Assembly: GCA_009379955.1 (NCBI GenBank)
Contig: WHST01000047.1
Coordinates: forward strand, 1-44,891
Direction: 5' to 3'
DNA length: 44,891 bases
DNA from: Streptosporangiales bacterium
Lineage (GTDB): Bacteria; Actinomycetota; Actinomycetes; Streptosporangiales; WHST01
Part shown: positions 1-44,891 of the stretch, piece after piece
Layout: the number at the start of each line of letters is the position of its first letter
How positions within the stretch are numbered: the stretch's first letter is position 1
Notes under the pieces: model-generated
What the model was told of the DNA's origin: nothing
What the model saw: the letters and a program-made list of their open reading frames with translations, nothing else
Database searches by the model: none
Position numbers and translations under genes: made by a program

Positions 1-5
1 AGCGG

Positions 6-141
6 CAGGTTGACGTGCGGGCTCTACCGCACCGTTGTGATCACGCCGTCGCCAGGGACACCGCGGGCCACCCCCTACTTTTCACCCGTAGGGGATGGCC
101 CGCCAGGGTCCCCCAGTGGTTGACGTGATCAACGGGGACTT
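6..141. repeat. Left copy of a perfect 136-bp inverted repeat
   Basis: Bases 6-141 are, base for base, the reverse complement of 44756-44891, with no mismatch over 136 bp. Beyond base 141 the similarity continues imperfectly to about 167. It holds a strong hairpin (65-78 pairing with 88-101, one mismatch, 9-nt loop) and direct copies of GGTTGACGTG at 8-17 and 118-127, with a variant at 180-189. No reading frame or transposase is associated. It lies just past the 3' end of the DUF349 gene. The first five bases of the window lie outside the repeat. Confidence 0.95.
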
Positions 142-174
142 GACCTCGTGCAGGGACGAGGTGAAGTCCCCGTT
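131..174. repeat. Palindromic repeat, family A, copy 1
   Basis: Left arm 131-149 (AACGGGGACTTGACCTCGT) pairs with 156-174 with a single mismatch at base 142 and a 6-nt loop (GCAGGG). Copies 2 and 3 of the same palindrome are at 19485-19528 and about 44726-44763. It overlaps the inner end of the terminal repeat and lies 59 bp from the stop codon of the DUF349 gene, so it could act as a terminator for that minus-strand gene. The spread of copies argues for a dispersed element. Confidence 0.85.
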
Positions 175-232
175 CGGGAGGTTAACGTGATCACTTCGGA
201 CCCCGCGAGAAGTGGCGCGGGCCTCGGGGCCG

Positions 233-1462
233 TCAGCTGAACTCGGCCAGCGTGCGTTCGGCTTCCGCGAGCCATTCGCGGCGGGCCTCCGCGGCGTCGC
301 GGGCGTCGTGGGCGTCCTTCTCCCGGCCGGCGGCCCCGGCCTTCTCGGCCCGGGAGTCGAGCTTCGCGATCGACTCGCGCAGCTGCGCGACGGTGGCCTC
401 GGCGCGCGCCCTGGCCTCGGGGTTGGTACGCCGCCACTCCCGCTCCTCCGCCTCGCGCACCGCGTCCTCGACGCGACGCATGCGCGACTCGATGCGGGAC
501 CGGTCGCCGCGCGGGACGTGGCCGGCGGCGTTCCAGCGCTCGTGCACGTCGCGCAGGGCGTTGCGGGTCGCGGAGAGGTCGGTGACGGGCAGGAGCGCCT
601 CGGCCTCCTCGACGAGGGTGGTCTTCTGCTCGAGGTTGGCGCGCTGCTCCGCGTCGCGCTGGTCGAACACGGCCGACCGTGCGGCGAAGAACGCGTCCTG
701 GGAGGCCTTGAAGCGGTTCCAGAGGTCCTGGTCGACGGAGCGTTCGGCGCGACCGGCCGCGCGCCATTCGTTCATCAGGTCGCGGAAGCGCCCCGACGTG
801 GGTCCCCAGTCGGTGGAGTCCTGGAGCGACTCGGCCTCGGTGACGAGCCGTTGCTTGGCGGCACGGGCCTCGTCGTGGTGGCTCGCGAGGTCCTGGAAGT
901 AGCGGCGGCGTCGCTTGGCGAAGGTGTTGCGCGCGGCGGCGAGCCGCTTCCACAGCGCCTGGTCGGTGGGCCGGTCGAGCCGGTCGAGGGTCTTCCAGAG
1001 GTCGATGAGCTCGCGGATCCGGTCGCCGCCCGCCTTCCACCGCGTGCCGTTGGCGGCGATCTCCTCCGCCTCGGCCACCACGGCCTCCTTGCGCTGCCTC
1101 GCCTCGTCGCGGTGGCGTTCGCGCTCCTCGCGGACGACCTCGCGACGGCGTTCGACGGCGGGACTGAGGGCGTCGAGGCGGGCGCTCAGCGCGTCGAGGT
1201 CGCCCACCGCGGCGGCGGAGGCGAGGGACTCGCGCAGGTGCGCGATCTGCTTGGTCGCCTGGTCGGGGGAGAGCGCTCCCCGTCCGATGCGCTGCTCGAT
1301 CAGGTCGACCTCGGTGGCGAGCTCGTCGAACTTGCGGTGGAAGAACGCGAGGGCCTCCTCGGGCGACCCCGCCTGCCATGACCCGACGACACGCTCGCCC
1401 TCGGACGTGCGCACGTAGACGGTGCCGTCGTCGTCGACGCGGCCCCACGGGTCGCTCGTCAC
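233..1462 (-). CDS. DUF349 repeat, coiled-coil protein
   Basis: Protein of about 409 residues, rich in Glu, Arg and Ala, with repeated helical segments of the DUF349 type (W-K-x2-G-x3-R pattern followed by LWKRL or LWNRF and a later F motif), for example around residues 130-190 and 205-265. The N-terminal segment carries a short conserved stretch (SDPWGRVDDDGTVYVR) typical of the actinobacterial members. Function is unknown; long amphipathic helices suggest a protein-interaction or scaffolding role in the cytoplasm. I choose the GTG at 1462 because a strong GGAGGAGG ribosome site sits 4 nt before it; the next start upstream (GTG at 1480) would place that site inside the gene. It lies 27 bp downstream of the cyclophilin gene on the same strand, an arrangement conserved in Streptomyces, where relA follows further out; here the window ends first. 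Confidence 0.85.
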   Translation of the reverse strand: MTSDPWGRVDDDGTVYVRTSEGERVVGSWQAGSPEEALAFFHRKFDELATEVDLIEQRIGRGALSPDQATKQIAHLRESLASAAAVGDLDALSARLDALSPAVERRREVVREERERHRDEARQRKEAVVAEAEEIAANGTRWKAGGDRIRELIDLWKTLDRLDRPTDQALWKRLAAARNTFAKRRRRYFQDLASHHDEARAAKQRLVTEAESLQDSTDWGPTSGRFRDLMNEWRAAGRAERSVDQDLWNRFKASQDAFFAARSAVFDQRDAEQRANLEQKTTLVEEAEALLPVTDLSATRNALRDVHERWNAAGHVPRGDRSRIESRMRRVEDAVREAEEREWRRTNPEARARAEATVAQLRESIAKLDSRAEKAGAAGREKDAHDARDAAEARREWLAEAERTLAEFS

Positions 1463-1479
1463 GGCTCCTCCTCCGGCCA

Positions 1480-1489
1480 CGGTGCCCTG
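1480..1489 (-). promoter_or_regulatory. Short gap between cyclophilin and DUF349 genes
   Basis: Only 27 bp separate the cyclophilin stop (1490) from the DUF349 start (1462), and the region is taken up by the GGAGGAGG ribosome site. No promoter or terminator is visible, so the two minus-strand genes are probably one transcript. Confidence 0.5.
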
Positions 1490-2311
1490 CTACGCCTTCT
1501 CGACCGTGATGTTCTTGATGGTGACCTTCTTCTTGGGCGGGCCGCCGCCGACCTGCGGATCCTCCTTGGTGACGCCACCCTTGGCCACCTTCTCGACCAT
1601 ACCGATACCGCCTGTGACGTGCCCGAACACGGTGTACTGGGGTGGCAGCGGCGAATCCTTGTAAACGATGAAGAACTGGCTGCCGTTACTGTCCGGCGTC
1701 CCGCTGTTCGCCATCGCGAGCGTGCCCTTCTTGTACGTCGCGCCGGTGGTGTTCTCGGACGCGTACTGGTAGCCAGGGCCCTGGGCCTCGCCCTTGGGCT
1801 TGCCGCACTGCAGCACGTAGATCTGCTTGTTGACCACCCGGTGGCACGGCGTGGCGTCGAAGAACTTCTTGCTCGCCAGGAAGCCGAACGAGTTGACCGT
1901 GCACGGCGCCTTCTTGCCGTCGAGTGCCACCGTGATGTCGCCGCGGTTGGTGGCGAGCGTGGCCTCGAACTCGGACTTGACCGGCTTCTTCGGCGGCGTG
2001 CCGACGTCCTTCTGCTTGCCCGCCTGGGCAGGGACCTTGGCGTAGGCGCAGGTGTTCGCGGCGGCCTTGGTGGGGGTCGGCTTCGGCGGCGCCGACGACT
2101 CCTTGGTCGGCAACGCCGACGGATCGTCGCGGTCCTTCTTGGACAGCGTCAAGGCGAGGAACGTCATGCCACCGACGACCACCACGACGATGAGGACCGA
2201 CGTGACCACGGCTCTGATCGTGCGCCGGCGTTCGTCCTTGCGGATCCTGCGCGTGACCTGGCGCTGGTACCTCTCGCGCTCGAGCTGCCTGCGTCGCTCC
2301 TTGCCGGGCAC
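1490..2311 (-). CDS. Membrane-anchored cyclophilin-type peptidyl-prolyl isomerase
   Basis: Protein of 273 residues. A basic, charged N-terminus (about 1-31) precedes one hydrophobic segment (about 32-56), then a Pro/Thr/Lys-rich linker and a cyclophilin domain from about residue 110 to the end. Family hallmarks are present: FDATPCHRVV with the catalytic-type Arg, LAMANSGTPDSNGSQFFI, and FGHVTGG near the C-terminus. The orientation expected from the basic N-terminus puts the isomerase domain outside the membrane, where it would assist folding of exported proteins. GTG start with an AGGAGG site about 9 nt upstream. It is divergent from the MBL hydrolase/hisS operon and probably cotranscribed with the DUF349 gene. 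Confidence 0.9.
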   Translation of the reverse strand: MPGKERRRQLERERYQRQVTRRIRKDERRRTIRAVVTSVLIVVVVVGGMTFLALTLSKKDRDDPSALPTKESSAPPKPTPTKAAANTCAYAKVPAQAGKQKDVGTPPKKPVKSEFEATLATNRGDITVALDGKKAPCTVNSFGFLASKKFFDATPCHRVVNKQIYVLQCGKPKGEAQGPGYQYASENTTGATYKKGTLAMANSGTPDSNGSQFFIVYKDSPLPPQYTVFGHVTGGIGMVEKVAKGGVTKEDPQVGGGPPKKKVTIKNITVEKA

Positions 2312-2520
2312 GCGCTCATCCTCCTCGTGGGAATACTCCGGGATCCCGGCATGGTAGCTGGCGCGGGAGGAGCCGTGAGGGGCCCCGCCGCGGTTGATGC
2401 CGCCTCGTGATCACCTGACGGGACGCTGGGGGCATGTCGTGCGCGGCCGCGCACGCCGCGTCGGTACGCTCGGCAGTATCCCGAGGACATCCGGTCCGGG
2501 GCGAGATGTGGGGGTTTTCG

Positions 2521-3210
2521 GTGCTCATCGCCGGCTTCCCCGCCCAGGCGTTCGGCACGAACTGTTACGTCGTCGCGCCTGCGGCAGGTGAGGAGTGCGT
2601 CGTCGTCGACCCCGGCTACGGGGTGCGACGCGAGCTCGACGCGCTCATCGACGAACACCGGCTGCGGCCCGTGGCCGTGCTGCTGACCCACGGGCACCTC
2701 GACCACACCTTCTCGGTCACGCCCGTCTGCGGGGCGCGCGACGTGGCCGCGTACATCCACCCCGACGACGCCGAGCTGCTGGAGCACCCCGAGCGCGGCC
2801 TGTCGCCGGAGACGGTCGCGATGCTCGGCGGCTTCGAGTGGACCGAGCCGGACGACGTGAAGCCGCTCGCCGACGGCGAGACCGTCGAGCTCGCCGGCCT
2901 GGAGATCGGCGTCGACCACGCTCCCGGCCATACCAGGGGGTCGGTGCTGTTCCGGCTGCCGGCCGACGACGACGTGCCCGAGGTGTGCCTGGCGGGCGAC
3001 GTGCTGTTCGCCGGCTCGATCGGCCGCACCGACCTGCCCGGCGGCGACCACGCGACGATGCTGCAGACCCTGCGGACGAGGGTGCTGCCGCTCGCCGACA
3101 CGACGGTCGTCCTGCCGGGCCACGGCCCCCAGACGACGATCGGCCGGGAGCGTCGCGGGAACCCGTTCCTGCGGGAGCTGCTCGACCAGGAGAGTGGAAC
3201 AGAGAACTAG
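2521..3210 (+). CDS. MBL-fold hydrolase (glyoxalase II-like)
   Basis: Metallo-beta-lactamase fold protein of about 229 residues. The zinc-binding motif THGHLDH is at residues 56-62, followed by [18 protein letters not shown] and a C-terminal LPGHGPQT, which together supply the usual two-metal site. The family includes hydroxyacylglutathione hydrolases and related thioesterases; the substrate here is not known. The GTG at 2521 gives the N-terminus [16 protein letters not shown] that matches Streptomyces relatives, and a GGGGG stretch lies 7 nt upstream; an ATG at 2506 would add five residues and cannot be excluded. Its stop codon overlaps the hisS start by one base (TAGTG), so it is translated as the first gene of the hisS-aspS operon. 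The 209 bp upstream hold the divergent promoters for this gene and the cyclophilin. Confidence 0.85.
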
Positions 3211-4466
3211 TGGCAACCTTCCGTGCGCCCAAGGGCACCTACGACCTCCTCCCGCCGTTGTCCGAGACCCACCTCGCCGTGCGCGCCGGCCTCGCCGACC
3301 CGCTGCGCGCCGCCGGTTACGGCTACGTCGAGACGCCGACGTTCGAGGACACCGGTCTGTTCGAACGCGGCGTCGGCGAGTCGACCGACGTCGTCAGCAA
3401 GGAGATGTACACGTTCGACGACAAGGGCGGCCGGTCGCTGACGCTGCGGCCCGAGGGCACCGCCAGCGTCGTCCGCTCCGCCGTCGAGCACCACCTCGAC
3501 CGCGGCTCGCTGCCGGTCAAGCTCTGGTACTCGGGCTCGATGTACCGGTACGAGCGGCCGCAGGCCGGCCGCTACCGCCACTTCTGGCAGGTGGGCGCCG
3601 AGGCGCTCGGGCTGGAGGACCCGGCGCTCGACGCCGAGCTCGTCCAGCTGGCCGTCGCGGGCTACCGGTCGCTCGGCCTGACCAGGTTCCGGGTGCTGCT
3701 GAACACGTTGGGCTGCCGCGAGTGCCGGCCGGCGTACCGCGAGAAGCTGCTCGGCTTCCTGCGCGGCCTCGACCTCGACGAGCCCACCCGGGCACGTGCG
3801 GAGCTGAACCCGTTGCGGATGTTCGACGACAAGCGGCCCGAGATCGCCGACGCGATGACGGCCGCGCCGCTGGTGGTCGACGAGCTGTGCGCGGAGTGCC
3901 GCGCGTACCACGACGAGGTGCGCGCGCTGCTCGATGACGTCGGTGTCGCGTACGAGGACTCGCCTCGGCTGGTCCGCGGTCTCGACTACTACACCCGCAC
4001 CACGTTCACGTTCGACCACCCGGGACTCGGCGCGCAGTCGGAGATCGGCGGCGGCGGCAGGTACGACGGCCTCGCGGAGCTCGTCGGCGGGCCCCGGCTG
4101 CCCGGCGTCGGCTGGGCGCTCGGCGTCGACCGCACGGTGCTCGCGCTCGAGGCCGAGGGCGTCACGGTGGCCGCGGCGGCGGTGGCCGGCGCGTTCCTGG
4201 TCCCGCTCGGCGACGAGGCACGCAGGCGTGCCTTCGGCCTGCTGACCGAGCTGCGGTCGGTGGGGGTCGAGGCTGACATGGCGTACGGCGGACGCGGCCT
4301 CAAGGGCGCGATGAAGGCGGCCGACAGGTCGGGAGCGCGCTACGCGGTGATCATCGGCGAGCGAGATCTCGCCGGCGGCGTCGCGCAGGTCAAGGACCTC
4401 GCCAGTGGCGAGCAGGACGCCGTCGCGCTGACCGATCTCGTCGCAGCACTGAAGGAGAAGCTTTGA
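3210..4466 (+). CDS. hisS: Histidyl-tRNA synthetase
   Basis: Class II aminoacyl-tRNA synthetase of 418 residues, charging tRNA-His. Motif 2 is seen as [16 protein letters not shown], the histidine-specific segment as [15 protein letters not shown], and motif 3 as [12 protein letters not shown]-terminal anticodon-binding domain ends the protein. The GTG start at 3210 shares a base with the preceding stop, and an AGGAG sequence lies about 15 nt upstream; the conserved N-terminus [13 protein letters not shown] follows at once. The stop overlaps the aspS start (TTGA). No T-box or other leader is visible upstream, as usual for this operon in Actinobacteria. Confidence 0.97.
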
Positions 4467-6253
4467 TCCGCACCCACGACGCCGGCGCGCTGCGTGCTGC
4501 GCACGCCGGTGACACGGTCACCCTCGCCGGCTGGGTCGCGCGCCGCCGCGACCACGGCGGTGTCGTCTTCGTCGACCTGCGCGACGCGAGCGGTGTCGTC
4601 CAGGTCGTGTTCCGTTCCGACTCCGTGGCGACTGCCGCCGGCGACCTGCGCAGCGAGTACTGCGTGCGGGTCACCGGCATGGTCGCGCGGCGTCCGGCCG
4701 GCAACGAGAACCCGGCGCTGCCGACGGGCGACGTCGAGGTCGACGCCGCGGAGCTCGTGGTGCTCAGCGAGTCGGCCCCGCTGCCGTTCCCGCTCGACGA
4801 GCACGTCGACGTCGGCGAGGAGGTCAGGCTCAGGTACCGGTACCTCGACCTGCGCAGGCCGGGCCCCGCGGCCGCGATCCGGATGCGTTCGGAGATCAAC
4901 CGCGTCGCCCGCGAGGTGCTGCACGCGCGCGACTTCGTCGAGATCGAGACCCCGACGATGACGCGGTCGACGCCGGAGGGCGCGCGCGACTTCGTCGTGC
5001 CCGCCCGGCTGCGTCCCGGCTCCTGGTACGCGCTCCCACAGTCGCCGCAGCTGTTCAAGCAGCTGCTCATGGTCGCGGGCATGGAGCGCTACTTCCAGAT
5101 CGCGCGGTGCTACCGCGACGAGGACTTCCGGGCCGACCGGCAGCCGGAGTTCACCCAGCTCGACGTCGAGATGTCGTTCGTGTCCGAGGACGACGTGATC
5201 GAGGTCGGCGAGGCGGTCGCGTCCGCGCTGTGGCGCGAGGTCGCCGGGCACGAGATCCCGTTGCCGATCCCGCGCATCGCGTACCACGAGGCGATGGCGC
5301 GCTTCGGATCCGACAAGCCCGACCTGCGGTTCGGCCAGGAGCTCACCGAGCTGACCGGGTTCTTCGCCGAGACCCCGTTCCGGGTGTTCCAGGCGGAGTA
5401 CGTCGGCGCGGTGGTCATGCCCGGCGGTGCCACGCAGACCCGCAAGCAGCTCGACGGCTGGCAGGACTGGGCGAAGGCGCGCGGTGCCAAGGGCCTCGCG
5501 TACGTCCTCGTCGGTGACGACGGCACGCTCGGCGGCCCGGTGGCGAGGAACCTCGCCGAGCACGAGCGCGATGGGCTCGCGAAGGCGGTCGGCGCCGAGC
5601 CAGGTGACGCCGTGTTCTTCGCGGCCGGCACGCCGCGCGACGCCCGTCCGCTCCTCGGCGCGGCGCGCCTGGAGATCGGCCGACGCTGCGGCCTGATCGA
5701 CGAGAGCAGCTGGGCGTTCTGCTGGGTCAAGGACGCACCGCTGTTCGAGCTGGCGTCGGCGACCGACGACGTCGCCGTCGGTTCCGGCACCTGGACCGCG
5801 GTGCACCACGCGTTCACCTCGCCGAAGGACGAGTGGGCCGACCGGCTGGAGGAGGCCCCCGGCGACGTGCTCGGCTACGCGTACGACCTGGTCTGCAACG
5901 GCAACGAGATCGCCGGTGGGTCGATCCGTATCCACCGCGGCGACGTGCAGCAGCGGGTCTTCGACCTGATGGGGATCGGCGCCGAGGAGGCCCAGGCGAA
6001 GTTCGGCTTCCTCCTCGACGCGCTGCAGTACGGTCCGCCGCCGCACGGCGGCGTCGCGTTCGGCTGGGACCGCGTCTGCATGCTGCTCGCGGGAGCCGAC
6101 TCGCTGCGCGAGGTGATCGCGTTCCCCAAGTCCGGCGGTGGGTTCGACCCGCTCACGGGCGCGCCGGCACCGATCACGGCGCAGCAGCGCAGGGAAGCGG
6201 GCATCGACGCGGTTCCCAAGTCGGCCGCGGGCGGCGAGAATCATCCGTCATGA
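4463..6253 (+). CDS. aspS: Aspartyl-tRNA synthetase
   Basis: Bacterial-type AspRS of 596 residues: an N-terminal OB-fold anticodon domain (about 1-105), the class II catalytic core with motif 2 ([14 protein letters not shown], then [13 protein letters not shown]), a GAD-type insertion in the middle, and motif 3 ([16 protein letters not shown]). The start is TTG at 4463, within the hisS stop (TTGA), with a GAAGGAGAAG ribosome site just upstream. Residue 31 is His in the RRRDHGG stretch; in the well-studied Pseudomonas enzyme His31 goes with non-discriminating AspRS, which also makes Asp-tRNA-Asn. That this enzyme is non-discriminating is an inference. Confidence 0.97.
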
Positions 6254-6858
6254 GCTCTGATTCCAGCGCCGAGTCACTGCCCGCCCCGCAGAAGGGGCGA
6301 GCGCCGGCGCTGCGCGCGTCCGACGCCGACCGCCACGAGGCGGCCGAGGTCCTGCGCGCCGCGGCCGGTGACGGCCGGCTCGACCTCGACGAGCTCGACG
6401 AGCGGCTCGGGCTGGTGTTCGCTGCCAAGACCAGGGCCGACCTCGAGCCGATCCTCGCCGATCTCGTGACCGCGGCGCCGTCCCCACCGGTGCCGGCGGA
6501 CTCCGGCGAGCCGCTCGTCCTCGAGACGGGCAGCGGCACGATCAAGCGGAGCGGGGCATGGCTGGTGCCGCGCCGGATCAGGGCGCAGTGCGGGAGCGGC
6601 ACGGTGAAGCTCGACTTCACCGAGGCGACGTGCCCGCCCGAGATAGTCGTCGAGGCGACCGCCAGGTCGGGCAGCGTCGTGCTGATCGTGCCACGCGGGT
6701 GGGCCGTCCGCATCGAGTCCGCGTCCACCACCAGCGGCTCCGTCCTGAGCAAGGCGAACGACCCGGTCGAGCCCGGTGCGCCCCTGCTGCGGGTGCACGG
6801 CAGCGTGCGCAGCGGCACCGTCAAGGTGCGCTACCGCTACCGCCGCCGCTCGCGCTGA
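6250..6858 (+). CDS. DUF1707 domain protein
   Basis: Protein of 202 residues. The N-terminal part (about 18-70) has the DUF1707 signature: [33 protein letters not shown] followed by [14 protein letters not shown]. The C-terminal part is rich in beta-strand-like repeats with Gly-Ser-Gly-Thr patterns ([32 protein letters not shown]), a polymer-like or beta-helix-type arrangement seen in other members. No membrane segment or signal peptide. DUF1707 domains are common in actinobacterial membrane or regulatory proteins, but a molecular role is not established. The ATG overlaps the aspS stop (ATGA), so the gene is coupled to the hisS-aspS operon. Confidence 0.85.
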
Positions 6859-6946
6859 CCGCCTGACAACCGAGGCAGCACCTGCGCTGGTGACCATCCG
6901 TCGCTGGGGTGGCACGCGCTGTGGCGTCGCTGGCACAGTGTGCCGA

Positions 6947-6975
6947 GGTGAACACTGGGTAAACGACGGGTGACG
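6947..6975 (-). promoter_or_regulatory. Pho-box-like triple direct repeat upstream of the alkaline phosphatase
   Basis: Three 7-mers spaced exactly 11 bp apart: GGTGAAC (6947-6953), GGTAAAC (6958-6964) and GGTGACG (6969-6975). Read on the minus strand they are GTTCACC, GTTTACC and CGTCACC, i.e. the GTTCACC direct-repeat units known for PhoP in Streptomyces. The site lies 17-45 nt before the phosphatase ATG. The position is close to the start codon, so activation would require a near-leaderless transcript or a different start; repression is also possible. Confidence 0.5.
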
Positions 6976-6991
6976 AATCGGTGGTGCCACG

Positions 6992-8254
6992 ATGTTCGAC
7001 GCGGTGATACGCAAGGGCTGGGCGGTCTCCGGGCTACTCGCGCTCGGGGTGGCGACGATGCTCACCGTCCACGGCGACCGGGCCGGCCAGGCGGACGGCC
7101 ACGGCCAGGTGGCGCGCAACGTCATCTACCTGCAGGGCGACGGCATGGGCCTTGCGCATCGCAACCTGATCCGGCTCGCCACGGTGGGCCAGGACGACGA
7201 CCTCGTCATGAACGAGCTGCCGGTCACCGGGTCGGTGCACACCGACGCCGCCGACCCGGAGGAGGCCGTGACCGACTCGGCGGCCGCCGCGACGGCGTTC
7301 GCCACGGGGCACAAGACGTACAACGGCGCGATCGGCGTCGACGCCGACGGCAACCGGGTCGAGACCGTTCTGGAGATGGCGAAGAAGGCCGGCAAGGCGA
7401 CCGGTCTCGTGACGACCGCGCAGGTGACCGACGCGTCGCCGGCGGCGTTCGCGGCGCACGTGCCCGACCGCGGCGACCAGAGCGAGATCGCGCGCCAGTA
7501 CCTGGACGAGAGCCGCCCGGACGTCATCCTCGGCGGCGGCGAGGACTGGTGGTACCCGAAGGGTGAGCCAGGCGCCTGGCCCGACCACCCGGAGACCGAC
7601 CCGACCGAGGAGAGCCAGGGCACCAAGGGCAACCTCGTCGAGAAGGCGAAGGACCTCGGCTACGAGTACCTCACGAACGCCGACGAGCTCCGCGAGGCCG
7701 AGGGCGACCGGCTGCTCGGGCTGTTCGCCAACGAGGAGATGTTCGAGTACCACCCGGAGGGCGAGGGTGACCTGTACGACCCGAGCGTCCCGCTCACCGA
7801 CATGACGGACCAGGCGCTGCAGACGCTCTCGCGCCACCGACAGGGCTTCTTCCTCATGGTCGAGGAGGAGGGCATCGACGGCATGGCGCACGCCAACAAC
7901 GCCGCGCTGACGATCACGTCAGGCCAGGCGCTCGACGACACCGTCGCCACCGTCCTGCGGTTCGTGCAGGAGAACCCGCGCACCCTGGTGATCGTCGGCG
8001 GCGACCACGAGACCGGCGGCCTCACGATCGAGAACGTCGACGGCGAGGACGAAGGCGGCTCGGGTCAGCAGCAGGAGGACGGCCCGTTCACCATCGCGGG
8101 TTCTGACCTGCAGTTCACGGTCGACTGGACCACCGGCGGGCACACGGCCGCGGACACGCCCGTGACGGCGACGGGCCCCGGCTCGGCGCGTCTCGACGGG
8201 ACGATCGACAACACCGACGTGTTCTGGGCGATGGTCAAGGCGATGCGCCTATAG
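6992..8254 (+). CDS. Secreted PhoA-family alkaline phosphatase
   Basis: Phosphomonoesterase of 420 residues. The N-terminus is a signal peptide (basic residues at 7-8, hydrophobic core about 11-26) without a lipobox. The PhoA active site is complete: metal-binding Asp50 in YLQGDGMG, nucleophile Ser96 in TDSAAAATAFATG, Glu/Asp/His in EEEGIDGMAHANN (Asp296, His300), Asp338-His339 in VGGDHETGG, and His384 in TTGGHTAADTP. Expected role: release of phosphate from organic esters outside the cell. The ATG at 6992 has no clear ribosome site. Pho-box-like repeats directly upstream suggest phosphate control. The gene is convergent with the GNAT gene, and a palindrome between them may terminate both. 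Confidence 0.93.
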   Translation: MFDAVIRKGWAVSGLLALGVATMLTVHGDRAGQADGHGQVARNVIYLQGDGMGLAHRNLIRLATVGQDDDLVMNELPVTGSVHTDAADPEEAVTDSAAAATAFATGHKTYNGAIGVDADGNRVETVLEMAKKAGKATGLVTTAQVTDASPAAFAAHVPDRGDQSEIARQYLDESRPDVILGGGEDWWYPKGEPGAWPDHPETDPTEESQGTKGNLVEKAKDLGYEYLTNADELREAEGDRLLGLFANEEMFEYHPEGEGDLYDPSVPLTDMTDQALQTLSRHRQGFFLMVEEEGIDGMAHANNAALTITSGQALDDTVATVLRFVQENPRTLVIVGGDHETGGLTIENVDGEDEGGSGQQQEDGPFTIAGSDLQFTVDWTTGGHTAADTPVTATGPGSARLDGTIDNTDVFWAMVKAMRL

Positions 8255-8307
8255 ACCGCACCGCCAGGCTCATCGCTGCGGGCTCGCCGGGCCGCCGGGC
8301 CGCGGCA

Positions 8308-8357
8308 CGTGAACGGCACCCTCACCGTGTCAGGGCACGGTGAGGGTGCCCCTCACG
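8308..8357. repeat. Palindromic repeat, family B, copy 1 (possible bidirectional terminator)
   Basis: Core arms 8315-8331 (GGCACCCTCACCGTGTC) and 8334-8350 pair with one mismatch around a 2-nt centre; pairing extends outward with gaps to 8308/8357. The second copy at 19393-19446 differs at one base in the 36-bp core. It sits between convergent genes (alkaline phosphatase and GNAT), where a bidirectional terminator is expected, and it encodes the last residues and stop codon of the GNAT gene. Confidence 0.8.
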
Positions 8358-9122
8358 GGTGAGCGTCGGGTCGTCGGGGTGGGTCGCTGCCGCGACCACG
8401 GCGCCGGTGAAGGTGTGCTGGCAGGTGAAGCCGAGGCTCCCGTACATGCCGCGGGCCGCGTCGTTGTCGGCGTACATCCCGAGGGTGACCGGTGACCTGC
8501 CCTCCTCGAGGAACCGCCGGGTGACCCAGCCCATGAGCGCGCGGGCGTGCCCGCGGCGGCGATGCGCGGCCGCGGTGGCGACCGACGACACGTGCGCGAC
8601 GGTCGCGCTGCGGCTGGTGTCGGCGAGGCACGCGACGAGCACGCCGTCGTCGTCACGGATGCCCGCCCACCGGTGCGACCTGCCGTCGTCCGGCCAGGTC
8701 GACGCTCCCGGACTGACCTCGTGGAGCAGCGCGGAGACGTCGTCGTGGTCGTCCGGCACGAGCCAGCGGGCGCCGGCCGCGCCGGGGAGGGACGGGGGCG
8801 GGGTGGTCGTCCACATCCAGTCCCAGTCCGACCGGCTCTCGACGCGGAGGTCGGTGGGCAGGTGGTCGAGCCACCCGCGGGGCAGCGACGCTCGCCGCGC
8901 GTCCGGGATCTCGTCGAGGAGCGCGGCGACGACGGTGGCGGCACCGTGCGGCGAGCCGACGCCGGCGAAACCCGGCCGGCCGTGGTGGGTGTTCGCCCAC
9001 ACGACCGCGCCGTCGCCGGCCCACGCGCCGTCGGTCACGGCCCCGTTGGCGACCGCGACGCGGACGTACATGTCGCCGTCGGTGGCTGCCAGGAGATCAT
9101 CGGGCGAGAGGGCTTCGATCAC
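8322..9122 (-). CDS. GNAT-family N-acetyltransferase
   Basis: Protein of 266 residues. The C-terminal half is a GNAT domain with the acetyl-CoA loop VATAAAHRRRGHARALMGWV (about residues 180-199) and the later motif LGMYADNDAARGMYGSLGF, typical of the fold. The N-terminal half has no recognised motif and may be a degenerate second GNAT unit, as in some two-domain acetyltransferases. Substrate unknown. Start is GTG at 9122 with only a weak ribosome site. The gene lies 102 bp downstream of the MMPL-hydrolase fusion on the same strand, with a hairpin in between. Its final codons fall inside palindrome family B. Confidence 0.8.
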   Translation of the reverse strand: MIEALSPDDLLAATDGDMYVRVAVANGAVTDGAWAGDGAVVWANTHHGRPGFAGVGSPHGAATVVAALLDEIPDARRASLPRGWLDHLPTDLRVESRSDWDWMWTTTPPPSLPGAAGARWLVPDDHDDVSALLHEVSPGASTWPDDGRSHRWAGIRDDDGVLVACLADTSRSATVAHVSSVATAAAHRRRGHARALMGWVTRRFLEEGRSPVTLGMYADNDAARGMYGSLGFTCQHTFTGAVVAAATHPDDPTLTREGHPHRALTR

Positions 9123-9148
9123 CCGACAAGCCTAGCCATCCGTAAGTG

Positions 9149-9185
9149 CCGTTCCGGCGAGCCGACTGTTACGCCGGACGGTGCC
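9149..9185 (-). terminator. Hairpin between the MMPL-hydrolase fusion and the GNAT gene
   Basis: Arms GCCGTTCCGGCG (about 9149-9160) and CGCCGGACGGTGC (about 9173-9185) pair over roughly 11 bp with one bulge and a 12-nt loop. It lies just downstream of the MMPL-hydrolase stop and before the GNAT start on the minus strand, so it could be a terminator or attenuator. No U-run follows, as is common in GC-rich Actinobacteria. Confidence 0.5.
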
Positions 9186-9224
9186 GCCACCGGCCGGTGA
9201 CCCCACGTGGCGGCGTCGTCCTGG

Positions 9225-12200
9225 CTATGACCAACGCGATGCGTCCACGTGGGGGCGGACTGCGCCGCTCCCGGTGGCCCAGGCGGCGATGCGGTCGGCG
9301 ACGGAGCCGGGGTTCCTGGCCCACCTCAGATGGCCGGGCGCGGGCCCGTCGGGCGCGTGGTGCCAGCGGTCGACGCGGGCGCCGCGGAGCTTGCCGCACA
9401 GGTGGTCGACGGAGCTCGTCGGCGCCAGGTCGTCGCCGGCCATCGTGATCGCGAGCACCGGCACGCGGACCCGCGCGACCAGCGGGTCGAGGTCGACTCC
9501 GTCGACGACGTAGCGGCCGGTGCGCGCGTTGCGGGCCCAGTCGCGCATCAGCGCGGCGGGCTGCGCTCCGCCGAACCCGAAGCGGTCGCCCGGCCAGTGA
9601 CCGGAGAGCCGGCTGGTCAGGTCGACGAACTGGGAGAGGCCGAGCACCGAGAGCCGCCGGCGCACGTTCGGGAAGCCGCCGAAGAAGGCGGTGCCGCTGG
9701 CGACGAGGACGATTCCGTCGACGTCGTCGGGGTGGGTGGCGGCGTACAGCACGGCGAGCTGCCCGCCGATGCTGCTGCCGCCGACCAGCAACCTGCGGCC
9801 CGGCAGCAGGTCGCGCACGGCGGCGAGCGTGTCGGGCACGTCGGTCGCGAGGAGGCTGCCGTAGCCGACCGACGCCGTGCGCGGCTCGACGGTCGAGTCG
9901 CCCTGGCCCGGCAGGTCGGGCAGCGCGACGGAGATGCCGCGGTCGGCGAGCGCGTCGGCGAAGCGTGTGTAGTACGTGGCCGCCACGCCGAGCGCCGGCC
10001 AGAACACGAGCACCGGGCCGTCGTCGTCGCGCAGGACCATGCGGACGGGGACGACGCGACCGGAGGCCGTGGGCACCTGCTGGGTGACGTGGCGCACCAC
10101 CGGAGCGGCCGCGTCGGACGGTGCCGGGTCGGCGAGGCCGGGCGCCGCGAGCGAGGGGGTCGCGCCCGCCGGTGGCGGCGACTCGTGCAGCCCGATCCGC
10201 CGATGGACGCGGCGCAGCCAGCGGGGCGCCCACCAGTTGGCCCGGCCGAGCAGCGACATCGTCGCCGGGACGAGCAGGCAGCGCACGAGGGTCGCGTCGA
10301 CGGCCACGGCGACGCACATCGCCAACCCCATCTGCTTGATCATGACGAGCTCCCCGGACACGAAGCCCGCGCACACGACGATGATCAGCAGCGCGGCGGA
10401 GGTGATGATGCGTCCGCTGCGCTGCAGGCCGATGGTCACCGCCCGCTTGTTGTCGCCGGTCGCGTCGTACGCCTCCTTGATCCGCGACAGCAGGAAGACC
10501 TCGTAGTCCATGGAGAGGCCGAAGGCGAACGCGAACACCAGGATCGGCACGAACAGGTCGAGCGAGCCCGGCGGGTCGAAGCCGAGCAGATCGGAGAGGT
10601 GACCCTCCTGGAAGACGAGGACGAGCATGCCGAACGTCGCGCCGAGCGACAGCGCGTCCATGACCAGCGCCTTGACCGGGATGAGGATCGACCCCGTCAT
10701 GAGGAACAGCAGCAGGAACGTCGCGATCCCGATGATCGCGAGTCCCCACGGCAGCCGGTCGGCGATCTCGGCCTTCAGGTCGACGAGGAGCGCGGCGGAT
10801 CCGGTGACGTAGACCGCGAAGTCGGGACGGTCGGCCCAGATCGCGCGGACGACCTTCTCGCCGGCCTCCTCCCTGGTCTGGCCCGCCGCCGGGTCGTCGG
10901 GGTACACGTCGAGCACCGCGACGCCGTTGCCCAGATCGCCCGCGCGCACGCGGTTGACGCCAGGTAGGTCGGCGACAGTCTGCCTGCCGTACGCGCCGAG
11001 CTCGGCGCGCGGCACCTCGGCGACGACGCTGACGGGTTCGCTGCCGCCGCCGGGAAAGCGGTCCTCCTGGGCGTCGGCGACGATCCTGCTCTCCGAGGAC
11101 CTGGGCAGCGCGGTGTGGTCGACGCCGCCGAACTTCGCGTCGAGGAACGGCGAGCCGGCGAACAGCAGCAGCCCCGCGACCACGATCGCGACGAGCGGCG
11201 CCACCTTCTGCGTGCCCCGCGAGATCCGGGAGAAGAAGCCCTCGTCGGGGACCGGTCGAGTCGGCGCCTTGATCCAGCGCCCGGCGAGACCGAGCAGGGC
11301 GGGGACGAGGGTGAGGGCCGCGAGCGCCGCGATGACGATCACACTGATGCCCGCGAGCGCGAACGCGTGGAACATCGGTGTCTTGAACGCGAACATGCCG
11401 CTCAACGCCGCCGCGACGGTGAGCGCGGAGAAGCAGACGGTGCGGCCGGCTGCCGCGATGGCGCGTCCGGTCGCCGCACGGCCGTCGAGACCGTGCCCAC
11501 GTTCCTCGCGGTAGCGGCTGACGACCAGCAGCGCGTAGTCGATGGACAGGCCGAGGCCCATGATCGTGGTGATCGAGATCGCGTTGGAGTCGATGTCGAT
11601 CACGTACGTGAAGCCGAGCAGCGCGAGCAGTGACCCGGCGACCGCGCCCACCGTGCCGACCAGGGGCAGCAGCGCCGCGACGATGCCGCCGAACACCAGG
11701 ACGAGCAGCACCAGCGTGATCGGGAACGCGATCAGTTCGCCGCGCCTGATGTCGTGCTCGATCTGGGTGGTGAAGTCGCGGAACACCGCGGTCGTGCCGC
11801 CGACCTTCACGTCGACGCCCGACACCTCGTCCGAGAGCCGCTCCAGCCGCTCGCGGACGAGATCGTGCGCCTCGTCCGCGGCCGAACCGGACAGCGTGTT
11901 GTCGAGCTCGACGAGCACCAGGCTCGCCTCGCCGTCCTCGGAGCGCATCGACGGCGTGCGCGTGGAGTACCAGTCGACCGCGGAGAGCACATGCGGCTGG
12001 GTGCGCACGTCACCGACCGCCTCGGTGACCGCGGTGCGCAGTGACGGGTCGTCGACGTCGTGCCCGTCGACGAGCACCACCACCCGCTCGCCGGCCCCCG
12101 CGACGTCCTCCACCAGGTCTGTGCCGCGCACCGACTCGCTGCCGGGCGTGGCGTAGTCGGACTCGGCGAGCCGGTCGAAGACCTTCGAGCCGATGCCGAA

Positions 12201-12281
12201 GCCCACGAGGATCAGGGCGAGCCAGGCGATCACGATCAGGCGGTTGTGTCGGTGGCAGAACCGACCGAGGGCGTCGAGCAC
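9225..12281 (-). CDS. MMPL (RND-type) transporter fused to an alpha/beta hydrolase
   Basis: One uninterrupted frame of 1018 residues. Residues 1 to about 700 form a full MMPL transporter: TM1 at about 14-32, a periplasmic loop, a bundle of membrane segments at about 183-335 with [15 protein letters not shown] (Asp248-Tyr249), a second loop, and a second bundle at about 510-675 with [15 protein letters not shown] (Asp592-Tyr593). These Asp-Tyr pairs are the proton-relay residues of the family. A Pro/Ala-rich linker (about 701-730) leads to an alpha/beta hydrolase domain (about 730-1005) with a GSSIG nucleophile elbow (Ser837), candidate acid Asp950/951 and candidate His984. MMPL proteins export lipids or other hydrophobic compounds; the fused hydrolase suggests cleavage or transfer of an acyl group coupled to export. 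Start is GTG; the substrate is not known. Divergent from rarA. Confidence 0.9.
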
Positions 12282-12339
12282 GCCGTTACGTTATCCCCCG
12301 CCGACGCGACCTCCGGTGGCGGTGAAGCCCCAACCCCCG

Positions 12340-12425
12340 CCGGGGTCCCCAGTGGGGGTAGGCACGACGACCGGGGTCCCCAGCGGGGAGTAGGCGCCAC
12401 GACCGGGGACCCCGGCGGCTGGTGG
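12340..12425. repeat. 31-bp-period GGGGTCCCC repeat array, locus 1
   Basis: Units begin at 12340 (31 nt), 12371 (32 nt) and 12403 (partial). Each starts CCGGGGTCCCC or CCGGGGACCCC followed by AG and a G-run, then GGC..ACGA. Every unit contains a self-complementary GGGGTCCCC. The same unit in the opposite orientation forms an array at 26174-26262. Here the array fills the promoter region between the divergent MMPL-hydrolase and rarA genes. Confidence 0.8.
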
Positions 12426-12467
12426 TCTGCGGCGGCGGGCGTCAGGGGCGGGCGTTACGGTGAGCGC

Positions 12468-13825
12468 GTGGGTGACCAGGACAGTCTCTTCGAGGACGCG
12501 CGAGAGCGCGCCGAGGTGGCGCAACAGCCGCTGGCAGTACGCATGCGCCCGCGCGGCCTCGACGAGGTCGTGGGCCAGCAGCACCTGCTGCGTCCCGGCG
12601 CGCCGCTGCGCCGCCTCGTGGAGAGCGACGCCCCCATGTCGCTGCTGCTGTGGGGGCCGCCGGGCACCGGCAAGACCACCCTCGCGTACGTCGTCTCGCT
12701 CGCGACCAAGCGCACGTTCGTCGAGCTGTCGGCCGTCACGTCCGGGGTCAAGGACGTCCGCGCGGTGGTCGAGCAGGCGCGGCGCGAGCTCGGCATGAGT
12801 GGCCGGCAGACCGTGCTGTTCGTCGACGAGGTGCACCGGTTCAACAAGACCCAGCAGGACGCGCTGCTGCCGTCCGTCGAGAACCGCTGGGTCACGTTCA
12901 TCGGCGCGACCACGGAGAACCCCTTCTTCTCCGTGGTGAGCCCGCTGCTCTCACGCTCGCTGCTGTTGAGCCTCGAACCGCTGACCGACGACGACGTCAG
13001 CGCCGTCGTCCGCCGTGCGCTCACCGAGCCGCGCGGCCTGGGGGGAGAGGTGACGCTCCCCGACGACACCGAGGAGCACCTGGTCCGGCTCGCCGCGGCG
13101 ACGCCCGTCGCGCGCTCACCTACCTCGAGGCCGCCGCCGGGGCGGCGACGAGCCGCGGCATGTCCGAGGTGTCGCTCGAGATCCTCGAGCAGGCGGTCGA
13201 CCGGGCCGCGGTGCGCTACGACCGCGACGGCGACCAGCACTACGACGTCGCGAGCGCGTTGATCAAGAGCCTGCGCGGCAGCGACGTCGACGCCGCGCTG
13301 CACTACCTGGCGCGGATGATCGTGGCGGGGGAGGATCCGCGGTTCATCGCCCGCCGGCTGGTGATCCTCGCGAGCGAGGACATCGGCATGGCCGACCCGA
13401 CCGCGCTGCAGACCGCCGTCGCGGCGGCCGACGCGGTGGCCATGATCGGCTTCCCCGAGGCGACCCTCACCCTCGCGCACGCCGTCGTCCACCTCGCGCT
13501 CGCGCCGAAGTCCAACGCTGTGACCAAGGCGATCGGCGCCGCGATGGACGACGTCCGCGCGGGGCGCGCCGGGCTGGTGCCCACGCACCTGCGCGACTCC
13601 CACTACCAGGGGGCGAAGAAGCTGCAGCACGGTCAGGGCTACGCCTACCCGCACGACCACCCCGGCGGCGTCGTCAGGCAGCAGTACGCGCCGGATACGG
13701 TGGCCGACAGGGTGTACTACGAGCCGACGACCCACGGCACCGAACGCCACTACGCCGAGGTGCTCGGCAGGATCCGCGGCATCCTGCGCGGCGACGGCGG
13801 GGTGAGCGAAGGAGCTGACGAGTGA
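12468..13825 (+). pseudogene. rarA: Replication-associated recombination protein A (AAA ATPase), frameshifted as read
   Basis: RarA/MgsA clamp-loader-like ATPase acting at stalled replication forks. The first part, from GTG 12468, carries Walker A ([13 protein letters not shown]), Walker B ([10 protein letters not shown]) and sensor 1 ([11 protein letters not shown]). At about 13095-13102 the frame breaks: the expected segment with [11 protein letters not shown] reads on in the frame starting at 13100 and then continues intact to the stop at 13825 (including [19 protein letters not shown]). Total length is 1358 nt, one base short of 453 codons, so a single missing base explains it. It is either a sequencing error or a real inactivating deletion; no slippery heptamer is seen. 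Both halves are otherwise well conserved, which favours an error or a very recent event. Confidence 0.8.
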
Positions 13826-13922
13826 GCCGGAGGTAGGAGTCGCGTTGCGACGGTGCCCGCTGCGGACGCCGTCGCGAGTCCTGCCGGAGGTGAGCGAGGA
13901 AGCGGTCGCGGGGCGGGGAGAC

Positions 13923-13964
13923 CGAGGAGTCATGACCCGCCGGGGGTAGGGTCGTCACTCCTCG
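13923..13964. promoter_or_regulatory. Long hairpin between rarA and the small membrane protein gene
   Basis: Arms CGAGGAGT (13923-13930) and ACTCCTCG (13957-13964) and inner arms GACCC (13934-13938) and GGGTC (13949-13953) share one axis, with a partly paired CAT/GTC between and a 10-nt loop. It could terminate rarA transcription or be an operator for the next gene. A weaker hairpin (GCGACGG/CCGTCGC, about 13852-13881) lies just upstream. Confidence 0.45.
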
Positions 13965-13987
13965 TGTCAGCCCATCCTGGAGGGACC

Positions 13988-14278
13988 ATGAACCGACCGG
14001 CCAGGCTCGTCGCGATCGGCTTCGTCCTGGGGGTCGTCGCCACCAGACGGCTCGGTCGGCGCGGCCGCAGGAACCGCCGCCGCGCCACCTGGCAGCGCGC
14101 GGCCATGGAGGCCGTCACGCTCGCGTTCGCCGTCAAGGAGATCGCGAACGAGCTGGAGTCTTATGAGGCGCGCAGGGAAATCACGTCGCGCCGGCCTGCC
14201 GGTGTCGTGGATCCTGCGAAGGGGACGCGCGAGCTGACCTCGAGCGGCGCGGTCACGCGCGACAGAACCGAAGGGTGA
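13988..14278 (+). CDS. Small membrane-associated protein, function unknown
   Basis: Protein of 96 residues. A short hydrophobic stretch (about 6-18) is followed at once by a very basic cluster ([13 protein letters not shown]), then an amphipathic helix (about 33-60) and a polar tail. The layout suggests a one-segment membrane protein with a cytoplasmic basic region. The ATG at 13988 has an excellent GGAGGG site 4 nt upstream, which supports a real gene. A small conserved membrane protein in this place, between rarA and alaS, is also known in Streptomyces, but I cannot name a family. Its stop lies 11 bp before the alaS start. Confidence 0.7.
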
Positions 14279-14289
14279 GGGAGACCGGC

Positions 14290-16962
14290 ATGAAGACGGC
14301 AGAGATCGCACGGAGGTTCGTGCGCTTCTTCGAGGAGCGCGGTCACACGGTCGTGCCCTCGGCCGCCCTGCCGTTCGACGACCCGACCCTGCTGTTCGTC
14401 AACGCGGGCATGGTCCCGTTCAAGCCGTTCTTCCTCGGTGACGAGCGGCCGCCGTACGACCGTGCGGTGAGCGTGCAGAAGTGTGTCCGCACGCTCGACA
14501 TCGAAGAGGTCGGCAAGACCACCAGGCACGGCTCGTTCTTCCAGATGAACGGCAACTTCTCCTTCGGCGACTACTTCAAGGAACAGGCGATCGAGTACGC
14601 CTGGGAGCTCGTCACCAAGCCGCAGTCCGAGGGCGGGTACGGGTTCGAGGAGAGCCGGCTGTGGCCCACCGTCTACAAGGACGACGACGAGGCGTACGAC
14701 CTCTGGAAGCAGCTCACCGGCCTCCCCGACGAGCGCATCGTGCGGCGCGGCATGGTCGACAACTTCTGGTCGATGGGCGTCCCCGGCCCGTGCGGTCCGT
14801 GCAGTGAGATCTTCTACGACCGTGGCCCCGCCTACGGCAAGGAGGGCGGTCCGGACGTCGACGAGGACCGCTACATGGAGATCTGGAACCTCGTCTTCAT
14901 GCAGAACCTCCGCGGCCCGGGCGAGGGCAAGGAGGACTTCCCGATCGTCGGCGAGCTGCCGGCGAAGAACATCGACACCGGCATGGGCCTGGAACGCGTC
15001 GCGTACCTCCTGCAGGGCGTCGACAACCTCTACGAGATCGACGAGGTGCGGCCGGTCCTCGACCGGGCGTCGGAGGTCTCCGGGCGCCGCTACGGCGCGG
15101 ACCACGAGGACGACGTGCGCCTGCGGGTCATCGCCGACCATGTGCGCACGGCGCTGATGATCGTCAGTGACGGTGTCATGCCGGGCAACGAGGGCCGTGG
15201 CTACGTCCTGCGCCGGATCCTGCGCCGCGCGGTCCGCGGCATGCGGCTGCTCGGCGTCGACGAGCCGACCATGCCCGAGCTGCTGCCGGCGAGCAAGGAC
15301 GTCATGCGCGGCACCTACCCGGAGCTCGGCACCGACTGGGCGCGCATCTCCGAGGTGGTCTACGCCGAGGAGGAGATGTTCCGGCAGACCCTGCGCACCG
15401 GCACGCAGATCTTCGAGCAGGCGGCGCGCGAGACCAGGGAGTCCGGCGGCGTCGAGCTGCCCGGCGGCCGAGCGTTCCAGCTGCACGACACGTACGGCTT
15501 CCCGATCGACCTCACCCTCGAGATGGCGGGCGAGCAGGGTCTCACCGTCGACGAGGAGGGGTTCCGCCGGCTGATGGCGGAGCAGCGCGACCGGGCGAGG
15601 GCCGACGCGCGGGCGAAGAAGGTCGGCCACGCCGACGTCTCGGTCTACTCGGCGCTGCGCGAGCCCGGCGTCACCGAGTTCACCGGCTACACCGAGCAGG
15701 CCACCGAGTCGCGCGTGCGCGGCATCGTCTCCGGCGGTGTCTCCGTGCCGGTCGCCACCGAGGGCGAGCAGGTCGAGCTCGTGCTCGACCGCACCCCGTT
15801 CTACGCCGAGAGCGGTGGTCAGCTCGCCGACCACGGCCGCATCAGGGCGGGCGGCGCGACGTTCGACGTCCACGACGTCCAGGCGCCGGTGCCCGGACTC
15901 GTCGTCCACCGTGGCACGGTCGCGTCGGGCGAGCTGCGGGTCGGCGACGAGGTCTACGGCGAGGTCGAGGCGACGCGCCGCCGGTCGATCTCGCGCTCGC
16001 ACACCGCGACGCACATGGTGCACAAGGCGGTGCGCGAGATCCTCGGTGACACCGCCACGCAGGCGGGCTCGGAGAACGCGCCTGGGCGGCTGCGGTTCGA
16101 CTTCGCCGCGGCCTCGCCTCCGCCGCCCTCGACGCTGCAGCAGGCGGAGGAGCGGATCAACTCGTTGGTGGCCGAGGACCTCCAGGTCGAGGCGGCGGTG
16201 CTGCCCAAGGACCAGGCGCTCGCGATGGGAGCGATGGCGCTGTTCGGCCAGAAGTACGGCGACGAGGTGCGCATGGTCTCCGTCGGGGGGCCGTGGTCGC
16301 GCGAGCTGTGCGGCGGCACGCACGCCGCACACACGTCCCTGCTCGGCGTCGTCAAGCTGCTCGGCGAGTCGTCGATCGGCTCCGGGGTCCGCCGCGTCGA
16401 GGCCCTCGTCGGCACCGACGCGATGAGTCACCTGAGCCGCGAGAGCCTGCTCGTCTCGCAGCTCTCCGACCTGCTCAAGGTGCCGCGCACCGACCTGCGC
16501 GACCGCGTCGAGCAGACCGTCAACCGGCTCCGCGACGCGGAGAAGGAGATCGCCAGGCTGCGGTCCGCTCAGCTGCTGCAGGATGCGGGCGCGCTGCTCG
16601 AGGCGGTGCACGACGTCGGCGGTGTCAGCGTCCTCACCCACCAGGCTCCCGACGGCACGGCCGTCGACGACCTGCGCCGGCTCGCGCTCGACCTGCGCGG
16701 CCGGCTCGGTGACCGTCCCGCGGTCGTCGTGCTCGCCGGCGTGGCGAACGACCGGCCCGGGCTCGTCGTGGCCGTGACGGAGAAGGGCCGTGACAGCGGC
16801 CTGCGCGCGGGCCGCCTGGTCGGCGTCGGCGCGAAGGTGCTCGGCGGCGGTGGCGGCGGCAAGGACGACGTCGCGCAGGGCGGCGGCACCCGGCCCGAGG
16901 CGGTCGGCGAGGCGCTGGCCGCGGTGGAGCGCGAGATCGGCACGACGGCGGCCGGTGGCTGA
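14290..16962 (+). CDS. alaS: Alanyl-tRNA synthetase
   Basis: Class II AlaRS of 890 residues. Catalytic core with [25 protein letters not shown] near residue 80, tRNA recognition region, then the editing domain with [12 protein letters not shown] (HxxxH) and CGGTH, which together bind zinc and clear Ser-tRNA-Ala and Gly-tRNA-Ala, and a C-terminal C-Ala domain ending in a glycine run (GGGGGGKDD). ATG 14290 is preferred to an upstream in-frame start at 14275 because GAGGGAGA lies 5 nt upstream and the family begins MKTAEI-R-RF. The stop overlaps a possible GTG start of ruvX. Confidence 0.97.
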
Positions 16963-16969
16963 ACCCGCG

Positions 16970-17428
16970 ATGCGCCGCGGTGCGCGGATCGGCGTCGACG
17001 TCGGCACCGTCCGGGTGGGCGTCGCCGCATGCGACCCTGACGGCGTGCTCGCGACCCCGGTGACCACGCTCGACCGCGGTCGCGGCGACGTCGACGCACT
17101 CGTCGAGCTGGTGGGTGAGCACGAGGCGATCGAGGCGGTCGTCGGTCTCCCTCTCTCACTCTCCGGGCGCGAGGGGCCCGCGGCGACCGCGGCGCGCGCC
17201 TACGCCGCCACGCTCGCGACACGCCTGGCACCCGTACCTGTACGGATGGTAGACGAGCGACTGAGTACGGTGACTGCCGAACACGGGCTGCGTACCGCTG
17301 GGGTTGCGGGGCGGTCACGACGTAGAGTTATCGATCGGATGGCAGCGGTCGTCATCTTGCAGACCGCACTGGACGCCGAGCGGCAGATCGGGGAACCGCC
17401 CGGCCAGATCGTCCCGGGAGAGGGATGA
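16970..17428 (+). CDS. ruvX: RuvX/YqgF-type Holliday junction resolvase homolog
   Basis: RNase H-fold protein of about 152 residues. Conserved segments: IGVDVGTVRVGVAACDPDG with the first acidic residue, VVGLPLSLSGREG, and VDERLSTVTAE with the second acidic pair. The family takes part in 16S rRNA 5' maturation in some bacteria and resembles Holliday junction resolvases. The start is either ATG 16970, which gives the MRRGxxIGVDVG N-terminus of relatives, or GTG 16955, which would overlap alaS by 8 nt. Its stop overlaps the mltG ATG (ATGA), consistent with the conserved alaS-ruvX-mltG-aroE order. Confidence 0.9.
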   Translation: MRRGARIGVDVGTVRVGVAACDPDGVLATPVTTLDRGRGDVDALVELVGEHEAIEAVVGLPLSLSGREGPAATAARAYAATLATRLAPVPVRMVDERLSTVTAEHGLRTAGVAGRSRRRVIDRMAAVVILQTALDAERQIGEPPGQIVPGEG

Positions 17429-18561
17429 ACGAGCTGGACCTCGACCTCGGCTTCACCGAGGAGGAGGCGCCGCGACCCCGAAGCCGGCGCCACGCGCGGC
17501 GCCGGCGGGAGCGTCGGCGTCGGCGGAAGGGCCGGGCGGCCGCCGCGATCGCGTTCTTCGTGATCGTCGGTGTGCTCGGTGGCCTCGTCTGGGGCGGGTA
17601 CACCGTCGTCCAGGCAGTCACTGACGTGCCCGACTACACCGGCGCGGGCTCGGGCATGGTGACCTTCCAGGTCGAGTCGGGCCAGTCGACGCGGTCCATC
17701 GCGACCGACCTGGAGAAGGCCGGCGTCGTGAAGAGCGCCAAGGCCTTCCGCAAGGCGGCCGAGGACGACCCCGCCTCGATGAACATCCAGCCGGGTCACT
17801 ACAAGCTCAACAAGCACATGGCCGCCGCGCTCGCGCTCGACAAGCTGCTCGACCCGGCCGCGAAGATCCAGTGGCGGGTGACCGTCCCCGAGGGCCTGCG
17901 GGCGAGCAAGGTGCTCGCGCTGCTCGCGAAGAAGACCGAGATGCCGGTGTCGAAGTTCCAGGCCGCCGCGAAGGACGCGAGCACGCTCGGGCTGCCGGCC
18001 TCGGCGAAGGGCAAGGTCGAGGGGTACCTGTTCCCCGCGACGTACGAGTTCCCGCCGGGCTCGACCCCGTCGACCATCCTGCAGGCGATGGTGGAGCGTT
18101 ACCTCCAGGAGGAGGCGAACCTCCAGCTCGCGACGCGGGCGAAGGCGGTCGGCCTGACCCCGCACGAGGCGCTGACGCTGGCGAGCATGCTCGAGGCCGA
18201 GGTGAAGACCAAGGACTTCACCAAGGTGTCGCGGGTGGTGTTCAACAGGTTGCACAAGGGCATGCGCATCCAGTTCGACAGCACGGTGCTGTACGCGCTC
18301 AACAAGTCGACGTACCACGTCACGCACGACGACCTCGACGTGAACTCGCCGTACAACACCTACCGCAACGACGGGTTGCCACCCGGTCCCGTCGGCAACC
18401 CGGGTTCCGCGGCGATCAAGGCCGCGCTCAGCCCCGCCACCGGTCCCTGGCTGTACTTCGTCACCACCAACCTCGAGACCGGTGAGACGAAGTTCACCGA
18501 CGACCCCGCCGAGTTCAAGCGGTTCAAGGAAGAGTTCAAGAGGAATCGGGACGGTGGCTAG
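17425..18561 (+). CDS. mltG: Endolytic murein transglycosylase
   Basis: YceG/MltG protein of 378 residues that cleaves nascent peptidoglycan glycan strands and so sets their length. An Arg-rich cytoplasmic N-terminus (about 16-36) precedes a single membrane segment (about 38-62). A LysM-like region (VESGQSTRSIATDLEKAGVV) and the catalytic YceG domain follow, with the active-site Glu expected in ASMLEAEVK and the family motifs YLFPATYEFP, PYNTYRNDGLPPGPVGNPG and YFVTTNLETGE. ATG start in the ruvX stop; the 3' end overlaps aroE by 8 nt. Confidence 0.95.
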   Translation: MNELDLDLGFTEEEAPRPRSRRHARRRRERRRRRKGRAAAAIAFFVIVGVLGGLVWGGYTVVQAVTDVPDYTGAGSGMVTFQVESGQSTRSIATDLEKAGVVKSAKAFRKAAEDDPASMNIQPGHYKLNKHMAAALALDKLLDPAAKIQWRVTVPEGLRASKVLALLAKKTEMPVSKFQAAAKDASTLGLPASAKGKVEGYLFPATYEFPPGSTPSTILQAMVERYLQEEANLQLATRAKAVGLTPHEALTLASMLEAEVKTKDFTKVSRVVFNRLHKGMRIQFDSTVLYALNKSTYHVTHDDLDVNSPYNTYRNDGLPPGPVGNPGSAAIKAALSPATGPWLYFVTTNLETGETKFTDDPAEFKRFKEEFKRNRDGG

Positions 18562-19372
18562 AGCGGCGGTCCTCGGCTCGCCCGTCACGCACTCGCTGTC
18601 GCCCGTCCTGCACCGGGCCGCCTACGCCGAACTCGGGCTCGACTGGTCGTACGAGGCAATCGAGTGCGGCGAGGACGAGCTGCCAGGCTTCGTGTCCGGG
18701 CTCGACGACTCGTGGGCGGGCCTGTCGCTCACCATGCCGCTCAAGCGGGTCGCGCTCGACGTGGCCGACTCCGTGACGCCGCTGGCGAGAGACGTCGGCG
18801 CCGCCAACACCCTCGTGCTGGGCGACGGGCGGACGGCCGACAACACCGACGTGCCCGGCCTCCGGGTCGCCCTCACCGAGGCGGGCCTGAATCGGCCGCG
18901 ACGCCCTGTCCTGCTGGGCGGCGGCGCGACCGCGTGCTCCGCGGCCGCTGCGCTTGCCGGCCTCGGCGCGACCGGCGTCGTCGCCGTCGTCCGCAGCGAG
19001 GCGCGCGCGGCCGAGCTGCGCACGGTGGCGGAGCGGTTCGGCATGACCTGCCGCTTCGCCGGCTGGCCGGGCGACGACGAGCTGTCCGCCGCCGACCTCG
19101 TCGTCTCGACCGTTCCCGGCGGCACGACCGACGCGCTGGTCCCGTACGCCGACCGCGTCGTCGCGCTGTTCGACGTCGCCTACGCCCCCTGGCCGACCGC
19201 GCTCGCCGCGGCGGTGGAGTCGTCGGGCGGCACCGTCGTCGGCGGCTTCGAGCTGCTCCTGCACCAGGCGGCCCTGCAGGTCGTCGCGATGACCGGCCGT
19301 GAGGCGCCCGTCGCCGCGATGCGCAGGGCAGGCGAGACCGAGCTCGCCCGCCGCGCCGGCACCGCGTCCTGA
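18554..19372 (+). CDS. aroE: Shikimate dehydrogenase
   Basis: NADP-dependent reduction of 3-dehydroshikimate to shikimate; 272 residues. N-terminal substrate domain with LGSPVTHSLSPVLH and the catalytic Lys in SLTMPLKRVA, NTDVPG after it, a nucleotide-binding loop LLGGGATACSAA of the form common in Actinobacteria, and the C-terminal GGFELLLHQAALQ. GTG start at 18554 overlaps the end of mltG. A strong palindrome follows the stop by about 20 bp and may end this transcript, separating it from aroC. Confidence 0.93.
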   Translation: MARAAVLGSPVTHSLSPVLHRAAYAELGLDWSYEAIECGEDELPGFVSGLDDSWAGLSLTMPLKRVALDVADSVTPLARDVGAANTLVLGDGRTADNTDVPGLRVALTEAGLNRPRRPVLLGGGATACSAAAALAGLGATGVVAVVRSEARAAELRTVAERFGMTCRFAGWPGDDELSAADLVVSTVPGGTTDALVPYADRVVALFDVAYAPWPTALAAAVESSGGTVVGGFELLLHQAALQVVAMTGREAPVAAMRRAGETELARRAGTAS

Positions 19373-19392
19373 ACCAACGGCCGTTGCCGGGA

Positions 19393-19446
19393 CCCGTCAG
19401 GGGCACCCTCACCGTGCCTGGGCACGGTGAGGGTGCCGCTCACGGG
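19393..19446. repeat. Palindromic repeat, family B, copy 2
   Basis: Perfect 17-bp arms GGCACCCTCACCGTGCC (19402-19418) and its complement (19421-19437) around a 2-nt centre; pairing extends to 19393/19446 with two mismatches. The core matches copy 1 at 8315-8350 with one base different. It lies 20 bp after the aroE stop, so it may serve as a terminator. Confidence 0.85.
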
Positions 19447-19484
19447 GTGCCTGGTCGCCGCCCATTTTTCGAATGGACGTGACC

Positions 19485-19528
19485 AACGTGGACTTCACCT
19501 GGTGCGGGGAAGAGGTGAAGTCCACGTT
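19485..19528. repeat. Palindromic repeat, family A, copy 2
   Basis: Perfect 16-bp arms AACGTGGACTTCACCT (19485-19500) and AGGTGAAGTCCACGTT (19513-19528) with a 12-nt loop (GGTGCGGGGAAG). The left flank GGACGTGACC resembles the TTGACGTGATC that precedes copy 1. It lies between aroE and aroC, 48 bp before the aroC start. Confidence 0.9.
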
Positions 19529-19575
19529 CACGAGGTGAGGGTCTGGCGCTGACGGCCGGGTGGGAGACTGACCTC

Positions 19576-20754
19576 ATGCTGCGTTGGTTGACCGCTGGGG
19601 AGTCGCACGGCCGGGCACTGGTGGCGATCCTCGAGGGGTTGCCGGCCGGTGTCGAGGTGACCACGTCCGATGTCGCCGCCGCGCTCGCGCGGCGCAGGCT
19701 CGGCTACGGGCGCGGGGCGCGCATGTCGTTCGAGCAGGACGAGGTGACGTTCGTCGGGGGCATCAGGCACGGGCGCACCCTCGGCAGCCCGGTCGCGATC
19801 CAGGTGGGCAACACGGAGTGGCCGAAGTGGGAGACGGTGATGGCCGCCGACCCCGTCGACCCCGCGGCGCTCGAAGGGCTCGCCCGCAATGCTCCGCTGA
19901 CCCGGCCGCGGCCCGGTCACGCCGATCTCGTCGGCATGCAGAAGTACGGCTTCGACGACGCGCGCCCGGTGCTCGAACGCGCGAGCGCGCGCGAGACGGC
20001 GGCACGGGTCGCGCTCGGCGAGGTCGCGCGGCGGTTCCTGCGGCAGGTGGGCGGCGTCGACCTGACCAGCCACGTCGTCGAGCTCGGCACCGTCGCGGTG
20101 CCGCCCGGCACCGTGCCGGCACCCGGCGACCGGGCGCGCGTCGACGACGATCCCATGCGCTGCGCCGACGCCGACACGAGCAAGCTCATGGTGGCGGAGG
20201 TCGACGCCGCCAAGTCCGACGGCGACACGCTCGGCGGCATCGTCGAGGTCGTCGTGCACGGGCTGCCGCCCGGCCTGGGCAGCCACACCCACTGGGACCG
20301 CCGGCTCGACGCGCGGCTCGCCGGCGCGCTGATGGGCATCCAGGCGATCAAGGGCGTCGAGGTCGGCGACGGCTTCGACGTCGCGCGCAGCCGTGGGTCG
20401 CAGGCCCACGACGAGATCGTCAACACCGACGACGGCATCCGCCGCGCCTCCGGCCGGTCGGGCGGCACCGAGGGCGGCATGACCACCGGTGAGCTGCTCC
20501 GCGTCCGTGCGGCGATGAAGCCCATCTCCACGGTGCCGCGCGCCCTGCGCACCGTCGACGTGGCCACCGGCGAGCAGGCCACCGCCATCCACCAGCGCAG
20601 CGACGTCTGCGCCGTGCCGGCGGCCGGTGTGGTCGCCGAGGCGATGGTCGCGCTCGTCCTCGCCGACGCCGCACTGGAGAAGTTCGGCGGCGACTCCGTC
20701 GCCGAGGTCGCGCGTAACCTGGTGGGATACCGCGACAACCTCGCCATCCGCTGA
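19576..20754 (+). CDS. aroC: Chorismate synthase
   Basis: Converts 5-enolpyruvylshikimate-3-phosphate to chorismate using reduced FMN; 392 residues, the usual length. Signatures: TAGESHG at residues 7-13, [58 protein letters not shown] and the C-terminal [12 protein letters not shown] plus [19 protein letters not shown] start with a GGGAG site about 9 nt upstream. A palindromic repeat lies in its 5' region, so it probably begins a new transcript followed by aroK, aroB and aroQ. Confidence 0.96.
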
Positions 20755-20778
20755 GCCGGCTCGGGAGAGCGAGGCCCC

Positions 20779-20798
20779 GGCGTCCGGCGGGGCACGCG
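20779..20798 (+). terminator. GC-rich hairpin between aroC and aroK
   Basis: The arms GCCCCG and CGGGGC flank an 8-nt loop in the 91-bp gap between aroC and aroK. It is a short stem without a U-run; it may weaken read-through or protect the upstream mRNA. Confidence 0.35.
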
Positions 20799-20845
20799 TC
20801 GTGAGATCCTGTCTACTACTGAGTGTGAACGAGAAGGTACGAACA

Positions 20846-21406
20846 GTGGGCGACATCGGGACCCTCGGGGACGACAGCGCCGTTGCCGCACGGACGGCCC
20901 CTCGCCTCGTGCTCGTCGGCCCGCCGGGCGCGGGCAAGACGACCGTCGGCGAGCTCCTCGCCGACCGGCTCGACCTCGGCTTCCGCGACACCGACACCGA
21001 CGTCGAGGCGCGCGCCGGCAAGCCGGTCGCCGAGATCTTCGTGTCGGACGGCGAGCCGACGTTCCGGAGTATGGAGCGCGAGGCCGTCGCCGAGGCGTTG
21101 CGGAGCCACACCGGGGTGCTGGCGCTCGGCGGCGGTGCGGTGCTCGACGAGAGCACGCGCAGGGCGTTGGACGGCCACACCGTGGTCTTCCTCGACGTCA
21201 CGCACGCGGCGGCGGCGCACCGGGTCGGACTCGACACCGCCCGTCCGCTGCTCCTGGTCAACCCGCGCAGCACCCTGCGCCGGTTGCTCGACGAGCGGCG
21301 ACCGCAGTACGAAGAAGTGGCGACGGCTGTCGTGCCCACGGCGGACGCCAGCCCCGCCGAGGTCGTCGAGGCCTGCCTCGCGGTCCTCGGTGACCCACTG
21401 CGCTAG
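20846..21406 (+). CDS. aroK: Shikimate kinase
   Basis: Phosphorylates shikimate with ATP; 186 residues including a short N-terminal extension of about 18. P-loop GPPGAGKTT at residues 25-33, the shikimate-binding DTDTDVEARAGKPVAEIF, the GGGAV loop, and the lid region with RPLL and the Arg in DERRPQYEE. The GTG at 20846 is chosen because GAGAAGG lies about 8 nt upstream; another in-frame GTG at 20825 lacks a ribosome site. The stop codon lies inside the first copy of a 28-bp tandem duplication. Confidence 0.93.
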   Translation: MGDIGTLGDDSAVAARTAPRLVLVGPPGAGKTTVGELLADRLDLGFRDTDTDVEARAGKPVAEIFVSDGEPTFRSMEREAVAEALRSHTGVLALGGGAVLDESTRRALDGHTVVFLDVTHAAAAHRVGLDTARPLLLVNPRSTLRRLLDERRPQYEEVATAVVPTADASPAEVVEACLAVLGDPLR

Positions 21407-21451
21407 CCGCCGAAGGCAGTAGACACTGCGCTAGCCGCCGAAGGCAGTAGA
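21396..21451. repeat. Perfect 28-bp tandem duplication across the aroK stop
   Basis: Bases 21396-21423 and 21424-21451 are identical 28-mers. Each carries ACTGC and GCAGT at its ends, so each can form a small hairpin. The aroK stop (21404-21406) is in the first copy. A related inverted stretch (TCCTGTCTACTACTG, 20807-20821) precedes aroK and resembles the complement of 21445-21458. Confidence 0.95.
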
Positions 21452-21486
21452 TACAGGAGCTCGGGCGTGAACGAGAGAGGCAAGAC

Positions 21487-22563
21487 GTGACCACCACACG
21501 GATTCCGGTCGGCGGCGAGCGGCCGTACGACGTCCTCGTCGGCAGCGACATCCTCGACGAGCTGCCGGCGACCTTCGGCGACGGGGTGCGGCAGGTCGCC
21601 GTGGTGACCACCGGTTCCGCGCGGGCGACGGCCGACAAGGTGACCCAACTGCTGCAGGACGCCGATCTGCGCACGTCGCGCATCGAGATCCCCGACGCCG
21701 AGGCGGGCAAGGACATCTCCGTCGCCGCCATGTGCTGGAACCGGCTCGGCGAGCAGAACTTCACCAGGTCCGACTGCGTGGTGGCCGTCGGCGGGGGAGC
21801 GGTGACCGACCTGGCGGGCTTCGTCGCGGCCTCGTGGCTGCGCGGCATCCGCGTGGTGCACGTGCCCACCTCCCTCCTCGGCATGGTCGACGCCGCGGTC
21901 GGCGGCAAGACCGGTATCAACACCTCCGCCGGCAAGAACCTCGTCGGCGCGTTCCACCCGCCGGCGGCCGTCCTGTGCGACCTCGACGCCCTGCGCACGC
22001 TGCCGCGCGAGCACTACGTCGCCGGGCTCGCCGAGGTGGTGAAGGCCGGGTTCATCGCCGATCCGGCGATCCTCGACCTGATCGAGCACGACCCCAAGGC
22101 CGCGACCCAGTCGACCGGCCCCGTCGCGCGGGAGCTGGTCGAGCGCGCGATCACGATGAAGGCCGAGGTCGTGTCGGCCGACCTGCGCGAGCAGGGCAGG
22201 CGGGAGACGCTCAACTACGGCCACACCCTCGGTCACGCGATCGAGCGCAACGAGCAGTACCGGTGCAAGCACGGCCACGCCGTCTCCGTCGGCATGGCCT
22301 ACGCCGCCGAGCTGGCCAAGCGCGCCGGCATCCTCGACGAGGTGACGGCGAAGCGCCACGTCACGGTCCTGGAGTCACTCGGCCTACCCACGCACTACCG
22401 GGCCAAGGCATGGGCGCGGCTGCACGACACGATGCGCATCGACAAGAAGGCGCGCGGCGACAAGCTCCGCTTCGTCGTCCTGTCCGCCGTCGGCGAGACC
22501 GAGATCCTCGAGGACCCGGCGCCCGAGCTGCTCGAGCAGTCGTACGCGGTGGTCGGTCGCTGA
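21487..22563 (+). CDS. aroB: 3-Dehydroquinate synthase
   Basis: Converts DAHP to 3-dehydroquinate with NAD and a divalent metal; 358 residues. Conserved [61 protein letters not shown] and the metal ligands in [14 protein letters not shown] and [13 protein letters not shown] are all present. GTG start with GAGAGAGG about 6 nt upstream. A 7-codon open frame starting at 21466 (VNERGKT) ends in the GTGA that begins aroB and could be a leader; similar bases (GTGAACGAGA) also precede aroK. Confidence 0.96.
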
Positions 22564-22570
22564 TGAGCGC

Positions 22571-23008
22571 ATGACACGCGTCCTGGTACTGAACGGCCCC
22601 AACCTCGGGCGGCTCGGCTCGCGTGAGCCCGATGTCTACGGCAGCACGTCGCTCGCCGACCTCGTGGCGTTCTGCGAGAAGCTCGGCGGCGAGCTGGGAC
22701 TCGACGTCGAGGTCAGGCAGACCGACGACGAGGCGGAGCTCGTCGGCTGGCTGCACGAGGCCGCCGACGGGCGCCTCCCCGTGGTGCTCAACCCCGCGGC
22801 GTTCACCCACTACTCCTACGCCCTGCGCGACGCCTGCGCCCAGCGCACGGCCGCGCTCGTCGAGGTCCATTTGACCAACCCCGCCACGCGCGAGGAGTTC
22901 CGGCACCTCTCCGTCGTCGCCGCCGTGGCGACCGGTACCGTCGCCGGGTTCGGTCTGCGGTCCTACGAACTCGCCCTGCGAGCGGTCGCGGCCGAACCGG
23001 GAACGTAG
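22571..23008 (+). CDS. aroQ: 3-Dehydroquinate dehydratase, type II
   Basis: Dehydrates 3-dehydroquinate to 3-dehydroshikimate through the enolate (type II) mechanism; 145 residues, forming a dodecamer in the family. Signatures: [19 protein letters not shown] with the catalytic Arg and Tyr, [16 protein letters not shown], and [15 protein letters not shown] with the catalytic His. ATG starts 7 bp after aroB; the 61-bp gap to the next gene holds no clear structure. Confidence 0.95.
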
Positions 23009-23069
23009 GCGTCCGCGCCCACGTCGCAGGCCCGGCACGAACGTGGTAGCACGAGGGGAGCAGAGGGAC

Positions 23070-23798
23070 ATGACGACCAAGGTCTCGTGGCACCGGATGG
23101 CGATCGGGCAGCTGCGGTTCCCGCCGGTGTGCGTGACGACCGGTCAGCCGGCCGTCCAGGGTACGAAGATCTGGTTCCAGAACGCGGTGGCGCGCTGGGC
23201 GCCCCGCGGCATCGTCTCGCTGATCCTCGCGGTGCAGAACCGCCCCGTCATGCTCGAGCTCCCGGTGAGCGCGGAGACCGGCGCCAAGGTGCGCAACGCG
23301 CGGATCTTCGTGCTCGTCGGCGTGCTCGGCGGTCTCGCCCTGGCGTTCGGCGGGGCCATCCTGGCGAACCGGCTGCTCGGCGGCACGATCGGCGGGATCG
23401 TCTTCGTCCTCGGAATCCTGTGTGCCGTCGGCAGCGGTGTCTTCGGGCAGATCGCGATGGACGTGTTCGGCACCAACGTCGACCGCGACTGGTTGTCGAT
23501 GAGCAAGGCGCACCCGGCGTTCGTCCACGCGCTGCTGCAGCTGAACCCGCCCGGCATGGTGCTCGTCGACGGCGTCGCTCCCGGTGCTCCGCAACAGCAG
23601 GGCGGCTACGCGCAGCAGCTTCCCCCCGGCCCGCAGCAGGCGCCCCCCTACCAGCAGCCGCAGTACCAACAGCCCCAGTACCAACAGCCGCAGTACCAGC
23701 AGCCCCAGTACCAACAGCCCCAGTACCAGCAGCCGCAGTACGGGCAGCCGCCGTACCCGCAGGCGCCACAGCAGTACGGGCAGCAGCCACCGCGCTAG
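23070..23798 (+). CDS. Membrane protein with a Gln/Tyr/Pro repeat tail, function unknown
   Basis: Protein of 242 residues. A soluble N-terminal part (about 1-78, MTTKVSWHRMAIGQLRFPPVCV), two close hydrophobic segments (about 79-100 and 107-127) with a short Gly-rich turn, a second soluble part (about 128-175), then a low-complexity tail rich in Gln, Pro and Tyr. The tail is encoded by six uniform 15-bp units (23649-23738) giving YQQPQ. Such tails are common in actinobacterial membrane proteins and may bind partners or condense. ATG 23070 is chosen because AGAGGG lies just upstream; an earlier in-frame GTG at 23043 lacks one. No function can be assigned. Confidence 0.75.
   Translation: MTTKVSWHRMAIGQLRFPPVCVTTGQPAVQGTKIWFQNAVARWAPRGIVSLILAVQNRPVMLELPVSAETGAKVRNARIFVLVGVLGGLALAFGGAILANRLLGGTIGGIVFVLGILCAVGSGVFGQIAMDVFGTNVDRDWLSMSKAHPAFVHALLQLNPPGMVLVDGVAPGAPQQQGGYAQQLPPGPQQAPPYQQPQYQQPQYQQPQYQQPQYQQPQYQQPQYGQPPYPQAPQQYGQQPPR
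23649..23738 (+). repeat. Six 15-bp coding repeats (YQQPQ)
   Basis: Six consecutive 15-nt units of the form TACCARCAGCCSCAG, differing only at synonymous third positions (R = A or G, S = C or G). Copy number is likely to vary by slippage. Confidence 0.95.
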
Positions 23799-24019
23799 CC
23801 CCGACCGTGAGGTCCGAGACGCGCGGTATGCCCGTCGTGCGCCACCGATTTCGGCGGGGACTGGGACATGCGGTAGTCGACGGGTTACGGTGTCGGGTAC
23901 CGATTTCGGGTGTCGAGAGGCGGTCCCGTGCTGCATGCCGGCGACGTCGCCTGCCCGATCGCGGGCACGGTGCGCTGAACGCCCGTGCACGGGGACGAGA
24001 GGTAGAGGAAGGCGGCCAC

Positions 24020-25132
24020 ATGGGTTCGGGGCCCAACCACGCGGTCAGGAGAGATCGACTCCGGGTGTTGCTCGCGCAGCGAGACGTCGAGGCGGCGGTC
24101 GTCACCAGACTGGTGAACGTCAGATACCTGTCCGGGTTCACCGGCTCCAACGCCGCCCTGGTCGTGCGGGAGAACGGCGCCGACGTCCTCGTCACCGACG
24201 GACGCTATGGCGACCAGGCCCGCACCGAGGCACCCGACCTCGAGCTGTTCGTCGACTATCCCGCCCGTACCGGCATCCGTCTCCCGATCGCGGTGCACGC
24301 GGTGGAACGGCTCGGCACGACGGGTGAGCGGCGGGTCGCGTTCGAGGACCACGACGTCACCGTCTCGACGCACCGCGCGATGGTCACCGCGTCCGCGCGC
24401 ACCGAGCTCGTGTCCCTCGACCGGGGCGTCGAGGAGCTGCGCATGGTGAAGGACGACATCGAGCTCGCGGCCCTGCGCAAGGCGTGCGCCATCACCGACC
24501 AGGCGCTGGGCGACCTGCTGCCGAGCGTCCACGAGGGCATGACCGAGCGCGACGTGGCCCGCCGCCTCGACGCCAAGATGCGCGAGTACGGCGCCGACGC
24601 GCCCGGCTTCGCGACGATCGTGGCGAGCGGGCCGCACTCGGCGATCCCGCACCACCAGCCCACCGACCGGCTGCTGGAGCGCGGCGACCTGGTGAAGATC
24701 GACTTCGGTGCGCGGTACGCCGGCTACCACGCCGACGAGACGCGCACGTTCGTGGTCGGCGTCGCCGCGGGCTGGCAGAAGGAGATCCACCAGCTCGTGC
24801 AGGCCGCCCAGCAGGCCGGTCGCGACGCCCTCGGCCACGACGTGCCGGCTAAGGACGTCGACGCCGCCAGTCGCGGCGTGATCACCGAGGCGGGCTACGG
24901 CGACCGGTTCACCCACGGCCTGGGACACGGCGTCGGACTCGAGATCCACGAGGACCCGTTTCTGGGCTACAGCGCGACGGCTACACTGGCGAACCGGATT
25001 CCCGTCACCGTCGAACCGGGCGTCTACCTGACCGGACGTGGCGGTGTACGCATCGAGGACACCGTCCTCGTGGGCGCGGAGGGCGCGGAGTCCCTGACCC
25101 GAACCGACCGCGATCTCGTCGTCCTCGGCTGA
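24020..25132 (+). CDS. Xaa-Pro aminopeptidase (M24 metallopeptidase)
   Basis: Cytoplasmic proline peptidase of 370 residues, PepP/PepQ type. An N-terminal creatinase-like domain (about 8-135, [15 protein letters not shown]) precedes a pita-bread catalytic domain whose five metal ligands are all present: Asp228 and Asp239 ([17 protein letters not shown]), His303 ([12 protein letters not shown]), Glu332 (VEPGVYL) and Glu346 (GVRIEDTV). ATG start with GAGGAAGG about 9 nt upstream. It lies 37 bp before efp, the standard actinobacterial order. The 221 bp upstream contain a short GC hairpin and otherwise only a probable promoter region. Confidence 0.93.
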
Positions 25133-25169
25133 GGCGCGGTCCCACCAGAGCGCAGGAGACAGCACAGCT

Positions 25170-25733
25170 GTGGCCACGACCAATGACCTGAAGAACGGCA
25201 TGACACTCAACATCGACGGCGCGCTGTGGAACGTCGTCGAGTTCCAGCACGTGAAGCCCGGCAAGGGCGGTGCGTTCGTCCGCACCAAGCTCAAGAACGT
25301 CACGTCGGGCAAGGTCGTCGACAAGACGTTCAACGCGGGCGTGAAGGTCGACGTGGCGACGGTCGACAAGCGGGGGATGCAGTACCTCTACCGCGACGGC
25401 GCCGACTTCGTCTTCATGGACACCGAGACGTACGACCAGATCTTCGTCTCGTCCGACACCGTCGGTGACGCGGCGAACTTCATGCTCGAGAGTCAGGAGG
25501 CGACCGTGGCGATGCACGGCGGTACGCCGCTCTACCTCGACCTGCCCGCGGCGGTCGAGCTGGCGATCGAGTACACCGAGCCCGGCCTGCAGGGTGACCG
25601 GTCGAGCGGGGGCACCAAGCCCGCGCGGCTCGAGACCGGCGCGGAGATCCAGGTGCCGCTGTTCGTCACCACCGGTGAGCGCGTGAAGGTCGACACCCGG
25701 ACGGGCGAGTACATCTCCCGCGTGTCCAACTGA
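25170..25733 (+). CDS. efp: Translation elongation factor P
   Basis: EF-P, 187 residues, relieves ribosomes stalled at polyproline stretches. Three beta-barrel domains; the tip loop [10 protein letters not shown] puts Lys32 where the family places its (sometimes modified) functional residue. The C-terminal signature is seen as [27 protein letters not shown] start with AGGAG about 12 nt upstream. The stop shares one base with the nusB start (TGATG). Neighbouring genes with proline-rich tails, such as the one at 23070, would be typical clients. Confidence 0.97.
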
Positions 25734-26161
25734 TGCCGCCGCGGTCGGAGGTCGGCGCGCGGGGCAAGGCGCGTAAGCGGGCGATCGACGTACTCTTCGA
25801 GGCCGACGTCCGCGGCATCGACGCGCTGGGGCTGCTGGCCGACCGCGTCGTCACCGGCGACCCGCCGATCCCCGAGTACGCGGTCGCGCTCGTCGAGGGC
25901 GTGGCGGCGCACCGTGCACGCCTCGACGGGCTCATCGCCGAGCACGCCGTCGACTGGACGCTCGACCGGATGCCTGCAGTCGACCGCAACGTGCTGCGGC
26001 TCGGCGCGTACGAGCTGCTCTACGCCGACGACGTGCCCGACGGCGTCGCGATCGCCGAGGCCGTGCGCCTGGTGCGGGAGCTGTCGACCGACGACTCGCC
26101 GGCCTTCGTCAACGGCCTGCTGGCGACCCTGCTGAACCTCAAGCCGTCACTGACGCTCTGA
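25733..26161 (+). CDS. nusB: Transcription antitermination factor NusB
   Basis: All-helical RNA-binding protein of 142 residues that binds boxA RNA with NusE (S10) and supports rRNA transcription. Conserved stretches: KARKRAIDVLFEADVRG at the N-terminus, VDWTLDRMPAVDRNVLRLGAYELLY in the middle, and AIAEAVRLVRELSTDDSPAFVNGLLATL. ATG overlaps the efp stop, so translation is coupled. Confidence 0.95.
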   Translation: MPPRSEVGARGKARKRAIDVLFEADVRGIDALGLLADRVVTGDPPIPEYAVALVEGVAAHRARLDGLIAEHAVDWTLDRMPAVDRNVLRLGAYELLYADDVPDGVAIAEAVRLVRELSTDDSPAFVNGLLATLLNLKPSLTL

Positions 26162-26173
26162 GCCGAACCCCGG

Positions 26174-26262
26174 CCGGGGACCCCAGCCGGTGCCGGGACC
26201 CCCGCTGGGGACCCCACATGGTGCCAGGACCCCCGCTGGGGACCCCAGGTGGCGCCGGAGGT
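26174..26262. repeat. 31-bp-period GGGGACCCC repeat array, locus 2
   Basis: Unit 1 is 26174-26204, unit 2 is 26205-26235 and a partial unit 3 runs to about 26262; period exactly 31 bp. Each unit has GGGGACCCCA, then GGTGCC, then GGACCCCCG. Reversed, these match the units at 12340-12425. Located between the convergent nusB and bldD genes. Confidence 0.85.
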
Positions 26263-26273
26263 CGAGCACGAGA

Positions 26274-26322
26274 CCGCCCCCGGGCCCGGCCTTCGCGGGA
26301 GACAGGCCAGAGCCGGGGGCGG
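26274..26322. terminator. Bidirectional terminator between nusB and bldD
   Basis: Outer arms CCGCCCCCGG (26274-26283) and CCGGGGGCGG (26313-26322) are perfectly complementary and inner arms GGCCT (26288-26292) and AGGCC (26304-26308) share the same axis. Placed between two convergent genes, 14 bp from the bldD stop. Confidence 0.75.
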
Positions 26323-26335
26323 GCGTACGTAGCCC

Positions 26336-26830
26336 TCAGAGGGTCTCGGTGATCGTCTGCGCCTCGTCGTTGAGCACTCCCCAGCCGATGAGCTGGGTGA
26401 CGAGGGAGGACGGCTCGAGGTCGTAGATCACCGAGAGGGCCCGCAGGTCTTCGCTGCGGATGGTGAGGACCCGGCCGTTGTAGTCGCCCCGCTGGTGCTG
26501 GATGGCGGCGATGTAGCGGGCGAGCGGTCCCGACTGGTCCTGGGGGAGGGAGGACAGCTTGCCCAGGTCGATGACCAGCTTGGGTGGACGGTCGGCGACG
26601 CCGTTGCTCGGGTGACCGCCGGGCAGCAGCTCGGAGATCGGTACGCCGTAGAACTCCGCGAGCTCCGCGAGCTTGTGCACGGTGACGGCACGGTCACCGC
26701 GCTCGTACGACCCGACGACGACGGCCTTCCATCGCCCGTGGGACTTCTCCTCCACCCCGTGCAGGGAGAGCCCCTGCTGCTGCCGAATGGCACGCAGTCG
26801 CGCGCCGAGTGATTTTCCGTAGTCTGACAT
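26336..26830 (-). CDS. bldD: Developmental repressor BldD
   Basis: XRE-family regulator of 164 residues that represses sporulation genes when bound to cyclic di-GMP. N-terminal helix-turn-helix (about 4-70: SLGARLRAIRQQQGLSLHGVEE...VVVGSYERGDRAVTVHKLAEL) and a C-terminal c-di-GMP domain. The signature RGD-x8-RxxD is intact: Arg114-Gly-Asp116 and Arg125-x-x-Asp128, with the same numbering as in Streptomyces coelicolor. ATG start. It is divergent from pyrR, with a shared 337-bp region that holds palindromic TCAC/GTGA sequences. Its presence suggests c-di-GMP signalling and often, though not always, a developmental cycle. Confidence 0.96.
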   Translation of the reverse strand: MSDYGKSLGARLRAIRQQQGLSLHGVEEKSHGRWKAVVVGSYERGDRAVTVHKLAELAEFYGVPISELLPGGHPSNGVADRPPKLVIDLGKLSSLPQDQSGPLARYIAAIQHQRGDYNGRVLTIRSEDLRALSVIYDLEPSSLVTQLIGWGVLNDEAQTITETL

Positions 26831-28689
<1,859 letters not shown>

Positions 28690-28693
<4 letters not shown>

Positions 28694-29982
28694 GCGGCGA
28701 AACCTACCTGCTGCGCGGCGTCGCGCCGCTCGGCGCGGAGCCGACCGACCTGCTGCTCGTCGACGGGCGCATCGCCGAGGTCGGCAGCGGCCTGGACGCC
28801 GGCGGCGCGCGCGTGGTCGACGGTGACGGGCTGGTCGCCCTGCCTGGCCTCGTCGACCTGCACACGCACCTGCGCGAACCGGGCCGCGAAGACGCCGAGA
28901 CCGTCGAGACCGGCACGCTCGCCGCCTCGCTCGGCGGCTACACCGCGGTCTTCGCCATGCCTAACACCGAGCCGTGCGCCGACACCGCGGGCGTCGTCGA
29001 GCAGGTCTGGCGGCTCGGCCGCGAGGCGGGTCACTGCGACGTCCGTCCGATCGGCGCGGTGACCGTCGGCCGTGCGGGGGAGCGGCTCGCCGAGCTCGGC
29101 GCGATGGCCGACTCCGCGGCCGGCGTCACGATGTTCAGCGACGACGGCGACTGCGTGTCCGACGCGGTGCTGATGCGGCGCGCGCTGGAGTACGTGAAGG
29201 CGTTCGGCGGCGTCGTCGCGCAGCACGCGCAGGAGCCGCGCCTCACCGAGGACGCGCAGATGAACGAGAGCGCCCTGTCCGGCGTGCTCGGCCTGCAGGG
29301 CTGGCCGGCGGTGGCCGAGGAGGCCGTGATCGCCCGCGACGCGCTGCTCGCCGGGCACGTGCGCTCGCGGGTGCACGTCTGCCACGTCTCGACGGCCGGC
29401 TCGGTCGAGATCATCCGGTGGGCCAAGAGCAAGGGCTGGGACGTCACGGCCGAGGTCACGCCGCACCACCTCGTGCTCACGGAGGACCTCGTGCGCACGT
29501 ACGACCCGCTCTTCAAGGTCAACCCGCCGCTGCGCGGCGACGACGACGTCCTGGCCCTGCGCGAAGGCCTCGCCGACGGCACGATCGACTGCGTCGCGAC
29601 CGACCACGCCCCGCACTCGCTGGAGTACAAGGAGGCCGAGTGGCCGGGCGCCGCGCCGGGAATGCTCGGCCTGGAGACAGCGCTGGCGGTCGTCCAGGAG
29701 GCGATGGTCGACACCGGCCTGCTCGACTGGGCCGGCGTCGCCGACCGCATGTCCGCGCGACCCGCCGTGATCGGCCGGCTGCCCGAGCACGGCAGGCCGC
29801 TCGCCGCGGGCGAGCCCGCCAACGTGGTGCTGTACGACCCGGCGGCCGCGTACACCCTCGACCCGGCGCAGCTGGCGTCGCGCAGCCGCAACACGCCGTA
29901 CGCCGGTCGGGAGATGTCCGGACGCGTGGTCGCGACGTTCCTGCGCGGCAGGCCGACGGTGCTCGACGGGAAGCCGGCGTGA
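28690..29982 (+). CDS. pyrC: Dihydroorotase
   Basis: Type I (class II-like) dihydroorotase of 430 residues that cyclises carbamoyl aspartate. Metal ligands His58 and His60 are in [11 protein letters not shown]; further motifs are [29 protein letters not shown] and [10 protein letters not shown] with the catalytic Asp. Amidohydrolase fold. GTG start in the pyrB stop (GTGA). Confidence 0.95.
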
Positions 29983-30010
29983 GAGAGTCGGTCAGAGGAG
30001 GCGGGTCGCT

Positions 30011-30481
30011 GTGAACCTCCTGCCGCTCCTCGCGATGGTGCTCGGCGCGGTCGTGCTCGTCCTCTTCGTGGCGCTGCTGTTCGTCCGGCCGGGCTGGTTG
30101 CGGTCGCGGCGGGCACCCGCCCCGATCGCGCCGCTGTCGTCGCCGCCGACGTATCCCCGCGCGCTGCGGGCTCCCGCGGAAGGCGGCTATCTCGGCACCG
30201 TGCGCGTGTCGGACGGGTCGGCGGTCCGGATCCACGGGCTCGGCGGGCGCGGCCGGGTGAAGCTCGTGCTCGCGGCCGAGGGGCTCGTGCTGGAGCGCCG
30301 CGGCACCAACGACCTGCTCGTCGACGAGCAGGAGCTCGGCGGCGGAGAGGTACGCGAGGGGGTGCTGGTGGTGCGCTGGACACACGGCGGCGTCGCGCTG
30401 GAGACGTCGATCCGGCTCGACCCGACGGGCGACACCGCCGGCTGGGCGAGGAGCCTGCGGCAGATGGGAATCGGAACGTGA
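30011..30481 (+). CDS. Membrane protein of the pyr operon, PH-like domain
   Basis: Protein of 156 residues: one N-terminal membrane segment (about 4-27), a basic Pro-rich linker, and a C-terminal beta-rich domain of about 100 residues ([30 protein letters not shown]...). It is the counterpart of the membrane protein found between pyrC and carA in Mycobacterium and Streptomyces, whose C-terminal part is described as a PH-like (bYxxxD) domain. The role in pyrimidine synthesis, if any, is unknown. GTG start with GAGGAGG about 10 nt upstream; stop overlaps carA. Confidence 0.8.
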
Positions 30482-31603
30482 CCGACACGACGGGCGGCGC
30501 CGTCCTCGTCCTCGAGGACGGCCGGGTGTTCCGCGGCGAGCCGTACGCCGCCGTCGGGGAGACGTTCGGCGAGATCGTCTTCTCGACCGGCATGACCGGC
30601 TACCAGGAGACGCTCACCGACCCGTCGTACCACCGGCAGATCGTCGTGATGACCGCGCCACACGTCGGCAACACCGGTGTGAACGACGACGACCCCGAGT
30701 CGGGACGGGTCTGGGTGGCGGGCTACGTGCTGCGCGACCCGGCGCGGCGCGCGTCCAACTGGCGGTCGACGGGCGACCTGGAGGACCACCTGCGCGCGCA
30801 GCGGGTCGTCGGCATCAAAGCCGTCGACACCCGTGCGCTCACCAGGCACCTGCGCGAACGCGGCGCGATGCGCGCCGGCGTTTTCAGCGGCGACAGCTCC
30901 GCGCAACCGGTCGAGGCACTGCGCGACCGGGTGCTCGCCAGCCCCGGCATGGTCGGCGCGCAGCTGTGCGAGGAGGTGTCGACGGAGGCCGCGTACGTCG
31001 TGCCTGCCCTCGACACCAGGCGGCTGCGGATCGCCGCCCTCGACCTCGGCATCAAGGCGATGACCCCGCGCCGCATGGCCGAGCGCGGCATCGAGACCCA
31101 CGTGCTGCCCGCGACCGCCGGCCTCGACGACGTGCTCGCGGTCGAGCCCGACGGCGTGTTCCTGGCCAACGGACCCGGCGACCCCGCGACCGCCGACGCC
31201 CAGGTCGAGGTCGTCAAGCGGCTGCTCGAACGCCGGGTGCCGATCTTCGGCATCTGCTTCGGCAACCAGGTGCTCGGCCGGGCGCTCGGGTTCGGCACCT
31301 ACAAGCTCAGGTACGGCCACCGCGGCATCAACCAGCCGGTCCAGGACCGCACCACCAGACGGGTCGAGGTCACGGCGCACAACCACGGCTTCGCCGTCGA
31401 CGCGCCTCTCGACGGCCCGGCCGACACGCCGTACGGCCGCGCCGAGGTCAGCCACGTGTGCCTCAACGACGACGTCGTCGAAGGGCTCCGCTGCCTCGAC
31501 GTGCCGGCCTTCTCCGTCCAGTACCACCCGGAGGCGGCCGCGGGCCCACACGACGCCGCGTACCTGTTCGACCGGTTCACCGAGCTGATGGAGAGGGGTG
31601 GCG

Positions 31604-31620
<17 letters not shown>
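30478..31620 (+). CDS. carA: Carbamoyl-phosphate synthase small (glutaminase) subunit
   Basis: Class I glutamine amidotransferase of 380 residues that feeds ammonia to CarB. N-terminal domain ([31 protein letters not shown]) followed by the amidotransferase domain with the catalytic Cys260 in [14 protein letters not shown], and His350/Glu352 in [13 protein letters not shown]. The FGNQ variant of the usual LGHQ is common in Actinobacteria. GTG start overlaps the preceding gene; stop lies within the carB start region. Confidence 0.96.
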
Positions 31621-34905
<3,285 letters not shown>

Positions 34906-34909
<4 letters not shown>

Positions 34910-35745
34910 TCCCCCGGCCGGTGCAGCGCGAGGCGGAGGTCGTCGCCGTCGGTACGCGCGGCGCGTACCTGTCGCTGCGGCTGCGCACGCCGGAGTTCGC
35001 GGGATTCCTGCCCGGCCAGTTCGTCGCCGTCGCTGTCGGCGGCCGGCACACCGGCATGATGCTGCGGCGCTGCTTCTCGCTCTACGCGGGCGACGCCGGC
35101 GGCACGATCGAGTTCGTCTTCGCCACGCACGGCAAGGGCACCCGGTGGCTGGCCGAACGCCGTGCCGGCGACACGGTCGACGTCGTCGGACCGCTGGGCC
35201 GGCCGTTCCCGCTGCCGGAGACTCCCCGTGCGTGCGTCCTCGTCGGCGGCGGCTACGGCTCCGCGCCGCTGTTCGCGCTCGGTGCGGCACTGCGGGCCGG
35301 CGGTTCCGCGGCCCACCTCGTGGTCGGCGCGGCGTCCGCCGACCGGTTGTTCGCCGGCGACGACGCCGACCGGACCTTCGCCTCGGTCACGGTCACCACC
35401 GACGACGGGTCCGCCGGCACCAGGGGCATGGTCACCGACGTGCTGCCCGACCTGTTCGCCGCGAGCGGCGCCGCGCGCCTGTACGCGTGCGGGCCGATGG
35501 CCATGCTCGCGGCCTGCACGCGTGCGGCCGAGGCAGCGGGCGTGACGGCGTACACCGCGGTCGAGGAGGCCATGGCGTGCGGCGTCGGCGTCTGCATGAC
35601 CTGCGTGCTGCCGGTGGTGGGCGACGACGGCGTCACCCGCATGACCCGGTCGTGCACCGAAGGGCCGGTGTTCCGTGGCGACCGGGTGCGCTGGGCCGAC
35701 GTCGGCACCGTGCCCGCAGACACCTGGGGAGCGGGGGTCCATTAG
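34906..35745 (+). CDS. pyrK: Dihydroorotate dehydrogenase electron-transfer subunit (PyrK type)
   Basis: Iron-sulfur flavoprotein of 279 residues that passes electrons from the catalytic PyrD subunit to NAD. FAD domain with RRCFSLY, nucleotide domain with [15 protein letters not shown], and the [2Fe-2S] cysteines Cys225, Cys230, Cys233 and Cys250. GTG start in the carB stop (GTGA); stop shares a base with the pyrD start (TAGTG). The partner is the class 1B enzyme just downstream. Confidence 0.92.
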
Positions 35746-36706
35746 TGATCGACATGCGCACACGACTCGGCTCGCTCGAACTGCCGGCGCCGATCCTCAC
35801 CGCGTCGGGCTGCGCGGGCTACGGCAGGGAGCTCGCGCCGTACGTCGACCTCACCGCGCTCGGTGCCGTGGTCACCAAGTCGATCATGCTGCACCCGCGG
35901 TCGGGCCGGGCGACGCCGCGGATGGCCGAGACGCCGTCCGGCATGCTCAACTCGATCGGCCTGCAGGGCTCGGGGATCGACGCGTTCCTGGCCCACGACC
36001 TGCCGTGGCTCGCCGCGCAGGGAGCACGGGTCGTCGTCTCCGTCGCCGGCGGGTCTGCCGACGAGTACGTGGAGGTGGCGCGGCGGCTGCGCGGCGCGCC
36101 CGGCCTCGTCGCGCTCGAGGTCAACATCTCCTGCCCCAACGTCGAGAACCGCGGCCAGGTGTTCGCCTGCGACGCGGACGCCGCTGCCACGGTCGTGGCC
36201 GGCGTGCGCGAGGTCGCCGCGCCCGGCGTGCCCGTCCTCGCCAAGCTCTCCCCTGACGTGACCGACATCGTCGCGATCGCACGGTCGTGCGTCGCCGCCG
36301 GTGCCGACGGCCTGTCGATGATCAACACGTTGCTCGGCATGGTCATCGACGTCGACACGATGCGTCCCGTCCTCGCCGGCGTCACCGGCGGCCTGTCGGG
36401 CCCGGCGATCCGCCCGGTGGCCGTGCGCTGCGTCTGGCAGGTGCGCGCGGCGATGCCCGACGTCCCGATCCTCGCGATGGGCGGCGTGCGCCACGGCCTC
36501 GACGCCCTCGAGCTCGTCCTCGCCGGCGCGAACGCCGTGTCCGTCGGAACGGCCGTCTTCGGCGACCCGGGCGCGTGCCGCCGCGTCCACGACGAGCTCG
36601 CCGCCGCGCTCACCGAGCGCGGCTTCGCCACGTTCGCCGACGCCGTCGGCCACGCCCACCGCCCCCAACCCGCCGTCTCGGCGTCCGCAGAAAGGATGGT
36701 GCGCCA

Positions 36707-36710
<4 letters not shown>
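35745..36710 (+). CDS. pyrD: Dihydroorotate dehydrogenase, class 1B catalytic subunit
   Basis: Oxidises dihydroorotate to orotate with FMN; 321 residues. The active-site base is Cys130 in LEVNISCPNVENRG, which identifies class 1 (class 2 has Ser). Other motifs: TASGCAGYGRE, KSIMLHPRSGRATPRMAETP, MLNSIGLQGSG, MINTLLGM and AMGGVRHGLDALELVLAGANAVSVGTA. It pairs with PyrK, so NAD is the likely acceptor. GTG start 35745 (one base shared with pyrK); an ATG three codons on is possible. Stop overlaps pyrF. Confidence 0.94.
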
Positions 36711-37408
<698 letters not shown>

Positions 37409-37426
37409 ACACCGCGGGGTCACCCG

Positions 37427-38515
37427 TCAGGTCGCCACTCGGTAGGACTCGACGACGTTGACGTCGCGCAGGGGTTGCGGGGAGCAGCCGCCCATGACGT
37501 AGAGGCGGCCGGACACCGTGGCGACGCCCTGCCCGTGCCGGCTCGTGGGCATCGGGGGAGCCTCCTGCCAGCGGTCGTCGCTCGGACGGTAGGTCCAATG
37601 GTCGCCGTGGTGGAGGGCGTGCACCCGGCCGTCGTAGGTGCCGAGGCCGAAGTTGGCCAGCGGGCCCGGCAGGTCGGGGCCCTTCGTCCAGCGGCCGGTC
37701 GCGGGGTCGAGGACCTGGACGTCGCGGGTCTCGAGGTCGGCCGTGATGCCGCCGACCGCGTAGATCCTCCCGTCGAGGGCGACGGCGCGCAGGCTCGACT
37801 TCGCCTGCGGCAGGTCGGGACCCTTCGACCACGTCCCGGTGCGGGTGTCGAGGATCTCGACGGCGGTCGACGGTCCGTCGCCGTCGTCGCCGCCGATCGC
37901 GTACACGCGGTCACCGACGGCGACGGCGGCGAGCTCGTACCGCGGCGTCGGCAGGTCGGGCAGCCTGGTCCAGGTGCGACTGCCCGTGTCGAGGGCCGCC
38001 GCGGTGCCGGTGACGCGGGTGGGTGGACGCAGGCCGCCCATCGTGTAGATCACGCCGCCGACCGCGGCCGCGCCGACGGAGCTACGCGCCTCGGGCAGCG
38101 ACGGTCCCTCCGACCAGGCATCGCCGCGTGGGTCGTAGACCTCGACCGAGTCGAGCAGGTTGCCGCGCTCGCCGGTCATCCCCCCGATCGCCCAGATCCG
38201 CCCACCGACGACGACGCTGCCGAAGTCGTCGCGCGGGGTGCCGAGCACCGCCTGGTCGCGCCAGGGACCCCTCGTCCGCGGCGAGGTGTCGTCGGACGAA
38301 CCCGAACGGATCACGCCGGTGACGACGGTCGTCGCGGTCAGCACAGCGAGCACGACGATGCCGATGAGCAGGAGGCGACGGGTACGTCGCTCGTCGGCCA
38401 AGCGGACCTCCGGTGCATGCGGATCGGCGTGGATCTCACGGTGCATCCGCGTCATTCGGGCACGTTCGACGCGGTTCCGCACCCTATCCGGGACCGCGGA
38501 ACGACGGCGCGACAT
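37427..38515 (-). CDS. Membrane-anchored Kelch-repeat beta-propeller protein
   Basis: Protein of 362 residues. A charged cytoplasmic N-terminus (about 1-46, rich in Arg and His) precedes one membrane segment (about 47-69) and an extracytoplasmic Kelch propeller of about six blades, visible as repeated IYAVGG or IWAIGG strands each followed by a W-x2-G-P-x-LP segment (for example WSEGPSLPEAR, WTRLPDLPTPR, WSKGPDLPQAK, WTKGPDLPGPL). Kelch propellers bind proteins or sugars; no target is evident. The start at 38515 is the longest; internal Met codons at residues 21 and 24 are alternatives. It is convergent with pyrF and not part of the operon. Confidence 0.85.
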   Translation of the reverse strand: MSRRRSAVPDRVRNRVERARMTRMHREIHADPHAPEVRLADERRTRRLLLIGIVVLAVLTATTVVTGVIRSGSSDDTSPRTRGPWRDQAVLGTPRDDFGSVVVGGRIWAIGGMTGERGNLLDSVEVYDPRGDAWSEGPSLPEARSSVGAAAVGGVIYTMGGLRPPTRVTGTAAALDTGSRTWTRLPDLPTPRYELAAVAVGDRVYAIGGDDGDGPSTAVEILDTRTGTWSKGPDLPQAKSSLRAVALDGRIYAVGGITADLETRDVQVLDPATGRWTKGPDLPGPLANFGLGTYDGRVHALHHGDHWTYRPSDDRWQEAPPMPTSRHGQGVATVSGRLYVMGGCSPQPLRDVNVVESYRVAT

Positions 38516-38645
38516 ACCCCACGTTGCCCTGCGCCGACTGGACTCGCTAGGTTCCCTTGAGGCCGGTCGCGAACCCGGTGGAAACGCACCGGCGTCGACG
38601 GCCGATGTTCAGGCGTCAGAACGAGCGAGACCGAGGTGACTGCGA

Positions 38646-38966
38646 GTGCCCCTCCCTTCTCTCACACCCGAGCAGCGGGCCGCCGCCCTGGAGAAGGCAG
38701 CTGCCGCCCGGCGGGCGCGCGCTGAGGTGAAGAACCGACTGAAGCACTCCGGTGCCACCCTTGCCGAGGTCATCCGCGAGGGTCAGCAGAACGAGGTCGT
38801 CGGCAAGATGAAGGTCGCCGCGTTGCTCGAGGCGCTGCCCGGCGTCGGCAAGGTGCGCGCCAAGCAGATCATGGAGCGCCTTGGCATCGCCGAGTCCCGC
38901 CGGGTGCGCGGTCTCGGCACCAACCAGGTCGCCGCGCTCGAGCGCGAGTTCGGTGCGGCCGACTGA
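38646..38966 (+). CDS. mihF: Actinobacterial integration host factor
   Basis: Nucleoid-associated DNA-binding protein of 106 residues, also called mIHF or sIHF. It has the basic N-terminal helices ([30 protein letters not shown]) and the helix-two-turn-helix [26 protein letters not shown]. It bends DNA and influences supercoiling and development. GTG start. The gene overlaps gmk by 14 nt, the order known from Mycobacterium (mihF-gmk-rpoZ). Confidence 0.95.
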
Positions 38967-39528
38967 CCCACGCCTGGTCGTGCTGTCCGGCCCGTCAGGG
39001 GTCGGCAAGAGCACGGTCGTCGCGCGGCTCCGGCAGCACCACCCGGAGGTGTGGCTGTCGGTCTCGGTGACGACGCGCGCGATGCGCCCCGGCGAGGTCG
39101 ACGGCGTCCACTACCGCTTCGTCGACGACGCCACGTTCGACGGCATGCGCGACCGCGACGAGCTGCTCGAGCACGCCGAGTTCGCGGGCAACCGGTACGG
39201 CACGCCGCGCGACCCGGTGCGCGAGCACCTCGGCGCGGGCGTGCCGACGCTGCTGGAGATCGACCTGCAGGGCGCCAGGCAGGTGCGCAGGTCGATGCCC
39301 GACGCACTCCAGGTGTTCCTCGCGCCGCCGTCGTGGGAGGAGCTCGTCCAGCGCCTCGTCGGACGCGGCACCGAGCCGCCGGACGTCGTCGAGAAGCGGC
39401 TCGCCCAGGCGCGGATCGAGCTCGCCGCGGAGTCCGAGTTCGACGTGACCCTGGTGAACACATCGGTGGGGGAGGTCTGCGACCGGCTGGTAGCCTTGTG
39501 GGGAATTCCCCACCGACCCGCCACCTGA
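38953..39528 (+). CDS. gmk: Guanylate kinase
   Basis: Phosphorylates GMP to GDP; 191 residues. P-loop GPSGVGKST at residues 13-21, [20 protein letters not shown] (GMP-binding), [10 protein letters not shown] and [10 protein letters not shown]. The GTG at 38953, inside the mihF 3' end, is the only start that leaves the usual short lead before the P-loop. A small hairpin (CCACCT/AGGTGG) follows the stop. Confidence 0.93.
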
Positions 39529-39568
39529 CCAGGTGGTCGGCGTCGCCACATCACACGGAAGGACCGCC

Positions 39569-39868
39569 TTGTCCGGTACCCAGCCGGTCGCCGAGGGCAT
39601 CACCAACCCGCCCATCGACGAGCTGCTCCAGACCACGCCGAGCCGGTACCAGCTGGTGATCTTCGCCGCGAAGCGTGCGCGCCAGATCAACGCGTACTAC
39701 TCGCAGCTCGGCGAGGGCCTGCTCGAGTACGTCGGCCCGCTCGTCGAGACCCACGTCCAGGAGAAGCCGCTGTCGATCTCGCTGCGCGAGATCCACGCCG
39801 GCCTGCTCGACACCGAGACGGTCGAGACTCCCGAGGACGACGCTCTCGCCGCCACCCGCAGCGAGTAG
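39569..39868 (+). CDS. rpoZ: RNA polymerase omega subunit
   Basis: Assembly and stability factor for the beta-prime subunit; 99 residues. The conserved run [21 protein letters not shown] and [18 protein letters not shown] identify it. The start is TTG 39569, preceded 5 nt upstream by GGAAGGA; a longer frame from 39533 has no ribosome site. Lies 40 bp after gmk and 15 bp before coaBC. Confidence 0.94.
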
Positions 39869-39883
39869 CGCCCCCCACTGCGC

Positions 39884-41098
39884 GTGTCCGGTGACGAAGG
39901 ACGACCGCTGGTCGTCGTCGGGGTCGCGGGCGGCATCGCCGCCTTCAAGGCGTGCGCGCTGGTCCGCGCCTTCACCGAGTCCGGACACGACGTCCGCGTC
40001 GTGCCCACCGAGAGTGCGCTGCGGTTCGTCGGCGCCGCCACGTGGGAGGCGTTGACCGGTCACCCGGTCGCGACGGACGTCTGGCACGACGCGCACGAGG
40101 TGCCCCACGTACGCCTCGGTCAGCGCGCCGACCTGCTGGTGGTCGCCCCCGCGACCGCCAACACCCTCGCCCGCGCGGCCCACGGGCTCGCCGACGACCT
40201 CCTCACCAACACCCTGCTGACGGTGCGCTGTCCGGTCGTCGTCGCTCCCGCGATGCACACCGAGATGTGGGAGCACCCCGCGACGGTCGCCAACGTCCGC
40301 ACCCTGCGGGAGCGCGGCGTGCTCGTCCTCGACCCCGCGCGCGGCCGCCTCACCGGCGCCGACTCCGGACCCGGACGGCTGCCCGAGCCCGAGGAGATCT
40401 TCGCCGTCGCCCGCGCCGCGCTCGACCGCGGACGGGTGACCCACGACCTCGCCGGCACCCGGGTGCTCGTGACCGCGGGCGGCACCCGCGAGGCGCTCGA
40501 CCCGGTGCGCTTCCTCGGCAACAGGTCGAGCGGGCGGCAGGGGTACGCGTTCGCGCAGACCGCGTGGGCCCGCGGCGCAGACGTCGTGCTGGTGACCGCC
40601 TCGACCGGCCTGCCCGACCCGGCCGGGGCCACGGTGGTCAGGGTCGAGAGCACCGAGGAGATGCGCGACGCCGTCCAGCGGCACGTCCGTGACGTCGACG
40701 CCGTCGTGATGGCCGCGGCGCCCGCCGACTTCCGCCCGGTCGAGGTCGCCACGAGCAAGATCAAGAAGACCGACGACGACCCGGCGGCGGTCCGCCTCAC
40801 CCGCACGCCCGACATCCTCGCCGAGCTGGGCGCGCACCGTCCGGCCGGCCTGCGGGTCCTGGTCGGCTTCGCGGCGGAGACCGACGACGCGGTCGCCAAC
40901 GGACGCAAGAAGCTCGCGCGCAAGCGCTGCGACCTGCTCGTCGTCAACGAGGTCGGCGGCGGTCGCGGCTTCGAGTCGGCCGACAACGCCGCCGTCGTCC
41001 TCGGCGCCGACGGGTCGGAGACCGAGATCGAGGAGTCCGCCAAGACCGCGCTCGCGGATCGGGTGTGGGACCTCGTCGTGGAGCGTCTCACCGGCTGA
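39884..41098 (+). CDS. coaBC: Bifunctional phosphopantothenoylcysteine decarboxylase / phosphopantothenate-cysteine ligase
   Basis: Two steps of coenzyme A synthesis in one 404-residue protein. CoaC domain (about 1-185): FMN-binding GVAGGIAAFKA, the active-site region with LVVAPATANTLA, and VAPAMHTEMW. CoaB domain (about 190-404): VTAGGTREALDPVRFLGNRSSGRQG, MAAAPADFRP, KIKK and VGFAAETD. GTG start. Follows rpoZ closely; the next gene, metK, has its own promoter. Confidence 0.96.
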   Translation: MSGDEGRPLVVVGVAGGIAAFKACALVRAFTESGHDVRVVPTESALRFVGAATWEALTGHPVATDVWHDAHEVPHVRLGQRADLLVVAPATANTLARAAHGLADDLLTNTLLTVRCPVVVAPAMHTEMWEHPATVANVRTLRERGVLVLDPARGRLTGADSGPGRLPEPEEIFAVARAALDRGRVTHDLAGTRVLVTAGGTREALDPVRFLGNRSSGRQGYAFAQTAWARGADVVLVTASTGLPDPAGATVVRVESTEEMRDAVQRHVRDVDAVVMAAAPADFRPVEVATSKIKKTDDDPAAVRLTRTPDILAELGAHRPAGLRVLVGFAAETDDAVANGRKKLARKRCDLLVVNEVGGGRGFESADNAAVVLGADGSETEIEESAKTALADRVWDLVVERLTG

Positions 41099-41199
41099 GC
41101 GACGCCTACAGGCCGTGAGCGACCACGCCGGTCGGGGCCGTGACCAGCGTCAACTGCTGTGACCGGTGTCATTTCGGGGTACCGCCCGTCGAACGGCGG

Positions 41200-41228
41200 T
41201 TCTGTGTGCGCGGCGCTCTCGGTAGACT
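41200..41228 (+). promoter_or_regulatory. Probable sigma-70-type promoter of metK
   Basis: A TAGACT -10 element (41223-41228) lies 17 bp downstream of TTCTGT (41200-41205), a weak -35. The distance to the metK GTG is 38 nt. No SAM riboswitch fold is evident in the 168 bp upstream. Confidence 0.5.
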
Positions 41229-41266
41229 CTGCCCGGACCGAAGCCAACTCCTTGGAGGAAATACTC

Positions 41267-42460
41267 GTGTCCAGTCGTCTATTCACGTCGGAATCCGTCA
41301 CCGAGGGCCACCCGGACAAGATCTCGGACCAGGTGAGCGACGCGATCCTCGACGCTCTGCTCGAGCAGGATCCCAGGAGCCGCGTCGCCGTCGAGACCAT
41401 GATCACCACGGGCCAGGTGCACGTCGCCGGCGAGGTGACGACCAAGGCGTACGCCGAGATCCCGCAGATCGTGCGCGACACCGTGCTCGGCATCGGCTAC
41501 GACTCCTCGAGCAAGGGCTTCGACGGCGCGTCGTGCGGCGTCTCGATCTCGATCGGCTCGCAGTCGCCGGACATCGCGCAGGGCGTCGACACCGCGTACG
41601 AGGGTCGCGCCGAGGGCTCGGTCGACCCGATCGACCTGCAGGGCGCCGGTGACCAGGGCATGATGTTCGGCTTCGCGTGCAGCGAGACCGAGCAGCTCAT
41701 GCCGCTGCCGATCCAGCTCGCGCACGAGCTGGCCAGGCAGCTCTCCAAGGTGCGCAAGGACGGCCTGGTGCCGTACCTGCGTCCCGACGGCAAGACCCAG
41801 GTCACGGTCGAGTACGACGGCCTGACCCCGGTACGCCTCGACACCGTCGTCGTGTCGTCGCAGCACGCCGCCGACATCGACCTCGACTCGCTGCTCACCC
41901 CCGACGTCCGCCAGCACGTCGTGGAGCCCATCCTCGAGCGGTTCGCGATCGACTCGACCGGCTACCGGCTGTTCGTCAACCCGACCGGCAGGTTCGAGAT
42001 CGGCGGCCCGATGGGCGACGCCGGGCTCACCGGCCGCAAGATCATCGTCGACACCTACGGCGGCTACGCGCGGCACGGCGGCGGCGCGTTCTCCGGCAAG
42101 GACCCGTCCAAGGTCGACAGGTCCGCCGCGTACGCCATGCGCTGGGTCGCCAAGAACATCGTCGCCGCGGGCCTCGCCGAGCGGTGCGAGGTGCAGATCG
42201 CGTACGCGATCGGCAAGGCGCACCCCGTCGGCCTGTTCGTCGAGACGTTCGGCACCGAGCAGATCCCCGTCGACCAGATCGAGAAGGCCGTGGGCGAGGT
42301 GTTCGACCTGCGCCCCGGCGCGATCGTCCGCGACCTCGACCTGCTCCGGCCGATCTACAAGGGCACCGCGGCGTACGGTCACTTCGGCCGCACCGACCTC
42401 GATGTGACCTGGGAGCGCACCGACCGCGCCGACCAGCTGCGGTCCTTCCTCGGCGTCTGA
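41267..42460 (+). CDS. metK: S-adenosylmethionine synthetase
   Basis: Makes SAM from ATP and methionine; 397 residues. Signatures: [13 protein letters not shown] with His15 and Asp17, [12 protein letters not shown], and the P-loop-like [16 protein letters not shown]. The GTG 41267 has a strong GGAGGAA site 5 nt upstream and gives the family N-terminus SRLFTSESV; the longer open frame from 41159 is not supported. A terminator follows. Confidence 0.97.
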
Positions 42461-42484
42461 CCCACCCTTCCGCTCCACCGTCGT

Positions 42485-42516
42485 GCCTGCGCCCCACACG
42501 AAAGTGGGGCGTAGGC
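42485..42516 (+). terminator. Terminator after metK
   Basis: Thirteen-pair stem (42485-42497 with 42504-42516, one G-U pair) around the loop ACGAAA, 24 bp after the metK stop. The pairing CGCCCCAC/GTGGGGCG is perfect. No U-run follows, as is common in Actinobacteria. Confidence 0.7.
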
Positions 42517-42553
42517 GCGACGTAAGCGCGCGCCTGTCCACTGGGATCCGACA

Positions 42554-42572
42554 GCAGGGCACGAGGCCCTGC
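42554..42572 (+). promoter_or_regulatory. Small hairpin in the priA leader
   Basis: Perfect 7-bp arms GCAGGGC (42554-42560) and GCCCTGC (42566-42572) with a 5-nt loop, 5 bp before a good ribosome site (GGAGGGG) and the ATG at 42589 of an alternative frame. It may fold in the 5' leader of priA. Confidence 0.4.
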
Positions 42573-42661
42573 CGGCGGAGGGGACGGCATGACCAAGGGG
42601 GTATGGGGGCTCCTGTGGAAGCGGCGGGGCCGGGGTCGGGGGCGTCAGGTAGAACGGACCC

Positions 42662-44698
42662 GTGACCGGATCCGAGGCCGAACAGCTGGCGCTGGTCCGC
42701 GACCGGAGCAGGCGGTCGCGGACCAAGCCGGCCGTGGAGGCCGCCGCCGAGCGTCCGGTGGCGCGGGTGGCGGTCGACATGTCGCTCGCGCACCTCGACC
42801 GGCCTTTCGACTACCTCGTGCCTGCCCGCTTCGCCGACGACTGCGTCCCCGGCTGCCGGGTGCGCGTGCGGTTCGCGGGCGCGCTGGCCGACGGCTACGT
42901 CCTCGAACGGGTCGAGCGCAGCGAGCACGAGGGCCGGCTGGCGTTCCTCGACCGCGTGGTGTCGGCGGAGCCGGTGCTCTCGCCGGAGGTCGCGGCCGTG
43001 GCGCGGGCCGTCGCCGACAGGTACGCGGGCAGCCTCGCCGACGTGTTGCGGCTCGCCGTCCCACCCCGGCACGCGAAGGTGGAGGCCGAGCCCCCGGCCG
43101 GCGCAGCCCGGCCCGAGGAGGTCGGCGAGTCGCCGGCGGCGGAGTCGTGGCGGCGGTACGTCGCGGGTGCGGCGTTCCTGCGCGGCCTCGCGGAGGGGCG
43201 CGCGGTGCGTGCTGTCTGGGACGCTTTGCCAGGCGAGGACTGGCCCGCCGCGATCGCGGCGGCCGCCGTCAGCACCGCGGGCGGAGGTCGCGGCGTCCTC
43301 GTGGTGGTGCCCGACCACCGTGACCTCGACCGGGTCGACGCCGCGATGGTTGCCACCCTCGGCACCGGCCGGCACGTCGTGCTGACCGCGGAGCTCGGGC
43401 CGGCCGAGCGCTACCGGCGGTGGCTCGCCGTTCGCCGCGGCACGGTGCGGGTCGCGGTCGGCACCCGGGCGGCGATGTTCGCGCCGGTCCACGACCTCGG
43501 TCTCGTCGTGTGCTGGGACGACGGCGACGACCTGCATGCGGAGCCGCGTGCCCCGTACCCGCACGTCAGGGAGGTGCTGTGCACCCGCGCGCACCTGCAG
43601 GGCGCGTCCGCGCTGATCGGCGGCTTCGCGCGGACGGCCGAGGCGACCCTGCTCGTCCGGACGGGCTGGGCACAGGTGGTCGCCGGCGCCCGCGCGGAGG
43701 TGCGGGAGCGCATGCCGGCGGTCCGCGCCGCTGGCGACGACGCCGAGCTGGCGCGTGACCCAGGGGCGCGCAGCGCGCGGCTGCCGCACCTCGCGTGGCG
43801 CACGGCACACGAGGCACTCGAGCACGGGCCGGTCCTGGTGCAGACGCCACGACGCGGGTACGTCCCCGCGCTGGCGTGCGCGCGCTGCCGCACCGGCGCC
43901 CGTTGTCCGCACTGCGCCGGCCCGCTCGCCGCGGACCGCGAGGGAGGCAGGCCGGCGTGCCGCTGGTGCGGCCGCCCGGTCACGCGCTGGGCATGCGGGT
44001 CGTGCGGCGGCACCGGGCTGCGGGCGGTGGTCGTCGGCGCCGCGCGCACCGCCGAGGAGCTCGGCCGTGCCTTCCCCGGCGTCACCGTGCGGGTGAGCGG
44101 CGGCGACTCGGGCGTCCTCGCCGAGGTGTCGGCCACGCCGCAGCTCGTCGTCGCCACACCGGGGGCTGAGCCGGTCGCGGCGCAGGGCTACGCGGCCGCG
44201 CTGCTGCTCGACGGCTGGGCGCTGCTCGGCCGCGCCGACCTGCGGGCGGGCGAGGAGACGTTGCGCCGCTGGGCCAACGCGTGCGCGCTCGTCCGGTCGG
44301 GTGGCAGCGGCGGGCGGGTCGTCGTGCTGGCCGAGAGCACCCTCCGACCGGTCCAGTCGCTGATGCGGTGGGACACCGCGGGCTTCGCCGACCGTGAGCT
44401 GGCCGAGCGCGAGGAGATGCGGTTCCCACCCGCGGTCAGGGCCGCCGTGGTCAGCGGTGACCCGTCCGCCGTCGACGAGCTGCTGCGCATCGAGGGCATG
44501 CCGGCGGTGGTCGACGTGCTCGGCCCGGTCCCCGTGCCGGCGCGCGACGGCGCCGACCACGTCCGGGCCGTCGTGCGGGTGCCGCGCGCCGAGGGTGCGG
44601 CGCTCGCCCGCGCCCTGCACGCGGGTCTCGCCGTCCGGAGCGCCGCGAAGAAGCCGGGTACCGCGCGCGTCCAGGTCGATCCCCAGGAGCTGCTCTAG
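42662..44698 (+). CDS. priA: Primosomal protein N' (PriA), actinobacterial form without helicase motifs
   Basis: Replication-restart protein homolog of 678 residues. The N-terminal DNA-binding domain (about 30-130: VARVAVDMSLAHLDRPFDYLVP) and the zinc region with four CxxC pairs (CARC, CPHC, CRWC, CGSC) are clear. The helicase core is degenerate: no Walker A GxGKT is seen where expected and DEEH is replaced by WDDGDD. This loss is a known feature of actinobacterial PriA. GTG start. In relatives fmt follows; here the window ends in a repeat. The stop is 27 bp before palindrome family A copy 3. Confidence 0.92.
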   Translation: MTGSEAEQLALVRDRSRRSRTKPAVEAAAERPVARVAVDMSLAHLDRPFDYLVPARFADDCVPGCRVRVRFAGALADGYVLERVERSEHEGRLAFLDRVVSAEPVLSPEVAAVARAVADRYAGSLADVLRLAVPPRHAKVEAEPPAGAARPEEVGESPAAESWRRYVAGAAFLRGLAEGRAVRAVWDALPGEDWPAAIAAAAVSTAGGGRGVLVVVPDHRDLDRVDAAMVATLGTGRHVVLTAELGPAERYRRWLAVRRGTVRVAVGTRAAMFAPVHDLGLVVCWDDGDDLHAEPRAPYPHVREVLCTRAHLQGASALIGGFARTAEATLLVRTGWAQVVAGARAEVRERMPAVRAAGDDAELARDPGARSARLPHLAWRTAHEALEHGPVLVQTPRRGYVPALACARCRTGARCPHCAGPLAADREGGRPACRWCGRPVTRWACGSCGGTGLRAVVVGAARTAEELGRAFPGVTVRVSGGDSGVLAEVSATPQLVVATPGAEPVAAQGYAAALLLDGWALLGRADLRAGEETLRRWANACALVRSGGSGGRVVVLAESTLRPVQSLMRWDTAGFADRELAEREEMRFPPAVRAAVVSGDPSAVDELLRIEGMPAVVDVLGPVPVPARDGADHVRAVVRVPRAEGAALARALHAGLAVRSAAKKPGTARVQVDPQELL

Positions 44699-44725
44699 GT
44701 GGGATCCGTACTTCACCTCGTGACG

Positions 44726-44763
44726 GTGGACTTCACCTCGTCCCGGCACAGGGTGAAGTCCCC
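44726..44763. repeat. Palindromic repeat, family A, copy 3
   Basis: Core arms GGACTTCACC (44728-44737) and GGTGAAGTCC (44752-44761) with a 14-nt loop; an extra CTTCACCTCGT lies at 44711-44721. Its right arm runs into the terminal repeat. It is located 3' of priA and may act as terminator. Confidence 0.8.
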
Positions 44764-44891
44764 GTTGATCACGTCAACCACTGGGGGACCCTGGCGGGCC
44801 ATCCCCTACGGGTGAAAAGTAGGGGGTGGCCCGCGGTGTCCCTGGCGACGGCGTGATCACAACGGTGCGGTAGAGCCCGCACGTCAACCTG
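44756..44891. repeat. Right copy of the perfect 136-bp inverted repeat
   Basis: Reverse complement of bases 6-141 without mismatch. The same long hairpin is found here at 44796-44809 and 44819-44832. The repeat reaches the last base of the window, so its true outer limit is not visible. Confidence 0.95.

Follow-up and report, generated by a model that had tools for sequence, protein, structure and literature searches.

A single reading frame from a Streptosporangiales bacterium encodes an MMPL transporter followed by an alpha/beta-hydrolase domain. By homology this fusion is genuine: matches back both domains in one frame and the in-frame junction recurs in a second species. Within what was searched, the fused form is confined to one genus. 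Each part has the testable features of its family, and as both of these families are known, only the combination is unusual. With even confidence, we propose that the hydrolase domain is active in the cytosol as a serine esterase or transferase, acting on a lipid that is then exported by its own MMPL part.

The window, meaning the whole stretch of 44,891 nucleotides analysed here, carries the fusion gene at 9225..12281 on the minus strand, on which all its parts given below also lie. The gene opens with GTG and runs through 1018 codons (1018 aa) free of stops, while the plus-strand reading of the same stretch has stops. On this frame Pfam finds MMPL (PF03176) in two stretches at 285.4 bits with a cut-off of 20.5, and Abhydrolase_1 (PF00561) at residues 756-871 at 54 bits with a cut-off of 25.8. 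A preliminary description of this DNA had joined the two domains in one frame of 1018 codons, giving no strand, and had named GSSIG with Ser837, Asp950/951, His984 and two Asp-Tyr pairs (248-249, 592-593). All of these are found as it said.

The MMPL (RND) transporter part takes up residues 1-700 (10182..12281) by Pfam. Its model, for the most part above pLDDT 90, has twelve long helices and, by our assignment, one extramembrane domain following TM1 and another following TM7. Hydropathy was used alongside the model and the twelve TM helices and two porter loops are found. In the model, TM1 and TM2 flank the first porter loop (residues 32-162; 11796..12188), which would be extracytoplasmic by MMPL topology, and TM7 and TM8 flank the second (residues 382-494; 10800..11138).

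Two predicted proton-relay pairs sit in the helices, Asp248-Tyr249 in TM4 (11535..11540) and Asp592-Tyr593 in TM10 (10503..10508). The first pair is D and Y in 34/34 alignment rows with letters. The second has D in 35/35 rows and Y in 34/35, where one row has H for Y and a hydrolase-only fragment accounts for one of the 35 rows. By sequence, the nearest chains of known structure are those of MmpL3 (E 4.7e-84), and the part scores below the cut-offs of both the MmpL3 equivalog NF052608 (349.6 vs 1400 bits) and the actII-type MMPL subfamily TIGR00833 (224.4 vs 874.7 bits). It is probably a proton-driven transporter with a lipid or other hydrophobic molecule as the cargo, as far as sequence can tell.

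The genome of the window (G000) also has contig-end fragments at C55 39174-39743 and C172 2-151, with 34% and 54% identity, which represent at least one further MMPL gene.

The alpha/beta-hydrolase domain spans residues 731-1012 (9246..10091), as placed by Pfam, AlphaFold2 and the fold of Rv0183. Modelled alone with AlphaFold2, it reaches a mean pLDDT of 95.1, and its fold matches have Z of 22.6-25.8 across the 50 matches listed. The top ones are Rv0183 (6eic, 7ozm) with Z 25.8, followed within one Z unit by gastric and lysosomal acid lipases. By sequence, the best match in the PDB is PlaF (6i8w; E 2.3e-9 over domain residues 25-133), which ranks third in Foldseek. The score for the PcaD enol-lactonase profile TIGR02427 is 51.9 bits, below the cut-off of 255.85. 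Our best guess from the model is a putative serine esterase with a lipase-like fold, the substrate of which does not follow from the shared fold.

The predicted triad consists of the nucleophile Ser837 in GSSIG (residues 835-839; serine codon 9771..9773), the acid Asp950 (9432..9434) and the base His984 (9330..9332). Each residue is kept in 32/32 rows with letters, which are the window, one piece from the sister genome G001 for each residue and 30 stand-alone relatives. The preliminary description had staked its reading on conservation of the triad, and the triad is conserved. Of its two candidate acids, Asp950 is the conserved one and Asp951 varies across the alignment.

The 30 stand-alone relatives come from 34 loci, four of which (L152, L157, L158, L161) were omitted before counting as near copies. 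These four all keep His-Ser, the Asp motif and DHxxW, and in L161 Cys replaces the first Gly of GxSxG. The residue preceding the nucleophile is His in 34/34 stand-alone relatives, Ser in the window and Asn in G001, which is a small sign that the active-site surroundings may be altered in the fused domain.

The best stand-alone relatives (e.g. L138, L139, L132) are 44-47% identical to the domain. FastTree joins the two fused domains with a support of 0.995, where G001 is represented by its first piece only, and the nearest stand-alone relatives of the pair are poorly resolved (support 0.77). An alignment that combined MMPLs with stand-alone hydrolases was left unused, as the hydrolases were misaligned in it (11-19% identity).

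The two domains are joined by a Pro/Ala-rich linker at residues 701-730 (10092..10181), of which residues 707-726 have pLDDT below 50 in the full-length model. The preliminary description had likewise called the linker Pro/Ala-rich and had taken it as a true domain junction, and the second species shares this junction in frame.

The genus, and likewise the family, is represented by three genomes, the window's own, G001 and G002, and the fused form is found in two of them, the window's and G001. The G001 match spans protein residues 1-1010 in three pieces. Its gene (L086 5018-8062) is spread over three frames. One frameshift falls in the MMPL part, at about residues 190-224, and the other at about residue 934, just ahead of the catalytic Asp. 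A single open frame from about residue 216 to 934 crosses the junction, where the linker sequence is clearly different from that of the window. The frameshifts are either assembly error or decay.

Between the window and G001, the MMPL parts are 73% identical over 663 aligned codons (dN/dS about 0.38, NG86), the linkers 54% over 46 codons (about 0.37) and the hydrolases 65% over 261 codons (about 0.50, above the MMPL value). The dS in these ratios is probably underestimated because G+C reaches 91-96% at third positions. The MMPL part of G002 (67%) stays open up to the contig end, which falls inside the linker, and this 77%-complete genome gives no hydrolase match at E 1e-12. No second copy of the hydrolase was found in G000 or G001 at E 1e-12.

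Outside the genus, the two halves were found only apart. The hydrolase-domain query matches 6/200 genomes of the order (E 1e-12), G000 and G001 among them, 58/394 of the class (E 1e-10) and 7/396 of the phylum (E 1e-12), the latter two both including G000. At 34 distinct hydrolase loci outside the genus, none has an MMPL beside the hydrolase at E 1e-3 within flanks of 1.5 kb for 30 loci and about 6 kb for four.

The full-protein query matches 199/200 genomes of the order at E 1e-60 and 67/396 of the phylum at E 1e-100, with at most four and at most two candidates scored per genome, respectively. Among the matches listed, none outside the genus extends beyond query residue 775 (G296). The plasmid search gave 276 matching records and, among the matches listed, none had one place covering 80% of the protein. 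All these searches for the fusion cover relatives of this hydrolase domain, not MMPLs joined to other kinds of hydrolase. In open-access PubMed Central, no MMPL-hydrolase fusion was found by title and abstract start among the matches listed.

From the MMPL side, 134 distinct loci were compiled, namely 106 distinct ones among 109 (75, a further 27 from the full-protein search of the order, and seven others) and 29 from the phylum search, less one repeat. The preliminary description had expected standard MMPL proteins to end near residue 700-750. This holds for nearly all: 129 of the 134 loci are complete without a hydrolase, two carry one (window and G001) and the other three (L087, L181, L189) run off their contigs. 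The complete MMPL tails are mostly short, the longest being 99 and 81 aa beyond residue 700 (L173, L180), and the 29 phylum-search loci give no hydrolase match at E 0.01. The preliminary description would have been refuted by homologs that are always split. This is not so, as G001 has the fused form too, although the fusion was found in one genus only.

The fusion gene is flanked on its 5′ side by mgsA (AAA+ ATPase; 12477..13837, plus strand), a divergent neighbour that serves as the synteny anchor, and beyond it by alaS (14275..16962, plus strand), another member of the conserved locus. In the window, the mgsA frame breaks into two, 12477-13094 and 13097-13837, which are offset by one base near 13095 and leave a single residue of the protein from G001 without a counterpart. 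In G001, G002 and L127, the gene is in a single frame. The split is either an assembly indel or a real lesion. As the mgsA of the window is itself split this way, such indels do occur in these draft assemblies.

In the loci of the nearest orthologs within the order (L127, L128), where the MMPL is 48-49% identical, MgsA is likewise divergent upstream with AlaRS beyond, and the MMPL ends after about 695 residues with no hydrolase match behind. At the DNA level, the L127 locus is 84.5% identical to Nonomuraea gerenzanensis over half of the query, which makes Streptosporangiales, to which Nonomuraea belongs, the probable order. AspRS, MMPL and MgsA occur together in Cellulomonas, Actinotalea and Serinibacter loci (L015, L056, L084, L071) and also in L014. 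Judged by gene order and homology, the MMPL belongs to an old conserved locus of MMPL-MgsA-AlaRS, with AspRS in Cellulomonas relatives.

On the other side, a GNAT-family gene (8322..9122, minus strand; Acetyltransf_1, 41 bits) lies directly downstream, as described before; it shares the strand of the fusion gene, and 102 bp separate the two. Conservation of this neighbour, a check that the preliminary description had proposed, turns out partial: GNAT homologs follow the MMPL in L086 (G001), L165 and L171, and no GNAT match was found at E 1 in L127, L128, L014, L015 or L056. L084 and L071 have a weak GNAT match on the strand opposite to the MMPL.

L165 and L171 come from two other families of the class and have a hydrolase-free MMPL, the TGA stop of which overlaps a GTG that opens the GNAT frame and is presumably its start. 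Their GNATs are 43% and 30% identical to that of the window over part of the length. They appear translationally coupled to the MMPL, with MgsA divergent upstream. Among the 29 phylum-search loci with 1.5-kb flanks, two have a GNAT behind a hydrolase-free MMPL.

The adjacency of MMPL and GNAT is thus probably older than the fusion, though not universal. Since the GNAT directly follows hydrolase-free MMPLs in L165 and L171, the hydrolase was probably inserted between MMPL and GNAT in this genus. For the same reason, the idea of the GNAT as a partner of the hydrolase was dropped.

An alkaline phosphatase gene (6992-8254, plus strand) lies between the GNAT gene and a DUF1707 gene and has no match better than E 0.82 in the 13-kb G001 locus L086.

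The side of the membrane follows from topology. MMPL proteins have 12 TM helices with the N terminus inside and two porter loops outside. With the helices even in number and oriented as in MMPL proteins, the hydrolase domain would lie in the cytosol. The part of PMC10171966 drawn on here describes MmpL3 as a protein of 12 TM helices, with its porter loops in the periplasm and its C-terminal domain in the cytosol. The same part places the second porter loop between TM5 and TM6, and our model has it after TM7.

In the full-length model, the hydrolase is unplaced, with means of 26-81 over 10-residue blocks from residue 731 on and no docking surface. This poor part is due to the alignment, which consists of MMPL rows and two G001 fragments with almost no hydrolase rows.

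The preliminary description had suggested that a substrate is processed as it is exported. The fusion and the conserved triad agree with this, but the predicted side shifts the timing: a cytosolic C-terminal domain should meet its substrate before export or at loading.

The mechanism we propose is that, in the lineage leading to this genus, an MMPL transporter gained a C-terminal domain on its cytosolic side, a serine alpha/beta-hydrolase. The hydrolase would deacylate an inner-leaflet lipid or transfer an acyl group onto it. The fusion would hold this activity at the transporter's entrance, and it would be the edited lipid that is loaded and exported. The neighbouring GNAT may add a further modification within the same locus. 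We infer a common substrate for both domains and coupling of the chemistry to export.

Precedents from mycobacteria point in both directions. Phosphatidylethanolamine and diacylglycerol are among the lipids with which MmpL3 reportedly interacts (excerpt of PMC10171966). Chp1 acylates a lipid that MmpL8 subsequently moves, so it acts before transport, and Chp2, the acyltransferase partner of MmpL10, acts outside after transport (both from the portion of PMC6463170 at hand). The cytosolic AcpM is found bound to MmpL5 (PMC12346298, in part). The lipid contacts of MmpL3 and the acyltransferases of MmpL8 and MmpL10 make a lipid ester reasonable, by analogy and unproven, as the cargo. The pair of MmpL10 and Chp2 is the best-studied MmpL10 case and, with its enzyme outside after transport, counts against editing before export. 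Also counted against lipid editing is that no lipid-synthesis gene was found in the ten neighbour frames scanned with Pfam. The two frameshifts in the G001 gene, the dN/dS of the hydrolase, higher than that of the MMPL, and its lack of a position in the full-length model weigh against the proposal as well.

The strictest form of the proposal is an editing exporter, a single polypeptide with obligatory coupling of chemistry and export. Each lipid would be checked and modified at the MMPL entry by a cytosolic domain that is an acyl-ester hydrolase or an acyltransferase. We hold this form to be distinctly doubtful.

The main rival is membrane anchoring alone, in which the esterase is merely tethered to the MMPL and acts on ordinary membrane lipids or other esters, uncoupled from export. 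It is rather unlikely in our estimate but deserves serious weight. In its favour, the stand-alone relatives of the domain do without an MMPL in the flanks at 34/34 loci, PlaF, which leads the PDB sequence matches, is a phospholipase anchored in the membrane and not a transporter, and a long flexible linker does not require coupling. It is opposed by the retention of the fusion, the triad and the linker over 27-35% protein divergence of the two domains, and by the lack of an unfused copy in either G000 or G001 at E 1e-12.

Another rival concerns the chemistry: the domain could be an acyltransferase rather than a hydrolase, moving acyl groups from one lipid to another or to the cargo, as is the case for Chp1 and Chp2 with mycobacterial lipids. 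Alpha/beta-hydrolase folds include acyltransferases. Also in its favour are the residue ahead of the nucleophile, which is Ser or Asn in the two fused proteins vs His in all 34 stand-alone relatives, and the precedent of Chp1 and Chp2 acting with MmpL8 and MmpL10 (PMC6463170, as excerpted). However, the best structural matches are lipases and esterases and, among the matches listed, no acyltransferase profile comes near its cut-off (OlsI, 18.6 bits vs 385), so we deem it improbable.

It is very improbable that the fusion arose by accident in sequencing or assembly, or that the gene is a relic. The two frameshifts in the sister gene and the one-base offset in mgsA, which put indels in both assemblies, are outweighed by the frame open across all 1018 codons, the one-frame junction in both species despite their differing linkers, which argues against an accident in the window, and a codon-position pattern of constraint.

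Returning to the esterase or transferase acting before export, the fusion matters to a question still unsettled, the coupling of lipid synthesis and export, as some MMPL exporters have separate lipid-modifying partners. A natural fusion points to the activity of the partner, that of a serine ester hydrolase or transferase, cytosolic by topology. It also offers one protein in which a single serine mutation could probe the coupling. Orthologs that lack the hydrolase at this locus, in some cases with the GNAT right behind, are ready controls.

Compared with MmpL3 and other MMPL/RND lipid exporters, the fusion shares the 12 TM helices, the two porter loops and the Asp-Tyr pairs, and also a C-terminal domain that is cytosolic in MmpL3 (PMC10171966, excerpt) and predicted to be so here. 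MmpL3 is the mycobacterial trehalose monomycolate exporter, and the fusion scores below its equivalog cut-off (349.6 vs 1400 bits). The C-terminal domain of MmpL3 is for localisation, interactions and phosphoregulation as far as the same excerpt goes (PMC10171966), whereas that of the fusion has an enzyme fold.

Rv0183, the monoglyceride lipase of Mycobacterium tuberculosis, shares the hydrolase fold (Z 25.8, rmsd 2.8-3.0 over 251 residues). It is a separate enzyme with 20% identity, and this likeness of fold does not imply monoacylglycerol hydrolysis. PlaF, the membrane phospholipase A of Pseudomonas aeruginosa, is likewise an alpha/beta hydrolase tied to the membrane and cuts lipids. However, it has one N-terminal TM helix and a periplasmic catalytic domain (PMC9132575, in the part used), whereas here the anchor is a transporter and the domain is predicted to be cytosolic. 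The stand-alone hydrolases of the class (L138, L139, L132) have the same Ser, Asp and His but are separate genes with no flanking MMPL.

The pairs Chp1-MmpL8 and Chp2-MmpL10 of M. tuberculosis resemble the fusion in role, each combining a lipid-modifying enzyme with an MMPL exporter, a combination that for the fusion is only proposed (PMC6463170, excerpt). Chp1 and Chp2 are separate proteins, Chp2 being periplasmic according to this excerpt (PMC6463170), and are likened to the fused domain by role, not by homology.
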